DNA from: Persephonella sp.
GTDB lineage: Bacteria; Aquificota; Aquificia; Aquificales; Hydrogenothermaceae
DNA length: 64,000 bases
Direction: 5' to 3'
NCBI RefSeq assembly: GCF_027023985.1
Contig: NZ_JALVTW010000029.1
Coordinates: forward strand, 1 to 64,000
Positions within the stretch are counted from its first letter, which is position 1, and every line of letters begins with the position of its first letter. Made by a program: the position numbers and the translations under genes. This document shows positions 1 to 64,000 of the stretch, piece by piece. Under the pieces are notes generated by a model. It saw only the letters and a list, made by a program, of their open reading frames with translations. It had not been told where the DNA came from and did not search any database.

Positions 1-178
1 AAGTCATATAGATTTTATTGATATCTTAAATGGGGTTATTCTTGGAATAATTTCTATTTATTTCATATTTAGTTTATTGGTTTCAATAAGTAATCTAATT
101 TTCATGGATATTGTATTTTTTATACTTGTTCTTTTTATGAGTATCATATTGGTATATGCGATTTTCAGATTAAAATAA
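1..178 (+). CDS. C-terminal end of a membrane protein (partial)
   Basis: An open frame enters from the left edge (first full codon at base 2) and ends at TAA 176-178, giving the last 58 residues of a protein that starts outside the window. The residues are strongly hydrophobic and form two likely transmembrane helices, with a short basic tail ending Phe-Arg-Leu-Lys. It converges on purQ with only 23 bases between the stops. The family cannot be recognised from this fragment. Confidence 0.55.
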   Translation, partial: SHIDFIDILNGVILGIISIYFIFSLLVSISNLIFMDIVFFILVLFMSIILVYAIFRLK

Positions 179-201
179 AAATAAACTAATTATCCATATT
201 T

Positions 202-885
202 TTAAGCTGAAAGAATTGATTTAAGTATATAAAGTCCGTCTTCACTGCCTAAAATACTTTCTGAAGCTCTTTCAGGGTGGGGCATAAGTCCGAAAACATT
301 TTTGTTTTCATTGCATATACCGGCTATATTTGAAAGTGAGCCGTTTGGGTTTGCGTCCTCTGTTATATTTCCAAATTCATCACAATATCTGAGGATAATC
401 TGGTCATTATCTTCCATTTTTTTCAGTGTGTCTTCTTCAACAAAATAATTTCCGTCGTGATGGGCTATAGGTATTTTTAATACCTGTCCATCTTCACACT
501 GGTTTGTAAATGGGGTGTTGCTGTTTTCAACCCTGAGATACTGGGGTTTACATACAAATTTTCCGTGTATATTTGGCATTAAAGCTCCCGGAAGTAGATG
601 TGCCTCTGTTAAGATTTGAAAACCATTACAGATACCTATAACCAGTCCACCTTTGTCAGCAAACTCTTTAACTGCTGCTGTTAAAGGCGTATGTGCTGCC
701 AGTGTTCCAGGTCTGAGGTAATCTCCAAATGAAAAACCACCGGGAAGGATTATACAGTCATATCCTTGTATATCAGTCTGTCTGTAATCTATAAAATCAA
801 CCTCTTCCTTAAGGACATCTCTGATAACCCTGTATGTATCGTAATCACAATTTGAACCGGGATAAACAGCAACACCAAATTTCAA
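202..885 (-). CDS. purQ: Phosphoribosylformylglycinamidine synthase subunit PurQ
   Basis: PurQ is the glutaminase subunit of FGAM synthase, step 4 of purine synthesis. It supplies ammonia from glutamine to PurL in a PurL-PurQ-PurS complex in the cytoplasm. The 227 residues match the small separate PurQ type. The class I amidotransferase nucleophile lies in the GICNGFQIL motif near residue 86, and the His-Glu pair lies in HPERASE near residue 205. The N-terminus ([14 protein letters not shown]) is typical, and GAGG lies 5 bases before the ATG. It sits directly downstream of purS. purL is not in the window. Confidence 0.97.
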
Positions 886-887
886 CC

Positions 888-1133
888 TCAGTCCTCCACT
901 ACTTCAAATTCATAATCTTCTATAATTTCATTTACAAGGGCTTTTTTCGCCATTTCTTTTGCTTCTTCTATAGCTTTCTCTTTATCAGAATGCTGGACAT
1001 AAACCTCTATATATTTTCCCACCTTAACATCCTTTACATCAGAAAAACCAAGACTTCTGAGATTTTCTGCAACTGCTCTTCCCTGTGGGTCTAAAACTCC
1101 TTTTCTTGGTTTTATAAAGAATTTTATAAGCAT
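888..1133 (-). CDS. purS: Phosphoribosylformylglycinamidine synthase subunit PurS
   Basis: PurS is the small (about 80 residue) structural subunit that bridges PurQ and PurL and helps channel ammonia in FGAM synthase. The sequence has the family pattern KPRKGVLDPQGRAVAENLRSLGF, with a V-x-V-G-K-Y-I-E-V strand after it. I prefer the ATG at 1133 over the TTG one codon upstream, because GGGGTG precedes the ATG at normal spacing. It is two bases upstream of purQ, so the pair is co-transcribed. Confidence 0.95.
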   Translation of the reverse strand: MLIKFFIKPRKGVLDPQGRAVAENLRSLGFSDVKDVKVGKYIEVYVQHSDKEKAIEEAKEMAKKALVNEIIEDYEFEVVED

Positions 1134-1174
1134 CAAACACCCCGTTAGTTTTTTTGCTACAAATATAATAACTT

Positions 1175-2131
1175 TTAGTCAGGTATTAATTCAAGAAGAG
1201 TTTCAGGTGGAACAGCTGCCGTTCCAATCTCACCAACTACATAACTTGCAGCATAATTGGCCAGTGATGCTGCCTCTTCCCATGTGGCACCGCTGACCTT
1301 TGCCAGTGCAAGAACTGCAATAACAGTATCTCCAGCACCTGTAACATCAAAAACTTTTCTGGCTTTGGCGGGGATTTTTATAACTTTATCTTCTGTAAAT
1401 AAAGCCATTCCCTCTGCACCAAGGGTTATAAGAAGGTCTTTTATATCAAGTTCTTTTAGGATTTGTTTTCCCACTTCTTCAACAGGAATATCCTTTTCAG
1501 CTTTTACACACTGGTAAGCCTCATTTCTGTTAGGTGTCATTGTGGTAATATTTTTATACAGATGAAAATTTGAAGGCTTAGGGTCAACAAATACCGGTTT
1601 CCCGGTTTGTTTTAGGTAATCCATAATTTCCTTTGTTATTACACCTTTTCCGTAATCTGAGACAATAACGGCGTCTATTTGCTTTATTATCTGGCTGATT
1701 TTTTCTATAAGTTTAGATGATATATTTTCTGGAAGTTTATCTTTACTTTCTCTGTCTATTCTGAGTAGTTGCTGACTTACAGCTATTATTCTGGTTTTTT
1801 CTGTGGTTGGTCTGTTTTTATCAATAATGTTAACAGGCTTTATATTTTTTTCTAAAAGAAGCTTTTCAAGGAGTTTTCCATTTTCATCTTCCCCAATAAC
1901 ACCTGATATATAAGAGGAGGCTCCCAGTGTAGATATATTCCATGCCACATTTGATGCACCACCGGGGTTATAGGTTTCCTTTTTTACTTCAACTACAGGA
2001 ACAGGAGCTTCCGGAGAAATCCTTTCAACCTCACCCCATACATACTTATCTAAAATCAGGTCTCCAACTATCAGAATGGATTTTTCAGGAAATTTTTGTA
2101 TTATTTCCTTTGCCCGCTTTTTTGTAATCAA
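1175..2131 (-). CDS. D-glycero-beta-D-manno-heptose-7-phosphate kinase (RfaE/HldE domain I)
   Basis: This is a PfkB/ribokinase-family sugar kinase of the RfaE1 type, which phosphorylates heptose 7-phosphate at C1 in ADP-heptose synthesis for the LPS inner core. The substrate-binding GGASNVAWN motif is near residue 57, DYGKG near 160, and the GAGDT anion-hole/catalytic motif near 265. At 318 residues it covers only the kinase, so the adenylyltransferase domain of bifunctional HldE must be a separate gene. The start is TTG with AGGTGA just upstream. With kdsA in the same window it points to a normal LPS core. Confidence 0.9.
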   Translation of the reverse strand: MITKKRAKEIIQKFPEKSILIVGDLILDKYVWGEVERISPEAPVPVVEVKKETYNPGGASNVAWNISTLGASSYISGVIGEDENGKLLEKLLLEKNIKPVNIIDKNRPTTEKTRIIAVSQQLLRIDRESKDKLPENISSKLIEKISQIIKQIDAVIVSDYGKGVITKEIMDYLKQTGKPVFVDPKPSNFHLYKNITTMTPNRNEAYQCVKAEKDIPVEEVGKQILKELDIKDLLITLGAEGMALFTEDKVIKIPAKARKVFDVTGAGDTVIAVLALAKVSGATWEEAASLANYAASYVVGEIGTAAVPPETLLELIPD

Positions 2132-2153
2132 TTTTCACCTTTAAAGCTGTGGT

Positions 2154-3188
2154 TTATGGAAAGAGTATAGATGTATCAGACAGATTTTTCAAAATATATT
2201 CTTCATCTCTGCCAGTCATGAGATTAAAATTTTGAACTGCCTGTGTTGAAGCACCTTTTCCTAGATTATCAATCGCAGTTATTACAACTGCCTGTCCGGT
2301 TTTTTCATCTTTATCAACATAGATATCGCAGTAGTTAGAACCAATAACATTTTTTATCTGTGGAGGAGTATCACAAAATCTTATGAAGGGCTCATATCTA
2401 TACTCAAGTCTATATAGTTCCACAAGTTGCTGTTTGGAAAGATTTGTTTTGTAAATAACAGTTGATGTCATTCCTCTTGATACAGGAAGAATATGCGGAG
2501 TAAATCGGACAGTTATAGAGTCTCCATAAATATTTTTCAAAACATCTTCCATCTCCGGTATGTGTCTGTGTTTTATTGGGGAATATGCATAAGCGTTTCC
2601 AAAAGCTTCAGGGTAATGAAATTGTTGTTTAAGGCCTCTACCTGCACCTGATATACCGGAAAGAGCATTAACCACAACATTGTTTTCTGCGATTACTTTT
2701 TCTTTTACTGCAGGATATAAAGCAAGTAACGTTGCTGTAGGATAACAACCAGGATTTGCAACAATATCTGCTTGTCTTATCTGTTCCCTGTATATTTCAG
2801 GTAAACCATAGGCAGCTTTAAGGAGAATATCAGGGTATTTATGCTCAAATTCATAGTATTCAGGATAAGCTGCAGGATTTTTTATTCTGTATGCAGCAGA
2901 TAAATCTACTACTTTTTTATTCTTTTCTAAAAGTTTTTTTACCAGTTCCACAGATGGTTCATGGGGAAGACACAAGAAATAAAAATCAGAGGCTTCAATA
3001 TCTGTTTCTTCAGAAAATATAAGGTCTTTTAGTTTTGATGATGAAAAGTGGGGGAATATTTCCTTGAGTTTTTTGCCAGTATATTGACGGGAAATAATTT
3101 GATTTATTTCTATATCCGGATAAAGTTGCAAGACTCTAAGGAGTTCTACTCCTGTGTATCCTGAAGCACCAACAATAGCAATTTTCAT
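2154..3188 (-). CDS. argC: N-acetyl-gamma-glutamyl-phosphate reductase
   Basis: ArgC performs the NADPH-dependent reduction of N-acetylglutamyl phosphate to the semialdehyde in arginine synthesis. The Rossmann motif GASGYTGVELLRVL is at the N-terminus. The catalytic cysteine is in NPGCYPTATLLAL near residue 147, and a conserved histidine cluster (KHRHIPEM) lies near 208. The length of 344 fits the family. It is followed by the heptose kinase after 22 bases. The Shine-Dalgarno GGAG of this gene lies inside an 18-base perfect palindrome, listed separately. Confidence 0.97.
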   Translation of the reverse strand: MKIAIVGASGYTGVELLRVLQLYPDIEINQIISRQYTGKKLKEIFPHFSSSKLKDLIFSEETDIEASDFYFLCLPHEPSVELVKKLLEKNKKVVDLSAAYRIKNPAAYPEYYEFEHKYPDILLKAAYGLPEIYREQIRQADIVANPGCYPTATLLALYPAVKEKVIAENNVVVNALSGISGAGRGLKQQFHYPEAFGNAYAYSPIKHRHIPEMEDVLKNIYGDSITVRFTPHILPVSRGMTSTVIYKTNLSKQQLVELYRLEYRYEPFIRFCDTPPQIKNVIGSNYCDIYVDKDEKTGQAVVITAIDNLGKGASTQAVQNFNLMTGRDEEYILKNLSDTSILFP

Positions 3189-3192
3189 AAAT

Positions 3193-3210
3193 TAAAACTC
3201 CGGAGTTTTA
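3193..3210. promoter_or_regulatory. 18-bp perfect palindrome over the argC Shine-Dalgarno
   Basis: The sequence TAAAACTCCGGAGTTTTA reads the same on both strands and ends 4 bases before the argC start codon on the coding strand. It contains the GGAG ribosome-binding site. It could be a repressor operator, or a 7-bp hairpin with a CCGG loop that hides the ribosome site. It does not resemble a classical ArgR box. The role is inferred from position only. Confidence 0.4.
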
Positions 3211-3251
3211 TATTAAAAGTATTCGGCAGAAAAGAAAATGTCAAATAAGAA

Positions 3252-3268
3252 GGGGGAGTATATCCCCC
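3252..3268 (-). terminator. Putative terminator of the rplM-rpsI operon
   Basis: On the minus strand just after the rpsI stop there is a hairpin with five G-C pairs and one A-T pair around a short loop, followed by TTCTTATTT. The stem is short and the T-run interrupted, so this is a moderate-strength intrinsic terminator at best. Confidence 0.45.
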
Positions 3269-3281
3269 GTAAAAGAGTATA

Positions 3282-3710
3282 TTAACGTTTGGACCATCTG
3301 TATTTTGCCCTTGCACCCATCTGAGCGTATTTCTTTCTTTCTTTGATTCTTGCATCCCTTGTAAGAAGACCTGCAGATTTAAGGGATGGTCTGAATTCCG
3401 GGTTGTATTCTAAAAGTGCCTTTGCAATACCATACATTATAGCTTCAGCCTGTGCAGGCTTTCCGCTACCTTTTACTGTTGCATAAACATCAAACTTTCC
3501 AAGTGTTTCTGTAACAACAAAAGGTCTATTTATTTTTTCTATAAGGATATCTCTTTCAAAGTATTCTTTTCCTTCCCATTCTTTTCCCGAAGAACTTTTT
3601 ACATATAGTTTCCCTTCACCTGGGAAAATCCAAACCCTTGCAACTGCTTCTTTCCTTCTTCCTGTTCCGTATTTGGCAACTTTTGGGTCTATTTTTACTA
3701 TCTCAGCCAA
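3282..3710 (-). CDS. rpsI: 30S ribosomal protein S9
   Basis: S9 is a small-subunit protein whose basic C-terminal tail reaches the P-site tRNA. The family signature YGTGRRKEAVARVW is near residue 14, and the tail ends KYRWSKR as expected. The 142 residues include a short N-terminal extension. The start is TTG, with GGAGG 8 bases upstream. It follows rplM by 18 bases, the classical rplM-rpsI pair. Confidence 0.98.
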   Translation of the reverse strand: MAEIVKIDPKVAKYGTGRRKEAVARVWIFPGEGKLYVKSSSGKEWEGKEYFERDILIEKINRPFVVTETLGKFDVYATVKGSGKPAQAEAIMYGIAKALLEYNPEFRPSLKSAGLLTRDARIKERKKYAQMGARAKYRWSKR

Positions 3711-3728
3711 GGTTTATACCTCCGTCCT

Positions 3729-4181
3729 TTAAAAGTTTTTCCAGAGAGCTGTAAGCTCTTCAAGATTTTTTGGATTTTGAGCGTGATGCTTATGCTCATT
3801 TCCTGTATAAACTTTTAATCTTTTCATATATCTTTTTTGGAGTTTGTTTTTAGGAAGCATTCTTTCTACAGCCAGTCTAATAACCTCTTCTGGTTTGTGT
3901 TCAAGCATCCATTGTAGAGTTCTTACTCTAAGACCACCTGGTCTGTGGGTGTGGTATTGATAAAGTTTGTCTGTAAGTTTTTTACCTGTAACCTGAATTT
4001 TATCCGCATTAAGAACTATAACAAAATCTCCAACATCAACATCAGGCTGGAAGTAAGGTTTATGTTTACCTCTTAAAACATTTGCAATAAGTGTTGCAAG
4101 TCTTCCTAAGTTTTTACCTGTAGCATCAATTACATACCAATCTCTTTTAACATCCTCTTTGCGAACGTGATATGTTTTCAT
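3729..4181 (-). CDS. rplM: 50S ribosomal protein L13
   Basis: L13 is an early-assembly large-subunit protein. Family features include WYVIDATGKNLGRLAT near residue 16, LRGKHKPYFQPDVDVGDFVIV and the central GG-L-R region, and the length of about 150 fits. It is the first gene of the rplM-rpsI operon. GAGGAGG precedes the ATG, and a near-consensus sigma-70 promoter lies 43 to 71 bases upstream. Confidence 0.98.
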   Translation of the reverse strand: MKTYHVRKEDVKRDWYVIDATGKNLGRLATLIANVLRGKHKPYFQPDVDVGDFVIVLNADKIQVTGKKLTDKLYQYHTHRPGGLRVRTLQWMLEHKPEEVIRLAVERMLPKNKLQKRYMKRLKVYTGNEHKHHAQNPKNLEELTALWKNF

Positions 4182-4223
4182 TATCCTCCTCTTTCTTCTT
4201 AAGTATTGTCTAACAAGTCAAAA

Positions 4224-4252
4224 ATTATTACATATTAAGGACTTTTTGTCAA
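4224..4252 (-). promoter_or_regulatory. Sigma-70 promoter of rplM-rpsI
   Basis: On the minus strand TTGACA (4252-4247) is separated by 17 bases from AATAAT (4229-4224). The -35 box is a full consensus match and starts right after the hpf stop codon, so the ribosomal protein operon has its own promoter instead of depending on readthrough. Confidence 0.65.
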
Positions 4253-4816
4253 TTATGTTCCAGGAACTATAACTCCGTAGTTTCCTGCTTTTTTTCTATA
4301 AATAACATTAATCTCTCCTGTTTCTGCATTTCTGAATGGTAGGAAAAAGGCTCCGGTTTCCTCAAGAACCATCATGGCATCTTCAACAGTTAATGGTTTT
4401 TCAAGTGGCATTGGTTCCTGAACTATTAAAGGTCTTTCTATACTTTCTTCCTGTGGCATTTGCATTTTTAATTTTTCTGCCCTTGCCAGTCTTCTTGCTT
4501 CTTCTTTTCTTCTGCTTTTGAGTCGGACAAGTTGTCTTTCAACCTCGTCTATAACAAAATCTATAGCTGAATAAAGGTCATTACTTTCTTCCCAAGCGTG
4601 AATTACACCACCACCGGGAGTATTAAAATATATGTCTATATCAACTCTGTTTCTGTGCCTGTGCTTTTCAAAAGTATAAGTAACCCTTACATTAACTGAA
4701 TCCTCAGCGACATCAATGTCTTTAATGTAGGGTTTAAGTCTTTCAAGTTTGTGTTCTGTGTAACTTTTAATAAAGTCTGTAACATCAATACCTTTTCCAA
4801 CATGTTCTACTTTCAT
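4253..4816 (-). CDS. hpf: Ribosome hibernation promoting factor, long form
   Basis: Long HPF binds the 30S subunit and dimerises 70S ribosomes into inactive 100S particles. Residues 1-105 are the S30AE/YfiA domain ([19 protein letters not shown]). A charged linker follows, and residues about 130-187 form the dimerising C-terminal domain with EAMMVLEETG-like and FRNAETGEINVIYRK features. It overlaps the rpoN stop by 4 bases, the usual rpoN-hpf arrangement. AGGAGG lies 9 bases before the ATG. Confidence 0.95.
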   Translation of the reverse strand: MKVEHVGKGIDVTDFIKSYTEHKLERLKPYIKDIDVAEDSVNVRVTYTFEKHRHRNRVDIDIYFNTPGGGVIHAWEESNDLYSAIDFVIDEVERQLVRLKSRRKEEARRLARAEKLKMQMPQEESIERPLIVQEPMPLEKPLTVEDAMMVLEETGAFFLPFRNAETGEINVIYRKKAGNYGVIVPGT

Positions 4817-6111
4817 CTTCCTATCCTCCTTGTTCTTGAATCTGGTATATTTAACTGTTCTCTATATTTTGTTACTGTTCGTCTTGCAACATTTATTCCC
4901 TGACTTTTTAAAATATTCGCTATTTTTTGGTCACTGAGGGGTTTTTTCTTGTCTTCTTTTTCTATTAACTCGGCAATCATATATTTTACTTTTTCTGCAG
5001 AGACATCGCCACTGGAAGAAGAAAGTTTTGTTGAGAAGAATGCTTTTAATGGAACAACTCCGGAAGGCAATTGAGCATATTTACCTGAGATTATTCTGCT
5101 TACTGTAGATTCATGAAGGCCTACTTCATTTGCAACATCTTTCAAAATAAGAGGCTTCAAATATTCTTTACCTTTTCTTACAAAATCTGCCTGATAGTTT
5201 ATAAGGAATTCTGCAATTTTTTTAAGATTTTCTCTCCGCTGTTCTATACCTTTTATTATTCCTATTGCTTTTTGTAATTTTTCATCAAGGAATTTTCTGG
5301 TTTCTTCAGGCAAATTCTTATCTGATATGAGTTTTCTGTATTCGGTGGTAAGTTTTAGTTTAGGAAGTCCTTTTTCATTTATATGAATCTCAAAACTATC
5401 CCCGTTATCATATACATATATGTCAGGTTCAATATATGTTGTTACTTCATCAGAAAATGGGTAAGTAGGATAAGGTTTTAATGTTTTTATGTTTGAAAGT
5501 ATGTAATCTACTTGCTCTTCAGGATATTTTTGTTTCAGTTTTTCCGGATATGGTATCTCCTCAAAATTCTGGTAAATAATCTCCTTTGCCAACTGGTCAT
5601 TTCCGAATATCTCAGAATACTGAACCCACAGACTTTCTTTTATATCAAAAGCACCTATACCTGTAGGCTCAAGTCTCATAAATTTCTGTCTTGTTGCTTC
5701 TACTAAAGCAACAGGAACATTTAGTTTGTTGGCAATTTCTTCAAGAGAAATATCTAAAAATCCTTTTTCATTAAGGTTTCCTGCTATTTCTTTTGCTATT
5801 TCTTTCTTTTCCCCTTCAAATTCAAGCTCAATCTGAAATTCAAGGAGTTCAAGTAGGTCTGGTTTATGGACAAGTTTGTTAGAAAGCCTTTTTTCTTCAT
5901 CTTCGTCATAATATTTTGATAAATCTCTTATAGGTTCATATTCAGGTTCTAATGTATTAATTTCCTCAAGGAAAGGATTTTCCTCAAGCTCATGTCTAAT
6001 TGTTTCTTGAAGCTCTAATTTTGGTAAGACCAGCAAAGCAAGCTGTTGCTTCAGACTTATGGTTAAGACTAACTTATTTTGAAGTTTTACCTGAATAGTT
6101 GTTTTAAGCAT
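4813..6111 (-). CDS. rpoN: RNA polymerase sigma-54 factor RpoN
   Basis: Sigma-54 directs RNA polymerase to -24/-12 promoters and needs AAA+ activators. The N-terminal Q/L-rich activator-interaction region ([20 protein letters not shown]) covers roughly residues 19-45. An acidic region II follows, then the core-binding region. The HTH ([21 protein letters not shown]) is near 328, and the RpoN box [10 protein letters not shown] is near 412. The 432 residues are slightly short for the family because region II is short. It overlaps pyrF upstream by 8 bases and hpf downstream by 4. No -24/-12 promoter was recognised in this window. Confidence 0.96.
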
Positions 6112-6787
6112 TGTTCATTCTGTTTATTATTTCTTCTATGGCTTTTTTGCTATTTTCTGCTTTTAATATAGGTCTGCCAACGACCAGTATATCTGCTCCC
6201 TGGGACACTGCAAATTCAGGAGTTGCTATCCTTGTTTGGTCATCTGTTTTGACAGATGTCAGTCTTATTCCCGGGGTTACAGCTATAAAATTTCCTATTT
6301 CTTTTTTTAATTTTTTAACCTCAAATGGAGATGAAACGATACCATCTATACCGGTATTAACTGCTATTTTAGCAAGTTTTAATGCAAGTTCTTCAAGTGA
6401 ATATTTTGAGCCTATGTAGTTTATATATTCTTCTGAATGACTGGTAAGAATAGTTACCCCAAGAAGTTTTAGGTTTGAATCTCCCCTTGCCTCAACGGCA
6501 GCCTTTAACATTTCTTCTCCACCGAGGGTATGGATTGTCAGATAATCAACATTTAAAGAGATTGCAGATTTTACACCATTAAAAACTGTGTTTGGAATGT
6601 CGTGTAATTTCAAGTCTAAAAAGACTTCAAAGCCCATATCCTTTATTTTTTGGACAAGGCTTTTCCCTTCTTTTATAAATAACTGATATCCTATTTTTAT
6701 TATTATGTTGTAGCCCTCTATATCTTCTAATATTTTCAGGGCTTCCTGTGATTCAGGAACATCAAGGGCTAAAGCAAGTCTCCCCAC
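6104..6787 (-). CDS. pyrF: Orotidine 5'-phosphate decarboxylase
   Basis: PyrF converts OMP to UMP, the last step of UMP synthesis. The catalytic Lys-Asp tetrad region reads [13 protein letters not shown] near residue 60, and the phosphate-gripper TPGIR and VVGRPI motifs lie in the C-terminal half. I choose the GTG at 6787 because AAGGAG lies 6 bases upstream and the protein then begins at [14 protein letters not shown] 18 bases upstream is open but lacks a ribosome site. It overlaps rpoN by 8 bases. Confidence 0.95.
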
Positions 6788-6807
6788 AGATAACTCCTTA
6801 TACAATT

Positions 6808-6816
6808 TTTATACCA
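6808..6816 (-). promoter_or_regulatory. Extended -10 promoter of pyrF-rpoN-hpf
   Basis: On the minus strand TGGTATAAA (TGN plus TATAAA) lies about 20 bases before the pyrF GTG, which would give a leader of roughly 13 bases. There is no clear -35 at normal spacing, as is common with extended -10 promoters. It also lies between convergent-free minus genes, so readthrough from further upstream is possible. Confidence 0.4.
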
Positions 6817-6852
6817 ATTTAATTTTAATAATAGTGTAAGCCAGAGGAAATT

Positions 6853-7503
6853 TCAATCTGTATAGGCAAGTTCAATTGCCTTTTTAATGTCCTCAAATAG
6901 TGTTATCTCAGCATTTGGATTTCTCAGGACATAGGCAGGGTGATATGTCAAATAAAGGAGTTTTCCATTCCAATTTATTACTGAACCTCTTTCTTTGGTT
7001 ATAGCAACCTGCCTTCCAAGAAATGCCCGTGCTGCTGTAGCTCCCAAAAGACATAAAACCTTTGGATTAATTATCTGAAGTTGTCTTTCAAGATATGGAA
7101 AACATGCTTCCATCTCCCAGGGTGTCGGAGTTCTGTTGCCTGGTGGTCTGCATTTACAGATATTTGTTATGTAAAATTCCTCCCGTTTATGACCTGTAGC
7201 TTCTATCAGTTTTGTTAAAAGTTTTCCTGCTCTTCCAACAAAAGGTCTTCCCTGCTTATCTTCGTCTCCTCCAGGAGCTTCGCCTATGAACATAAGCTCG
7301 GCTTCTGGATTTCCTTCTCCTAAAACTGCCTGCGTTCTGCTTTGATAAAGGTCGCATTTTTTACATTCCTGAATCTCTTTATTTATTTTTTCAAGCTCTT
7401 TTATTTTCTCTTCAATACTATTTTTCATCCCTTTCTCCGTGTATATATATTCGTATCCAAGTTCCTGCAGGATTTTAAGATGTTTTTTTAGTTGTTCATT
7501 CAT
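6853..7503 (-). CDS. Type 4 uracil-DNA glycosylase (4Fe-4S)
   Basis: Family 4 UDG removes uracil from DNA and is typical of thermophiles. The first two cluster cysteines are in CKKCDLY (about residues 47-50), motif 1 is [17 protein letters not shown], the remaining cysteines lie near [11 protein letters not shown] and MEACFPYL, and the C-terminal motif is [10 protein letters not shown] helical, charged N-terminal extension of about 40 residues precedes the catalytic domain. Its start overlaps the radA stop by 4 bases, so the two repair genes are translationally coupled. Confidence 0.92.
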
Positions 7504-8840
7504 TTTAATGCCTCAACAGCCTGCTGTATATTTTTTACTTTTATCAGATTTTTATTATTCATATCTATATTTGCAGGGACAACTATTTTTGTGAAACCAA
7601 ATTTTTCTGCCTCTTTAATCCTGTGCTCTGTGTAATAAACAGACCTTACCTCTCCGGTCAAACCCAATTCTCCAAAAGCCACAAGATTTTCCGGAACAGG
7701 TGTATTCCTCAGGGATGATATTATAGCAAGGGCTACAGGTAAATCTGCTGCAGGTTCTCTTATATCTATTCCTCCTACAATATTTACAAATATATCCCTG
7801 TCTTTAAGAAATATTCCAAGCTCTTTTTCAAGAATTGCCGTTATTATTGATAGTCTATTTATATCAAATCCCTGTGTTTTTCTTTGTGGAACAGCATAAA
7901 CTGTTTTTGATACAAGTGCCTGGATTTCAACTAAAACAGGTTTTGAACCTTCTGTAAATGGAAATATAACGCTGCCTGGTTTACCCTGAGGTCTTTCGGC
8001 AAGGAAAAATGAGGATGGGTCTGCAACTTCTTTGAGACCTTTTTCTTCCATTGAAAATACAGATAGCTCTCCTGCAGCTCCAAATCTGTTTTTTATGATT
8101 TTCAGAACTCTATAAGCATGACCTCTTTCCCCTTCAAATTGTGCAACTGTATCAACTATATGTTCTAAGACTTTAGGACCGGCTATATTTCCTTCTTTGG
8201 TTACCTGTCCTACAAGGACAACAGGAATACCTTTTTGTTTAGCAATTTCTGTAAGTCTTCTGCTAACCTCTCTTACCTGTGAAACAGAACCTGCTATTGA
8301 CTCCAGCTGTGTGGAATATATTGTTTGAACTGAATCCACAATAACAAAGTCCGGTTTTTCGCTTTCTATGGCATCAAGTATATTTTCAAGGATATTTTCA
8401 GATAGGATGATAAGATTTTCTTTTAATGCCTGAATTCTTTCTCCCCGCAGATAAACCTGATGGGCTGATTCTTCCCCTGTAGCATAAAGAACTTTTGAAT
8501 TATCTGCCATACTAGAGGATATTTGGAGTAAGAGGGTTGATTTTCCTATTCCCGGTTCCCCTGATATGAGAATAACCTGTCCTTTAACAATTCCTCCTCC
8601 TAATGCTTCATCTAGGGTTCTTATCCCTGTTGAAATCCTTTCATATTTTTCTTCTATTTTTGCTTTTGTAATAGGAACTGGCCTTGAATATTCTTTCCTT
8701 TCAGGTCTAAATGATTTATTAGAACTCTTTTTTTCTTCAACAAGGCTATTCCAGCTACCACATACTGAACATCTTCCTGACCATGTAGGAAAAGTTGCAC
8801 CACACTCATTACATACGTAAATAGTTCTCTTCTTTGCCAT
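7500..8840 (-). CDS. radA: DNA repair protein RadA (Sms)
   Basis: RadA is a RecA-related hexameric helicase that promotes branch migration in recombination. In order there is a C4 zinc finger (CNECGATF...CSVCG) at residues 10-30, Walker A GEPGIGKST near 96, the RadA-specific KNRFG motif near 250, and a Lon-like C-terminal domain with REPAADLPVALAI. The length of 446 is standard. Its start region carries a long palindrome, listed separately. It is followed by the UDG gene with a 4-base overlap. Confidence 0.97.
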   Translation of the reverse strand: MAKKRTIYVCNECGATFPTWSGRCSVCGSWNSLVEEKKSSNKSFRPERKEYSRPVPITKAKIEEKYERISTGIRTLDEALGGGIVKGQVILISGEPGIGKSTLLLQISSSMADNSKVLYATGEESAHQVYLRGERIQALKENLIILSENILENILDAIESEKPDFVIVDSVQTIYSTQLESIAGSVSQVREVSRRLTEIAKQKGIPVVLVGQVTKEGNIAGPKVLEHIVDTVAQFEGERGHAYRVLKIIKNRFGAAGELSVFSMEEKGLKEVADPSSFFLAERPQGKPGSVIFPFTEGSKPVLVEIQALVSKTVYAVPQRKTQGFDINRLSIITAILEKELGIFLKDRDIFVNIVGGIDIREPAADLPVALAIISSLRNTPVPENLVAFGELGLTGEVRSVYYTEHRIKEAEKFGFTKIVVPANIDMNNKNLIKVKNIQQAVEALK

Positions 8841-8846
8841 TTGCTA

Positions 8847-8878
8847 TCCTGTTAAATGGATTTAACAGGAATTTAACA
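8847..8878 (-). promoter_or_regulatory. Palindrome and repeated half-site at the radA promoter
   Basis: Bases 8847-8870 form a 24-bp inverted repeat, with 11-bp arms around a central GG, whose half-site is ATTTAACAGG. A further copy of ATTTAACA lies at 8871-8878 in direct orientation, 11 bases from the second arm. On the minus strand this covers the region just after a possible promoter (TTGCTT, 16 bases, TATGTT) and ends 7 bases before the radA ATG. It looks like an operator for a dimeric repressor, perhaps damage-responsive. It does not match a LexA box that I know. Confidence 0.5.
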
Positions 8879-8905
8879 TAAATCATTTTTTAAATAAAGC
8901 AACAC

Positions 8906-9322
8906 TCAGTATTCAATCAGGTCTTCTTTCATGTTGAGAATTTTTATTCTTGGTTCTGAAGATATAAATTCTTTGATAGCCCAGTTTAATTTATGAAGTT
9001 CCCTTTCTGGTTTTGGACGTTTGAATAGGGATAGAATCGTGCTTTTGTTTATAAGTTTATATCCTGTGAGAATTCTCCAGGCAAGCATACTTTCTCCTAT
9101 ATCCTGGGCATCCTTCCATATACTATAGATTTTAATATAAAGCTCCATATCCTCTTTAGGAATAGTCAGCTGCCAACTGAACTCTTTTTTTTCAAGTTTT
9201 GGTGAAAATCCCTTCCTGGATAAACCTACCATCAGCCAGTTTGCAACACTTCTTCCAAGTGTGCCATCTGTAGTTTCTTCATCCCAGACATTGAACCTGT
9301 CTGATTCAATTAAGATTTCCAT
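8906..9322 (-). CDS. Hypothetical protein, 138 residues
   Basis: I do not recognise the family. The protein is soluble, with alternating charged and aromatic residues and no signal peptide or membrane segment. A central region reads IWKDAQDIGESMLAWRILTGYKL and the C-terminal third is basic (LFKRPKPERELHKLN). The start is the ATG at 9322 because GGGGGAG lies 3-5 bases upstream; a TTG four codons earlier overlaps that ribosome site. It sits alone between rnhA and radA on the same strand. Confidence 0.65.
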   Translation of the reverse strand: MEILIESDRFNVWDEETTDGTLGRSVANWLMVGLSRKGFSPKLEKKEFSWQLTIPKEDMELYIKIYSIWKDAQDIGESMLAWRILTGYKLINKSTILSLFKRPKPERELHKLNWAIKEFISSEPRIKILNMKEDLIEY

Positions 9323-9370
9323 AATCTCCCCCAATTAATAATGTATCAATATTAATTATATAAGTATAAC

Positions 9371-9817
9371 TCACTCTGAGAATTTTTGTGCTTCTTTTTT
9401 TGCTATTTTATCGCAGAGCTCGTTTTCTGTATGTCCTGCGTGCGCTTTAATCCAGATTGGATTAACCTTATGTTTTTGTAATAAGTTATAAATCTCCTCC
9501 CACATTTCTCTATGGGCAATTTCTTTTTTGGAAGCGTTTCTCCAGTTATTTTTCTGCCAGTTATAAATCCATTCTGATATAGCTTTAACTACATATTGGG
9601 AATCGGAATATAAATCAACCTCACAGGGTTCTTTCAGGGCTTTTAGACCTTCTAAAACGGCTTTTATTTCCATCTCATTGTTGGTTGTTTCTGCTTTACC
9701 ACCTTTCAGGATTTTTTCATGTTCATTATATCTAAGGAGAGCACACCATCCACCGGGGCCAGGATTTCCAAGGGATGAACCATCTGTAAAAATCTGAACT
9801 TTTTTCATTTTCACCAT
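9371..9817 (-). CDS. rnhA: Ribonuclease HI
   Basis: RNase HI cleaves RNA in RNA-DNA hybrids. All catalytic positions are present: Asp in FTDGSSLGNPGPGG, Glu in NNEMEIKAV, Asp in YSDSQYV, and the His/Asp pair in HAGHTENELCDKIA. The length of about 148 is usual. The start at 9817 (MVKMKKVQ) overlaps the tonB stop by 7 bases. An internal ATG at 9808 (MKKVQIFTDG) matches the family N-terminus better and may be the true start. Confidence 0.95.
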   Translation of the reverse strand: MVKMKKVQIFTDGSSLGNPGPGGWCALLRYNEHEKILKGGKAETTNNEMEIKAVLEGLKALKEPCEVDLYSDSQYVVKAISEWIYNWQKNNWRNASKKEIAHREMWEEIYNLLQKHKVNPIWIKAHAGHTENELCDKIAKKEAQKFSE

Positions 9818-10734
9818 CCTATTATTTCAAATGTTACAGGTAATTCCACGGTTAAATCACCTTTTGGTGGTTTTTTCCCATATTTTTTTGCAAATAGGGG
9901 GACATATTTTTTAATTATTTTAACTGCTCCTTTATCAAGAACACTGTAGTTACTGCTTTCTACTATTTTTATTGAATTTTCATCAACTGAACCGTCTGCC
10001 TTTATTGTAAATCTGACAATCAGAGAACCTTCTATTCTTAATCGTTTTGCCATTGGTGGATACAAATCTTTCCTTCTTGCCAGCTCATTAAGATATTCTT
10101 CAAGGGCTCTTATGTATGCTTGTATATTCTCATCTGTTTTTTTCTTTTCTTTTTTCTCTTCTTCTCCATGTTGATATATAAGCTCTTTTCCTTTTAGAGA
10201 AGAAAGATTAAAGTTTTGATTCTGGGAAACATTTTTGTTTTGTTCTGTTGTGTCTTTTGTTTCAGTTTTAGGTTGCTGTTCTACAGGCTGAATTATTTCT
10301 TTTTTTGGAGGTTGAGGCTGTGGTTGAGGTTTTTCTACAGGTTTAGGCTGTGGTTTTGGTTTGGTTTTGGGTTTCTTTACAGGTTTTGGACGGGGTTTGG
10401 GTTTTATCGGTTTAGGCTTATGTTTTATAGGTTTTGGTTTTTTAGGTTTAGGTTTCACAGGCTTAGGCTTTGGTTTCGGTGGCTTAGGTTTCGGTTTAGG
10501 TGCTGGGTTAATTACTTTTTTCTTATGCTGTCCTATCGGGATTTTCTTTTTCGGTTTTGGAACAGCATTTTTTTTCTTTTCAGGCTTCAAAATGTTTATG
10601 TAAACAATCTTTTCTTTCTTTTCTGGTTTTTCCGGAGATTTTATATTTGCAAGAACAAGAAATACAATACCGTGAAGAATAATAGATAAACCGAGTCCTA
10701 TTAATAAAATTTTTGTATCACTGATTTTTTTCAA
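9811..10734 (-). CDS. tonB: TonB energy transducer
   Basis: TonB spans the periplasm and passes ExbB-ExbD proton-motive energy to outer-membrane receptors. One transmembrane helix lies at residues 9-29, followed by a very basic Pro-Lys repeat at about 59-147. The C-terminal TonB domain (about 225-307) contains IEGSLIVRFTIKADGSV and ends LPVTFEIIGW. The start is TTG, overlapping the exbD TGA. The operon order exbB-exbD-tonB is classical. No TonB-dependent receptor is in the window. Confidence 0.93.
   Translation of the reverse strand: MKKISDTKILLIGLGLSIILHGIVFLVLANIKSPEKPEKKEKIVYINILKPEKKKNAVPKPKKKIPIGQHKKKVINPAPKPKPKPPKPKPKPVKPKPKKPKPIKHKPKPIKPKPRPKPVKKPKTKPKPQPKPVEKPQPQPQPPKKEIIQPVEQQPKTETKDTTEQNKNVSQNQNFNLSSLKGKELIYQHGEEEKKEKKKTDENIQAYIRALEEYLNELARRKDLYPPMAKRLRIEGSLIVRFTIKADGSVDENSIKIVESSNYSVLDKGAVKIIKKYVPLFAKKYGKKPPKGDLTVELPVTFEIIGW
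10294..10560 (-). repeat. Pro-Lys repeat tract in tonB
   Basis: Residues 59-147 of TonB consist almost entirely of K-P-K-P dipeptide units with a few Q, V and I residues, giving a repetitive GGTTTAGG-like pattern on the plus strand. This is the usual periplasm-spanning rod of TonB but longer than in many homologues. The tract produces long spurious open frames on the opposite strand. Confidence 0.85.
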
Positions 10735-11138
10735 TTTAGTTTTGAGGTTTCTATACTATATTTTTCAAGGCCTAAATCACGACAAGTGTCTATAACAGAT
10801 ACAACCTTCTGGAAAGGTGTATCACGGTCAGCCCTGAGAACAATAACAGGTTTTTTACCTTTTATAAAATTTGATAATTCTTGTTTTAGTTCAGATAACT
10901 TTACAGGTTTTTTGTCTATAAAAATTGTTCCGTCTTTTTTTATGGTTATTATGATTTTTTTCTCTGTTACTTCCTTCGCTTCTGAAGTTTTTGCCTGGGG
11001 TAGATTAAGGGGTATTTTACCTTCAACTATAAATGTGGCTGTTGCCAAAAAAATAATTAAAACAACCAGTATGATATCTACAAAGGGAGTCATATTTATT
11101 TGGGATATTTCTTTGTCTTCATCATCTATAAGTTTCAT
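10731..11138 (-). CDS. exbD: ExbD/TolR biopolymer transport protein
   Basis: ExbD forms, with ExbB, the proton channel that energises TonB. A single transmembrane helix at about residues 18-38 carries the conserved Asp (MTPFVDIILVVLIIFL), and the periplasmic domain of about 95 residues follows. The 135-residue length is standard. It overlaps exbB by one base and tonB by 4 bases, so the three genes are one transcript. Confidence 0.94.
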   Translation of the reverse strand: MKLIDDEDKEISQINMTPFVDIILVVLIIFLATATFIVEGKIPLNLPQAKTSEAKEVTEKKIIITIKKDGTIFIDKKPVKLSELKQELSNFIKGKKPVIVLRADRDTPFQKVVSVIDTCRDLGLEKYSIETSKLN

Positions 11139-11614
11139 TATTCCTCCAATTCAAGATTTAAATTTTTTTTATATTCATAAATAAGCAGTATTTTCTTTAC
11201 CCTTCTTACAAAATAGTTGTAAGCAATAACAGAAGGAATAGCAACAAATAATCCTAAAGCAGTAGCTACAAGAGCTTCTGATATACCGGCCATCACAACT
11301 CTTACACCAAATTCAGATGCACGTCCAAGGTCATGGAAAGCCTGGATAATTCCAAGAACTGTTCCAAATAGGCCTATAAATGGAGCATTATTCCCAAATG
11401 TGGCAAGAATTCCCAGTCTTTTTTCAAGGGAAAGTTTAAGGGTAATTGGGTCATAATCCATCATATTTTTCTCTATTTTTGGAATCACAATTAGCCTTTC
11501 AATCACCACAGCAACACCGATAATACTCATTAAGATTAAAAGATACAGGACAGGTGCTTCACCGATTAAGGCCAGTTTAAGAAAAAACTCTGTTATGTTC
11601 ACACTCTTCTCCAT
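11138..11614 (-). CDS. exbB: ExbB/MotA-TolQ proton channel protein
   Basis: ExbB is the inner-membrane pentamer that surrounds the ExbD dimer. At 158 residues it is a short form with three transmembrane helices (about residues 12-37, 70-95 and 110-135). The conserved channel region reads FGNNAPFIGLFGTVLGIIQAF and ALVATALGLFVAIPSVIAYNYF. I prefer the ATG at 11614 (MEKSVNITEFF); the TTG 13 codons upstream is probably the -35 box of the promoter. No ribosome site precedes this ATG, so the message may be nearly leaderless. Confidence 0.88.
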   Translation of the reverse strand: MEKSVNITEFFLKLALIGEAPVLYLLILMSIIGVAVVIERLIVIPKIEKNMMDYDPITLKLSLEKRLGILATFGNNAPFIGLFGTVLGIIQAFHDLGRASEFGVRVVMAGISEALVATALGLFVAIPSVIAYNYFVRRVKKILLIYEYKKNLNLELEE

Positions 11615-11615
11615 A

Positions 11616-13311
<1,696 letters not shown>

Positions 13312-13325
<14 letters not shown>

Positions 13326-13986
13326 AGTAATGCACAATCTTTGCTTTGGAAGGTCTATACATAATATCAAGTAAAAACCAACCGGTGATAAAACCTCCTA
13401 TATGAGCATACCATGCCACACCTCCCACATTTGGAGGAACTATCATTGCAAATAAAACCTGAATAAAAAACCAGTATCCTATAAAAAACCAGGCAGGTAA
13501 AACAAAGACAAAAAATATAAAAGGAGGAATTACAGTTAAAACTTTAGCTTCAGGATAAAGTTTTATATATGCAGCGAGAACTCCACTTATAGCACCGGAA
13601 GCACCTATCATTGGAATAAAATAACTACCAGCAGACAAGCTAACTATAGATTGAGTTAAAGCTGCACCAACACCAGATAAAAGATAAAAAACAATAAATT
13701 TAAATTTTCCGAGGGCGTCTTCAACATTATTACCGAAAATCCATAAAAAGAGCATATTCCCAAATAGATGTGCAAAACTTCCATGTAAAAACATAGAGGT
13801 AAAAATCTTATCAAATCTAAAATGAATTAGGTCAATTGGAAGTAATCCATATTGATGAATAAATAACTCAAACTTTTGAGGTGGTAAAGTAGCTTCATAA
13901 AGATAAATTCCTGTATTAAGGATAATAAGTAAAAGTGTAATTATTGGGAAAGTTCGGGTTGGAATATTATCTTTTATAGGAATCAT
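13312..13986 (-). CDS. Rhomboid family intramembrane serine protease
   Basis: A six-transmembrane rhomboid. The catalytic serine is in IGASGAISGVLAAY and the catalytic histidine in YAHIGGFITGW; the LFGNMLFLWIFGNNVED segment is the L1/TM2 hallmark. I choose the ATG at 13986 because GAGGAAAG lies just upstream; the upstream ATG at 14022 adds a basic peptide without a ribosome site. Substrates are unknown. The start lies just downstream of the candidate small RNA terminator, and a TGGTATCAT extended -10 (14019-14011) could be its own promoter. Confidence 0.88.
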
Positions 13987-14026
13987 AGCTTTCCTCGTTT
14001 TTTTAAAAAAATGATACCACATAAAA

Positions 14027-14084
14027 TAAAAAAGGAGGCTCCATTGCAGAGCCTCAGAATTTTGGGGGAGGGAGGGGGGAGGTG
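14027..14084 (-). ncRNA. Candidate ~57-nt CU-rich small RNA with anti-Shine-Dalgarno 5' end
   Basis: Between a near-consensus promoter and a strong terminator lies a short transcribed unit with no reading frame. Its predicted 5' end reads (U)CACCUCC, the same as the conserved 3' tail of 16S rRNA, and continues as C6-U-C3-U-C5. An A4-UU linker follows, then a 7-bp GAGGCUC/GAGCCUC hairpin with U6. CU-rich small RNAs that bind ribosome sites are known in other bacteria. Whether this one is expressed is untested. It could instead be a terminated leader of the rhomboid gene. Confidence 0.55.
14028..14055 (-). terminator. Intrinsic terminator of the candidate small RNA
   Basis: On the minus strand, arms GAGGCTC (14055-14049) and GAGCCTC (14041-14035) form 7 base pairs around a 7-base loop and are followed by C and six T. 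The stem is strong and perfectly placed before the T-run. It lies upstream of the rhomboid start, so it would stop transcription before that gene. Confidence 0.75.
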
Positions 14085-14090
14085 ATTATT

Positions 14091-14119
14091 AATATAAATC
14101 TTACATATTAATTTGTCAA
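14091..14119 (-). promoter_or_regulatory. Sigma-70 promoter of the candidate small RNA
   Basis: On the minus strand TTGACA (14119-14114), exactly 17 bases and TATATT (14096-14091) make a nearly ideal promoter. The start would fall at about 14085-14083, directly at the CACCTCC motif. No protein start follows before the terminator. Confidence 0.65.
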
Positions 14120-14270
14120 CTATTTTATTAAATTTTAAATTTTTATAGCACTATTGCTTTTTTTAGAGTAAGTAAAAACATACTTACGTTTATGCAAAGA
14201 CTAATTGGAAGATTAACTAAGATATAAAGAAGAATTTAAGCTGAAAAAAGAGATTTAAAAGAAGGAATAA
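14120..14270. other. AT-rich intergenic stretch with one small hairpin
   Basis: Between the oxidase-operon terminator and the small-RNA promoter I see no reading frame with a ribosome site. The only structure is an inverted repeat GTAAGTA/TACTTAC (14168-14174 and 14181-14187) with a 6-base loop. It lacks a following T-run on either strand and may be an operator half-site pair or chance. Confidence 0.4.
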
Positions 14271-14298
14271 AAAAAGGGGCTTTAGAAGCCCCTTTTTT
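14271..14298. terminator. Bidirectional terminator after the cbb3 oxidase operon
   Basis: GGGGCTT (14276-14282) pairs with AAGCCCC (14286-14292) around a 3-base loop, flanked by A-runs on one side and T-runs on the other, so it can work on either strand. It lies about 30 bases after the last gene of the minus-strand oxidase operon. Confidence 0.85.
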
Positions 14299-14328
14299 AT
14301 TTAGATAAATGCCAAAATTTTAGCTTAT

Positions 14329-14553
14329 TTACTGTCTCATTAACTCTCTAAGCCAAATATAGTGGTCTGCAGCTTCTGGTCCTTTTCCTACAACATCAAG
14401 CCATCCAAGGAAATCAGGTATCCAATCAAAAACGATATAAGCAACTGTAAAGAGAATATATCCAATCCAGAAAAGCATCCACCATGTAGGAACAGCATCT
14501 GTCATATATGTAATCTTATCTACCGCTTTTGTATTTTCTAAATGTGAAGCCAT
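14329..14553 (-). CDS. Stand-alone CcoP/FixP N-terminal domain-like protein
   Basis: A 74-residue membrane protein with one strong helix, VPTWWMLFWIGYILFTVAYIVF. This resembles the N-terminal anchor domain of CcoP/FixP, where P-x-WW starts the helix. The tail lacks heme motifs. In usual cbb3 oxidases this helix is fused to the diheme cytochrome c part; here the diheme protein is encoded separately at the head of the operon. AGGAGG precedes the ATG. The function as an oxidase subunit is inferred from motif and operon position. Confidence 0.7.
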   Translation of the reverse strand: MASHLENTKAVDKITYMTDAVPTWWMLFWIGYILFTVAYIVFDWIPDFLGWLDVVGKGPEAADHYIWLRELMRQ

Positions 14554-14849
14554 CAGTACTTACCTCCTTCTTTTTCTGCTTTTACTATCTCTTCTTCTAA
14601 ATCTAAAATTTCGTATTTTGGCCCCTCTATATCCTTGAAGTCCCCTTTCATATAAGAGTAAATGAAAAGAGCTAACCATCCTGTAAGAGCAACAATGTAG
14701 GAGATAACTTCTACAAGGAAGCCCTTAAGCTCAGAACCTGACATACCTGCTTCAAGGTATGCAACTGTTCTTACGGCTATAATAGTTCCTACTACAAACA
14801 GAAATATAAACAGTATCAAAAGTGCTACGGTTTTTTGGCTTATTCTCAT
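14553..14849 (-). CDS. Small two-helix membrane protein of the cbb3 operon, CcoS-like tail
   Basis: Two hydrophobic segments (about residues 8-28 and 45-68) are followed by MKGDFKDIEGPKYEILDLEEE. The GDFKDIEGPKYEIL part resembles the D-L-E-G-P motif seen at the end of CcoS, a cbb3 maturation protein, but the two-helix layout does not match CcoS. The start at 14849 (MRISQK) has AGGT upstream; the open frame extends 15 codons further without a ribosome site. It lies between ccoO and the CcoP-N-like gene. A subunit or assembly factor is plausible. Confidence 0.6.
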   Translation of the reverse strand: MRISQKTVALLILFIFLFVVGTIIAVRTVAYLEAGMSGSELKGFLVEVISYIVALTGWLALFIYSYMKGDFKDIEGPKYEILDLEEEIVKAEKEGGKY

Positions 14850-14900
14850 CTTTTTACCTCCATTTTCTCCATAATGGAGAATAATGGGGCGCATGCCCCA

Positions 14901-15632
14901 TTATTTTGCAGCAGTTTCAATTCTAAATCCTTTAGGAGGTTTTACTTCCCAGCTTCCAAGCCACATTACATAAGTGAGAAGAGCAAAACCTCTTACGTTT
15001 GGAACAATTTTTCCGTTTTTATCCTTTTCAAAATACCATGTGTATCCAGGCATGTTACTACCTGGAGATGTGCTTTGTGGATTATAAAGGTGAGCAACCT
15101 GCCATCCTACGTTGTGAACAGCAGCTTCTCTAATCAGGTCAGGTCCAATTCTTTTTGTTCCCCAGAGAACAGGAGCTTGAAGTTCGTTGTTGTATTCAGA
15201 TGGATAAGATACTGTGTTAGATACGCCTGGAATACCAAATCTAAGAGTTTCGTTTGATACAGGTCTTATCATTTGAGAGTGACAGTTCCAGCATCCTTCA
15301 GCAACATACCATCTGTGTCCAATTCTGAGAGCTTTAGCAAGTGTTTTACCGTTAGGCTTACAATCTTTGATTACTTCATTTGCTCCGCTGAAAGATTCTG
15401 TGTATTGGCAAAGCTTTTTAAAAGTTTCAGGATAATATCTCGCAAGTTTATTAAAATCAGACCATACTGTTGTGTTTTTAGCTATAGCTTCAGCTGCCAG
15501 GTCCTCAACAGATTTCTTAGGAATATCCTTGAGAACAAACATAGGCAGAGCCCAAGATATAAAGTCAGCAAACAGGAAGAATATAATTCCTGCTACTAAC
15601 GCTACAAATGAAAAACGTTCCATCTTACCCAT
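14901..15632 (-). CDS. ccoO: cbb3-type cytochrome c oxidase subunit II (CcoO)
   Basis: CcoO is the membrane-anchored monoheme cytochrome c subunit that passes electrons to CcoN. An N-terminal helix (about residues 8-35) is followed by the heme site in VAEGCWNCHSQMIRPV, a CcoO hallmark, and a likely heme Met in SNMPGYTWYFE. The 243 residues are in range. It lies 14 bases downstream of ccoN. Its presence supports an O2-reducing cbb3 enzyme over an NO reductase. Confidence 0.92.
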   Translation of the reverse strand: MGKMERFSFVALVAGIIFFLFADFISWALPMFVLKDIPKKSVEDLAAEAIAKNTTVWSDFNKLARYYPETFKKLCQYTESFSGANEVIKDCKPNGKTLAKALRIGHRWYVAEGCWNCHSQMIRPVSNETLRFGIPGVSNTVSYPSEYNNELQAPVLWGTKRIGPDLIREAAVHNVGWQVAHLYNPQSTSPGSNMPGYTWYFEKDKNGKIVPNVRGFALLTYVMWLGSWEVKPPKGFRIETAAK

Positions 15633-15646
15633 TACACTTTACCTCC

Positions 15647-17041
15647 TTATACTTCTCTGAGCTCTGCTGTGAGACCAGCTTTAGCTGTAGCAGTTTTGTA
15701 GAAGTTCAGAGCATACATGAATAGTCCTGTGAGCATCATAATTCCAGCTATAGATCTGAAATACCAGAATGGCTTAGAGAAGTTTACAGAGTCAATCCAT
15801 GGGTTAAGTCCAATCCAATCAAATCCTTGAACTAGACCACCAGCTGTAAGGTCAAAGAACATTGCCAGAACTCCAATCATAAGGAGCCAGTAAGCACCTT
15901 CAGAAAGTCCTTTTGAATACATTGTTTCTTTTCCGAATAGTCTTGGCCATACATACTCAGCCATTCCAAGAACCCACAGACCAAATGTTCCAAACATAAT
16001 TAAGTGAGCGTGTCCTGTTACCCAGTCAGTAAAGTGGATTACTTTTTGGAATGTAAGTGTTACGTGGAATGCACATTGGAAACAAGTAATCCAGTAGAAG
16101 ATAGCACCTGTATACATATATCTTAATGGAACATTGTATTTAAGCTGTTCTGCAGAACCTCTAAGTGTCATCATGAAGTTAATCAGAACAGATGTAACAG
16201 CGAACTCAACTGCAACTGTTGCAAATACTGCAGAGTATTGTGCAAACATTGGTATTGGTGACCACAGGAAGTGGTGAACTCCATTCATAGGATAGAAGAA
16301 TGCAAGTCCCCAGAATCCAAGGAGAGATAATCCGTGAGACCACATTGGCTTTTTCATAATAACTGGAACGAAGTAATACATTAATCCCCAAGCAACCGGT
16401 GTAACGTAAAGTCCAACAAGGTCGTGGATGAATGTTGATTGAACAGCACCTGCTCCGGAACCTACAGCCCAGAATCTTGGAATAAAGTTACCCATGAACA
16501 CAACAAGTGGTGTCCATACAAGCATAGCAGCAATATACCATCCAGAAACATAGAGAGGGCCTCTTTGTGATGCTTTATAAAGTGGAGCACCAAATTGCAT
16601 TAATGCAAGTAAGAGCCAGAATACAATTATTGGATCTAGCCACCAAGGAGTTTCACCCCATTCAACGTTATCAGCCATTCCAAGGAAAAGGATAGCTACA
16701 ACAGTTATAAGAACAGCTGCTTGAAGTGCAATAAACATAAACCATCCAAGAGCATCACTTAAAACTCTATATCCGGTAAATCTTGGAACTGCCCAATAAA
16801 GGAGTCCTGTAAACATGTTAACAAGGAATCCATACGCAGCACCAGCTGTGTGTATCATTCTAATTCTTCCAGGAGAAAGGAATTCTATTCCTGGAAATGG
16901 ATATACTCCATCAAGTTGAAGAGAATATAAGAAACCCATTAAACCAACGATAATGAAGAAAATTAACCCCATTGCCACATGAGCTTTAACAAGCCCATAG
17001 TTGACAAGGTTTTGGAGTTCTTGATTATTATTAGCTGCCAT
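15647..17041 (-). CDS. ccoN: cbb3-type cytochrome c oxidase subunit I (CcoN)
   Basis: The heme-copper catalytic subunit, about 12 helices in 464 residues. A low-spin heme histidine is in RIRMIHTAGAAYG. CuB ligands are in FIHDLVGLYVTP and NGVHHFLWSP. The Tyr six residues before HH (FFYPMNGVHH) sits where cbb3 has its cross-linked tyrosine, and heme ligands are in DWVTGHAHLIMFG. The FEGP motif of typical CcoN is replaced by FQCAF, so the conserved Glu is Gln. It follows the diheme cytochrome gene by 12 bases. Confidence 0.9.
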   Translation of the reverse strand: MAANNNQELQNLVNYGLVKAHVAMGLIFFIIVGLMGFLYSLQLDGVYPFPGIEFLSPGRIRMIHTAGAAYGFLVNMFTGLLYWAVPRFTGYRVLSDALGWFMFIALQAAVLITVVAILFLGMADNVEWGETPWWLDPIIVFWLLLALMQFGAPLYKASQRGPLYVSGWYIAAMLVWTPLVVFMGNFIPRFWAVGSGAGAVQSTFIHDLVGLYVTPVAWGLMYYFVPVIMKKPMWSHGLSLLGFWGLAFFYPMNGVHHFLWSPIPMFAQYSAVFATVAVEFAVTSVLINFMMTLRGSAEQLKYNVPLRYMYTGAIFYWITCFQCAFHVTLTFQKVIHFTDWVTGHAHLIMFGTFGLWVLGMAEYVWPRLFGKETMYSKGLSEGAYWLLMIGVLAMFFDLTAGGLVQGFDWIGLNPWIDSVNFSKPFWYFRSIAGIMMLTGLFMYALNFYKTATAKAGLTAELREV

Positions 17042-17053
17042 TTTTTACCCTCC

Positions 17054-17830
17054 TTATTTACCTTTGTTCATTAGATAAGCAATGTAAGATACGAGTGCCC
17101 ATCTATCTCTTTCAGAAAGGTGTCCAAATGATGGCATTGGAGAACCTTCAAGACCAACTGTGAGAACTCTGAATGTATCTTCTGGATTTGGACCTTCTGC
17201 TCTAACTGGGTAAGTCAGGTCTGTTGGAGGGACTGGCAATGTTGCTGCTACAGGACCATCACCTTTACCCTGTTCACCGTGACATGCTGTGCAGTTTTGA
17301 GCATAAAGTTCTTTTCCTCTTTGAATAAGTTCAGGAGAACCAAAGTCTGCAGGTCTTTTGATTGTTTTGTAAACTGATTGACATTTTTCTGGGTCTGGTT
17401 GTCCTTTTTCCCATTTGTCCCTTGCGAAAGATTTGATGTAAGCAATTACAGCTCTCTTCTGAACTTCTGGAACAAGCTTAAATGATGGCATTGGAGTTTG
17501 TGGAAGTCCCCAGTTCAGAATGTGGAGTAAGTCTTCATCTGTAGGTAAACATCCTTCAGGTGTGGATTTCCATCTGAAAACTGCAGTGTGGAAGTTAGGT
17601 GGTTTGTCTTTGAAGAATTTTGCAGCCTGAGAGTTACCATCCCCATTAACGCCGTGACATCCAACACAGAACTTGTTGAAGACCTTTCTTCCTGCCTCTT
17701 CCTGCGCAGTTAAATCTTTTGTTCTTTTAGCCTGTGCCGGTTTGGATGAATAAACATGCAACAGGCCGTAAATGAACAATGCCGGGAAGAAGAAGAACAG
17801 GATCCATTTGACGGCCGTGTTTTCTCCCAT
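17054..17830 (-). CDS. Membrane-anchored diheme cytochrome c (CcoP-like)
   Basis: One N-terminal helix (about residues 8-25) anchors two cytochrome c domains with heme sites CVGCH (near 55) and CTACH (near 180) and Met ligands in PMPSF motifs in each domain. It heads the oxidase operon and probably replaces the diheme part of CcoP, feeding electrons to CcoO/CcoN. It lacks the FixP N-terminal signature, which instead occurs as a separate small gene at the end of this operon. AGGAGG lies upstream of the ATG. Confidence 0.85.
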   Translation of the reverse strand: MGENTAVKWILFFFFPALFIYGLLHVYSSKPAQAKRTKDLTAQEEAGRKVFNKFCVGCHGVNGDGNSQAAKFFKDKPPNFHTAVFRWKSTPEGCLPTDEDLLHILNWGLPQTPMPSFKLVPEVQKRAVIAYIKSFARDKWEKGQPDPEKCQSVYKTIKRPADFGSPELIQRGKELYAQNCTACHGEQGKGDGPVAATLPVPPTDLTYPVRAEGPNPEDTFRVLTVGLEGSPMPSFGHLSERDRWALVSYIAYLMNKGK

Positions 17831-17873
17831 GAGATTACCTCCTAAAATATTTGAAAAGTTATTTTACACTATT

Positions 17874-18569
17874 TCACAAATTTTTCACAGTTTTTTCCTG
17901 CTGGAACCCCTCTCCGCTGAATATAGGATTTTTTATTATTTCGGAGAATTTATCGAATTTGAAAACCCTCTTACCCTCCATTACCTCTTCTTCTAACATC
18001 TGTTTTAGCTGTCCTGTTGAAAAAATTATATCACTATGCATACAGGCGTCAAGGTCTGTAATACCATCTCCTGCATATATTTTAAGGTTATATCCCCCAT
18101 AATAATTTTTTATTATGTATGGTTTGCATATACCACAGTTTTTTCTACATTTATCGCCACATCTATATATAAATATAACGTCCATTTTTTCTTTTTGAAG
18201 TGTTATACGGTTACAGTATATCTGGCTTATCTTGTCAAGGTATTTTTCAAGTAATGGATAAATATATAAATCAACACCTCCGCTGAGAACAACAAAAGGA
18301 ATATTTTTTTGATTTAAAAATTCCAGAAATTCAGTAAAACCTTCCCTTAGTTTTATATTTTCTTTCACCCATTTGACTATTTCATCTTTTTTATTGGAAG
18401 GTATAAGCTGGAACATTTGACGAATTCCGATATCAATATCTATTTTTCCTAAATAAAGGTCATCCTGAATTTTTTTGTATTCTGGGGGTGCAAACTCAGC
18501 CATAATAGCATCAATAACATCCCTTTCGGTAATTGTTCCATCAAAATCAGAAAAGAAAACAGCTGACAT
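17874..18569 (-). CDS. mtnX: MtnX-like HAD phosphatase (methionine salvage)
   Basis: MtnX dephosphorylates 2-hydroxy-3-keto-5-methylthiopentenyl-1-phosphate. The HAD nucleophile motif is FSDFDGTITERD at the N-terminus, motif II/III includes VVLSGGVDLYI, and GDGITDLDAC closes the site. A cysteine cluster (CGDKCRKNCGICKP) matches the Cys-rich insert of MtnX proteins. The ATG at 18569, 4 bases after the upstream stop, is preferred to a TTG six codons earlier. It directly follows the RuBisCO-like gene, the MtnW-MtnX arrangement of the Bacillus-type salvage pathway. Confidence 0.8.
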   Translation of the reverse strand: MSAVFFSDFDGTITERDVIDAIMAEFAPPEYKKIQDDLYLGKIDIDIGIRQMFQLIPSNKKDEIVKWVKENIKLREGFTEFLEFLNQKNIPFVVLSGGVDLYIYPLLEKYLDKISQIYCNRITLQKEKMDVIFIYRCGDKCRKNCGICKPYIIKNYYGGYNLKIYAGDGITDLDACMHSDIIFSTGQLKQMLEEEVMEGKRVFKFDKFSEIIKNPIFSGEGFQQEKTVKNL

Positions 18570-18573
18570 CTTG

Positions 18574-19725
18574 CTAAAACTCTTCAAGTTCTTTACTTAA
18601 AGATTTACACTCTTCAAAGGAAACACCATTCACTGTGCAATTTAAAGCATCAAAGTATGCTTTCGCACCTGCTGTAATTCCGGCTTTGTGCTTCTGGTAT
18701 TTGTTTCCTATATCAATTGCAACAAGATTTCCAAAATCTTCAAATATTTTATATAGGTCTTGTGGATAGATGTCTCCATATAATACAGAATAAACAGACT
18801 TTATATTTTCAAAATCTTCCCTGAGACTTTCTGCTACTTTAACTGATTTGAAATGAGGAATATTTTTGTATCTATAAGGAGAAGGAATTAAAACCATATC
18901 TCCCCCAGCCAGTCTTGTTAATTTCCCAAAAAGCAGGTCAGGTTGTATTCCAAAATCATCATTTTCAAAGAAGAAAGACGGATATGACAGATTAAGAATA
19001 AATCCGGCTTCATATTTTTCTGATAAATATCTAACTGTTTCAAATCCAAGAGGGAAAAGATTTAAAACAAATATTCTAATATGGTTTTTGGCAGCAAATT
19101 TTATCTTATTTTCAATTTCTTCCAAATTTCCAGACAGAAACGGAGCATAAATAATTTTTCTTGAATGTTTTTCCTGTAATTTGGCTTTTAGCTGTGAGAT
19201 ATACTCAATCCTGCTTTCAAATGGTGCAAATCCTTCATTGAAAAATAACTCATCTTCTCTGACTATATCCATCCCGCCATCAATAAGGCTTTCAAATATC
19301 TGTCCTATTTCTTCTTTTTTAAGTCCAATAGCTGGACGAATTGTAGAAATTAAAAGGGGCCTGTGATGGACCTCTATATAATCCTGCAGCCCTTTTATCC
19401 CATAATTTGCACCTTTAAAATGGTCAAGGAATGCAGGAGGAAAATCTATATCAATCAGCTTTATACGATAAGGTAAAATCATCTCCCCATAGGTAAGGGA
19501 TAGAACCGAGTATAAATCATGTCTAAACAGAGAAACAGGAAATTGGACTTTGAATAAAACTTTATAGACTTTTAGGTCTGTATCATAAAAATCCTCAACC
19601 TCTCCCAGCTTTACAGGGAGAGGTGTTCTTGAAAGGGAAAGAAAATCAATAATTTTATTTACTTCCTGTTGAGGCTGGATTTTCTCTTTAGAAGTAAGCA
19701 GATAAGTAGCCTCTATATAGTTCAT
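18574..19725 (-). CDS. RuBisCO-like protein (form IV), lysine-to-arginine at the carbamylation site
   Basis: A RuBisCO large-chain fold protein of 383 residues, probably the methionine-salvage enolase (MtnW role) given the adjacent mtnX. Aligning STIRPAIGL and GGMDIVREDE with RuBisCO places Arg130 at K175, Ala132 at K177 and Arg156 at K201, the lysine carbamylated to bind Mg. The acids D158/E159 (D203/E204) are kept, and the 26-residue spacing is exact. A LAGGDMVLIPSPY segment is typical of RuBisCO-like proteins. It cannot be a normal RuBisCO; the precise reaction is uncertain. Confidence 0.8.
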   Translation of the reverse strand: MNYIEATYLLTSKEKIQPQQEVNKIIDFLSLSRTPLPVKLGEVEDFYDTDLKVYKVLFKVQFPVSLFRHDLYSVLSLTYGEMILPYRIKLIDIDFPPAFLDHFKGANYGIKGLQDYIEVHHRPLLISTIRPAIGLKKEEIGQIFESLIDGGMDIVREDELFFNEGFAPFESRIEYISQLKAKLQEKHSRKIIYAPFLSGNLEEIENKIKFAAKNHIRIFVLNLFPLGFETVRYLSEKYEAGFILNLSYPSFFFENDDFGIQPDLLFGKLTRLAGGDMVLIPSPYRYKNIPHFKSVKVAESLREDFENIKSVYSVLYGDIYPQDLYKIFEDFGNLVAIDIGNKYQKHKAGITAGAKAYFDALNCTVNGVSFEECKSLSKELEEF

Positions 19726-19735
19726 GGTTTCACCT

Positions 19736-20056
19736 TTAGACTTCTTTTATTGTGTTATAAACCTCTATAACAGGGTGCCCTGCAAACCATTCCCTTGGCG
19801 GAGGGTTTTCATGGGCTTTCCTGAATGCCTCGCTTTCTGTGTATTTTTTCAATGCTTCCATGCTTTCCCAATAAGTTGCAATAATAAATGTGTTATTTTG
19901 ATTATTTGGAGGAAAGTTTACAGGCTCAAGAAGGTTCATCTTTATAAATCCTTCCTGCTCTGTCAATCCTTTTTCTCCAAATCTTTCAAGGGCATATTCC
20001 TTAAACTGTTCCCTATATTCTGGATTAATTGGGAATTTTGTAAATACTACTACCAT
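19736..20056 (-). CDS. Antibiotic biosynthesis monooxygenase (ABM) domain protein
   Basis: A 106-residue single-domain dimeric alpha-beta barrel (ABM) protein: VVVFTKFPINPEYREQFKEYALERFG, FIKMNLLEP, and TYWESMEALKKYTESEAFRKAH. Members include quinol monooxygenases, heme-degrading IsdG-like enzymes and many of unknown role; no heme-ligand or catalytic residue decides between them. The W-E-S-x-E-A-x-x-x-Y segment is general to the fold. It lies 10 bases upstream of the RuBisCO-like gene and has AGGAGG before the ATG. Confidence 0.8.
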   Translation of the reverse strand: MVVVFTKFPINPEYREQFKEYALERFGEKGLTEQEGFIKMNLLEPVNFPPNNQNNTFIIATYWESMEALKKYTESEAFRKAHENPPPREWFAGHPVIEVYNTIKEV

Positions 20057-20066
20057 TTCTACCTCC

Positions 20067-22049
20067 TTAGTTGTATTTTATTCCGCTTAGTTTCAGTAGT
20101 GCATCAACATCAGGTTCTCTACCTGCAAACTGTTTAAACAGTTCCATTGCAGGTCTGCTACCACCTTTAGTTAGGATTTCTTCATAAAAACTTTCTGCAA
20201 CATCATCATTGTATATACCGTTGTCCACAAACATAAAGTAAGCATCTGCAGATAAAACTTCTGCCCATTTGTAGCTGTAATAACCGGCTGCATATCCTCC
20301 AGCAAAGATATGGCTAAAACTCCATTGGAATTTGTTATATTCTGGTGGTTTTATTACTGCTACTTCTTCTCTAACTTTGTTAAGTATCTCTTGAACATCT
20401 TTTGCAGTGTATCTGTCCATATGAATAAGCATATCAAATATAGCAAACTCAAGCTGACGAACCATTGCCATTGCAGACAGGAAGTTTTTAGCATTTTTTA
20501 GTCTGTCTATCATATCCTCCGATATTGGTTCCCCTGTTTTGTAATGGAATGCAAATGTTTTCAGGACAGATGGTTCATAGGCAAATTGTTCAAGGAACTG
20601 GGATGGAAATTCCACAGCATCCCATTCAACACCTGCTATTCCACTTACAAATGGCTCTCTAACTTTACTTACAAGATGGTGAAGTGCATGCCCCATTTCG
20701 TGGAAGAGTGTTTCCACATCATAAGGTCTTAGAAGGGATGGTGTATCTTCGGTAGCAGGAGAGAAGTTAGCAACAATAAATGCAACAGGTTTTATGATAT
20801 TTCCTTCTTCATCTTCGTGGTGTGCCACCCACTCATCCATCCATGCTCCATCTCTTTTCCCTTCTCTTGCCTCAAGGTCAAGATAAAGTCTGCCTATCAG
20901 TTCATTATTTCTGTAGATATGAAAAACATTTACAGATGGATGCCATACTGGAACGTTCACTTCCTCAAATTCCAGTTTGAATAGTTTGTTAAGGAAATCA
21001 AAAAGTCCTTTGATTACACGGTTTTTCTCAAAATAGGGTTTGTATTCCTCATCATTTACATTGTATTTTTCTTTTTTAAGTTTTTCTGCATAGTATGAGA
21101 AATCATAAGCCTGAAGGTTGTCTTTAAGGCCGAGCTTTTTAGCATAGTTATTTAATTCTTCATACTCTTTTTCAGCCTGAGGTTTACTTTTTCTGGCAAG
21201 GTCATAGAGAAAATCTAAAACCTGAGATGGAGATTGTGCCATTTTTGTGGCAAGGGAAAGCTCTGCATAGTTATTAAATCCGAGGAGTTTTGCTTTTTCG
21301 TATCTTAAGGCAAGTATTTCTTCCAGAATTTTGTCATTTTCCGGTGCTCTTGTTACATAAGCTTTGTATAGTTCTTCCCTTTTTTCCCTGTTTGAACCGT
21401 AGGTCATATATGCTATATAAGATGGCTGATGGAGAGTAAATCTGTAAACTGTTTTGCCATCTCTTACCTGCTGTGCCGCTTTAAGCTCTGTTTCAGGTAG
21501 TTCTTTCACATCTTCGTAGTTTTCAATAATCATCTCATAGCTATCTGTGGCATTGAGAAGATTTTGGGCAAACTGGTTTTGCAGCTGGGATAGTTTTATG
21601 TTTATCTGTTTAACTTTTTCTCTTTTTTCACCTTCAAGGTTAACACCGGATAGTTCAAAATCTTTTATAGCATCTTCAAGAACTTTCCTTTGTTCCTGAT
21701 TAAGAGTGTTCTTTTCTTTCTCATATATTTCTTTGAAAGCTTTATAAAGCTCCTCATTCTGTCCCAGTTCTGTGTAGTATTCGGTTATTATAGGAAGGAG
21801 TGCTGTGTAAACTTCCTGTGTTTTAGGAGAGTTTTTAACATAGTTTAGATGGGAAATAGGGGAGAATAAAATTCCCAGTTTTATATGCATAAGCTGGTAT
21901 GGTTTTACAAAGTTCTGGTATGTTTTGTTTTCTATTTTAAAAAGTTGTTGCAGTTTTTCCTTATTCTGTTTTATTTGATTTAAAACAAGTTCTTTCTGCT
22001 GGTCTAAGTTTTCATCATTTACGGTAAACTCGGGGAATACTGCTGTCAT
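20067..22049 (-). CDS. M3 family oligopeptidase (oligopeptidase A-like)
   Basis: A cytoplasmic zinc metallopeptidase that degrades short peptides, including cleaved signal peptides in the PrlC/OpdA group. The zinc site is HEMGHALHH near residue 455, with the downstream Glu in GVEWDAVEFPSQFLE. Also typical are the TPSLLRPYDVETLFHE approach and the C-terminal YSYKWAEVLSADAY. The length of 660 is standard. The ATG at 22049 with AGGAGG 5 bases upstream is preferred over the GTG two codons earlier. Confidence 0.92.
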   Translation of the reverse strand: MTAVFPEFTVNDENLDQQKELVLNQIKQNKEKLQQLFKIENKTYQNFVKPYQLMHIKLGILFSPISHLNYVKNSPKTQEVYTALLPIITEYYTELGQNEELYKAFKEIYEKEKNTLNQEQRKVLEDAIKDFELSGVNLEGEKREKVKQINIKLSQLQNQFAQNLLNATDSYEMIIENYEDVKELPETELKAAQQVRDGKTVYRFTLHQPSYIAYMTYGSNREKREELYKAYVTRAPENDKILEEILALRYEKAKLLGFNNYAELSLATKMAQSPSQVLDFLYDLARKSKPQAEKEYEELNNYAKKLGLKDNLQAYDFSYYAEKLKKEKYNVNDEEYKPYFEKNRVIKGLFDFLNKLFKLEFEEVNVPVWHPSVNVFHIYRNNELIGRLYLDLEAREGKRDGAWMDEWVAHHEDEEGNIIKPVAFIVANFSPATEDTPSLLRPYDVETLFHEMGHALHHLVSKVREPFVSGIAGVEWDAVEFPSQFLEQFAYEPSVLKTFAFHYKTGEPISEDMIDRLKNAKNFLSAMAMVRQLEFAIFDMLIHMDRYTAKDVQEILNKVREEVAVIKPPEYNKFQWSFSHIFAGGYAAGYYSYKWAEVLSADAYFMFVDNGIYNDDVAESFYEEILTKGGSRPAMELFKQFAGREPDVDALLKLSGIKYN

Positions 22050-22058
22050 TAACACCTC

Positions 22059-22391
22059 CTATTGTTTTTCTATTTCTTCTTTTACATCTTCAAACTGCTT
22101 ATATTCTTCGCTCTGGAGAACATCTGTTATGAAACGGTCTATATCTTCTTTTTCTAGGAATGTTCCTGTTAAAAGTCTGCCTGTATATCTGTTGTTTTTG
22201 ATTTCCCAGAACATATAGAATTCCGGATATTTTTCTTTAAGCTTTCTGTAAGCCACACCATATTTGCTGTCCTTTAGTGGATTTTGCTCAAGGAAAAAAT
22301 GATTGTCTGCTACGTTAATTTTGTAAAGAAGTGCTCCTGTTTTTGTTTTTACAAGTTCAAGCTCAATGTCCCACTGTTTAATTGGTTCCAT
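22059..22391 (-). CDS. Hypothetical protein, 110 residues
   Basis: I do not recognise the family. The sequence is soluble and acidic, with mixed beta (WDIELELVKTKTGALLYKINV) and helix at the end (EEYKQFEDVKEEIEKQ). It has no cysteines, signal peptide or membrane segment. It lies 9 bases upstream of the M3 peptidase and 21 bases after pyrD on the same strand, so it is part of that transcript. Confidence 0.6.
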   Translation of the reverse strand: MEPIKQWDIELELVKTKTGALLYKINVADNHFFLEQNPLKDSKYGVAYRKLKEKYPEFYMFWEIKNNRYTGRLLTGTFLEKEDIDRFITDVLQSEEYKQFEDVKEEIEKQ

Positions 22392-22412
22392 CTCTCATGC
22401 CCTCCGTTTTAT

Positions 22413-23369
22413 TTATTCAATTTTTAATTTATGTGCTTTTCCTGTTAACTCAAGGATATGGGAGTATCCCTTTTTATTAAGATGCTGCTGAAGGCCATCT
22501 ATAACTTTTAAAGGTGCATAAGGATCATAAAAGTTGGCTGTTCCTATCTGAACAGCAACAGCACCTGCAAGTATATGCTGGAGGGCATCCTGTGCAGTGG
22601 TTATTCCACCTACTCCTATTATAGGGACAGAAGCCCCAAATTTTTCATAAACCTGATAAATCATTCTAACTGCAATCGGTAGTATAGCGGGACCAGATAG
22701 GCCTCCTGTTTTCATTGCTATGATAGGTTCCTCTTTTTCAACATCTATTGCCATTCCAAGCAGTGTGTTAATCAAAACAAGACCATCCGCTTTTGCCTCA
22801 ATACAGGCCTGTGCCGTTTCTGTTATGTCTGTAATATTGGGGCTGAGTTTTACCATTAAAGGTTTAGATGTAGTATTTTTTAGTTTTTGGACAAGGGAGT
22901 AAAGGGTTTCTGGGTCTGAACCAAAAGCTATTCCGCCTTTTTTAACATTAGGACAGGAAACATTAAGCTCTAATGCATGAACTCCATCTGTTTTATCTAA
23001 AAATTCTGCAACTTTCAGGTATTCTTCCTCATCCTCACCAAATACATTTGCAATGATAACAGTATCGTATTCTTTGAGTTTAGGAAGTATATTTTCTGCA
23101 AAATATTTAACTCCCGGATTTTGAAGTCCTATAGAGTTAAGCATTCCACAGGGAGTTTCCACTATACGCTGGGGTGGATTTCCTTCACGGGGTCTATATG
23201 AAAGCCCTTTGACAACGACAGCACCTAATTTGCTTATATCGTAGAGATTTTCTGCAACTTCCAGTCCATAGGAAAAACATCCTGACGCAGTCCAGACAGG
23301 ATTTTTGAATTTTATTCCGAAAAGTTCATAAGAAAGGGATGTATCAAGAGGTTTTACCGGACTTTCCAA
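22413..23369 (-). CDS. pyrD: Dihydroorotate dehydrogenase, class 1B catalytic subunit
   Basis: PyrD oxidises dihydroorotate to orotate using FMN. The catalytic base is the cysteine in [13 protein letters not shown], the class 1 hallmark, with NSIGLQNPG and [11 protein letters not shown] as substrate and FMN loops and [16 protein letters not shown] at the phosphate site. Class 1B enzymes pair with PyrK, which is not here. I choose TTG at 23369 because AGGAG lies 6 bases before it; the longer open frame begins upstream of that ribosome site. Confidence 0.93.
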
Positions 23370-23403
23370 GTTGCACTCCTTTTCTTTTTTTCTCAATTAT
23401 AGC

Positions 23404-24462
23404 TTATTTAAAGGAGAATTTTATTATTTTGGACAGGAATGCTGGGAAATCTTTTGCTATTTCTATACGGGGTAGCTTCTGTAAGTTTTGCCCTTTTCTG
23501 ATAATATCCTTTTCTGTTGTAAATGAAGCATCGTATATCTCAGATGCAATTTCCATCAGTGTTTCGTCATAATGACCAAATGGATAGGAGAAAAATCTAA
23601 CTTTTTCCCCTATCATTTCTTCCAGCTCTTGTTTTGCCTCTGTAAGCTCTTTTTTGACCCTTTCTTTTCTTTCTTCTTCTGTTTCAAAATCAAGAAATGA
23701 ACGAAAATTTGTATATAACTCCTCTTTTAGTTCCTCTTTCCAGTTTTTCCTATTGAAAAAACAATTCCCAAGGGAGTTAATGAACTCTTTTACTTCTTTT
23801 TTTAAATAGCCTCTTCTAACTGCCAGATTATTCCTGTCAGGAAAAAGGGGATATCCGATTTTGGGCTCATCCAGTTGTGAAAAATCTGTTGAGTATCCAT
23901 AGGCGTATATATTACTCCAGTGCCCGTTTTTACCGTCATAAAAATCTATTATTTCTTCTGAATAAAAAACCTTTGCATGAACTTTGGCATGTCCGTATAT
24001 ATCAAAAACATCCTTTATCGCATTTAGTTCGGTTATTGACAGGAAATCTTCTGACCTTCCTGTTGATAAAAATTCATAGTTAGCTTCTGCCATTGTTTTT
24101 GGTTTATGAAGCTGGGACTTTGAAACTTTTCCCTGCCAGTAATCCTCAAGGGTAGGCCTTTTTATATCCTCTTTTATTATTCTGGAACTTATTGGGAAAA
24201 TAGTTGCTTTTAGGCCAAGTTGTTTTAAAACAGGATAGGCATAAACATAGTTATCCAGATAACCATCATCAAAGGATATTACAACTGAAGGTTTATCAGG
24301 CCATTTGTCTGTGGTTAAGTACTCATAAACATCTTCAAGGGTTATTACATTAAAATGCTCTTTCAGGATAGACATCTCCCATCTAAATGTGGAAACGGCC
24401 TTTGTATGTCCCCATCTAGGAATTATTTTGTGGTAGAAAATAATAAATACATTATTTTTCAT
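23404..24462 (-). CDS. Polysaccharide deacetylase family protein (NodB-like)
   Basis: A 352-residue protein with the NodB fold. Motif 1 is VVISFDDGYLDNY near residue 72, with the metal and catalytic Asp pair. A metal His pair is likely in GHAKVHAKVF, and a C-terminal motif FSYPFGHYDETLM is near 310. A long charged insert (about 170-270) separates them. There is no clear signal peptide. The ATG at 24462 with GAGGAAA upstream is chosen. It overlaps the glycosyltransferase by 11 bases, so the pair likely modifies a cell-surface sugar. Confidence 0.82.
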   Translation of the reverse strand: MKNNVFIIFYHKIIPRWGHTKAVSTFRWEMSILKEHFNVITLEDVYEYLTTDKWPDKPSVVISFDDGYLDNYVYAYPVLKQLGLKATIFPISSRIIKEDIKRPTLEDYWQGKVSKSQLHKPKTMAEANYEFLSTGRSEDFLSITELNAIKDVFDIYGHAKVHAKVFYSEEIIDFYDGKNGHWSNIYAYGYSTDFSQLDEPKIGYPLFPDRNNLAVRRGYLKKEVKEFINSLGNCFFNRKNWKEELKEELYTNFRSFLDFETEEERKERVKKELTEAKQELEEMIGEKVRFFSYPFGHYDETLMEIASEIYDASFTTEKDIIRKGQNLQKLPRIEIAKDFPAFLSKIIKFSFK

Positions 24463-25534
24463 TGAGCATTTCCTCAAATAGTTTTATGTATTTTTGAGCG
24501 GTATTTTGGATTGAGTAGTTTTGCGCTGTTTTTATAGCATTTTCAGATATTTCTTTGTATTTTTTTTCAGGAAGATTTACCATCTCTTTCATTTTCTTCC
24601 CAAGTGCTTCAAAATTTCCTACAGGAACAGAAAATCCATTATATCCGTCTATCAGATACTCATCTATACCACCTGCAAGGGTTGATAAAACTACTTTCCC
24701 TGTTGCCATAGCTTGCAGCAATGCCCCTGCTATACCTTCAAGGTATGAAGACAAAACAAAATAATCTGCTGCATTTAAAAGCTGAGGCACATCTGTTCTA
24801 AATCCAAGTCCGATAACCCTGTCAGAAATTCCTGATGCATGTTTGTCTGTATTTTTGCCTACTAAGACCAGAACTGCATCTTTTATATCTGCTTTTAAAA
24901 ATGTTTCTATCAGTTTATCCTGTCCTTTAACCTCAGGGTTCCAGTTTGCAACGTTTATGAATATTTTTTTGTTTACCGGCAGTCCAAGAGATTTTCTTAG
25001 TTCTAATTTTTTTTCTGGTTCAGGTTTAAATCTATCAAGGTCTATTCCGCTTTCTATAGTTATCAGTTTTTCAGGAAGGAAATTATTTTCCCTTAGATAC
25101 TTTTCCACATTTTTTGAAACAACAACAATTTTGTCTGCTGCAGAGTATTTCAGGTATTTTGAAAGTGCAGAGGGAAGTCTGCCTGAACGCTTTACATTTA
25201 TTATTTTAGGTTTTGTTTTTAGAAAAAGTTTAGCTATTCTTACGTAATCAAAAGCATGGGGAGAGTTTCCTATAACAATATCAAATCTGTTTTCATCTAT
25301 AATTTTGATTAATCTTTTGTAGTTTTCCCATTTGTATCTGGCATTTTTTACGTGATTTTCAAAATAATGGATAGGAACATTATAAAGTTGGAGTTTATCA
25401 ACCATCTCTTTGTATTGAAAAGATAGGGCAATATGAACATCTACACCTGCTTTTTTTAGCTCCCTTGTGGTCAAATAAACCTGTTCCTTTGTTCCACCCC
25501 AGCCATATCCATCAACAACCTGAAGGATTTTCAA
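24452..25534 (-). CDS. Glycosyltransferase family 4 (GT-B)
   Basis: Starts MKILQVVDGYGWGGTKEQ with the glycine-rich acceptor loop of GT4 enzymes. The sugar-nucleotide site segment is FINVANWNPEVKGQDKLIETF, and the EX7E region reads SSYLEGIAGALLQAMATGK, where the second Glu is Gln. The 360-residue length is normal. The donor and acceptor are unknown. LPS or capsule work is suggested by the adjacent deacetylase and the divergent nucleotide-sugar epimerase. Confidence 0.87.
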   Translation of the reverse strand: MKILQVVDGYGWGGTKEQVYLTTRELKKAGVDVHIALSFQYKEMVDKLQLYNVPIHYFENHVKNARYKWENYKRLIKIIDENRFDIVIGNSPHAFDYVRIAKLFLKTKPKIINVKRSGRLPSALSKYLKYSAADKIVVVSKNVEKYLRENNFLPEKLITIESGIDLDRFKPEPEKKLELRKSLGLPVNKKIFINVANWNPEVKGQDKLIETFLKADIKDAVLVLVGKNTDKHASGISDRVIGLGFRTDVPQLLNAADYFVLSSYLEGIAGALLQAMATGKVVLSTLAGGIDEYLIDGYNGFSVPVGNFEALGKKMKEMVNLPEKKYKEISENAIKTAQNYSIQNTAQKYIKLFEEMLNEK

Positions 25535-25553
25535 AATCTAACCTCTGTTTAAG

Positions 25554-25562
25554 TGTTATAAT
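25554..25562 (+). promoter_or_regulatory. Extended -10 promoter of the epimerase gene
   Basis: TGTTATAAT is a perfect extended -10 element, placed about 35 bases before the epimerase ATG. There is no good -35 at 17 bases. The ribosome site AGGAGTGG follows at normal distance. Confidence 0.5.
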
Positions 25563-25596
25563 TTATAGGTTTTCAAATTATATCAGGAGTGGTTAA

Positions 25597-26604
25597 ATGC
25601 AAGCAAAAGGGACACAAACTATTCTTGTAACAGGCGCAGCAGGATTTATAGGCTGGAGAACAGCAAAATTTTTACTGGAAAGTGGCTTTAATGTTGTTGG
25701 AATAGATAATATGAACAATTATTATGATGTTCGTTTGAAGGAATGGAGAAAAAAAGACCTTGAAAAGTATGAAAACTTCAGATTTTTTGAGATTGATATA
25801 GAAAATTTAGGAGCTTTAAAGGTTCTGTTTGATAATTTTGATTTTGATGCTGTTTTAAATATAGCTGCCCGTGCCGGCGTGAGATACTCAATGGAAAATC
25901 CCCATGTTTATCTCCAGACTAATGCTCAGGGAACATTAAATCTTCTTGAAATGATGAAAGAAAAAGGTATTAAAAAGATGGTGCTTGCTTCCACTTCCTC
26001 CCTTTATGCAGGACAACCTATGCCATTCAAAGAAACCTTACCTGTAAATACTCCTATATCACCTTATGCTGCCTCTAAAAAAGCTGCAGAGGTGATGGCT
26101 TATACATATCATCATCTTTATGATATGGATATTACCGTCGTTAGATACTTTACCGTTTATGGTCCTGCTGGAAGACCGGATATGAGTATTTTCAGATTTA
26201 TTAAATGGATAGATGAAGGAACCCCGATAAAACTATTTGGAGATGGCTCACAGGCAAGGGATTTTACCTATGTTGATGATATTGCAAAGGGAACAATACT
26301 GGCAATGAAGCCTTTAGGATATGAAATCATAAATCTTGGTGGTGGGAAAAATCCAATATCCCTGAAAACCATAATTGAAAAAATAGAAAACTTACTGGGA
26401 AAAAAGGCAAAGATAGAATACAGACCTTTCCATAAAGCTGATATGAAGGAAACCTGGGCAGATATAGAAAAAGCAGAAAAATTACTTGGCTGGAAACCTG
26501 AAATAGATATAGATGAGGGACTTAAAAGAACTGTTGAATGGTATCTGGAAAATAAAGACTGGCTTAAGGATATAAGTCTGGAAGAAGGAAAACAGAATAT
26601 TTAG
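25597..26604 (+). CDS. NAD-dependent sugar epimerase, UDP-glucuronate 4-epimerase-like
   Basis: An extended SDR enzyme of 335 residues. The NAD-binding TGAAGFIGWRTAKFLL and GIDNMNNYYDVRLKEWR are near the N-terminus; the latter closely follows the UDP-glucuronate epimerase pattern. The catalytic Ser and YAASK are near residues 130-155. FGDGSQARDFTYVDDI is near 215. It probably makes UDP-galacturonate or a related sugar for surface glycans. It is transcribed away from the glycosyltransferase and overlaps the next minus-strand gene by 4 bases at its stop. Confidence 0.87.
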   Translation: MQAKGTQTILVTGAAGFIGWRTAKFLLESGFNVVGIDNMNNYYDVRLKEWRKKDLEKYENFRFFEIDIENLGALKVLFDNFDFDAVLNIAARAGVRYSMENPHVYLQTNAQGTLNLLEMMKEKGIKKMVLASTSSLYAGQPMPFKETLPVNTPISPYAASKKAAEVMAYTYHHLYDMDITVVRYFTVYGPAGRPDMSIFRFIKWIDEGTPIKLFGDGSQARDFTYVDDIAKGTILAMKPLGYEIINLGGGKNPISLKTIIEKIENLLGKKAKIEYRPFHKADMKETWADIEKAEKLLGWKPEIDIDEGLKRTVEWYLENKDWLKDISLEEGKQNI

Positions 26605-27242
26605 ATTTTGTCAAAATTAAGTAAATCCATATAGTCCCATTCTCTATAAGCCATTGCGTAAATTTTGTTTTTGGTCAGATAATTGAGTATATCATCTTCA
26701 AGTCTCAAACTGGCAAAAATGGGAACTAATTTATAACTACTGTATTCAGGAAATAGCTTAAAAAATCTATCTATTTTTTTATCCTTAAATTCGTTTATAT
26801 ATTCAACTTTAGGATAAGATTTTACTTCTATTAAAAAAACTGTTTCACATTCATCGCTTACTGCAATAACATCAAATTCATCTTTTAAACCTGTTTTTAT
26901 ATCTTTTTTCTTACGCCTGACCTGTAAATCATTTACTTCACAATTGAAATATCTTTTTATTACAGGAGAAGTAGCAGGTGCTATTATATCTTCAACTATA
27001 GTTCCTAACTTGTTTGCCATTTCTCCCCATTTTTTGTTCATATCTTGTCTCAGTTTTTGTGTATCCTTTTTCATTTCTTCAACTGTTTTTTGCATTTCAT
27101 CTTTGAATTCCTTCATCTCCTCCTTTAGCTCCTGAATCTCTATCTGTGTTTGTTGCTGAACATACAAAACCCGCATCATCATAGATTCAAGCCTATCTAT
27201 CTTTTCTTCATTCCTATTTATTCTTTCTTCTAAAGATGCCAT
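26601..27242 (-). CDS. Coiled-coil protein with PD-(D/E)XK nuclease-like domain
   Basis: Residues 1-80 are a long heptad coiled coil (LEERINRNEEKIDRLESM, then E/K-rich). The C-terminal half has a nuclease-like core: DEFDVIAVSDECETVFLIEVKS places Asp and E-x-K at PD-(D/E)XK positions. Proteins of this build, often annotated DUF3782, are common and multicopy in thermophiles, with unknown targets. The ATG at 27242 is chosen; a GTG three codons upstream is also possible. Confidence 0.65.
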   Translation of the reverse strand: MASLEERINRNEEKIDRLESMMMRVLYVQQQTQIEIQELKEEMKEFKDEMQKTVEEMKKDTQKLRQDMNKKWGEMANKLGTIVEDIIAPATSPVIKRYFNCEVNDLQVRRKKKDIKTGLKDEFDVIAVSDECETVFLIEVKSYPKVEYINEFKDKKIDRFFKLFPEYSSYKLVPIFASLRLEDDILNYLTKNKIYAMAYREWDYMDLLNFDKI

Positions 27243-27305
27243 CTTAATCACCTAATCAAGACTGATAATATAAAAAGTAGTAATTTACGTTATAAAAGTC
27301 AAACT

Positions 27306-27992
27306 TTACAGATTTTTAGATAAATAATCTTTTAAAAAGTTTTCAAGTTTGGGTGTAGAAACAAGTTTTAGTTTATTTAGACTCTGGAATCTTATATCTT
27401 TTAAGAGTTTCAGGGTTACAATATCTTGATAAGTTAGATTATCCCTCTTTTTAGTGCATTTTTTGCAAACTACCCCACCTTCATTTGTAGATAAAAAACC
27501 ATAGTTATACTTGTTTATTTTTGTAGAACATCTAACACACTGATTAAGCTCCGGATAAATACCAGACAGATAAATCAGCTTGGCCAGAAAGTTTAAACGG
27601 AAAAGGTCTGTATCTATATCTGTTGTAAGATAGTAAAGGCTTTTTTTCAGCAGTATAAAAACTTTTTCATCTGGAAAAATCACATATTTGTTAAAAATAT
27701 TAAGAATCTCAAATCCGGTCTTTAGTTTGTTTATATCTTTTGCTATCTCAAGGCCAAGACTTTTTGAACGGTCTAACTCCTTTATGAAAAACTTTTCTTT
27801 TCTTTTGAAATATACCCCATAAAACCAGGAAAAAGGCTCTGTTACATGTAAAAAAGGGGATTTTAAAAGCTGTCCTTTTGGGATATAGATATTTTCTTTC
27901 CCATACTTGCGGAAATAAACAGTTATAGAAAGGTCATAATCCCCTGCCAGCGATTTCCTTAAAACTATTCCTTCGTCTTTTACAAACTCCAT
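27306..27992 (-). CDS. recO: DNA repair protein RecO
   Basis: RecO loads RecA on SSB-coated DNA with RecR. The N-terminal OB fold is recognisable (DEGIVLRKSLAGDYDLSITVYFRKYGKENIYIPKG), and a C4 zinc finger has CVRC at about residues 157-160 and CKKC near 181. The 228-residue length is typical. It is a single gene between the coiled-coil protein and the divergent copper oxidase. Confidence 0.88.
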   Translation of the reverse strand: MEFVKDEGIVLRKSLAGDYDLSITVYFRKYGKENIYIPKGQLLKSPFLHVTEPFSWFYGVYFKRKEKFFIKELDRSKSLGLEIAKDINKLKTGFEILNIFNKYVIFPDEKVFILLKKSLYYLTTDIDTDLFRLNFLAKLIYLSGIYPELNQCVRCSTKINKYNYGFLSTNEGGVVCKKCTKKRDNLTYQDIVTLKLLKDIRFQSLNKLKLVSTPKLENFLKDYLSKNL

Positions 27993-28105
27993 ATAACCAA
28001 TTTATCCATATATCCCAAGAAAATCAAAAATATGTTCACAATCATAAACAGGTTAATTATTTTTATACAGAGTTATTAATAAAATCTGACTTTCAGGAGA
28101 AAGTT

Positions 28106-29812
28106 ATGGAAATATCAAGAAGAAAGCTTTTACAAACCTCCATCATGCTCTCTATGGCAGGATTTACAGGATTAAAACTCCCTGTTTATGCAGCAGATAG
28201 GGGCATTACAGTAGCAAACAGAAAAGAAACGGAAAACACCGTTGAGTATGAACTGGTAATAAAAAAACAAACCCTATCTATAGGAAACAGAGAGGGAATG
28301 CCCATTACCATAAACAATAATTTTCCTGCACCCCTTATAAGACTAAAAGAGGGAAAATGGGCAATTATCAAGGTTTATAACGATATGAATGAATCTACCT
28401 CAATCCACTGGCATGGTCTTATAATCCCCAATGAGATGGACGGTGTTCCGGGACTGACTTTTGACGGAATTCCGCCAAAAAGCAGTTTTACATATAAATT
28501 CCCTGTTGTTCAATCTGGAACATACTGGTATCACAGCCATACAGGCTTGCAGGAACAGCTTGGTTTGTATGGGCCTCTTATTTTAGACCCAAAAGAACCA
28601 GAACCATTTGAGTATGACAGGGAGTATGTGATTGTCTTATCAGACTGGACATTTGAAGACCCTTATGATGTCTTAATGCATCTAAAAAAATGGGATGGAT
28701 ATTACAACTACCACAAAAGAACTATCTCAGACCTTATAAGAGATATAAAAGAAAAAGGTTTTCAAAGAACTTTGAGAGAAAGGTCTATGTGGGCAAAAAT
28801 GCGAATGAGCCCCCGGGATATAGCTGATATAACAGGTGCAACGTATACATATCTGATGAATGGAAAAACAGCTGAGGAAAACCCTGAATTTCTATTTAAT
28901 CCAGGTGAAAAAGTCCGCTTAAGATTTATAAATGCCTCTGCGGCAACATATTTTGATGTCCGTATTCCAGGCTTAAAAATGAAAGTGGTTCAGGCAGATG
29001 GCCAGAATATTCAACCTGTTGTAGTTGATGAATTTAGAATAGCGATAGCAGAAACCTATGATGTGATTGTTCAGCCTGATAAAAATGCCTATACAATTTT
29101 TGCAGAAACAATGGACAGAAGCGGTTATACAAGGGGAACCCTAACCTATAAAAAAGGTTTATCTGCTCCGGTTCCACCCCAAAGACCTCCTGCAGAAAGA
29201 AGCATGAGAGCAATGGGGGGAATGCATCACCATATGGGACATATGAAAGATATGCGTATGATGGATAGATGCGGAGATTGTAAACCTCTGATGATACCTG
29301 ATAGCTTCGGAGTTGATGCAGCAATGATAAATAAAAATCCAGTATGCAGATTAAATGAAGCAGGTGTCGGACTGGAAAAGGTTCAGCACAGGGTTTTAAC
29401 TTACTCTGACCTAAAAAGTCTCCAGCCCCATCCTGTCAGAAAACCGGTTAGACAGATAGATATTCATCTAACAGGAAATATGGAAAGATTTATCTGGAAG
29501 ATGTATTCCTATGATGGAAAGAAACTAACAGATAAATTTGAAATACCTATTAAAGCAAAACTAAATGAAAGAATAAAAATAATGTTTATCAACCATACAA
29601 TGATGGACCATCCTATGCATCTACACGGTATCTGGATGTATCTACAAAATGGAAACGGAGAGTTTAACCCCAGAAAACATACAATAAATCTAAAGCCCGG
29701 TGAAAAGGTTTGTGTAGAAATAGATAGTGATGCCATAGGAAACTGGGCATTCCACTGCCACATCCTTTATCACATGCATACAGGTATGTTTAGAGTTCTG
29801 CAAGTCTGTTAA
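28106..29812 (+). CDS. copA: Multicopper oxidase CopA, copper resistance
   Basis: A periplasmic cuprous oxidase exported folded by Tat (signal SRRKLLQTSIML). Copper ligands occur in the four canonical motifs: HWHGLIIPNEMDGVPG, YWYHSHTG, HPMHLHGIW and AFHCHILYHMHTGMF, giving T1, T2 and T3 centres. A Met/His-rich loop (about residues 368-392, MGGMHHHMGHMKDMRMM) is typical of CopA and binds Cu(I). The length of 568 fits. It is followed by copB after 10 bases with GGAGG. It also suggests regular copper exposure or high copper demand for oxidases. Confidence 0.95.
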   Translation: MEISRRKLLQTSIMLSMAGFTGLKLPVYAADRGITVANRKETENTVEYELVIKKQTLSIGNREGMPITINNNFPAPLIRLKEGKWAIIKVYNDMNESTSIHWHGLIIPNEMDGVPGLTFDGIPPKSSFTYKFPVVQSGTYWYHSHTGLQEQLGLYGPLILDPKEPEPFEYDREYVIVLSDWTFEDPYDVLMHLKKWDGYYNYHKRTISDLIRDIKEKGFQRTLRERSMWAKMRMSPRDIADITGATYTYLMNGKTAEENPEFLFNPGEKVRLRFINASAATYFDVRIPGLKMKVVQADGQNIQPVVVDEFRIAIAETYDVIVQPDKNAYTIFAETMDRSGYTRGTLTYKKGLSAPVPPQRPPAERSMRAMGGMHHHMGHMKDMRMMDRCGDCKPLMIPDSFGVDAAMINKNPVCRLNEAGVGLEKVQHRVLTYSDLKSLQPHPVRKPVRQIDIHLTGNMERFIWKMYSYDGKKLTDKFEIPIKAKLNERIKIMFINHTMMDHPMHLHGIWMYLQNGNGEFNPRKHTINLKPGEKVCVEIDSDAIGNWAFHCHILYHMHTGMFRVLQVC

Positions 29813-29822
29813 GGAGGAAATT

Positions 29823-30560
29823 ATGTTTAAAAAGATATTAACTGTAGGATTATTAATAACTTCTTTTGTGTATGCTCAGGAGAAAAAATGTAATTTGCAT
29901 CCTATCAAGCCCATGGAACCGATTTATTACGGGCAGCTGCTTTTTGACAGAATTGAGTATGCAATTGATAACGGCCACCGAATAGATTATGAGATTACAG
30001 GCTGGTATGGTGGAGATTACCAGAAAGTATGGCTGGAAATAGAAGGAGAACACAATGTTAATACAGGAAGCGGAGATATAGAAAACTTAGACCTGCTTTA
30101 TGGTAAAGCCATATCTCCCTTCTGGGACTTCAGGATTGGTGCAGGCTATACAGGTTCATATAAATCTGATGGCGGAAACAGGAGTATGGCTGTTGTCGGT
30201 TTAAAAGGACTTGCACCGTATATGTTTGAGGTGGATACAAACTTAAGGCTCACAACAAAGGGAGAGTTTTATGGAGATTTTGAGGCAGAATATGATATAT
30301 GGCTTACCCAAAGGTTAGCCTTACAACCTAAGTTTGATACAACATTTTCTTTCTCAAAGATTGAAGAAATAGGAATAGGTTCCGGTATAAATGATATTAA
30401 TCTAAGCTTGAGGCTCAGATACGAGATAAAAAGGGAAATTGCCCCTTATATAGGTATTTCTTATACAAGGCTATATGGTCAGACAAAAAGTTTAGCTAAA
30501 TCAGAAGGGGAAAAAACTGAATACACTGATATAATAGCTGGCATTAGAATATGGTTCTGA
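29823..30560 (+). CDS. copB: Copper resistance protein CopB (outer membrane)
   Basis: A 245-residue outer-membrane beta-barrel with signal peptide MFKKILTVGLLITSFVYA. The CopB signature region reads YYGQLLFDRIEYAI and KVWLEIEGEHN, and the C-terminus ends in an aromatic residue (IIAGIRIWF). The Met-rich N-terminal part of proteobacterial CopB is missing; only a short linker precedes the barrel. It is co-transcribed with copA. The role is copper sequestration or permeation at the outer membrane. Confidence 0.9.
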   Translation: MFKKILTVGLLITSFVYAQEKKCNLHPIKPMEPIYYGQLLFDRIEYAIDNGHRIDYEITGWYGGDYQKVWLEIEGEHNVNTGSGDIENLDLLYGKAISPFWDFRIGAGYTGSYKSDGGNRSMAVVGLKGLAPYMFEVDTNLRLTTKGEFYGDFEAEYDIWLTQRLALQPKFDTTFSFSKIEEIGIGSGINDINLSLRLRYEIKREIAPYIGISYTRLYGQTKSLAKSEGEKTEYTDIIAGIRIWF

Positions 30561-30599
30561 ATATTTTATAATTGTTAAAAACCAAAAATTAGGAGAAAA

Positions 30600-30965
30600 A
30601 TGAAAAGATTAGTGCCAGTATTAGTTATTCTGATTGCTCTTTTTTCAACAGCCTGTAAAAGAATAGACAACTCAAATCCAAATGATATGCTTTTAACAGC
30701 AGCCCAGCTTGGAGATATTGATAGGGTAAGACTGGCAATTGCAAAAGGTGCAAATCTCAATTATCAGGACGAACACGGAGGAACAGCTCTACACTGGGCA
30801 GTATTTTACGGATATAAAGATATAGTCCAGTTATTACTGATGCAGGGTGCAGACCCATTAGTAAAAGATAAAGACGGAATAACTCCTATAGATGTTGCAA
30901 GGATAAATAATAAAAAGGAAATGCTCAAATTACTGGAAAAGTATGTGAAAAAGAAAAAAGAATAA
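30600..30965 (+). CDS. Ankyrin-repeat lipoprotein
   Basis: A signal peptide ends with Cys20 (ALFSTAC), probably a lipoprotein site with Ser at the -3 position, which is a weaker lipobox. About three ankyrin units follow: MLLTAAQLGDIDRVRLAIAKGANLN, GGTALHWAVFYGYKDIVQLLLMQGADP and GITPIDVARINNKKEMLKLL. It is a small periplasmic binding scaffold of unknown partner. It lies 39 bases after copB on the same strand and ends one base before the polA stop on the other strand. Confidence 0.82.
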   Translation: MKRLVPVLVILIALFSTACKRIDNSNPNDMLLTAAQLGDIDRVRLAIAKGANLNYQDEHGGTALHWAVFYGYKDIVQLLLMQGADPLVKDKDGITPIDVARINNKKEMLKLLEKYVKKKKE

Positions 30966-30966
30966 A

Positions 30967-32730
30967 CTACTTTTCTGCCCAGCTTTCAACTATCTGGGCT
31001 TCAAACTCAACAGGAACTTTTTTAAGGAGTATTTTCCCTGCACGAAGCATACTTTCTGACAGGATATCCTTTGCCTTCGGTGCATCTTCCTCTTTTACAT
31101 CAACCACAATCTCATCATGAACCAGATTAACTATATTTGCATCAAGGCCATCTTTTAGTTTTCCGAAAAATACAACTGCCATTTTAAGCATATCGCTGCC
31201 TGTGGCCTGTATCGGAAAATTAACCGCCTCTGTAAATCTATTTACAACCATTCTCCTGCCAAGCAGAGAATAAACAACAATGCTGTGTTTTTTGGAAAGT
31301 TCCTCTTTTACCTTTTCATGCCATTTTTTAAATCCTGAATACACCTCAAAAAATCTTTCGTGGAACTTCTGGGCTTCTCTAAGGGTTATATCTATACCGT
31401 AGTTGTTTTTTGCATATTCCATAAGGGATTTTGGAGATATACCGTAAATAAGGCCAAAGTTGATAGCTTTTGCCATTTGCCTCTCTTCTTTGGTTATTTC
31501 TTCATATTCCTTTCCAAGAATAAGGGAGGCTGTGAACCTGTGGAGATCTTTTCCTTCCGAAAAAGCCTTTATCATCGTTTCATCATTAACATACTCAGCG
31601 GCTATTCTTAGTTCTATCTGTGAGTAATCTGCAACTATAAGTTTTCTACCCTTGTGTGCTTTAAATAATTTTCTAAGCTCCCTTGTTATATTCTGGAGAT
31701 TAGGACGGGAAGAGGCCATTCTTCCTGTAGGTGCTCCAATCTGTTTAAATTCGCTGTATATCCTGCCATTTCTAAGATGGGAACTCAGTTCCTTTAGTTT
31801 ATCAAGGGTCTTTTTCTCAGAACGTATTTCCAGAAGTTCTTTTACTTCAGCTCTGTCAATATACTGTCTCAGAGCACTGTCCTGTGAGGATAGAGAGCCT
31901 TTTTGTGTTCTCGGTAATTTAAGGCCTAACTTGCTTGTAAGCCATGCGGTTACCTTTTGAGGTGAGAATGGGTCAACACCATACTTTCTATAAAAGGATA
32001 TATACTTTCTCTGGTAGTCCTGTGATACCTGTTGAAGCATTTTTTTCAGCTCATTTTCATCAACAGGCATACCTGTAAGTTCTATTTGGGCAAGCTGGGG
32101 CACAAATGCCATCTCAACAACTGCAACAGCATTATCAAGGGAAAATGTTTTATGTATTTCCCCTGAGGCTTTATGGGAAGTTTTTATGCTGTTAAGCCTG
32201 TCTCTGAGTATAGGAAAAATCTCACGGAGAATATCAACATCTTTTGCTGCATAATCAAGCTGTTCCTGAGATAAATCCCTTAATCCCCATGCCGATGCCT
32301 GCTGACTTTTGTCTAAATGGTTTTCTGTCAGACGGTAGCTTACTGCCTGTAAAGAATGCTTTTCCCCTTCATGCTCTGAAAGTAGTTGAGAGGCAATCAT
32401 TGTATCAAAAACAATCTGGGGAAAAATATCAAAGTTTGTTTTGAGAAACTTTATATCAAATTTAAGGTTATGCCCTATAATGCCTTTTTGTTCCAGCAGC
32501 GGCTTTAGGTATTTGGCAAACTCAGGTATGAGAAACATATCATACAGGAATATCTCATTATAGTTGCCTATCTGAACAAGGCGAATTTTATCTGAGAAAA
32601 AATCAATATCTTTAAAGGATTTTACAGCAACTTCCGTATCCAGAAATAGATATTTATCTTTTTCAAAAGCTTTTAGACTGTCTATTGCCTCATCTAAAGA
32701 AAATATGTAACTATACTTCATATTACTCAA
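30967..32730 (-). CDS. polA: Family A DNA polymerase, 3'-5' exonuclease plus polymerase, no 5' nuclease
   Basis: At 587 residues it holds a DnaQ-like exonuclease (FLDTEVAV at about 30, HNLKFDIKF at about 98, and a YAAKDVDIL motif at about 157) and the full polymerase. Motif A is VADYSQIELRIAAEY near 365, motif B RQMAKAINFGLIYG near 420, and motif C NLVHDEIVVDV near 545. The flap endonuclease domain is absent. This layout is known from Aquificales, whose enzyme is related to the apicoplast PREX polymerase. The start overlaps ybjQ by 8 bases. Confidence 0.95.
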   Translation of the reverse strand: MSNMKYSYIFSLDEAIDSLKAFEKDKYLFLDTEVAVKSFKDIDFFSDKIRLVQIGNYNEIFLYDMFLIPEFAKYLKPLLEQKGIIGHNLKFDIKFLKTNFDIFPQIVFDTMIASQLLSEHEGEKHSLQAVSYRLTENHLDKSQQASAWGLRDLSQEQLDYAAKDVDILREIFPILRDRLNSIKTSHKASGEIHKTFSLDNAVAVVEMAFVPQLAQIELTGMPVDENELKKMLQQVSQDYQRKYISFYRKYGVDPFSPQKVTAWLTSKLGLKLPRTQKGSLSSQDSALRQYIDRAEVKELLEIRSEKKTLDKLKELSSHLRNGRIYSEFKQIGAPTGRMASSRPNLQNITRELRKLFKAHKGRKLIVADYSQIELRIAAEYVNDETMIKAFSEGKDLHRFTASLILGKEYEEITKEERQMAKAINFGLIYGISPKSLMEYAKNNYGIDITLREAQKFHERFFEVYSGFKKWHEKVKEELSKKHSIVVYSLLGRRMVVNRFTEAVNFPIQATGSDMLKMAVVFFGKLKDGLDANIVNLVHDEIVVDVKEEDAPKAKDILSESMLRAGKILLKKVPVEFEAQIVESWAEK

Positions 32731-33034
32731 TTACTACTGCCGTCCCCCATACAGAAATCATAAGCATAGATTCATACATCTCATAGGAAAAATTTATCCC
32801 TACAACTGCATTTGCTCCCTTTTCGGCAGCCTGCTCCTGCAGTTCCTCCAGCAATTTTTGCCTGTATTTATTTAACTCTTTTTCATAGGAACGGGTTCTG
32901 CCGCCCAAGAAATCCCTTATACTTGCAAACAAATCCCTGATTACATTTACTCCTATAACTGCCTCAGCAGCGACAATACCTTTATACTCTTTTATCTGTC
33001 TACCTGATATAGTGTCTGTTGTGGTTAAAATCAT
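32723..33034 (-). CDS. YbjQ/UPF0145 family protein
   Basis: A 103-residue protein of the YbjQ family, which forms pentamers in known structures; function is unknown. The family pattern is clear: ILTTTDTISGRQIKEYKGIV, EAVIGVNVIRDLFASIRDFLGGRTRSYEKEL and GANAVVGINFSYE. It overlaps polA by 8 bases and pncA by 4, so it is in a tightly coupled transcript. Confidence 0.9.
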   Translation of the reverse strand: MILTTTDTISGRQIKEYKGIVAAEAVIGVNVIRDLFASIRDFLGGRTRSYEKELNKYRQKLLEELQEQAAEKGANAVVGINFSYEMYESMLMISVWGTAVVIE

Positions 33035-33615
33035 TCTATTTCACCGTAATTTATAAATACTGCTCCTTTCTCTAGCATCTGGTTTATTGCTTTTTCTATA
33101 TCTCCCTTATTTGCCTCTACCCCTTTTATTGCATCCTCAAGGACAAATACCTGATAACCAAGGTTAAGTCCGCCTAAAACTGTATTTTTAACGCAATAGT
33201 CTGTAGCAACTCCGCCTATAAAAAGTCTTTTTATTCCCCTTTCCTTAAGAAGCTGGTCTAAAATAGTTCCCTGAAAGCCTGAATAAGCATCAAAATCCCG
33301 TGATGTGCCTTTTGAAATAATGAATTTATTATCCAGAGGTATTTTAAGGTCTGGATGGAATTTTGCCCCCTCTGTATCCTGAACACAATGGGGTGGCCAT
33401 ATACCACCATGTCCTCTAAAGGATATATGATTAGGTGGATGCCAGTCCCTCGTAAAATAAACAGGATTTCCTTTGTCTGCAAAAAGCTGTATATACTGGT
33501 TTAAAACAGGAACAATTTTATCTCCTTCCGGAACAGGCAGTGCACCATCAGGCATAAAATCCTTCTGCATATCAACAACAATCAATGCATCAAAATCATT
33601 TATCTTCAGTTTCAT
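33031..33615 (-). CDS. pncA: Nicotinamidase
   Basis: An isochorismatase-fold amidase that converts nicotinamide to nicotinate for NAD salvage. The catalytic Asp is in VVDMQKDFMPDGALPV, the metal ligands in FTRDWHPPNHISF (Asp-x-His...His), Lys in the FHPDLK/ISKG region, and the nucleophile Cys in VATDYCVKNTVLGG. The length of 194 is standard. It is part of the dksA-like to polA gene string. Confidence 0.93.
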   Translation of the reverse strand: MKLKINDFDALIVVDMQKDFMPDGALPVPEGDKIVPVLNQYIQLFADKGNPVYFTRDWHPPNHISFRGHGGIWPPHCVQDTEGAKFHPDLKIPLDNKFIISKGTSRDFDAYSGFQGTILDQLLKERGIKRLFIGGVATDYCVKNTVLGGLNLGYQVFVLEDAIKGVEANKGDIEKAINQMLEKGAVFINYGEIE

Positions 33616-33627
33616 GGCATCTGCCCT

Positions 33628-33978
33628 CTACTCGTTTTCTTCCTCTACCTCTTTACAATTTATGCAAAGTTTAGCAATTGGCCTTGCCTTTAATCTTTCG
33701 TATGGAATTTCTGCACCGCACATCTCACATATTCCGTAAGTGCCATACTCTATCTTTTGAAGTGTCATCTCTATTCTTTTTAGAACTTTTCTATCTCTGT
33801 CAAGGTTTCTTAGCATAACAAGTCTACCTGCCTCTGCATCTGCCCTATCAATCTCATCTCCACCTTCATAGGAAAGGGGCTCCCCAACATTTTCCTGGGT
33901 TTCACTCAGGAGTTTTTCTCTCCACTCTAAAAGAGTCTGTTTTAATTCCTCAATCTGTTCAGGTGTTAAATGTTTCAT
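33628..33978 (-). CDS. DksA/TraR family zinc-finger protein
   Basis: A 116-residue protein with a helical N-terminal half (about residues 1-75) and a C4 zinc finger, CEMCGAEIPYERLKARPIAKLCINC, at the end. The acidic coiled-coil tip residues of true DksA are not obvious (sequence EIDRADAEAGR), and the protein is shorter than E. coli DksA. It probably binds the RNA polymerase secondary channel. It sits between aroD and pncA with spacings of 2 and 12 bases. Confidence 0.85.
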   Translation of the reverse strand: MKHLTPEQIEELKQTLLEWREKLLSETQENVGEPLSYEGGDEIDRADAEAGRLVMLRNLDRDRKVLKRIEMTLQKIEYGTYGICEMCGAEIPYERLKARPIAKLCINCKEVEEENE

Positions 33979-33980
33979 TT

Positions 33981-34667
33981 TTAACTCCTTAATCCATAAA
34001 ATTTAAGCTCCTCAATAAGCTTAGAGGCCTCAATCTGTCCAGGTGCAAAGGACTGGCCTATATAGGTATAAGTCAGTATAGACCCAAAGAAAAATCCTGC
34101 AACTCTGGTTATCTTTCCTTCTTCTCCCATTCCTATGGCAACAAGTTTTTTATCCTTATTTTTAGCAGTTACACATAATATACGGCTTACATCTTCATAG
34201 CTGTTGACTTTAAAGGCATATTTGATAATATCAGGGGATAAAGAAGCTGCTTTATCTATTATTTCCTGAATTTCTTCTTCAAGAGGAGTTTTCTCAAAAT
34301 CATGGTAAGAAACAAGGGAGAGTTTACCTTCATCTTTTGCTATTTCTATCACTTTTTGGTTTATAGAGGTTGATGTAAGCTCTATATCCAGTATGTCAGA
34401 GTATTCAACCACTGCCTCAAATATCTTTATTCTTTCTTCATCAGGTATTGCTGTTCCACCTTCCCGCTCAGACCTGACAGTTGCTATTATTCCAAGGTCG
34501 TATTTTTTCACAAATCTGGCTTTTTCCAGAATGTAATCAATCTCCAGATTAGAAAACTGGTCTATCCTGAGTTCAACCATATCTATTTTTTTATCAACTG
34601 CTATAGGAATAATTTTCTCAAGGTTTTCATCGCTTACAGGTAGAACAACAAGTGGATAATTGCCCAT
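33981..34667 (-). CDS. aroD: 3-dehydroquinate dehydratase, type I
   Basis: AroD catalyses the third step of the shikimate pathway through a Schiff base. The catalytic Lys is in DIIKYAFKVNS near residue 155, the His in LVSYHDFEKTP near 126, and the N-terminal strand has DMVELRIDQF. The 228 residues fit type I. It is downstream of gspF by 48 bases and upstream of the dksA-like gene, so it may be read from the type II secretion operon. Confidence 0.93.
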   Translation of the reverse strand: MGNYPLVVLPVSDENLEKIIPIAVDKKIDMVELRIDQFSNLEIDYILEKARFVKKYDLGIIATVRSEREGGTAIPDEERIKIFEAVVEYSDILDIELTSTSINQKVIEIAKDEGKLSLVSYHDFEKTPLEEEIQEIIDKAASLSPDIIKYAFKVNSYEDVSRILCVTAKNKDKKLVAIGMGEEGKITRVAGFFFGSILTYTYIGQSFAPGQIEASKLIEELKFYGLRS

Positions 34668-34715
34668 TTTCCCCTCCTTCTTTGGAATAAGAAAATTTTA
34701 ACATGAGGGGACAAA

Positions 34716-35921
34716 TCATTTAACACTGAGGCTGAATATTGGTAAAAGGGTTGCAAATACAAAGAAGCCGATTACAACCGAAAGGAGTATCAAAACAGCA
34801 GGCTCCAGATAACTGAGGAATATGGTAATTAATCTATCTGTCTGTTTTCTGTATATCTGGGATATCAAGGCAAGCATTTTTTCCAGCTGTCCTGTCTCTT
34901 CTCCGATTTTTATAAGCTGGATACTGTCTTCAGGTAGCAGTTTATATTTTTCAAGAAGTTGTGAAAGGGGTTTTCCTTTTGTTATTTCCTTTGCAACAGT
35001 ATCAAAATCTTTCTTTAAAACTGTATTATTTATTGTTTCATTGGCAATCTGTATAGCTCTATCAAGTGTGAGCCCTCCTTTTAGTAAAAGGGACATCGTG
35101 TTACTCCATGTGAGATAAACCGTGTATAAATGAACCTTTTTAAAAAATGGGATTTTCAGTTTCAGGCTGTCTATTATCTCTTTTGTTACAAATTTTTTAT
35201 ATCCTAAAAAGCCAAGAATAATAAGGATAGGAGAAGCTTTTAGGAAAATAGATGTGAGTTTTGATAAAAAAACAACAATTTTTGTAAGTGTAGGAAGTTC
35301 TCTACCAAACTGGGCATATATTTTTGTGATAGTAGGAACTACAAAGTTCATTATTATAATTACAGAAACAAAAGCCACAACAATAACAACAACAGGATAA
35401 ATCAGCGCATTGAGTATTTTCCTTTTAAATTCTTCTTGTTTTTCTATGAATTCTGAAGCCGATAGAAATACTTTGTCCAGTGCCCCTGAAGTTTCCCCTG
35501 CTCTAATCATCTCAACAAGAAATTTCGGGAAGACACCTGTCTTGTCAAATGCATCTGCAATGCTACTTCCTTCCTGAATATACTCTCTGGCAGAAAGAAG
35601 GGTGTCCTTTAAAACAGGATTTTCCAGTTGTCTGGACAAAATATCAAATATCTGGGTTATATGAACATTCCTTTCAAGTAAAATTCCTATTTCGTATAAA
35701 AGAAGTGATAGCTCTTCCTTGCTTATTTTGTTTTTTGAAAATATATCAAGCTGGAGGATAGACTTTCTTTTTTTCTTGAGGGATGAAACCTCTTCTATTT
35801 CATAAGGAATTAATCCTTTTTTCTTCAGAATTTCCTTGAGATGTGATACTGAGATGGCCTCTTCAACTGCCGATATTTCCTTTCCTTCCTGATTGTATGC
35901 TTTGTATCTGAAAAATGGCAT
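34716..35921 (-). CDS. gspF: Type II secretion inner-membrane platform protein GspF
   Basis: GspF is the polytopic platform protein contacting GspE and GspL. Residues 1-60 hold the N-terminal region (PFFRYKAYNQEGKEISAVEEA), followed by two T2SSF domains with helices near 170-195, 225-245 and 375-400. Family motifs include FPKFLVEMIRAGETSG and its repeat PEDSIQLIKIGEETGQLE. The length of 401 is normal. It is the last gene of the gsp operon. Confidence 0.95.
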   Translation of the reverse strand: MPFFRYKAYNQEGKEISAVEEAISVSHLKEILKKKGLIPYEIEEVSSLKKKRKSILQLDIFSKNKISKEELSLLLYEIGILLERNVHITQIFDILSRQLENPVLKDTLLSAREYIQEGSSIADAFDKTGVFPKFLVEMIRAGETSGALDKVFLSASEFIEKQEEFKRKILNALIYPVVVIVVAFVSVIIIMNFVVPTITKIYAQFGRELPTLTKIVVFLSKLTSIFLKASPILIILGFLGYKKFVTKEIIDSLKLKIPFFKKVHLYTVYLTWSNTMSLLLKGGLTLDRAIQIANETINNTVLKKDFDTVAKEITKGKPLSQLLEKYKLLPEDSIQLIKIGEETGQLEKMLALISQIYRKQTDRLITIFLSYLEPAVLILLSVVIGFFVFATLLPIFSLSVK

Positions 35922-35924
35922 CCT

Positions 35925-37355
35925 TTACACCTGTGCAACCTGTAGAACTTCTTCAAGTGTTGTTTTGCCTTGAAGGACTTTAGAAATACCATCCCCAATA
36001 AGTGTTTTCATTCCTTTATCAATTGCCTTTTGTTTCAAAACGGTTGTCTCGGGGTTCTTTGATATAGTAGTTCTTAAATCCTCATCAACTTCCATTATTT
36101 CATATATAGCCATTCTTCCTTTATAGCCTGTTCCAAGGCATTCCTGACAGCCTTTTCCTTTATATAGGTGTTTTATCTCAACAGGTTTTTTGTAATGTTT
36201 TTTGATTTCCTCAATTTCTGCATCTGAAGGTATATATTCTGTTTTACAGTTTTCGCAGATTGTTCTAACAAGCCTTTGTGCTATCACTCCTTCCAGAGAT
36301 GAAGCAATTAAAAATGGCTCAACTCCCATATCAACAAGTCTTGCAACAGCTGATGGGGCATCATTTGTGTGAAGTGTTGATAAAACAAGGTGTCCTGTCA
36401 TAGAGGCATGGATTGCTATTTCTGCTGTTTCCAAATCCCTAATCTCACCAACCATTATGATATCAGGGTCTTGTCTTAAAATACTTCTTAATCCATTTGC
36501 AAATGTAAGGTCTATCTTTGGATTTACCTGTATCTGACTGATACCGTCTATCTGGTATTCTACTGGGTCTTCTATTGTTATTATGTTTTTACGGGGTGTT
36601 TTAAGCTCTAAAAGGGATGCATAAAGGGTTGTTGATTTACCTGAACCTGTGGGACCTGTGATTAGAACGAGGCCGTATGGTTTTTTTATAATTCTCCTGT
36701 ATTTTTCAAGGTCTTCCGGTAAAAATCCCAGTTCTTCAAGGGTAAGCAATTTATTAGATTTATCTAAAAGCCTGATAACAATCCTTTCTCCGAAAACAGT
36801 AGGCAGGGTGGATACCCTCATATCAAGCTTTTTATCTCCGATTTTTACCTTGATTCTACCATCCTGTGGCAGTCTTTTCTCTGCAACATTCAGTCGTGAG
36901 ATTATTTTTATACGGGATACTACTTGTGGATATGTGTTCAACGGGACTGTGGATATTTCGTGTAATACCCCATCCATTCTAAATCTAATCACAACCTTGT
37001 CTGAAAATGGCTCAAAATGTATATCACTGGCATTTGCTCTGATTGCCTTTAAAAAAAGGGAGTTTATAAGCTGTATTACAGGTGCATCTGAACCTGTTAA
37101 CAGGTCTTCAAGGAATGTATCTTCTTTTATCTCTTCTTCTTCAATTTTGTTTTCAAGGTTTGAGATATATTCTTCTAATTTTTCATTGAATTCTTCTTCA
37201 GAAATCAGTATAGTTTCAGGGGTTTTACCTGTGAGAAATCTTATATCTTCTATGGCATAAAAAGGCGTATTTTTGGTTATGTATATTCTGTTTTCGTCAA
37301 CAGGTATTATCTGGTTTTCCCTAAGAAAATCAACTGTTAGCTCTTTGAGGGTCAA
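35925..37355 (-). CDS. gspE: Type II secretion ATPase GspE
   Basis: The cytoplasmic hexameric ATPase that drives pseudopilus assembly. Walker A is GPTGSGKSTTLY near residue 237, the Asp box and Walker B are in RQDPDIIMVGEIRD near 298, the His box is HLVLSTLHTNDA, and a C4 zinc motif has CENC near 385 and CQEC near 420. A short N1 domain of about 100 residues precedes these. It lies between gspD and gspF with gaps of 2-3 bases. Confidence 0.96.
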   Translation of the reverse strand: MTLKELTVDFLRENQIIPVDENRIYITKNTPFYAIEDIRFLTGKTPETILISEEEFNEKLEEYISNLENKIEEEEIKEDTFLEDLLTGSDAPVIQLINSLFLKAIRANASDIHFEPFSDKVVIRFRMDGVLHEISTVPLNTYPQVVSRIKIISRLNVAEKRLPQDGRIKVKIGDKKLDMRVSTLPTVFGERIVIRLLDKSNKLLTLEELGFLPEDLEKYRRIIKKPYGLVLITGPTGSGKSTTLYASLLELKTPRKNIITIEDPVEYQIDGISQIQVNPKIDLTFANGLRSILRQDPDIIMVGEIRDLETAEIAIHASMTGHLVLSTLHTNDAPSAVARLVDMGVEPFLIASSLEGVIAQRLVRTICENCKTEYIPSDAEIEEIKKHYKKPVEIKHLYKGKGCQECLGTGYKGRMAIYEIMEVDEDLRTTISKNPETTVLKQKAIDKGMKTLIGDGISKVLQGKTTLEEVLQVAQV

Positions 37356-37357
37356 GC

Positions 37358-39364
37358 TTATCCTCCAAAATATTTTCTCCTGTATTCTTCAAAGGTATCT
37401 GTGTTTTCCTTTTTATCAATACTTTTTTCCTGTTTTTCTTCTTTTTGTATTTTTTTCATCAGTTCTTCGCTTAGTTTTTTGTGCTCCTCTGTAATTCTTG
37501 CTAAATCTTCAGGGGTTTTAATTATATAAGGGGTCAGGAAAATAAACAGATTTGTTTTGTTCATATCCTCAGACCTGTATTTGAAAGCATTACCAATTAT
37601 TGGAATAGAAGATAAAATGGGCACACCTTCCATTGTTTTGATTGTTTTCTTGGATACAAGTCCACCTAAGACTATTGTTTTTCCATTTGTTACCGTTATT
37701 GTAGTGTCAAGTTCTCTTTTTGATGTTATTGGAACAACATAACTAAGCTCACCTATCTGTGGTTTTTCAAAGCCTATTACTTCATTAACTTCTTGATGTA
37801 TGTCCATCACGATATTATCTTGTGATATGTGAGGGGTAACCTTCAGGATTAGACCTACTTCTTTGTAGTCATAATTGATTATTGGATTTCCGTTAACATC
37901 AAATTTAACACTCTGGGCAAATGGTGTAACCTGTGAAACATTTATCGTTGCTTCTTTGTTATCCATCGTCAGCAGTTTTGGGGAGGAAACAATATTAAAT
38001 CCTGTTCCCCTTTCAAGTAGTGAAAACAGAAATAATAAATCAGGAAAAAACAGGGTATTTCCTGCGATTTCTATATTTTTTCCGGAAGTGGTTAATACCC
38101 CTGCCACAAAGTTTGAGGAACCAAGCAGATTATAAAATCCTTCCTGAGATATCCCTCCTCTAAATGCTGCTCCCCCGTGGGAACCGAATATCTGCCATCT
38201 GACTCCGATTTCCTGTAATGCTTTTTGGGATACTTCTGTTATAAGGGCTGTTACAAGAACCTGTTTTTTCTGTTTATCTAATTTGCTTACTATATCTTTT
38301 ATTGCCCTTATTTCGTTTTCATTTCCATAAACTATTAAAGAGTTAGAGGATTTATCTGCAACAACTTTTGGTTTTTCCTGTGAACTTTGGGAATACTTAC
38401 TGATTGGGATTTTTCTTTTCTTTCTCCCTTCTTTTTTTGACCCGTAAGAAACAAGCTGAATATTTTCAAGGAGCTTATTAATAACATTGGCAACTTCTTC
38501 AGCTTTTGAGTTTTTAAGATAAATAACATCAAATCTTCTGCTAATTACATTTGTAGTTGGTTTGTCCAGCTGAGATATTATTGAGTTTATCTTATCAAAT
38601 GCATCTGCTGGGGCTTTTATCACAACAGCATTTTGGGATTTTATGTTGTATACCCTTACCTGTATTCCTCTTTTTGCATAATCAGAAAATAATGTATTTA
38701 GGGCTGGTGCAACCTCTGAAGAATCTGCATACTGGAGTTTGTAAACTTTTATTTGTGTGTTTCCGCCTGTGGTATCAATCATTGAAATGACTTTTTTCAG
38801 GTTTTTTACATTAGCCTGTGTATCTGTAATCACAACAATATTGGCGGGATTATACGTGAATATTAATCCCCGGGGAGATTTTAAACCTCTGAGAATATTA
38901 GCTGCCTGCGTAACATCTGCATGTCTGAATTTGTAAACATAGGTTATAAGGTCTTCTGAACCATCTGGTTTTGTTTTCAGCGGCGGCGTGTTATTCCTAT
39001 AGTATCCGGCAGATATAACTTCATAATAATTTCCTTTATCTATAAGAATATAGTTTCTTGCTTTAAGAACAGAAGTATATATATTCCACGCTTCATCTAT
39101 TGAAACAGGTTCAGGAAAAATTAGAGAAACTTCACCTTTAACATCTGTTCCAAGAACTATATTTCTTCCGGTAAGACCTGATATGAAATATGTAAGTAGT
39201 TTTAAATCTATCTTTTCAAAATTAAAGTAGACCTTGCCTGTTTTTTTGAACTCTTCTGCCTGCTGGAGAATTTTTTGAAGATTACTTTCATCTGCAGGTG
39301 TATTTCCATGGATAATAAGGAAAATTGCTATAAATATGGCTATTATTTTTTTACCTGATTTCAT
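37358..39364 (-). CDS. gspD: Type II secretion outer-membrane secretin GspD
   Basis: The secretin channel. The signal peptide is residues 1-24, followed by N0 (about 38-110) and N1-N3 (about 125-340, with repeats such as HADVTQAANILRGL, YADSSEVAPALNTLF and NSKAEEVANVINKLL), then the secretin domain (about 370-620). A basic Ser-rich insert (KKEGRKKRKIPISKYSQ) breaks N3. The secretin domain ends MEGVPILSSIPIIGNAFKYRS. The 668-residue length is usual. No pilotin gene is nearby. It overlaps gspC by 14 bases. Confidence 0.96.
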   Translation of the reverse strand: MKSGKKIIAIFIAIFLIIHGNTPADESNLQKILQQAEEFKKTGKVYFNFEKIDLKLLTYFISGLTGRNIVLGTDVKGEVSLIFPEPVSIDEAWNIYTSVLKARNYILIDKGNYYEVISAGYYRNNTPPLKTKPDGSEDLITYVYKFRHADVTQAANILRGLKSPRGLIFTYNPANIVVITDTQANVKNLKKVISMIDTTGGNTQIKVYKLQYADSSEVAPALNTLFSDYAKRGIQVRVYNIKSQNAVVIKAPADAFDKINSIISQLDKPTTNVISRRFDVIYLKNSKAEEVANVINKLLENIQLVSYGSKKEGRKKRKIPISKYSQSSQEKPKVVADKSSNSLIVYGNENEIRAIKDIVSKLDKQKKQVLVTALITEVSQKALQEIGVRWQIFGSHGGAAFRGGISQEGFYNLLGSSNFVAGVLTTSGKNIEIAGNTLFFPDLLFLFSLLERGTGFNIVSSPKLLTMDNKEATINVSQVTPFAQSVKFDVNGNPIINYDYKEVGLILKVTPHISQDNIVMDIHQEVNEVIGFEKPQIGELSYVVPITSKRELDTTITVTNGKTIVLGGLVSKKTIKTMEGVPILSSIPIIGNAFKYRSEDMNKTNLFIFLTPYIIKTPEDLARITEEHKKLSEELMKKIQKEEKQEKSIDKKENTDTFEEYRRKYFGG

Positions 39365-40202
39365 AGTTTAAGACCTTCCTCCTATGATTTCTTTCAACAA
39401 CTACTTTTATATGGGATTCATTTCGTAACATGTTATACAGTTTAAATGCATCTTCGGCAGTTTTTACAGGCATATCATTTATACTAACAACAAGGTCTCC
39501 TGACCTGAGTCCCAGTTTATATAGTATGCTGTTAGGTCCTATATATTTGAATCTGTATCCTATTGTTTCATTGTTTTTAACCACAGGGACTATCATAACA
39601 TCCTTTAAAACTGTTCCTATATCGGCTGTTTTTTCTTCTATAAATCTTTTATCTACCTGAATTGTATCCCCGTTGTATCTGATAGGTAGATTCTCCGGCT
39701 GTGAAATGGCAGGAGGTCTTCTTAGCTTTGCAAGCTGTGTTGTGGAAAAATTACTTTTTTCTGGTTCTATGGAAAGTTTTATTTTTCTGCCATTTTTTTC
39801 AAGGACTACTGAGAATTTTCCTATTTCTTTTAGAGTGTATCCTGCTATTTTCTGACCTTCTTTAATGAATAACAGGTCATTTCTACTTTTGAAAAATGCT
39901 ATTTTTTCTTTATCTGAACTGAATATTCCCACCAGTTTAATTCCTGATATGCTTGTTGCAGTTGATGGGGTGGTTTCTATACCTGTGTTAGAAACAGGTC
40001 TTGCAAATAAATAATCAAGAAATCTGTAGCTGTTATTTTTAGGTTTTAGATGATAGTAGCTTTTAGCTTCTGTTTTTATAGACGGCAATGTAAAAGCTTT
40101 ATATTGCAAAATAGCATTAATAATAATTGCAGTTGAAACTCCTGCCGAAGCAACTAACACCCCCAAAAGCAGTTTTTCAGGATTTATTCTTAAAGCTATC
40201 AT
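39351..40202 (-). CDS. gspC: Type II secretion protein GspC (HR and PDZ domains)
   Basis: GspC links the inner-membrane platform to the secretin. One transmembrane helix is at about residues 10-30, the homology region (HR) at about 85-150 (SISGIKLVGIFSSDKEKIAFF), and a C-terminal PDZ domain at about 190-283 with LYKLGLRSGDLVVSINDMPV. The length is normal at 283. It overlaps gspN upstream by 4 bases and gspD downstream by 14. Confidence 0.9.
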   Translation of the reverse strand: MIALRINPEKLLLGVLVASAGVSTAIIINAILQYKAFTLPSIKTEAKSYYHLKPKNNSYRFLDYLFARPVSNTGIETTPSTATSISGIKLVGIFSSDKEKIAFFKSRNDLLFIKEGQKIAGYTLKEIGKFSVVLEKNGRKIKLSIEPEKSNFSTTQLAKLRRPPAISQPENLPIRYNGDTIQVDKRFIEEKTADIGTVLKDVMIVPVVKNNETIGYRFKYIGPNSILYKLGLRSGDLVVSINDMPVKTAEDAFKLYNMLRNESHIKVVVERNHRRKVLNYEIR

Positions 40203-40846
40203 CTGATATACCTATCAAATCTTATATAAATATTCTGGTCTATATTGGTGTTCATAAACTTACCGGCAAATTTTCCCTTTATATAACCGTTTTTAATATT
40301 CAGCGGTAGATATAGCTTTCCGGTAAATTTTCCATCTAAATTTTTACCTTTTAAAGTAGCATCAATCTCATTTTTATTAAACTTGTGCTTTATATAGTCT
40401 ATATTCATAGGAAAAAAAGCTGTTCTAAACTGTGTTAAATTGCCTTCCCCGCTTATCATTATCTCTTTATTTTTTATTTTTAAATGGTATTTTCCTGAAA
40501 GTTTACCATAAACCTCAGGTTTTTTCTGCACCGAGGAGATATCAAATTTATCACTGTTTATATCAGCTGTTTTTGATAACGGATACACAGAAATACTTAA
40601 ATTTTTATCTATAGAAATATCTATCTTATAAAGCCGGTTTTTTATATTAAGGCTTTTTATATAAAAGTTTTGCTTTTCAAGGTCTTTTATTTTGATATGA
40701 AAAAGGTTTCCCCCAATATAGCTGTAATAAAATCCAGCTTTTGATAGATAATAGGACAAATAGTTCCCCACAGGAAATGTAAAAATAAAGGTTACAATAA
40801 AGGCAATAAGGAATATAAAAAAATATAAAATTACCCTTTTCATCAT
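40199..40846 (-). CDS. Type II secretion protein GspN-like
   Basis: A 215-residue bitopic inner-membrane protein with one N-terminal helix (YFFIFLIAFIVTFIFTFPVGNYL), followed by a beta-rich periplasmic domain with AsmA/GspN-like repeats (NIKNRLYKIDISIDKNLSISVYPL, KISGEGNLTQF). It is recognised mainly by position between gspM and gspC and by the PVGNYLSYYLSKAG pattern after the helix. Sequence similarity to GspN is weak, so the name is tentative. Confidence 0.65.
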   Translation of the reverse strand: MMKRVILYFFIFLIAFIVTFIFTFPVGNYLSYYLSKAGFYYSYIGGNLFHIKIKDLEKQNFYIKSLNIKNRLYKIDISIDKNLSISVYPLSKTADINSDKFDISSVQKKPEVYGKLSGKYHLKIKNKEIMISGEGNLTQFRTAFFPMNIDYIKHKFNKNEIDATLKGKNLDGKFTGKLYLPLNIKNGYIKGKFAGKFMNTNIDQNIYIRFDRYIR

Positions 40847-41316
40847 TTTGTCCCTAAAATAACCCGCATATTATAATGGCCATTTCCTTTAGGGTCATTG
40901 ATATCTATGAACTGGGCAATATATCCATTTTCCTTTATTTTTTTTAGAAACCTGCTTATCTGGTCAGCTGAAAGTTTTTCAAAGGATATTTCTATGGACT
41001 CTCCTTGCTGATATGGTTTTATCGAAACTATATTTGATTTTGCTCCTACTTTCATTGCGATTTCTTCTATCTTTGTCAGGGACAAGACTGGTTTTACAGA
41101 TGGTTTGTATCGTTTATATTCCTGAACTAATTTTTGGAGCTGGATGTAGTTGTTTATCTCTCTACTTAGTTTTTTTTCAAGCCTATCAATCTTTGTCAGC
41201 ATATATGATGCGATAAAAAATATTCCTACTATGATAATAACTGCATAAAGCCCACCTATAAGAATGTATCTTTCCCTTTCCTCAAGGGAGTTTATAAAAA
41301 GTAGCAGTCTTTTCAC
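40843..41316 (-). CDS. gspM: Type II secretion protein GspM
   Basis: A 157-residue inner-membrane protein with one helix (YILIGGLYAVIIIVGIFFIASYML, about 16-40), a coiled stretch, and a small ferredoxin-like periplasmic domain. The typical start LFINSLEERERYILIGG resembles the GspM pattern of a W/L-S-x-R-E-R segment before the helix. It overlaps gspL and gspN by 4 bases each. GspM binds and stabilises GspL. Confidence 0.8.
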   Translation of the reverse strand: MKRLLLFINSLEERERYILIGGLYAVIIIVGIFFIASYMLTKIDRLEKKLSREINNYIQLQKLVQEYKRYKPSVKPVLSLTKIEEIAMKVGAKSNIVSIKPYQQGESIEISFEKLSADQISRFLKKIKENGYIAQFIDINDPKGNGHYNMRVILGTK

Positions 41317-42437
41317 TTAACCTCTCCTGAAATACTGAATCTTATTTTGCCATCAGGGATGGATACAGTTTCATCAATAGAAGCAGGATATTTTTGGGAT
41401 AGCTTATTTTTAAAGTTTTCTACGCTTTTTATATCCTGAGCAGTTCCCTGTAGAATAAATCTGCTTTCTGTGATATTTATTCTGTAAATTTTGATATCCG
41501 GAAATGATTTTTTCTCCTTTGCTATAAAAGACAGCACATCAACAGCATCTGTTGATATTGAGGAACCTTCTTTTATTGCTTTTAGTTTACCTTTTGCCTG
41601 TTCAAGAGGATCAAAAATTTCTCCTGTATAGTTAAAGCCTTTTATAAAGACTTCCTTCTCTTTTTCTTTTACAGCTTTAAGCTCCTTTTCAAGGAGAAAT
41701 AGCTTTACAAATAAGGCAATATTTATAAGCACAACTGCAATAAATAGATAAATAGCCCCTTTTATTAATCTTTCTGCAGTTTTTCCTTCAGTTTTGTGGA
41801 GAAAATCCACACCTGTATCGTCTATGCCTCTTAAAACAGCACCGAAAGCAATATTTAGAACCGGATTTTCTTCGGGATTTTTCAGGATTTTGGGATTTTT
41901 TATATCCTGTGGAATTTTGCCAGATAAATAGGTCTCATCATCTATTTCAGGCATAGAGGACAAAACCCTCGCCTGCTGAATAAATTCATCTTCTATCTGA
42001 AGATAAAGTATGTAGTCATTTAAAAAATGAACTATCTTGCAGTTTTTTATTCCGTAATATCTGGCCACCCTAAGCAAAGAAAAAATTTCGCTGTCTATAA
42101 TGTCTGCATCCTTTATTGAGGACAAATCCTCTTTTCTAACTATTACACAAAAAACTTCAGATTTTCCTTTGGTATGGTGGACATAGTATCCGTATTCCAG
42201 CTGGTCAGGTTCTATAGGAATATCAAGCTGTATCTGGGTTCTGACCGCTTTTTCTATTTTATTTTTATCTTTAAATGGGAATATATATTTTCTAAAAGTT
42301 GATTTTGAGGCAGGAAAAGCATAAATCCTTTTGTAGTTTTTAGGCTCTTTTTTTAGTAATTTTACCTCTTTTTTTAAGGGATTAACTTCACCAAAAAGCC
42401 ATACCTGTAAGCCTAAATCTATACCTTTTATAACCAA
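41313..42437 (-). CDS. gspL: Type II secretion protein GspL
   Basis: The actin-like cytoplasmic domain (about residues 1-230) recruits GspE; a transmembrane helix (about 240-262, LIKGAIYLFIAVVLINIALFV) and a periplasmic ferredoxin-like domain (about 290-374) follow. The start MVIKGIDLGLQVWLFG fits the PilM/GspL fold. The length of 374 is usual. It lies one base after gspK and overlaps gspM by 4 bases. Confidence 0.85.
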   Translation of the reverse strand: MVIKGIDLGLQVWLFGEVNPLKKEVKLLKKEPKNYKRIYAFPASKSTFRKYIFPFKDKNKIEKAVRTQIQLDIPIEPDQLEYGYYVHHTKGKSEVFCVIVRKEDLSSIKDADIIDSEIFSLLRVARYYGIKNCKIVHFLNDYILYLQIEDEFIQQARVLSSMPEIDDETYLSGKIPQDIKNPKILKNPEENPVLNIAFGAVLRGIDDTGVDFLHKTEGKTAERLIKGAIYLFIAVVLINIALFVKLFLLEKELKAVKEKEKEVFIKGFNYTGEIFDPLEQAKGKLKAIKEGSSISTDAVDVLSFIAKEKKSFPDIKIYRINITESRFILQGTAQDIKSVENFKNKLSQKYPASIDETVSIPDGKIRFSISGEVK

Positions 42438-43328
42438 TTAATAAATTTTCTCCCAGACGGTTTTTGTTTTGTTTTTTCTTTTTAATAATACAATAAATTT
42501 ATATTCCCTATCGCCTATTTTTATGTTTATATTAGCAAGAAAGTGCTCACTTTTTACTGTTGTAAAAGGTTTTATTCTGTAGATTATATCCGAATTCATA
42601 CCATCAACATTTATAAGGTCATCAATCCTTTTAAATGGTCTTTTCTGGCGGTAGGCAATTATAGAGTTTGCAATTGTTTCATCTATATCCCTGTCCAGAG
42701 CCATCAAAACCCATTTAGGTGCAGTGTTTATATTTACTTTACCGTTGGAATAAGGGGACAAAACTGCCTTAAGTCCCGGCCGGAAAACACCGTTTATCAC
42801 CGTTCCGTTGTAAACTTCTTTTGAGACTCCTTTTATCAGATAAAGTTCCTCCAGTGTGTCTAATTTTGCATTTTTTGCAGGATAATCCTGATAGTCTTCT
42901 TCTCCACCATTACTTACTTTGTCAGGGTCTATCCAGTCTATTATGTTAAAAAGTATCTGGTCATCTATTCCTAAATTTTCAAATAATCTCTCAAATATCC
43001 GGAAATATTTCCGGTTTATAGACCTGCCGTTTATTAAAAAATTTGGATTTAAATATCTTTCCTGGTCTGCAATTTCCACACTGATAGATATATCCTCAAA
43101 TGTAAATGGAATAGGCTGTGCCCAGAACTCTCCAAGATGGTCTACTGTTTTATCATCATGGTCTAAGAATTGTTCAAGTGCCTGAGAAATAGATGAAGAA
43201 ATTAGAATTAGTTTTTCTGTTTGTATATCATTTGCCACATAGTTGTCAAAAACAAATTTGTCCTCTGAAAAATTCAAAACCACCGAGCCAAAAGCTGATA
43301 TTAGGAGAAAAACTACAATCAGTATCAT
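42438..43328 (-). CDS. gspK: Type II secretion minor pseudopilin GspK
   Basis: GspK caps the pseudopilus tip. The N-terminal hydrophobic helix (ILIVVFLLISAFGSVVL) starts right at the initiator, and the large alpha-helical insert domain includes FNIIDWIDPDKVSNGG with a metal-binding look and NINTAPKWVLMAL. The 296-residue length fits. Oddly, no basic leader with a Gly cleavage site precedes the helix. It overlaps gspJ by 4 bases (ATGA). Confidence 0.85.
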   Translation of the reverse strand: MILIVVFLLISAFGSVVLNFSEDKFVFDNYVANDIQTEKLILISSSISQALEQFLDHDDKTVDHLGEFWAQPIPFTFEDISISVEIADQERYLNPNFLINGRSINRKYFRIFERLFENLGIDDQILFNIIDWIDPDKVSNGGEEDYQDYPAKNAKLDTLEELYLIKGVSKEVYNGTVINGVFRPGLKAVLSPYSNGKVNINTAPKWVLMALDRDIDETIANSIIAYRQKRPFKRIDDLINVDGMNSDIIYRIKPFTTVKSEHFLANINIKIGDREYKFIVLLKRKNKTKTVWEKIY

Positions 43329-43855
43329 TGGATTTTTCCATCTGTTATATAAAATGTTTCTTCATTGATTTTTAGTTTTAAAATCTGGGGAAATTTCTTT
43401 CCAGAATAGTTTTCATACTCTTTACCATTATTTATTATTGAAAAACCTACATCATCAAATGTTCCCAATGTTATTTTTTTTAGACCTGCACCCCCCAGAT
43501 TACCGTCAATATAGGGAAATTCTTCATAAATAAGCCTATATTTATCATCTTTTGTTTTTTCTATTCTATACTCTGCCCTGACTGCACCTGTAAAAAAAAG
43601 AGGATAAAGGGTATAAAATGAAATTCCATCATTACCCAGCTTAAAGTTTATACTTCTATTTTCTATTTTTGAAAAAAACTGCTTTGTAAGCTGGTCTTTT
43701 ACAGAAAGATACTGAATATACCGGTTCATCTTTGCTGTAAGCTGGAGATTTCCTTTCATCTCAGATATGAAAACTGAGCCTACAACAGAAAAAACAACAA
43801 GAAGAAGTGTTACAACAAGTAAAAGTTCAAGAAGAGTAAATCCTTTATTTTTCAT
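43325..43855 (-). CDS. gspJ: Type II secretion minor pseudopilin GspJ
   Basis: The class III leader is MKNKG^[24 protein letters not shown], with Glu5 of the mature protein present. The 176-residue length and position between gspI and gspK support GspJ. The body is beta-rich and contains [29 protein letters not shown], similar to GspJ domains that compute an error/derivation strand. It overlaps gspI by 11 bases. Confidence 0.82.
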   Translation of the reverse strand: [176 protein letters not shown]

Positions 43856-44153
43856 AGGTTTTTATTTCCAGAATTTTATGCTGATTTTTATCAAAGATTG
43901 TGTATTTAATCTGTCTTATACCGAAATCTATGGTTTTTGATTCTTCTTTTAGATGAAATCTGTCTGTTAAGGTTTCTCCAGGAATTTTATAAGTTTTTAT
44001 TTTAAAAAATTTTAAAGCCTGTAATTTTTCAAACTGGGTTTGCAAATCAGCTATATGCTTAGACTGGATTTTTATTAAAACGGTAAATGCTATCGCAAAT
44101 ATAGTAACAGCAGCAACTACCTCAAGAAGAGTAAAACCTGAATTAGTTTTCAT
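43845..44153 (-). CDS. gspI: Type II secretion minor pseudopilin GspI
   Basis: Starts MKTNSG^FTLLEVVAAVTIFAIAFTVL, a typical GspI leader (LLEVVAA). It is 102 residues long after choosing the ATG at 44153; the open frame extends 13 codons upstream into gspG without need. It overlaps gspG by 11 bases. No separate gspH gene is present in this operon. Confidence 0.82.
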   Translation of the reverse strand: MKTNSGFTLLEVVAAVTIFAIAFTVLIKIQSKHIADLQTQFEKLQALKFFKIKTYKIPGETLTDRFHLKEESKTIDFGIRQIKYTIFDKNQHKILEIKTYEK

Positions 44154-44568
44154 CCCATACGGATATATCATCATCTGTTCCCAGTTCTCCATCTGGGCCT
44201 TTGGACTTTAGTTCAAATGGATGTTTTTCTGCAGGGGATATATAAATAAAATCATTCCCCCAGCCATCCTTTGGAACACTATCAAGATATTTTTTCCATT
44301 TTTTAGGTTCGGGGGGTGTTTTAGGCTTTTCAACCAGCGCTTTAAGCCCCTGTTCTGTAGTCGGATACATACCGTTGTCCAGCTTATACATCTCAAGTGC
44401 CCTCTTTAATTCTTTCAGCTGGACTTTTGTTGTTTTGATTTTTGCTTCATCTACTCTTCCGGTTATTTTAGGTATAACCAAAGCAGCAATAAGGGATAAA
44501 ATTACTATTACTACTAATAATTCAAGTAATGTAAATCCTCTATTTCCTTTCATTTTTACTTTTTCCAT
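44143..44568 (-). CDS. gspG: Type II secretion major pseudopilin GspG
   Basis: The major pseudopilin. The leader is NRG^[24 protein letters not shown] with Glu5. The GspG core has [25 protein letters not shown], and the C-terminal calcium-binding loop reads [20 protein letters not shown]. It is the first gene of the operon. The start may be at 44568 (MEKVKMKG) or at the internal ATG 44553 (MKGNRG), which is closer to known GspG leaders. Confidence 0.94.
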   Translation of the reverse strand: [141 protein letters not shown]

Positions 44569-44582
44569 TAATTTTTTGCCTA

Positions 44583-44591
44583 ATTATAACA
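44583..44591 (-). promoter_or_regulatory. Extended -10 promoter of the gsp operon
   Basis: On the minus strand TGTTATAAT is a full extended -10 element. Transcription would start about 8 bases before the gspG ATG at 44568, or about 23 bases before the ATG at 44553, which favours the second start. No clear -35 is seen. Confidence 0.5.
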
Positions 44592-44665
44592 TATTCCTTG
44601 TTTTTTGAATTTTAACAGATATAATTCAATAAGATATAGAATTAATAATATACTATTAAAAATGC

Positions 44666-44694
44666 TTGACATTTTTAGAAATAGTTTTTATTCT
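44666..44694 (+). promoter_or_regulatory. Sigma-70 promoter of the G-tract RNA
   Basis: TTGACA (44666-44671), 17 bases and TATTCT (44689-44694) form a near-consensus promoter. The start would be near 44701. The next protein start, at 44854, is past a T-run and a second promoter, so this promoter appears to serve a separate short transcript. Confidence 0.6.
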
Positions 44695-44700
44695 ATAACC

Positions 44701-44780
44701 CAAAATAGTAAAAAATCCGGGGGTAGGGGGAGACAGAATACCCACTTCGTATGTCTGAGGGAGGGGGGATTCCTTTTTTC
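44701..44780 (+). ncRNA. Candidate ~80-nt G-tract RNA with internal hairpin
   Basis: The predicted transcript contains four G-tracts (G5 and G5 at 44719-44730, G3 and G6 at 44759-44768). Between them lies a hairpin AGACA/TGTCT with extra TAC/GTA pairs and a bulge (44731-44756). Flanking AATCC (44714-44718) and GGATT (44667-44671 of the next hundred, i.e. 44767-44771) can close the whole element, and T6 follows at 44774-44779. It could fold as a three-layer G-quadruplex with a stem in its middle loop. There is no reading frame. It may be a small RNA or a terminated leader. Confidence 0.5.
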
Positions 44781-44809
44781 TTGAAAATCCCTTGTTTCTA
44801 ATCTATCAT
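44781..44809 (+). promoter_or_regulatory. Sigma-70 promoter of the NO-response operon
   Basis: TTGAAA (44781-44786), 17 bases and TATCAT (44804-44809) form a good promoter immediately after the T-run of the upstream RNA. The start would be near 44816, inside the inverted-repeat operator. Confidence 0.6.
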
Positions 44810-44812
44810 TAT

Positions 44813-44834
44813 TTTAAGACTAATTTGTCTTAAA
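44813..44834. promoter_or_regulatory. Operator-like inverted repeat at the NO-operon start site
   Basis: TTTAAGAC and GTCTTAAA are perfect 8-base arms separated by 6 bases. The repeat covers the predicted transcription start, the usual place for repression. The obvious candidate regulator is the Rrf2-family protein encoded third in the operon, which would make this autoregulated. The sequence differs from the published NsrR consensus, so this link is an inference. Confidence 0.55.
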
Positions 44835-44853
44835 TTTTTTAAGGGTGTGAAGA

Positions 44854-45309
44854 ATGAGTGTTATTGTAATGACCATTCATCTCCTTGCTGCTTCATTCTG
44901 GATTGGTGGAATGCTTTTTATGGTTCTTGCACTTTCACCTTATGTAAGGAAACTTCCTAAGGAAATTAGTGTGCAGGCTTACCAGGCAGTAGGAAGAAGA
45001 TATAGCTTTTGGGGAACAGTCATTGGTTTGCCGGTTTTATTCTTGACTGGATTATATAACATGAAAACTATGGGTGTGTCTTTTTCACAATTTATGCATC
45101 CAAATAGTCCTTATGTTTCAACACTGCATCATAAAGTCCATCTGTTTATACTTACTGCAATACTTGCAGTAATTCACGACTTTTATCTGGGACCCCGTTC
45201 ACATCTAAATGAAAAGTATAAGACTGCAGCAAGAATAATAGGTATTGTCAATCTGATTTTAGGACTGTCAATTATATTCCTCGCTGCAAAACTGAGATTA
45301 GGAGGATAA
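44854..45309 (+). CDS. Four-helix membrane protein, CopD/HemJ-like
   Basis: A 151-residue protein with four transmembrane helices (about residues 3-28, 48-68, 88-112 and 126-146). Histidines lie at helix ends (TIHLLAASFWIGGMLF, LHHKVHLFILTAILAVIHDF) in the pattern of the CopD/DUF4149 membrane heme or copper family. The substrate is unknown. It is the first gene of the NO-response operon and is followed by a hemerythrin gene after 2 bases. A similar four-helix protein precedes norB. Confidence 0.7.
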   Translation: MSVIVMTIHLLAASFWIGGMLFMVLALSPYVRKLPKEISVQAYQAVGRRYSFWGTVIGLPVLFLTGLYNMKTMGVSFSQFMHPNSPYVSTLHHKVHLFILTAILAVIHDFYLGPRSHLNEKYKTAARIIGIVNLILGLSIIFLAAKLRLGG

Positions 45310-45311
45310 TA

Positions 45312-45767
45312 ATGGCTTTTGACAGGGTTAAAGAAATCTTAAGTCAGCTTACAAAAGAACACATTGAGTTATTGAAAGAGTCTGAAGAAATAGAAAAACA
45401 GTTAGAAGAAAACTTTTCAGAAGAAGCTATTGATAGGGCATTAAAATTTATACATGAAAAAGTAAATAAACATGCAGAAATAGAAGAAAATGACCTTGAT
45501 GAAGCACTTCAGGAGGCAGGAATAACTGATTTTGATATAGAGGCACTTAATTTTGGGCACAGAACTCTGGATGAAATCGCTGAACATCTTGAGTATTTGG
45601 CAGACCTTTATAAAAAAGGTGAGAGGAAGTATAGAGGTAGAGACTTACAAAAGGAAATAGCAAAAACATTTCATGAGTTTGCCCAGACCCTCAAAGATCA
45701 TTTTACAGAAGAAGAACACTTTTTCTTTCCTGATATTTTGAAATATGATTTAGAGAGGTTTGAATAA
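45312..45767 (+). CDS. Hemerythrin-like di-iron protein
   Basis: A four-helix bundle with likely iron ligands His17 (KEHIEL), His54 and Glu58 (NKHAEIEE), His83 (FGHRTL), His130 with Glu134, and His136 (KDHFTEEEHFFFP). The N-terminus has the HHE pattern. Hemerythrins in such clusters bind O2 or NO or repair iron-sulfur centres (the RIC/YtfE role). The overlap of one base with the Rrf2 gene shows tight coupling. Confidence 0.88.
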   Translation: MAFDRVKEILSQLTKEHIELLKESEEIEKQLEENFSEEAIDRALKFIHEKVNKHAEIEENDLDEALQEAGITDFDIEALNFGHRTLDEIAEHLEYLADLYKKGERKYRGRDLQKEIAKTFHEFAQTLKDHFTEEEHFFFPDILKYDLERFE

Positions 45768-46207
45768 TGCTATCAGCAGCCTGTAAAGACGCTATTAGGG
45801 CAATGATATATATATCAAATCTGTCTCAAAAAAAAGAATATACAGGAAAATTTATATCTATTCATAAAGTGGCTAAAGACCTGCGTATTTCTTTTTATTT
45901 TCTGTCCAAGAATTTACAAAAACTTGTAAAAGCAGGGTTATTAAAATCCCATAGAGGTCCTACAGGTGGAGTAAAACTGGCAAAAAAACCGGAAAATATA
46001 AAACTTATAGACATAATTGCTGTCATTGATGGAATGGATTTTTTTCATACCTGTATCCTTGGTTTTGAGGAATGCTCAGACGAAAATCCATGCACAGTTC
46101 ATAATCTCTGGGCTGCTAAAAGACAGGAAATATACGAACTTTTTAACAACACAACCTTAAAAGATGCAGCTGAAAATATTGAAAAATTTGAAAATATAAA
46201 AGTTTAG
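45767..46207 (+). CDS. Rrf2-family transcriptional regulator (NsrR/IscR-like)
   Basis: A winged-helix repressor of 146 residues. The wing and recognition region are clear (VAKDLRISFYFLSKNLQKLVKAGLLKSHRGPTGGVKLAK). The cluster-binding cysteines are in CILGFEECSDENPC, spaced as in IscR/NsrR, followed by the family motif VHNLW. Placement in an operon with hemerythrin and NO reductase suggests an NO-sensing role. Its likely operator is the inverted repeat at the head of this operon. Confidence 0.9.
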   Translation: MLSAACKDAIRAMIYISNLSQKKEYTGKFISIHKVAKDLRISFYFLSKNLQKLVKAGLLKSHRGPTGGVKLAKKPENIKLIDIIAVIDGMDFFHTCILGFEECSDENPCTVHNLWAAKRQEIYELFNNTTLKDAAENIEKFENIKV

Positions 46208-46216
46208 GAGGAAAAA

Positions 46217-46537
46217 ATGGCACTGAAAATTTATCCTGTATCAGAAAATTTTAATCCTGAAAGACCCCTTTCTGAAAAAATCATTTCAACAGATAATATG
46301 GTTGTTGTTCATTTTTATCTTAAGGCAGGTCAAAAAATACCACTACATGTATCTAAATCAGAAGTATTAGTGACTGTTTTAAGAGGTAAAGGCAAGTTTT
46401 ATTACCAGGATGAGAATACTTATGAAGTTTTGGAAGAAGAAGAAAGTCTGTTTTACCCTGCCGAAGAACCACATGGTTTCGAAGCAGAAGAAGATATGAT
46501 TGTTCAGGCTGTTATTTCTCCAAATCCTCAAAAGTAA
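46217..46537 (+). CDS. Cupin domain protein
   Basis: A small single-domain cupin of 106 residues. Motif 1 includes GQKIPLHVSKSEVLVTVLRGKG, but only one histidine of the usual HxH pair is present; motif 2 is FYPAEEPHGFEAEED with His. A metal site may be incomplete. Function is unknown. It ends the first half of the NO-response cluster; a strong hairpin follows. Confidence 0.8.
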   Translation: MALKIYPVSENFNPERPLSEKIISTDNMVVVHFYLKAGQKIPLHVSKSEVLVTVLRGKGKFYYQDENTYEVLEEEESLFYPAEEPHGFEAEEDMIVQAVISPNPQK

Positions 46538-46545
46538 TCTTAATA

Positions 46546-46569
46546 TGCACAAAGGTTTCCCTTTGTGCA
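46546..46569 (+). terminator. Ten-bp hairpin after the cupin gene
   Basis: TGCACAAAGG pairs perfectly with CCTTTGTGCA around a 4-base loop. The T-rich stretch after it (GGTTTTCCTTTAA) is interrupted, so it may be a partial terminator or a processing or stability hairpin between the two halves of the cluster. Confidence 0.55.
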
Positions 46570-46677
46570 GGTTTTCCTTTAATAATACAAAATCTTTTTC
46601 CAAAAGATATTACATATAAAAAAAGCAATATTAAGCAAATCCTTTTAGGCAAAGTCATATAACATCTTTTATTTTCC
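46570..46677. other. AT-rich intergenic upstream of the nor half-operon
   Basis: No supported gene. The stretch is AT-rich and ends at the Crp/Fnr-type site. A short minus-strand open frame across it lacks a ribosome site and is not supported. Confidence 0.4.
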
Positions 46678-46719
46678 TTGATTCAGGTCAATGCAATATG
46701 GGTCTAACCAATTTAATTT
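46678..46719 (+). promoter_or_regulatory. Crp/Fnr-type site with class II promoter for the nor genes
   Basis: TTGATTCAGGTCAA (46678-46691) has the TTGAY-N4-RTCAA form of Fnr/Dnr/NnrR sites. A -10-like TAATTT (46714-46719) lies 22 bases further, which places the site centred near -41.5, the classical position for activation. The start would be near 46726, giving a 34-base leader to the small protein gene. The activator is not encoded in the window. Confidence 0.6.
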
Positions 46720-46759
46720 AAGACAAAAAAGTATGAAATTCTCAAAGTGAGGAAACTTT

Positions 46760-46882
46760 TTGAAAGAATGGACTTCAAAGCAATGGGCGATAGTGATTTC
46801 ACTGATTATTTTTCTGATAGCTGCTTTTTTAGCTTTTGCAGGACCATGTGTAATAGCAATCATAAGGATGATAGGAGGATAA
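46760..46882 (+). CDS. 40-residue single-helix membrane protein upstream of norB
   Basis: A TTG start at 46760, with GTGAGGAAA upstream, opens a frame ending TAA at 46880-46882. The product begins with a charged/aromatic segment (LKEWTSKQWAIV) and continues as one hydrophobic helix, then ends CVIAIIRMIGG. It is translated just before the four-helix gene, with GGAGG near its stop serving the next start. It resembles small accessory subunits of membrane oxidases in size. I know no family for it. Confidence 0.55.
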   Translation: MKEWTSKQWAIVISLIIFLIAAFLAFAGPCVIAIIRMIGG

Positions 46883-46892
46883 TGATCTAATT

Positions 46893-47303
46893 ATGATGGA
46901 AGTCGGTTCCTGGTTATGGAAATTGTCTTATATGATACATGTTATTTCAAATGCTGGATTTTTTGGTATTGCGCTGGTTTTCACTATAGGTAACGAAGAA
47001 ATATTAAAAGAACATATTGTCAAAAGGTATCTGAAGATAGCATTTATGCTGGTTTTATTAACCGGAGCTACAGGAATTCTCCTTCTTTCTATACTAACAA
47101 TGACCGGAATGGATGACCTAACATCTAATCCTATGGGACAGAGTGCTCTTGCAATGATTTTAGGTTATATCGTTGTTCTTTTTGTAATTTCTCTTGCTCT
47201 TATCTACAAAGGAGGAGAGGGAAGGATTTATAAAAATCTTTTTGGAATTATGTTTGTTAGTTATTTGATTGTGTATCTAATAAGAGTTTATTTAACTTCA
47301 TAG
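46893..47303 (+). CDS. Four-helix membrane protein upstream of qNor
   Basis: A 136-residue protein with four helices (about residues 12-33, 46-70, 84-108 and 115-134). An N-terminal LWKLSYMIHVISNAGFFGIALVF has a helix-embedded His, like the first four-helix protein of this cluster, so the two may be distant relatives. It lies 13 bases upstream of norB and is probably an NO reductase accessory or heme-handling protein. Function is not known. Confidence 0.7.
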   Translation: MMEVGSWLWKLSYMIHVISNAGFFGIALVFTIGNEEILKEHIVKRYLKIAFMLVLLTGATGILLLSILTMTGMDDLTSNPMGQSALAMILGYIVVLFVISLALIYKGGEGRIYKNLFGIMFVSYLIVYLIRVYLTS

Positions 47304-47316
47304 GAGGGTTTAGGAG

Positions 47317-49620
47317 ATGAGTAACCTAACAGATGCAAGTGCTAAGAAGTGGTTCTTGATTTTCCTATTGTCCACGATAGCTGCAGTAGGTATTTTCCTG
47401 TTCCTTACGGTTAATCAGATTAAGAATGTTCCTCCTATTCCTAAGGAGGTAAAAGGAACACAGACGCTTTACACTTATGATGACATTATTCAGGGTAAGG
47501 CTTACTTCCAGAAATATGTGCTTATGGATCATGGAACTCTCCTTGGTAACGGTGCATATATCGGACCTGACTACACATCCTGGATACTTCATGAAAAAAT
47601 AGTCCAGCTTCAGAACATCTATGCACAGGAAAAATACGGCAAAGATTACAACAGCCTGTCAAAAGAGGAAAAAGCTCAGATTGATTACCTGGTAACTCAG
47701 GACGTCCGTAAAAAGTCAATACTCAAAGATGGTGTTACTCAAGTAACTCCTGAACATGAAAAAGCATTTCAAGCTGCTAAGAAAAAATTAGTTGATTTTC
47801 TTGTTAAAGGAAATCCAAACTACGCATGGGTTGGTGGAATTATCAAACCTCAAGAAGCTGACAAAATTGCAGATTTTGTAGATTGGACTACTCTCGTTGC
47901 CGTAACACCAAGACCTGGAATGGAACCAAAAGATAATGTATCTGTAATAAAATCTCTTGGTGGTTCTCTTAATGTTTATAAAACACTGAACATGCATCCA
48001 ACTTATACAAATAACTGGCCGCCTGAACCTGCCATTGGAATGGATGCCGGATATTCTTCTCTATTCTGGTCACTGGTTGCATTTATGGCATGTTGGACAT
48101 TAACAATCATTGTAATGTGGGCTTTCTACGATTACTTCCTGAAATTTGACACAGAAAAAGAATACTCAGAAGCTCTCAAAATAACAAAACTTACACCAAT
48201 GCAACAAAAAGTTATTAAGTTTGTTCCACTAGTTCCTTTATTCTTCGTGCTACAAACCTTAATGGGTGGTTATCTTGCACACCTATTCGCTGACCCACAC
48301 CACAACTGGATTATTCCACAGGCAATATTCCCATTTAACGTTGCAAGAGAATTCCATCTGAACCTTGCTGTTCTCTGGATTGCAATAGGATGGCTTGCCG
48401 GTGGTCTATTTGTAGCTCCTCTTGCGTCTGGAGGAAAAGATTTCAAATTCCCCATAGCTGTTGATATTCTATGGATAGCTCTGCTAATAGTTGGTGGTGG
48501 TGGTCTTATAGGTCTGTGGCTTGGTGCCCTTGGAAAACTTCCAGATAGCCTCTGGTTCTGGCTTGGTTCTGAAGGTAGAGAATATATTGAACTTGGTAGA
48601 ATATGGGATATAGGTCTTGTTGTAGGTCTTGTCCTGTGGTTTACAATAGTCTTCTTTACAGTGCGTCAAGCGGAAAAAATTACTCCTCCACTTCAGATGA
48701 TGATATGGTCTGCATTCGCAATTGCTGTTCTGTATATGGCAGGAATGGCTCCTCTTACAAAAATAATGCCTAACTTCACAATTGATGATTACTTCAGATG
48801 GTGGGTTGTTCACCTCTGGGTTGAAAATACATTTGAATTATTTGCAGCTGGAACACTGGCATTCTTGACAGTAGCCCTTGGACTTGTAAGCGCCAGATTT
48901 GCAACTATTATGATGTTCTTTGAAGCATTCCTGATTGTTGCTGCAGGAACAATAGGAACAGGTCACCATTACTTCTGGATGGGTGAAAATGAATACTGGA
49001 TTGCATGGGGTGGTGTTCTATCATCCCTTGAACCATTACCACTTGTTATCCTGATGATTGAAGCCACAAAAGAGTATCTCCATATCAAGAAAAAAGGTGA
49101 AGCATTCCCATTCAGAATGGCTTTCCTCTGGCTTGCCGGTTCTGCATTCCTAAACTGGCTGGGTGCCGGATTTTACGGAATGCTGATTAATCTACCAATT
49201 GTTAACTACTATGAACACGGAACATACTTTGGAATGGCTCACGGACACGTGGCACTCCTTGGTGCATTTGGATACATCTCAATTGCATTCCTTTACTTCA
49301 TAGCAAGGGCAAATGCACTGGCCAAGGGTCTACACTGGGACGAAAAAGTTTCAAATCTTGCATTCTGGTTAACAACAGCTGGAATATTCATCTTCGCATT
49401 CCCTGTTCTGGTAATTGGTGAAAAACAAATGGAATGGGCATTTAACTACGGATACTGGGTAGCAAGAACAAGAGAAGTTCTTGAAGGAATGGGATTCTGG
49501 CTATGGATAAGACTTATACCTGACCTTATGATTATAGCCGGTGCAGTTCTACTACTGGTAGACCTGGTATATAAACTCTATCTGTCCAAAAAAGAGGCTA
49601 CAGCCACTGCAACAGCATAA
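47317..49620 (+). CDS. norB: Quinol-dependent nitric oxide reductase (qNor)
   Basis: Reduces 2 NO to N2O with quinol electrons. At 767 residues it has the qNor N-terminal extension (helix at about 12-33, then a periplasmic domain to about 240 with LMDHGTLLGNGAYIGPDYT) and about 12 further helices. FeB and heme ligands appear in AREFHLNLAVLW, IGTGHHYFWMG and FGMAHGHVALLG; the FeB glutamate region is VHLWVENTFELFAAG. No separate NorC is needed. Codon use in this gene is richer in GC-ending codons than its neighbours, consistent with high expression. Confidence 0.96.
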   Translation: MSNLTDASAKKWFLIFLLSTIAAVGIFLFLTVNQIKNVPPIPKEVKGTQTLYTYDDIIQGKAYFQKYVLMDHGTLLGNGAYIGPDYTSWILHEKIVQLQNIYAQEKYGKDYNSLSKEEKAQIDYLVTQDVRKKSILKDGVTQVTPEHEKAFQAAKKKLVDFLVKGNPNYAWVGGIIKPQEADKIADFVDWTTLVAVTPRPGMEPKDNVSVIKSLGGSLNVYKTLNMHPTYTNNWPPEPAIGMDAGYSSLFWSLVAFMACWTLTIIVMWAFYDYFLKFDTEKEYSEALKITKLTPMQQKVIKFVPLVPLFFVLQTLMGGYLAHLFADPHHNWIIPQAIFPFNVAREFHLNLAVLWIAIGWLAGGLFVAPLASGGKDFKFPIAVDILWIALLIVGGGGLIGLWLGALGKLPDSLWFWLGSEGREYIELGRIWDIGLVVGLVLWFTIVFFTVRQAEKITPPLQMMIWSAFAIAVLYMAGMAPLTKIMPNFTIDDYFRWWVVHLWVENTFELFAAGTLAFLTVALGLVSARFATIMMFFEAFLIVAAGTIGTGHHYFWMGENEYWIAWGGVLSSLEPLPLVILMIEATKEYLHIKKKGEAFPFRMAFLWLAGSAFLNWLGAGFYGMLINLPIVNYYEHGTYFGMAHGHVALLGAFGYISIAFLYFIARANALAKGLHWDEKVSNLAFWLTTAGIFIFAFPVLVIGEKQMEWAFNYGYWVARTREVLEGMGFWLWIRLIPDLMIIAGAVLLLVDLVYKLYLSKKEATATATA

Positions 49621-49623
49621 ACT

Positions 49624-49652
49624 AAAAAAGCCCCCAATTGGGGGCTTTTTTT
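49624..49652. terminator. Bidirectional terminator between norB and the nir operon
   Basis: GCCCCC pairs with GGGGGC around AATT, with A6 on the left and T7 on the right, so it works for norB on the plus strand and for the nir operon on the minus strand. Confidence 0.92.
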
Positions 49653-49674
49653 ATAAAAAAATAAAAATAATGTT

Positions 49675-50157
49675 TCATTTTAGATTAACAGTTACTTCAC
49701 AAGTTTCTTCACCATTTGCATTACATTTTGTTTCCTGTGCTATAACTTTCTTACCAAGATAATTTTCAACAAAACCTGCTACTAATCCGACTTCAAAGAA
49801 ACATATTCTTTTCCCGATATTATCCATTCCTGCACATGTAATACATTCATCAAGCTGAACTACAAGTTTTTCATCGTCAAAATGCGTTATTTTTAATAAA
49901 CCTATTTTTTCTTCTTCAATGAACTTAACTATATTTTCTAAGTATTTACTTAAATCTGTATCATAAAGTTCTCTACCTAAAGCTTTTCCTAATGATTTTC
50001 CAGCATTAATAAATAGTATATGTGCAGCATTCTCTCCGAGTAAGTCTGTGGCATAAATATCTGTGTAATGGCGTAATGCACGGAAAACAAGAATGGGGAT
50101 CTCTGTTCCTAATTTTTCTCTTTTAACTTTTGAAATTTGCTTAATTATTTCCTCCAT
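49675..50157 (-). CDS. V4R-domain protein at the end of the nir operon
   Basis: A V4R (4-vinyl reductase) domain protein of 160 residues. The domain covers most of the length: ILFINAGKSLGKALGREL near 50, and a Cys-rich end with CITCAGMDNIGKRICFFEVGLVAGFVE and TKCNANGEETCEV. V4R domains bind small hydrophobic or porphyrin-like molecules and often sense or carry metabolites. I choose the ATG at 50157 since the 11 codons before it lie inside the previous gene. Its role in heme d1 handling is an inference from position. Confidence 0.72.
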   Translation of the reverse strand: MEEIIKQISKVKREKLGTEIPILVFRALRHYTDIYATDLLGENAAHILFINAGKSLGKALGRELYDTDLSKYLENIVKFIEEEKIGLLKITHFDDEKLVVQLDECITCAGMDNIGKRICFFEVGLVAGFVENYLGKKVIAQETKCNANGEETCEVTVNLK

Positions 50158-51169
50158 TTTGTATGTAAACCTCCCATTTATAAAACTCATCTGAAAAATA
50201 TTTGATTCTTCTTTTCTTGAATTCCGTAGTTGAGTAAAGGATTAGATAATCTTTTATTCCTTCTTCTTCTGCTATATCTTTTACAAATTGTTCAAGTTCT
50301 TCTTTTGTCTGGGCATGTATCATTGAGAACAGCGGATATTTCCAGTATTTATTGGTTGTTCTTTTATAACAATGGGTTACAGCTTTGTATGAAGCCAGTT
50401 TATAACCAAGTTTGTCTATTTTTTCCTCTGGGACATTCCATACGGTCATACCATTAGCTTTAAAGCCTGCTTTTTTGTGATACAGGATTGCTGCAAATCT
50501 CCTCATAAGACCTGCTTTAAGATATAAATTCAGTTTTTCCAGTAGATAATCCTGAGATATTCCCAGTTGTTTAGCATATTCTTCAAATGGATTTTCAACA
50601 AGAGGTATATCCTCTTGGGATATCTTGATAATATCTTTGTCTTCTTCTTGAAGCTGGTAGTCAATTTTTGGCTGTGTTTTCTTTATTTTTTCTTTTTTCT
50701 TTGTCCCTTCTGTATCCAGTTTAACCCCTATCTTATAGAGTTTTTCCGTCCTTAAGATTGCATACTGTTTGATATTGTTTTTTTCAGCTATAAGTTGAAC
50801 AGTTTTTTCAAGTCCAAGACTACTGTCCGGTGGAACTGCTATTGTAAACCACAAATTAAACTCATGGGTTCTTTCGTAGTTATGACTAACTCCCGGATGA
50901 GAATTGACAAATTGGGCAACCTTTTCTATGTCATCTTCCACTTTAAAAGCTACAAGTGAACTGTCGTATCCAAGGGATTTTGTGTCATAAATTGGAGAAA
51001 TCTGTCTAATAATTTTTTGTTCTTTTAGATTATTGACTACATCCAGATATTCTGATTGTGAAATGCCGATTTCAGAGGATAACTTTTCAAATGGTTTTTC
51101 TACAATTGGAATACCTTCTTGTAGTTGTGAGATAATCTTTTTCTCAATATCTGACAGTGTTGCTATCAT
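50141..51169 (-). CDS. Siroheme decarboxylase, two-domain fusion (NirDL/NirGH type)
   Basis: Removes carboxylates from siroheme to give didecarboxysiroheme, an early step of heme d1 synthesis. Each half begins with a winged-helix (residues about 5-70 and 172-240) followed by an Lrp/AsnC-like domain. The second half has LMRRFAAILYHKKAGF with the Arg/His pair expected at the active site; the first half has KIIRQISPIYDTKSLGY without the His. A basic linker (KKKEKIKKTQPK) joins them. It is usually two to four separate genes. Confidence 0.88.
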   Translation of the reverse strand: MIATLSDIEKKIISQLQEGIPIVEKPFEKLSSEIGISQSEYLDVVNNLKEQKIIRQISPIYDTKSLGYDSSLVAFKVEDDIEKVAQFVNSHPGVSHNYERTHEFNLWFTIAVPPDSSLGLEKTVQLIAEKNNIKQYAILRTEKLYKIGVKLDTEGTKKKEKIKKTQPKIDYQLQEEDKDIIKISQEDIPLVENPFEEYAKQLGISQDYLLEKLNLYLKAGLMRRFAAILYHKKAGFKANGMTVWNVPEEKIDKLGYKLASYKAVTHCYKRTTNKYWKYPLFSMIHAQTKEELEQFVKDIAEEEGIKDYLILYSTTEFKKRRIKYFSDEFYKWEVYIQNGGNN

Positions 51170-51918
51170 ATCTCCACCTTTTTTAAGTTTTCTTCAAACC
51201 AGCTTATTTTGTCCTTTAGATTTACTACTTCTCCAACGAGGAATATGGCAGGAGGATAAACTTTTACTTTACCTTCGGCTACATCTTTTAATGTTGCTGT
51301 AATTTCTTTTTGTTCTTTGGTGGTACCTTTTTCTATAAAGATAACAGGTGTTTCCGGAGATCTTCCTGCCTTTATCAGATTTTGAGCTATTTTGTCTCTA
51401 TTTGAAACGCCCATTAAGAATATAACTGTGTCTATTTTTGATAAGGCCTCCCAGTCTATATCAGGAAACTGACCCTTTGAACCGTGTCCTGTTACAACTA
51501 CAAAAGATGATGCAACTCCCCGATGTGTAACTGGAACCCCTGCATATTCAGGAACAGAAATAGCTGATGTTATTCCGGGGATTATTTCATAGGGAATTCC
51601 TTTTTCTTTTAGAAAAATTGCTTCTTCTCCACCTCTACCGAATACAAAAGGGTCTCCACCTTTAAGGCGAACAACTATATCATTTTTAGTGGCAAATTCA
51701 TATATCAAAAAGTTTATTTTATCCTGCTCTAAAATATGTTTTCCGTCTTCTTTACCCACATATATAAGCTCACATCCAGGCTTTGCATAAAACAGGATTT
51801 CTGGATTAACAAGCCTGTCGTAAAGTATTACATCTGCCTCTTTCAAAACCCTTACAGCCTTTACCGTTAAAAGTTCCGGGTCTCCCGGTCCTGCTCCGAC
51901 AATATAAACCTTACCCAT
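51166..51918 (-). CDS. nirE: Uroporphyrinogen-III C-methyltransferase (NirE/CobA)
   Basis: Uses two SAM to convert uroporphyrinogen III to precorrin-2. Family motifs include VYIVGAGPGDPELLTVKAVRVL at the start, DVILYDRLVNPEIL, VVRLKGGDPFVFGRGGEE near 88, and the VVTGHGS segment. The 250 residues are a monofunctional enzyme without CysG domains. In this nir operon it should feed heme d1 synthesis. It overlaps the decarboxylase by 4 bases. Confidence 0.94.
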   Translation of the reverse strand: MGKVYIVGAGPGDPELLTVKAVRVLKEADVILYDRLVNPEILFYAKPGCELIYVGKEDGKHILEQDKINFLIYEFATKNDIVVRLKGGDPFVFGRGGEEAIFLKEKGIPYEIIPGITSAISVPEYAGVPVTHRGVASSFVVVTGHGSKGQFPDIDWEALSKIDTVIFLMGVSNRDKIAQNLIKAGRSPETPVIFIEKGTTKEQKEITATLKDVAEGKVKVYPPAIFLVGEVVNLKDKISWFEENLKKVEI

Positions 51919-51932
51919 AACAGTATCCCCCT

Positions 51933-52991
51933 TTATCTAACGATAAAAATACCTGATGGATTTGGAACAGTAATTTCCTTTAGCTTTTTCCAGCTTTTTG
52001 TATCAAAGATTTTCACAGAATTATCAAAGTATGAGGATACATACAGCTTTTTACCGTCTTTGGAAAATCTTATGTGCATTACTCTTTTTCCTGCAGGGAA
52101 GGTTTTGATTACCTTTAGTTTTTTCAGGTCTATAACAGATAAAAGTTCATCTTTATCGCCGCTGTAATTAACTACTGCTATTTTTTTATCAGGGGATACT
52201 GATATAAAAACTGGTAAACCTGCAAGATCTATATGGTCAATAACAGCCATTTTGTTTATATCAACAACATAAGCCCTTTTCTCTCCAACTGCCGGGATCA
52301 GTGCTATATTTCCGACGACACCCCACATTCCAAAGTGTGGAATTTTGAAAACTATTTCCTGTTTGTTTTTTGAGAGGAATTTTGCCTTTTTGTATATAAA
52401 TTTATCTAAATCAAGAATTCCAACACCTCTTTCTTTGAAAAATCCCACTATGTATCTGTTCTTATCAATAAGAGCATCAAAGGGCATTTTGCCGGCATTT
52501 TCCACCCTGTAAACCCTTTGAAAATCTTTTTTTGCATCAAGAACCCATATCTCATCTTTATCCATGAGGGCAAATGCAAGAAGATTTTTATATGGTTTTA
52601 TGCCTACATTTCTTGAACCTGTTTTTATTTCTTTATAGATATCAAGGTCTTTTGTTAGGATTGTTACTTTCTTTGGGTCATAATGGGCAATGGCTATGTA
52701 TTTATCAATAAATGTAAATCCTATCCCGCTGTTTCCTGGTTTTATTTTTTTGAGCAATTTATCATGGATATTATCTATTTTTGAAAAGTATCCATTTCTA
52801 GCTATGCAATAGCTATAGTCTCCATCTGTTTTAACAACAGCATGATTTAAATTCCCAAGATCATGGATTTCTCCAATAAGCCTGTCATTTTCAATAACAG
52901 CAAGGGAACCCCTTTCCCTTTCCACAACATAAAGTTTTTCAGCAAGAGAAATATTAACCAGTATAAGCAGAAGCAGCAGTGTTTTTCTCAT
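51933..52991 (-). CDS. nirF: Heme d1 biosynthesis protein NirF
   Basis: A periplasmic eight-bladed propeller with a signal peptide (MRKTLLLLLILVNISLA). It is 352 residues when started at 52991; the open frame runs 40 codons further upstream inside nirJ and is not used. Blade repeats include ISVSPDKKIAVVNYSGDKDELLSVIDLKKLKVI and RFSKDGKKLYVSSYFDNSVKIFD. NirF resembles the d1 domain of NirS and acts late in d1 synthesis as a carrier or dehydrogenase. It overlaps nirJ by 38 bases. Confidence 0.85.
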   Translation of the reverse strand: MRKTLLLLLILVNISLAEKLYVVERERGSLAVIENDRLIGEIHDLGNLNHAVVKTDGDYSYCIARNGYFSKIDNIHDKLLKKIKPGNSGIGFTFIDKYIAIAHYDPKKVTILTKDLDIYKEIKTGSRNVGIKPYKNLLAFALMDKDEIWVLDAKKDFQRVYRVENAGKMPFDALIDKNRYIVGFFKERGVGILDLDKFIYKKAKFLSKNKQEIVFKIPHFGMWGVVGNIALIPAVGEKRAYVVDINKMAVIDHIDLAGLPVFISVSPDKKIAVVNYSGDKDELLSVIDLKKLKVIKTFPAGKRVMHIRFSKDGKKLYVSSYFDNSVKIFDTKSWKKLKEITVPNPSGIFIVR

Positions 52992-54096
52992 TACCCTCTC
53001 CTTCTTCAGATATATAACAGTCTGGATCTTCTGCAAATATATCGCCATAGACTGCGTAAGCTCTTGAACGGGAATTACCATTGCATATTTCAAGATATCT
53101 GCAATTTGCACATCTTCCTTTAACCGGGCGTGGATGCTGACGGAGTTTTGTTAATAGTCCGTTTGAATTCACTATATCATAAAAGTTTTTTTCATAGATA
53201 TTTCCAATCTTGTATGGAAAATATGTATCAGGTTTTATATAACCTCTGTAATCTATATCAAAAATTCTGACTCCAGCTTGATTTCCACCCCATCTTTTGA
53301 GGTTTTCATATAAAAGCTTTGCTTTTTCCGGATATTTTTCTTTGAATTTATAGTATAAAACAACTGCGTCTGCTTCGTTGTTTCCTGTTACAACATCTAT
53401 AGGAATACCTTTTTCCACATACTCAAAGGATTTATCTATTATGAAATCAACATGTTTTCTATATCTTTCTTTTTCTGTCTGTGAAAGATGTTTTCCTCTA
53501 CCTGAATAAACAAGATGGGATATATAGACTTTTGGGATATTTTCTTTTTCTACCAGTGAGAAAATAAACGGCAGGGCTTTTTCTGTCATTGAGGATAAGG
53601 TAAATCTAATACCTACCTTTATACCACTGTCCCTTACTAGCCGGACAGATTCCATTGAACGTTTGAAGGCACCTTTCATTCCTCTAAATCTGTCATGGGT
53701 TTTTTCGTCCCCATCTATGCTAATTCCCACATAGGAAAACTGCTTTTTTATCTGGTCTATGTTTTTTTCATTTATTAAAAGACCGTTTGTTGAAAGGGTT
53801 GTTACAAAACCATTTTCATTAAAAAGCTGGGCAATATCAAATATATCCTCTCTGATAAGTGGTTCTCCTCCTGAAAGTATAAGAACCTTTACACCGGCTT
53901 TTTTAAGATATGGAATTTGCTTTCTTATCTCATTAATAGAGATTTCGCCATTTCTTGAGGTGTTTGCTGCAGAGTAACAATGCTGACAGAAAAGATTACA
54001 GGCATTTGTGAGATTCCAGATTAGGATTTTTCCATTGAAGGGTTTAATTTCCTTTCCATCTAAAGTTTTTTTAATATACTCAGTTATTCTTAGCAT
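52954..54096 (-). CDS. nirJ: Radical SAM heme d1 biosynthesis protein NirJ
   Basis: NirJ replaces propionates of the d1 precursor by oxo groups. The SAM cluster motif is NACNLFCQHCYS near residue 32, the glycine-rich SGGEPLIRED near 77, and a SPASM-type C-terminal cysteine set in KGRCANCRYLEICNGNSRSRA and DPDCYI. The length is 380. It overlaps the NirN-like gene by 17 bases. Confidence 0.93.
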   Translation of the reverse strand: MLRITEYIKKTLDGKEIKPFNGKILIWNLTNACNLFCQHCYSAANTSRNGEISINEIRKQIPYLKKAGVKVLILSGGEPLIREDIFDIAQLFNENGFVTTLSTNGLLINEKNIDQIKKQFSYVGISIDGDEKTHDRFRGMKGAFKRSMESVRLVRDSGIKVGIRFTLSSMTEKALPFIFSLVEKENIPKVYISHLVYSGRGKHLSQTEKERYRKHVDFIIDKSFEYVEKGIPIDVVTGNNEADAVVLYYKFKEKYPEKAKLLYENLKRWGGNQAGVRIFDIDYRGYIKPDTYFPYKIGNIYEKNFYDIVNSNGLLTKLRQHPRPVKGRCANCRYLEICNGNSRSRAYAVYGDIFAEDPDCYISEEGEGNEKNTAASAYTG

Positions 54097-55759
54097 CTTT
54101 TTTGTCCTTAAATTGCATCATATAAGATATAATAGCCCTTAATTCGTAAGATGAAAGATTTAACTTAGGCATTGCATTTCTTTTATAACCAAGTTTTTTA
54201 TACATAACTTCAGGATTTGCTATTTGGGCTGCTATTTCTTCCGGTTTTCTGTGATTTACTATCCATCTGAAAGATGGGGCAAATGCTTCTTGGGTTTGGT
54301 GATGACAGCCCCAACATTTTTCCATAAATACCTGTTTACCAAGTAATACAGGTTGATATTTTCTGGATTTATTTATGATATTGTATTTTCCAATAGGGAT
54401 ACTTGCAGGTATATCTTTTAAAAGTTTAAGGGTTATGCTGTCGTATATAAGAAGGTCTCCATCTTTGTTGTAAAGGCTAACATAAGCCAGATTTCCATCG
54501 CCGTTGAATTCAGTATGAATAACTCTTTTGCCTTTTTTAGTTTCTATTGTTTTAACTGAAAAATCATCTCTGTTTATAAGAACTATTTTGTCTTTTCCGT
54601 TATCCGTCCATAAATAAGGAGTTGTTGGATGGGTTCTGACAAAAAATCCATTTCCATCTATATCTACCTTTTTAACAAATTTCCAGTTATAAAGGTTCCA
54701 GATTGTAACAAAAGGTTTTGTGATATGGGGTGTAGCAAAATAGAATTTACCTTTTTTATACCATATTGACGCTGAGGCTAAATGGGGCATTCCCTCCATT
54801 TTTGAAGAAAAGACTTCCTTATTTTCTGCAATGCTGTAAACAGATAATCTCGTTCCTTTTCTTGAACTACCGATTATATACTCTTCAAATGGGTCTATAA
54901 AAAAGTCCTCATAAGGTTCAGAGATGTTCTTGTAGGTTATTTTGAAAGTTTTGGTATCTAAAAATCCAATTTTTGCTTTATCCCTGTAAGTAAAAATAGC
55001 CTGGTCTTTTGAATAAAGTCCATAAATAGCAGAAATTAAGCCATCTTGTTTTATGTATTTCACAGGCTTAAAGCTTTCCGCATCAAGAATAACTATAGAT
55101 TTTGGCAACCAGCAGGAAACAAGTATATATTTTCCTGTTCTATCTAAAGATATATTTCTTAAATACACGCAGGCTCTAACTTTACCGTAAAATCTACCTT
55201 TATCTATATCATATCTACCTATCCATCCATCTCTGGCTGGGACGTAAATTTTCCATCCTGATGGGGAAAACTTTAAGCCTCCATGGACATTTTTGAAATC
55301 AAATTTGTCCAAAATATTCAATCCTTCCATTATCCATACTTTTTGATGCCCTCTTTCTACAACAGCTACTATGTTTTTTATATTTTTTACCGGTAGTTTT
55401 TTTGTTTTTTGGTCTTTATTAAGCTGGATAGTCTTTATAATTTTATCTTTTGACCAGTTAATCTTTGCCGGTGATTTTATATATGATATTATTTCTTTAA
55501 TTTGCTGGTCTGATAGTTGTGGAAAAGCGGGCATTTGTGTTGCAGGAAGACCATTTTTGATGATTTTAATCAGTTTTTTTTCAGGAATTTTTTTTAAAAA
55601 TAAAGGTAAAAGAGGGGGAGCCACTGTCCCAGCCCTGTCCACCCCATGACAAGAGGCACAATATTTCTGGTACAGCTGGCTCCCTTTTGCCAACTCCCCT
55701 GCAAAGGCACCAAACACTATCAGGAGGGTTAGCGGCAGCAGGATTATTTTTTTCATCAT
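54080..55759 (-). CDS. NirN-like protein: cytochrome c - d1 propeller - cytochrome c fusion
   Basis: A signal peptide (residues 1-20) precedes a cytochrome c domain with CASCH at 34-38, then a d1-type eight-bladed propeller (about 125-470) and a second cytochrome c domain with CWGCH at 482-486 and MPKLNLSSYELRAIISYM. Ordinary NirN has only the first c domain. The position matching the NirS distal His (SHYDP) reads YGLYSKD, so it is probably not a nitrite reductase. It likely acts in late heme d1 synthesis or transfer, with NirC function built in. Confidence 0.82.
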   Translation of the reverse strand: MMKKIILLPLTLLIVFGAFAGELAKGSQLYQKYCASCHGVDRAGTVAPPLLPLFLKKIPEKKLIKIIKNGLPATQMPAFPQLSDQQIKEIISYIKSPAKINWSKDKIIKTIQLNKDQKTKKLPVKNIKNIVAVVERGHQKVWIMEGLNILDKFDFKNVHGGLKFSPSGWKIYVPARDGWIGRYDIDKGRFYGKVRACVYLRNISLDRTGKYILVSCWLPKSIVILDAESFKPVKYIKQDGLISAIYGLYSKDQAIFTYRDKAKIGFLDTKTFKITYKNISEPYEDFFIDPFEEYIIGSSRKGTRLSVYSIAENKEVFSSKMEGMPHLASASIWYKKGKFYFATPHITKPFVTIWNLYNWKFVKKVDIDGNGFFVRTHPTTPYLWTDNGKDKIVLINRDDFSVKTIETKKGKRVIHTEFNGDGNLAYVSLYNKDGDLLIYDSITLKLLKDIPASIPIGKYNIINKSRKYQPVLLGKQVFMEKCWGCHHQTQEAFAPSFRWIVNHRKPEEIAAQIANPEVMYKKLGYKRNAMPKLNLSSYELRAIISYMMQFKDKKDAKNN

Positions 55760-55773
55760 TTAGCATCCTTCTA

Positions 55774-57417
55774 TTAATAGATATCATTCATTGTGTTGTA
55801 TACGTTAAATTTACCTGTTGGTGTTCTTACCCAATCGCCTTTAATAACTTTTTTCAGTTTGAGTGTTTTAGCATCATAAACCAGTATCGCTGTAGGTTGG
55901 TCTTTTCTACCCCATACAGAAATCCAGAACTCTGAACCGTCTTTGTTGAACTCTTCATGAACAGCTCTTCCTGGGATACCATCAGGCACTTTCAGAGTTT
56001 TAACCAGTTTGAAGGAGTATTTGTCATATACGAATATGCTTCTTTGGAGATTTTTGTCTGGGTTAAGTGGTCTATCAGCCAATAACCATTTAGCTTTTGG
56101 ATGTGTTTTGATAAAGAGATTACCTCCACCTTCTCCAGGCATTTTAATCCACTGGACAACTTTCCATGCATACTGGGGATGTTTTTGTGGGTCTGTTCCA
56201 ATACATGCGATTCTGTTTTCCCCGATATGACCTGTGCACCAGATTGGTCCATATTTAGGATGGTTTATGTTTGCTCCTCTTCCTGGGTGAGGTTTTGTTC
56301 CGACTTTAACAATTGCTGCTAATTTTTTCTCTTTTGTATCAACAACTACTATTTTGTTTCTCATGTTAGCAGCAACAAGGAAGTATCTCTTGGACAAGTC
56401 CCAACCACCATCGTGGAGGTATCTTTCTGCATCAATCATATCAATACTTACAGTTCCTTTATCAACTTTGGAGTAATCAACAAGCCATACCTGTCCAGCC
56501 TCTTTGATGTTAAGTATCCATAATGGGTCATAGTGAGATGCAACAATTGAAGCAACACGTGCTTCTCTAACAAAGTCTTTTGTATCGTAGTAGTAATCAC
56601 TTGTTGCATGCCTTGTGATTGGTTTTAATGTTTTTCCATCAAGTATTACAAATGATGGTGGCCAGTAACAACCAACGACAGCATATTTGTCTTCGTATCC
56701 GTGATATTTACTTGTATCTATTGAACGTGCATCATAACACACTTTAACTTCTGCAACCTTGTCAGGTTTTTTCATCCACATATCAATAACTGTAGCCTTA
56801 CCATCTCTACCTATTGAATACATATATCTTCCAGAAGCAGATGTTCTGAGAATATGAACAGCAAATCCTGTGTCAACAATGTTTAATAGTTTTTTAGTTG
56901 TTCCATCTATGATAGCTACTTTACCTACATCCCTGAGAATCACACCAAAGAAGTTTTTCCAGTTAGGATTAGCTGGTTTTTTAGGTCTTTTATTTACTGG
57001 AACATATACTTTCCAGGAATCATTAATCTTTTTCCATGAAAGTAATGGTGGATTTGGTGGTGGATTAAGTAGAAATCTTGCCATCAGGTCAATTTCATCT
57101 TTTGTAAGAACCCCTTGTTTACCCCAATCTGGCATTCCACCAGGTGTTCCGTAATAGATGAAGTTTTTAATTGCTTCAATGTTTAAACCTTGTTTTTTCA
57201 AATTTTCCGGGGTCAAAGCAGGTCCAGTAGCTCCTTTTCTAAGCATTCCGTGACATCCAGCACATCTGTCAAAGTAAATCTGGGATGCCTTTTTCATTTC
57301 TTCAGGTGTAAGTTTTGGGACTCCTTCATCTGCTGAGGCGGTATTAACGGTTAGTGCTACTGTTCCGGTAAGGAGAGCAGCACTTATAAGCCCGCCTGCA
57401 AGTTTTTTTGCCCTCAT
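55774..57417 (-). CDS. nirS: Cytochrome cd1 nitrite reductase NirS
   Basis: The periplasmic enzyme reducing nitrite to NO. After a signal peptide (about 1-29, TASA-DEG) is a cytochrome c domain with CAGCH near 53 and GMLRKGATGPALTPE, then the d1 propeller. The d1 ligand region HILRTSASGRYMY and the two catalytic histidine regions VASHYDPLWIL and YLHDGGWDLSKRYFLVAAN are intact. The length of 547 is normal. It precedes the NirN-like gene by 14 bases and follows the porin by 31 bases. Confidence 0.97.
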   Translation of the reverse strand: MRAKKLAGGLISAALLTGTVALTVNTASADEGVPKLTPEEMKKASQIYFDRCAGCHGMLRKGATGPALTPENLKKQGLNIEAIKNFIYYGTPGGMPDWGKQGVLTKDEIDLMARFLLNPPPNPPLLSWKKINDSWKVYVPVNKRPKKPANPNWKNFFGVILRDVGKVAIIDGTTKKLLNIVDTGFAVHILRTSASGRYMYSIGRDGKATVIDMWMKKPDKVAEVKVCYDARSIDTSKYHGYEDKYAVVGCYWPPSFVILDGKTLKPITRHATSDYYYDTKDFVREARVASIVASHYDPLWILNIKEAGQVWLVDYSKVDKGTVSIDMIDAERYLHDGGWDLSKRYFLVAANMRNKIVVVDTKEKKLAAIVKVGTKPHPGRGANINHPKYGPIWCTGHIGENRIACIGTDPQKHPQYAWKVVQWIKMPGEGGGNLFIKTHPKAKWLLADRPLNPDKNLQRSIFVYDKYSFKLVKTLKVPDGIPGRAVHEEFNKDGSEFWISVWGRKDQPTAILVYDAKTLKLKKVIKGDWVRTPTGKFNVYNTMNDIY

Positions 57418-57448
57418 AGTATCCCTCCTTTCAGGATTTGATTAAAGA

Positions 57449-58729
57449 TTAATATTTATAGTCAAGTTGTAACCAGTATTTTGTTGTATCTTGAGTTCCT
57501 TTTAAGCTTCCTCCTGTGTAATATCCATCATCTGCGTTATACCATGCTGCTTTAGCAAGGAATGACAGTCTTTTTGTAAGTTTTTTAGCATAGAGTGCAT
57601 CTATTTCAGAACCTATGTTATCGCCAACGCTACCTGCAGGGTCTTTATCAGACTCAAATTTAAGATATGCAACCATAAGTTTTCCGATTGTTGGGCTTTT
57701 GTATCCTGCAGATACACACCATTCATTCATACCATAGTCAAATCCACCTGCAGCACCAGCAAGTAACACATCTGCCCAACCGTCAAATTTGTGGAGTGTA
57801 GCAAGTGGAGTTGAAAAGCCTTTTTGATGTCCATTTTTGTCTCCAAAGTGTGTATACATCACGTTACCAAAGAATCCCATTGCTCCTGCGCCAATTTTAA
57901 GCCTGTAGTAGCTTGTGTCTATATCAGCTTTTTTAGGAGTGTTATCATTTTCATAAGGGTCTTTTTGGATAGCATATTCTCCAAGGTATGATACTTTAAC
58001 ACCACCTAAATCAACTTTACCTGATGCTTTAACTCCATAGGTGTTGTGAATATCTGTTATAAGATATGCGAAACCTTTTATTCTTAATTGCGGAATAACT
58101 TTGTAGTTTACATCTAAAATGATTGGCATTTTATCAAGCTGCCAGTCTGCATTTAAACCATCTACAATCCCTTTTCTTTCATAAATTCCTGCCAGTAAGA
58201 AATCAAGTCCCTGTATAGGTTTACCTGCAATAGCTAATACTCCAAAAGTTTGAGGCATTTGTCTCCAACCAACAGTTCCTATAAATCTGTGGTCGTCAAT
58301 AGCAACATATTTTCTACCTGCTATAAACGCATAGTTTCCAAGGGAATAAGCAATATAAGCTTGTGTAAGACGATCATTATGAGGATCAGCAACTGTTTCA
58401 TACTTACTTTTTTGTGGTGCATAATCATCAACAAGTGCAGAAACATCGATAGCTTCTAAAACTGCTGATAATCCTTGAACTCCAAGAACTGTTCCAATTT
58501 TTACACCGACTTTGGTTCTAATAGTCAGAGCATTAGCTTCCTTCTTTCCTGATTTGTCAACATCTACATACTCATACCTTGGTCTAAACTCAAGATAAGG
58601 CTTAACATTTTCAATAAATGAAACCCCAAGTAAATCCTGAGCATTTGCTGAATTTGTTTGACCTGAAAGCAGGAATGCTCCACCTGCTAACAGGGCTGCT
58701 GCTCCTAAACTTAGCACTTTTCCCTTCAT
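57449..58729 (-). CDS. Outer-membrane porin in the nir operon
   Basis: A beta-barrel protein of about 426 residues with a signal peptide (GKVLSLGAAALLAGGAFLL then ANA-QD). Alternating strands with aromatic ends run to a C-terminal YWLQLDYKY, as in outer-membrane barrels of the alginate-export/OprD-like kinds. It may pass nitrate, nitrite or another anion. I choose the ATG at 58729 with AGGAGG 7 bases upstream over the TTG two codons earlier. Confidence 0.82.
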   Translation of the reverse strand: MKGKVLSLGAAALLAGGAFLLSGQTNSANAQDLLGVSFIENVKPYLEFRPRYEYVDVDKSGKKEANALTIRTKVGVKIGTVLGVQGLSAVLEAIDVSALVDDYAPQKSKYETVADPHNDRLTQAYIAYSLGNYAFIAGRKYVAIDDHRFIGTVGWRQMPQTFGVLAIAGKPIQGLDFLLAGIYERKGIVDGLNADWQLDKMPIILDVNYKVIPQLRIKGFAYLITDIHNTYGVKASGKVDLGGVKVSYLGEYAIQKDPYENDNTPKKADIDTSYYRLKIGAGAMGFFGNVMYTHFGDKNGHQKGFSTPLATLHKFDGWADVLLAGAAGGFDYGMNEWCVSAGYKSPTIGKLMVAYLKFESDKDPAGSVGDNIGSEIDALYAKKLTKRLSFLAKAAWYNADDGYYTGGSLKGTQDTTKYWLQLDYKY

Positions 58730-58743
58730 AACCAAACCTCCTT

Positions 58744-59280
58744 TTATGTTTGCCAGTTTTCTAAGAGTTTTTCTATTACTTCTTCACCTGATATGCCTAA
58801 TTCTTTAGATAATTCTTCAAGACGGTCGTAAACTTTTTTAGGCAAATACATAACCACTCTGACTGGCCCTCCTTCTTCTTCCCTCATCTTGTCGTATAAG
58901 TTTTGCATTTCTTTTTTCTTCTCTCTTGGAACTGGTGCTCTCATAGATTTGAATTCAACAAGTTCGCCATCCTTGTAAACTCCAGATATTGTGGCATGAA
59001 CCCAGTAGTATCCTTTATCTTTACGGAGATTTTTTACATAGCCCTGCCATGTTTTTCCCTGTTTGATAGTATCCCACAACTCCTTAAAAACAGACTTAGG
59101 CATATCAGGATGTCTTATTATGTTATGAGGTTTTCCTATAAGTTCCTCAGGTTTATATCCGGAAATTTCAGCAAATGTTTCATTAACATAGGTAATAACT
59201 CCCCTCAGGTCTGTTCTGGAAATTATCAGCTGGTTCTCAGGAACCTCCGTTTCCCAGAACATATCAAAAGTCTTATCCAT
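58744..59280 (-). CDS. PAS - ribbon-helix-helix one-component regulator
   Basis: Residues about 15-125 are an Aer-type PAS domain (LIISRTDLRGVITYVNETFAEISGYKPEELIGKPHNIIRHPDMP). Residues about 138-178 look like a ribbon-helix-helix DNA-binding unit: a strand VRVVMYLP, helix KKVYDRLEELSKELG, turn ISGEE and helix VIEKLLENW. Such a fusion would be a redox or oxygen-sensing regulator without kinase. It is the first gene of the nir operon, followed by the porin after 14 bases. Cofactor and target are inferred. Confidence 0.72.
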   Translation of the reverse strand: MDKTFDMFWETEVPENQLIISRTDLRGVITYVNETFAEISGYKPEELIGKPHNIIRHPDMPKSVFKELWDTIKQGKTWQGYVKNLRKDKGYYWVHATISGVYKDGELVEFKSMRAPVPREKKKEMQNLYDKMREEEGGPVRVVMYLPKKVYDRLEELSKELGISGEEVIEKLLENWQT

Positions 59281-59336
59281 TATTTCCTCTCAAAGCCTTT
59301 TTAATTAATAGTTAGAATTATTCTTTTACTTTTTCA

Positions 59337-59350
59337 TTGTCCTAAGTCAA
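59337..59350. promoter_or_regulatory. Crp/Fnr-like site upstream of the nir operon
   Basis: TTGTCCTAAGTCAA matches TTGAC-N4-GTCAA except for one base in the left half. It lies 57 bases before the PAS gene ATG on the minus strand and 7 bases upstream of the napD stop side, so it may activate nir. The downstream -10 is not clear, which lowers confidence. Confidence 0.42.
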
Positions 59351-59356
59351 TATTTA

Positions 59357-59713
59357 CTAACTGATATATCCCTTAATATGACCTTTATAAACAATATCTT
59401 CTGCTCTTACATTTTCATCATTGAGAATTTCAGGAACATCATTGCTTAGCTTTTGCAGATACTCTGCAGCACTTTCCCATTCTTCCTCAGAATATGAATA
59501 AACCATATTGGCTGCAAGAACATTAGGAATTAATTGAATTTGTCTTAGTTTAAATGTTTCTTCATTAACATCCTCTCCTTCTATGATGATAATGATTTTC
59601 CCTTTTTCTTTATCATGAAAATAGACTTCACAAAGCCCACTTTCTTCTAATTCTTTAATAACTTCCTCTACATGTTCCGGTTCGGTAACTACTACTGCAC
59701 TTGAGATATTCAT
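59357..59713 (-). CDS. napD: Periplasmic nitrate reductase assembly protein NapD
   Basis: NapD is a cytoplasmic chaperone that binds the Tat signal of NapA. The ferredoxin-like fold is recognisable: MNISSAVVVTEPEHVEEVIKELEESGLCEVYF and KGKIIIIIEGEDVNEETFKLRQIQLIPNVLAANMVYSY. It is 118 residues, longer than E. coli NapD because of a C-terminal acidic tail. The start at 59713 has GGAGG 8 bases upstream and overlaps the napL stop by 4 bases. Last gene of the nap operon. Confidence 0.9.
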   Translation of the reverse strand: MNISSAVVVTEPEHVEEVIKELEESGLCEVYFHDKEKGKIIIIIEGEDVNEETFKLRQIQLIPNVLAANMVYSYSEEEWESAAEYLQKLSNDVPEILNDENVRAEDIVYKGHIKGYIS

Positions 59714-60675
59714 GGTTTCAACCTCCAAAAAAATATTTTTCCATCATCACATCCGATGATAATTTCGTTCTCAGATAAAAATCTGATATTACTTGGTGTT
59801 GATTTGTGGCCTTTCAAATAGGTAATTGTTGTTCCCTCTTCTGTATTAACCACTTTTACATTGAATTTGTCATTGTAAACATAAGCTCCTATCTTGCCTG
59901 ATGGACTTAGGCCAACAGAAAACACCATAAAATCGTCAGCATCAAATATTTGATATTGGTCAGTATTTAGATTGTAATAGACAGCTTTTTTATCTCTGCC
60001 TCCGGTGAAAGTCCTGTTGTTTTTAAAATCAACATCAAAGGCCTTATCTTTGTTAAGTTCTTCAATTACTTTGATAACTTTACCTGATTTAATATCTATA
60101 ATCCGGGTATCTCCACTCTCATCTGTTAAAGCAAGTTTGGTTTTATTTTCATTGATTTCCATATCAGAGAAAAAGGACATACCGACAGACTTTCTGTAAA
60201 TTACTTTCTTTGCTGTTATATCAAAAAGAACCACTTCATCACTGGTAAGACCGAAAATAAGATGATTGTTATCAACAAATCTTAGTTTTGCTATAGGAAG
60301 GTGCATTTTCCTATTAACTATTTTTATAAGCTTTTTATTTTGATAGATATATACTTCCCTACCTCCTCTTGTAGCCTGAACTGCTGCAGCTATAAGCTTT
60401 TGGTCCGGTGATACATCCACAGAAAATATTTTAGGAAGTTGTAGTTCACCCATAAAATCTTCAAATTTTGGATAGGAGATTTCATCCACAACTTTATGGG
60501 TTTTTAGGTCTATTATCTGAACTTTACCCCTTTCAGTAGCTACATAGGCCTTTTCACCGGAAACAGAGATATCACTGATAGCACCATCTAATTGAATAAC
60601 ATCCTGTAATTCCGGAGTAATAGCAAAAGCACAGCTTATAAACAAGATAAAACTAAGAAATATCTTCTTCATCAT
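59710..60675 (-). CDS. napL: NapL-like periplasmic WD40 propeller
   Basis: A 321-residue protein with a signal peptide (MMKKIFLSFILFISCAFA) and about seven WD40-like repeats (AISDISVSGEKAYVATERGKVQIIDL, DVSPDQKLIAAAVQ, NIRFLSENEIIIGCDDGKIFFWRL). In Campylobacterota the nap operon has NapL, a predicted periplasmic propeller of uncertain role, in the same place between napF and napD. The name rests on that order and fold. It overlaps napF by 23 bases. Confidence 0.82.
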   Translation of the reverse strand: MMKKIFLSFILFISCAFAITPELQDVIQLDGAISDISVSGEKAYVATERGKVQIIDLKTHKVVDEISYPKFEDFMGELQLPKIFSVDVSPDQKLIAAAVQATRGGREVYIYQNKKLIKIVNRKMHLPIAKLRFVDNNHLIFGLTSDEVVLFDITAKKVIYRKSVGMSFFSDMEINENKTKLALTDESGDTRIIDIKSGKVIKVIEELNKDKAFDVDFKNNRTFTGGRDKKAVYYNLNTDQYQIFDADDFMVFSVGLSPSGKIGAYVYNDKFNVKVVNTEEGTTITYLKGHKSTPSNIRFLSENEIIIGCDDGKIFFWRLKP

Positions 60676-61204
60676 TTTCTATTTTTAATGGATAAACTTT
60701 TATTGCTCCTACTGGACATGAATTTAAGCAAAATCCACATCCTGAGCATTGATTTAAGTTAATTTCTGGGTTAAATAATCCATGGAATATAATTGCATTA
60801 TCAAGGCAGGGTTCTTTACAGGAAAAACACATTGTTCCATGCCATGCAAGGCAAGAATTTTTTTCTATAGTAAAAAATGCATGGATTTTTTCAGGGTTTT
60901 CTAAAGATAAAACATCATATTCGCAGTTTTCTGCACACTTTTTACAAAATGTGCAACCTTTGGTTGAGAAAACTATATGAGGAGAACCATCCTGCAATCT
61001 GTATAGAATTTTTTCTTCACAGGCCAGAATACATTTTCCGTCACACTGGGAACATACTGAAAAATCTGTATCAGGTAAAGTATAAGGAGGTCTTATAATA
61101 TTTTTTTCTTCTTCTGTAGATGGATTTTTTATTTCTTCTACAGTTGCTCTAGGAATAAAAGGAAGGGCTTTTAAAAAGCCCCTCCTGTCCATATTCCTGG
61201 ACAT
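60653..61204 (-). CDS. napF: Ferredoxin-type protein NapF
   Basis: A 183-residue protein with three or four [4Fe-4S] motifs: CSQCDGKCILAC near 51, CTFCKKCAENC near 84, CLAWHGTMCFSCKEPC near 118 and CSGCGFCLNSCPVG near 150. NapF helps cluster loading or electron supply to NapA. The N-terminus MDRRGFLKALPF carries an RR-x-F-L pattern like a Tat signal, but the hydrophobic part is short, so cytoplasmic location is still likely. Confidence 0.88.
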   Translation of the reverse strand: MSRNMDRRGFLKALPFIPRATVEEIKNPSTEEEKNIIRPPYTLPDTDFSVCSQCDGKCILACEEKILYRLQDGSPHIVFSTKGCTFCKKCAENCEYDVLSLENPEKIHAFFTIEKNSCLAWHGTMCFSCKEPCLDNAIIFHGLFNPEINLNQCSGCGFCLNSCPVGAIKVYPLKIENDEEDIS

Positions 61205-61770
61205 TAATAAACTCCCTCGAATACGTTTTTGTATAGTATTGTTTTCTTTTTGGTTTCTGGATTTCTGTAATCAGGTCTAAATGTGTTTTTAACAAGTGGT
61301 TTTGCATTTGCCTGTGGTGCGTGACACTGGACACAGTTCCATCTTGCAGGATCAAGTTTGTTTAGTTTTACTACTTTTCCTTTTATAAGCTGGAAGAAAT
61401 CTATAAAGTGTGTTGGAGAAACAGGTGTAGCTCCTATGCTTTTTGCAACTTTTGGGTTATGACATCCAAGACATGCATTATGGTCTTTTGTAATTGGGAG
61501 TAATCCTTCTACGCTGTGTGGGATCATTGGAGGAGCGTTTTCATATGCCCTTTGAAATCTTTTCGCCTGTCCCGGAGGTGCTTTTGGAAACTCAACAGGC
61601 GGTGGAGCTGCGTTTACATTAAGAGGTAAATGCCTATATGACAACTCTTCTGAAGATATTGCTTTTCCCTTTGGTGCTGAAGCTGTTCCTTTTGCTTGAC
61701 AGCCAATTAATGCTATAGATATTCCCATTGCTGGGATAGCCATCAGCTTTACTAATTTTTTCTTAAGCAT
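61204..61770 (-). CDS. napB: Diheme cytochrome c subunit NapB, with a lipoprotein-type signal
   Basis: NapB passes electrons from the quinol-oxidising NapGH to NapA. Two heme sites are present: CLGCH (near 98) and CVQCH (near 146), with NapB motifs PPMIPHSVEGL before and WNCVQCHAPQ after. The signal ends LIGCQAKG, a lipobox, so the mature protein may be membrane-tethered, unlike soluble NapB. The ATG at 61770 with AGGAGG upstream is used; it overlaps napH by 8 bases. Confidence 0.92.
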   Translation of the reverse strand: MLKKKLVKLMAIPAMGISIALIGCQAKGTASAPKGKAISSEELSYRHLPLNVNAAPPPVEFPKAPPGQAKRFQRAYENAPPMIPHSVEGLLPITKDHNACLGCHNPKVAKSIGATPVSPTHFIDFFQLIKGKVVKLNKLDPARWNCVQCHAPQANAKPLVKNTFRPDYRNPETKKKTILYKNVFEGVY

Positions 61771-62590
61771 TGTTCTTCTCCTCCTTATTTGGTTTGTATC
61801 TAAAACCAAAGTTAAGTGCATCATCATTACATACTTCTATACATCTTCCGCAGTTGATACATTCTCCTGATGAAACAAACACACTTTCCTTTCCTATCAT
61901 CCAGAGAACCTGTTTTTCTGGACATATATTTTTACAATTCATACAAAGTGTGCATTTGTCTGCATCATGTTTAACTCTAATAGCGGAAGGTTTAGTTACC
62001 AGTGAGAAAAAGCCACCTAATGGACATACATGGCCACACCAACCATTTTTGGTAGCGAATAAGTCAAACAGGAATACCCCTAAGACAGCAACCCATCCAA
62101 ATCCCATTCCAAAAATCAGTCCTCTATGTAGCATAGATATAGGGCTTATAAGTTCAAATGCAGGTGCTCCAACAATAAAGGAAACTATCAAACTTAAACC
62201 AAGCACCCAGTATCTCACTTTCCTTGACAATCTCAGCTGCCATTCTTCCCTATGAATTCCTGTTTTGACCCGTATCCAATTTGCAAGGTCTGTAATCATA
62301 TTGATGGGACAAACCCAACTACAGAAAGCTCTACCTCCAATAAACATATAAAAGAATAAGATTAACAAGGCTCCAATAATTACATCTGTTGCCAGTAAAG
62401 CTCCACTTGCAAATAGCTGAAGGACTGCATAAGGATCAGCAAGTGGTATAACATCAAATAGTTTAGAGGCACTTAAATTTCCTTGCAGTATTTTCCAGCC
62501 ATAAACATTACCAGCAATATACAGTAGTAATATTGATATTTGCACTATTCTCCTGGCTATTAAGAATCTGTATTTGTATAAACTATTCAT
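61763..62590 (-). CDS. napH: Quinol dehydrogenase membrane component NapH
   Basis: A 275-residue protein with four helices (about 10-30, 55-85, 125-148 and 160-180) and the NapH cysteine pairs CSWVCPINMITD and CGHVCPLGG. Two [4Fe-4S] motifs follow near the C-terminus: CTLCMNCKNICPE and CINCGRCIEVC. NapH accepts quinol electrons and passes them to NapG. It overlaps napG by 8 bases. Confidence 0.94.
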   Translation of the reverse strand: MNSLYKYRFLIARRIVQISILLLYIAGNVYGWKILQGNLSASKLFDVIPLADPYAVLQLFASGALLATDVIIGALLILFFYMFIGGRAFCSWVCPINMITDLANWIRVKTGIHREEWQLRLSRKVRYWVLGLSLIVSFIVGAPAFELISPISMLHRGLIFGMGFGWVAVLGVFLFDLFATKNGWCGHVCPLGGFFSLVTKPSAIRVKHDADKCTLCMNCKNICPEKQVLWMIGKESVFVSSGECINCGRCIEVCNDDALNFGFRYKPNKEEKNNA

Positions 62591-63467
62591 TGAACAAATC
62601 TCCTGAGTTCAGGTATTCTTCAGGTTTTTTCTTGCTACGTGGAGTTATTGTTTTCTGGATACCCTTGGAGCCTTTGAGCCTAAGTTCATCTTTTTTCTCC
62701 CATCCTTTTACGTAATGTTTACCTACTCTACCTAAGGCTATGTCCCTTGGTAAAACATAAATTGCAGGTTTCTCAGTTACACAGGCATGCTCACACATTC
62801 CACATCCTGTGCAGGCATCTGGATAAACAACCGGCAAAAGAAAAGCATGTCTTCCTGTTCTGGGATTTCTTCTAAGCTCAAGCTTTATAGCCTCATCCAG
62901 TAAAGGACATGCTCTATAGCAAGCATCACATTGGAGTCCCCAGTAAGCTATACAGTTTTCCTCATCAACCACGGCAACACCCATACGGGCTTTATTAATA
63001 TCAAGAACTTTCTTTCCATTTTTGACTGAAGAAACACGGTCAGGGTCTAATGCACCTGTTGGACAAGGTGGAACGCAAGGAATATCCTCACACATATAAC
63101 AAGGAATTTCCCTTGGAACAAAATAAGGAGTTCCCAGTGGAACTTCCTTTGGATAGTTATATTTATTTTCTTCCTTTGGTTTATGATCTCCTGGTGCCGC
63201 AAGTCTGAGAGTAGAAGTTTGTTTAGTAGTGTCTGGATTGTTTTCTCTGTTCTTACAGGCTTCTACACATAAACCGCATCTAATACATTTTTTCATAAAT
63301 TCTTCTTCAGGAAGTGCACCAGGAGGTCTTAGGACTAATTCATCATATTTTGCTTCTGCAACATATCCACCCCAGATAGAACCTCCAAGGGCTGCAAGTC
63401 CCAGCCCCTGGAGCATCTGGATAAAGAATTTACGTCTTCCTTTGTCCACCTTTTTTCCTTCAGCCAA
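62583..63467 (-). CDS. napG: Ferredoxin-type protein NapG
   Basis: A periplasmic four-cluster ferredoxin exported by Tat (GRRKFFIQMLQGLGLAALGG). Clusters are in CIRCGLCVEAC, CYMCEDIPCVPPCPTGAL, CDACYRACPL with AYWGLQ before it, and CTGCGMCEHAC. The length is 294. It transfers electrons from NapH to NapB/NapA. It follows napA by 12 bases. Confidence 0.94.
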   Translation of the reverse strand: MAEGKKVDKGRRKFFIQMLQGLGLAALGGSIWGGYVAEAKYDELVLRPPGALPEEEFMKKCIRCGLCVEACKNRENNPDTTKQTSTLRLAAPGDHKPKEENKYNYPKEVPLGTPYFVPREIPCYMCEDIPCVPPCPTGALDPDRVSSVKNGKKVLDINKARMGVAVVDEENCIAYWGLQCDACYRACPLLDEAIKLELRRNPRTGRHAFLLPVVYPDACTGCGMCEHACVTEKPAIYVLPRDIALGRVGKHYVKGWEKKDELRLKGSKGIQKTITPRSKKKPEEYLNSGDLFNE

Positions 63468-63479
63468 TTTAACCCACCT

Positions 63480-64000
63480 TTACGCTTTGTAAATTTTGAC
63501 TGCACATTTTTTGTAGTCTGTTTGTTTGGAAATTGGATCTGTAGCATCAAGTGTAACTTTGTTGATATAAACCCTTTCATCAAACCATGGGATAAATACA
63601 AGTCCTCTTGGAGGTCTGTTTCTTCCTCTTGTTCTTACTCTTGCTTTAACTTTTCCACGTCTGGATTCTACCCACACAAGATCATTATCTTTAACACCAA
63701 GTTTTTCTGCATCTTTAGGGTTCATATAACAGTATGCTTCAGGCATAGCTCTGTATAGTTCTGGAACTCTCATTGTCATTGTTCCAGAGTGCCAGTGTTC
63801 AAGAACCCTACCTGTTGCCAGCCAGAATGGATATTCATTGTCTGGTGGTTCTGGTGGATCCATATATGGTCTGAAGAAGATTTTGGTTTTGTTTGTAAGG
63901 TCTACTTTTTTAGGATCTGTTACATCAAAGAGATTTCCTTTTGGTAATTTTTTGAGTGCGTGGCCATAGAATGCAAACTTACCATCTTTTGGAGCTCTTC
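63480..64000 (-). CDS. napA: Periplasmic nitrate reductase NapA (C-terminal part, cut by window edge)
   Basis: The frame is open to the right edge; 173 residues of the C-terminus are visible. Typical NapA and molybdopterin-family features are [55 protein letters not shown] and the end [18 protein letters not shown]. NapA reduces nitrate to nitrite in the periplasm with Mo-bis-MGD and a [4Fe-4S] cluster. It should be the first gene of the nap operon. The catalytic Cys lies outside the window. Confidence 0.95.

Follow-up and report, generated by a model that had tools for sequence, protein, structure and literature searches.

Organization of the locus

The window analysed here is a stretch of 64,000 nucleotides from Persephonella sp. 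On its minus strand, upstream of a rhomboid-family protease gene, lies a compact element consisting of a promoter, a C-rich tract and a terminator. The features are as follows.

14123..14132, minus strand: A/T-rich TTTAATAAAA, adjoining the -35 box on its upstream side; candidate UP element or operator
14114..14119, minus strand: -35 box TTGACA, kept in relatives
14091..14096, minus strand: -10 box TATATT after a 17-nt spacer, kept in relatives
14028..14083, minus strand: predicted small RNA of type A (see below), about 55-56 nt, start within ±3 nt, based on promoter geometry, terminator and covariance match
14064..14082, minus strand: pure C/T tract CCTCCCCCCTCCCTCCCCC (in the RNA, C/U tract CCUCCCCCCUCCCUCCCCC), 19 nt; predicted unpaired pairing region
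14035..14055, minus strand: terminator stem of 8 pairs, with loop GCAAT in the window (14047-14043), supported by covariation
14028..14033, minus strand: terminator U tract, T6; the T run is invariant in the type A alignment
14011..14019, minus strand: TGGTATCAT, candidate extended -10 promoter of the rhomboid gene, 3' of the small-RNA terminator
13312..13986, minus strand: rhomboid-family protease gene (open reading frame; family name from sequence), likely start ATG at 13986

The -35 and -10 boxes, with their 17-nt spacer, match the consensus at 11 of 12 positions, and TTGACA-N17-TATATT is the joint best among the promoter-like sites in 10 kb. The sequence CACCTCC starts 7 nt past TATATT, and the order from there is ACCTCCCCCCTCCCTCCCCCAAAATTCT, the 8-pair hairpin (14055-14035) and TTTTTT (14033-14028). 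The tract begins at about +1 and thus occupies the 5' end of the predicted RNA, which folds into the terminator hairpin alone and leaves the tract single-stranded (-13.2 kcal/mol, z -2.7 to -3.1). The window has a single pure pyrimidine run of 19 nt that includes 16 or more C, and 60 first-order Markov copies of the window have none. There is no general excess of promoter-like sites in the window (32 found, 34.7 expected); the decisive evidence is therefore the combination of features, together with their conservation. A strong terminator, AAAAAAGGGGCTTCTAAAGCCCCTTTTTT at 14298-14270 (minus strand), ends the upstream cbb3 oxidase operon, so that the element appears to be isolated from read-through. 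We regard it as very probable that the locus is a genuine small-RNA gene.

Conservation in the Hydrogenothermaceae

A nucleotide search of 61 genomes was used to screen relatives for this arrangement. Promoter, tract and terminator recur together in most genus assemblies and also in five other genera of the Hydrogenothermaceae (six genera in total). The tract is nearly letter-perfect across the six genera (CCUCCCCCCUCCCUCCCCCAAA), and the positions of the U residues inside CCUCCCCCCUCCCUCCCCC are maintained between genera. Exact matches to the tract in a public genome set (n=5) are from Persephonella sp., 'Hydrogenothermaceae bacterium' and 'Aquificota bacterium'. The terminator stem is represented by 19 distinct sequences, in which 100% of the cells are paired and none is broken. 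Changes on both sides are seen in 6 of its 8 pairs, with a covariation of 0.604 versus 0.278 after shuffling, and 26 cells are doubly changed versus 7.6 in the shuffles. The loop reads GCAAN in every aligned sequence.

Conservation also extends upstream of the -35 box, where TTTAATAAAA is kept in nearly all genus promoters of this type, as well as in several from elsewhere; beyond it the upstream sequence diverges. Another TTAATA follows 20 nt downstream of TTTAATAAAA in these promoters.

The sequence-only reading of this DNA had proposed a small-RNA gene with its own promoter, a C tract and its own terminator. That layout is borne out by the minus-strand coordinates, the conservation and the covariation of the terminator, and both promoter and terminator persist in close and distant relatives. 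Absence of the promoter and the C tract from close relatives had been named in advance as grounds for rejecting the reading; both are present there, and it was not refuted. The same reading described the 5' end of the RNA as a copy of the anti-Shine-Dalgarno (anti-SD) tail of 16S rRNA, which is overstated. The bases that precede the tract vary among relatives (ACACC, GCACC, UACC, AACC, UCCC), with the C/U tract alone invariant, and because these bases change we do not accept a copying of the 16S tail. The 16S-like AUCACCUCC does not itself show conservation, and the tract is longer and C-rich; its likeness to the 16S tail is mostly coincidental.

A family of C-rich RNAs in the Aquificota

To place this RNA within the phylum, a covariance model (R1) was built from the type A relatives and scanned within Aquificota genomes. 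It matches the window copy with an E-value of 4.6e-18. Such a search had been proposed along with the original reading, and it recovers related C-rich RNAs in 93 of 136 genomes of the phylum and in 33 of the 41 genomes of the family, most of the good matches having E-values from 1e-18 to 1e-5. The matches sort into four groups. Type A is the form found in the window. Type B (GCAUCCCCCUCCCUCCCC(C)UCCAUUUCCUGCGGGU...) is sited between gatC and topA in seven genera, where it is convergent with topA and does not lead into any gene; types A and B have the tract core CCCCCUCCCUCCCC in common. The genome to which the window belongs also has a type B copy, L002, located where contig C15 ends. Type C (CUCCCUCCCCCUCCCUCCCC) is found in the Aquificaceae (family name inferred), is mostly single-copy and has a terminator ending in UUUCU. 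Type D (CAUCCCCCUCCCUCCUCCCCAU) belongs to the Desulfurobacteriaceae (family name likewise inferred). In one type D locus, L082, gatC lies upstream, which suggests that types B and D may occupy the same locus.

A search of the window against Rfam 15 gave no match at gathering scores. The homologous loci gave only weak matches at chance level, with whalefall-1 and SprD failing the gathering scores and lying on the opposite strand. The family is thus absent from Rfam and would add to its coverage.

A third C-rich stretch followed by a terminator with a GCAAU loop was noted at L099 (G000:C33:25509-25556, plus strand) and at L100 (genome G015). It lies directly 3' of an ssb-like gene (C-terminus DDDVPF or DEDVPF) and is possibly a C-rich RNA derived from a 3' UTR.

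Relationship to n68/Aae-65 of Aquifex aeolicus

In A. aeolicus VF5, the model matches at 989758-989814 (plus strand; E 5.8e-7). This match falls within n68, an ncRNA candidate placed at 989704-989840 (plus strand) with 476/756 cDNA reads in Table 3 of Lechner et al. 2014 (PMC4227106), where it is equated with Aae-65 of an earlier cloning study (ref. 85 in PMC4227106) and listed as also seen by dRNA-seq. The positions of SRP RNA and tmRNA in the A. aeolicus genome agree with the same table, so the published n68 coordinates correspond to those used here. At this locus (L075), TTGACA-N17-TATAAT predicts a start about 7 nt past the -10 box, at 989704, which is the published 5' boundary of n68.

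The plan of n68 is that of the window RNA, with a C/U tract, a short linker and a terminator hairpin, and the intermediates in Aquificaceae are alike. The gene neighbourhood is not conserved between the two (an annotated permease, aq_1392, versus rhomboid and cbb3 genes). Sequence comparison thus supports homology of the window RNA to n68/Aae-65, while orthology of the two loci is not supported. The two RNAs also differ in length: n68 is the longer, and has on its 5' side a G-rich segment that, according to the predicted fold, pairs with its own tract. In that fold this extension, GGAGGCAGGAAGGGAG (L075:1963-1978), masks a large part of the tract, so that a model in which the tract is free may not hold in A. 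aeolicus; the extension could possibly be a built-in sponge or switch.

The original reading knew of no such RNA described for this group. This needs correction, since the A. aeolicus homologue had already been cloned and sequenced as n68/Aae-65 and left uncharacterized. Table 3 and the main text of PMC4227106 give no function, family or phylum-wide conservation for n68, and neither 'C-rich' nor 'Hfq' occurs in the main text. A description as a C-rich family was not found in the literature searched; the transcript itself is already known.

Putative regulation of the paralogues

The promoters of the paralogues differ, that of type A being near consensus. The type B promoter has no -35 box and carries a rigid ATGAT-N4-ATCAT whose centre lies 29 bp before the -10 box in 10 of the 11 loci with an exact box. 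This places the box (TGAT-N4-ATCA) at about -41.5, where CRP/FNR-type activators bind in class II promoters, and the sequence fits a site for an activator of that type. The exact box is present in 22 of 272 loci, at least 18 of which (some overlapping) carry a type B copy. When six genomes were scanned for the box together with the promoter in search of a regulon, the type B locus was the sole match; in the window's own genome this match falls at the end of contig C10. CRP/FNR-type boxes within the window are not above chance. A Fur box was at first considered for the type B operator and then dropped, given the half-site spacing of N4, the centre near -41.5 and the lack of a -35 box.

The type B copy of the window's own genome, which lies at the end of contig C15, has a box with ATCCTT (TGAT-N4-ATCC). 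We do not take this as a broken operator. The end of contig C10 (L277) holds the same type B promoter, with differences and with the box intact, so that C15 and C10 are probably neighbours and the end of C15 probably contains errors.

In type D, a Fur-box-like TGATAACTATTATTA lies over the -10 box and is duplicated in L083. It matches 12 of 14 positions of the Fur 7-1-7 consensus. FnrS is the Fnr-activated class of small RNA, and RyhB and FsrA are Fur-repressed. The type B promoter shares the class II activator geometry of the FnrS type, and type D shares with the RyhB/FsrA type a Fur-box-like site over the -10 box; the type A gene of the window has neither kind of regulatory site.

Proposed mechanism

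We favour, with some confidence, a trans-acting small RNA whose single-stranded C tract would block G-rich Shine-Dalgarno (SD) sites. In this model, a stand-alone gene of about 55 nt, with its own sigma-70-type promoter and terminator, would be strongly transcribed, and the 5' C/U tract of the product would pair with the G-rich SD regions of selected mRNAs. Preferred targets would contain runs such as GGGGGAG or GGAGGGAGG, not the ordinary AGGAGG. Pairing would block ribosome binding and lower translation or stability, and Hfq may hold the U tail. The paralogues would use a common pairing tract in response to other signals, as suggested by the TGAT-N4-ATCA box at about -41.5 of the gatC-topA copy.

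Hfq-family genes are present in 61 of 61 genomes searched, two of them in nearly all, and the small RNA of the window has a U6 tail. A. aeolicus Hfq binds U-rich RNA (PMC5379935). The two Hfq-family (PF17209) genes in the window's genome are located at G000:C33:185579-185767 and G000:C17:42114-42296, both on the minus strand, the second about 5 kb from dprA.

Comparable RNAs are found in Firmicutes. Bacillus RoxS and FsrA act on mRNA targets through C-rich regions, and several members of this group are present under different regulators in one cell (PMC8216469), as appears to be the case here. RoxS/RsaE, FsrA and CsfG of Bacillus and Staphylococcus are likewise small stand-alone RNAs, and their C-rich regions pair with G-rich ribosome sites. 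A single-stranded C-rich region available for pairing is also present in the folds predicted for the window RNA. However, the window RNA has one long 5'-terminal tract, whereas in RoxS, FsrA and CsfG the C-rich regions lie within a folded RNA, and the phylum is different. By analogy, the window RNA would resemble the Firmicutes C-rich small RNAs in its action; by the tests made (no Rfam match, no sequence homology found), it is not a member of their group.

Predicted targets and alternative explanations

Duplex energies of the tract were scored at 147 gene starts, including 64 from the window, with a median of -9.7 kcal/mol for the tract, -10.0 for the reversed tract and -8.8 for the 16S tail. 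Since the reversed tract does equally well, pairing with ordinary SD sites reflects composition and not targeting. The earlier suggestion that the RNA could pair with the GGAGG sites used throughout the window is thus trivially true, while the targeting that it implies is unsupported. Across the genome, near-perfect complements of the tract show no enrichment (47 sites versus 42 for the reversed pattern); they include one leader-like candidate, at a short lipoprotein-like open reading frame.

A 9-nt complement (GGRGGGRGG) occurs at one to six gene starts per genome. Some of these are antisense of the type B gene; among the others, comM and dprA recur. The comM leaders of the genus (e.g. AGGGGGAGGGG, AGGGGGAGATT and GGAGGGAGGGGG) form duplexes of -16.6 to -30.3 kcal/mol with the tract in 8 of 9 scored genus genomes, a result subject to selection bias, as comM was picked from a screen for such sites, although most comM orthologues were not part of it. 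Among the window genes, 6 of 64 reach -16.6 kcal/mol or below. Outside the genus most comM leaders have lost the G-run, genome G015 being an exception. On these predicted duplexes, pairing of the tract with SD sites is plausible, and comM (yifB) is the strongest target lead in Persephonella, with dprA a lead in some species. As a general target dprA was rejected, its leader being G-rich in only 4 of about 13 genus members.

Two further leaders were noted. A 501-aa TPR-like protein with a signal peptide has the leader GGAGGGAGGGACGATG in two species (L183 in G000, L204 in G005) and is a possible further target. At L176 (G000:C33:76600-78600), a C-rich leader and a GC-rich hairpin, CCTCCCTCCCCGGGAGGCCTTTTT, lie just upstream of a gene, and similar sequence is found at L180 and L122 (three species in total).

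The lack of genome-wide enrichment of extended complements is also what would be expected if the RNA did not pair with mRNAs but served as a decoy for a C-binding protein, such as Rho or a cold-shock/S1-type protein. The Rho primary site prefers YC-rich unstructured RNA, and the tract is pure C/U, unstructured and alike among paralogues whatever the flanks. However, the exact U positions of CCUCCCCCCUCCCUCCCCC are kept across genera, beyond the needs of a compositional decoy, and 19 nt is short for the Rho ring. We therefore consider a decoy unlikely.

Slightly less likely still is a global titrator of anti-SD type, which would compete with the 16S tail and damp translation at large without specific targets. 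CCUCC does pair with GGAGG at nearly every sampled start, and the median energy given above is near that of the 16S tail. Against this, the reversed tract equals the tract in pairing strength, the flanks identical to 16S are not conserved, and such a titrator would need a very high copy number.

Given its position, the element might instead belong to the rhomboid gene as a 5' leader or attenuator, with the terminator setting read-through. The terminator lies about 42 nt upstream of the likely rhomboid start (ATG 13986, chosen from the conserved MIPIKDNIPTR and a GAGG), an arrangement shared by many species. A cis-acting leader would be expected to precede one and the same gene at every locus and to share its transcript; this is not the case here. 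No rhomboid gene was found near the type A copies L016, L018, L020 and L022, and the type B paralogue, convergent with topA, is not followed by one. In addition, an extended -10 sequence (TGN-TAnnnT) is present between the small-RNA terminator and the rhomboid start, 20-37 nt before the latter, in each of the 12 genus loci whose rhomboid start is readable. The rhomboid gene thus appears to have its own promoter after the terminator, which argues that the small RNA is a separate unit. No alternative antiterminator fold was seen in the fold predictions. As the rhomboid gene is not always adjacent and has its own extended -10, a role as leader or attenuator is very improbable.

Equally improbable is a DNA element in which the G-rich strand, GGGGGAGGGAGGGGGGAGG, forms a quadruplex beside the promoter, as at Neisseria pilE: the complement of the tract has G runs of 5, 3, 6 and 2, but the last is only 2, and a quadruplex leaves unexplained the covarying terminator with its fixed loop, the spacing between -10 box and start, and the A. 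aeolicus RNA.

Implications

Aquificota are an early-branching thermophilic phylum, in which base-pairing small RNAs are hardly known, though Hfq is universal in the genomes searched. With the mRNA-pairing small RNA as the favoured explanation, we put forward only tentatively a broader scenario, in which the ancestor of the Aquificota had a short C-rich small RNA, and its paralogues, with a common anti-SD tract and each tied to a different signal, form a phylum-wide network of translational control that reaches natural competence (comM, dprA) along with other functions. If so, the signals would be a CRP/FNR-type activator for type B and a Fur-type repressor for type D, and the window copy would be constitutive or under other control. 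The findings raise the questions of whether C-rich anti-SD small RNAs have separate origins in Firmicutes and Aquificota or go back further, and of how short C tracts stay specific at high temperature. The orphan transcript Aae-65/n68 gains a family and a testable function, and a short RNA that is found phylum-wide, with a covarying terminator and a detected homologue, may provide an entry point to small-RNA regulation in thermophiles near a deep bacterial branch.
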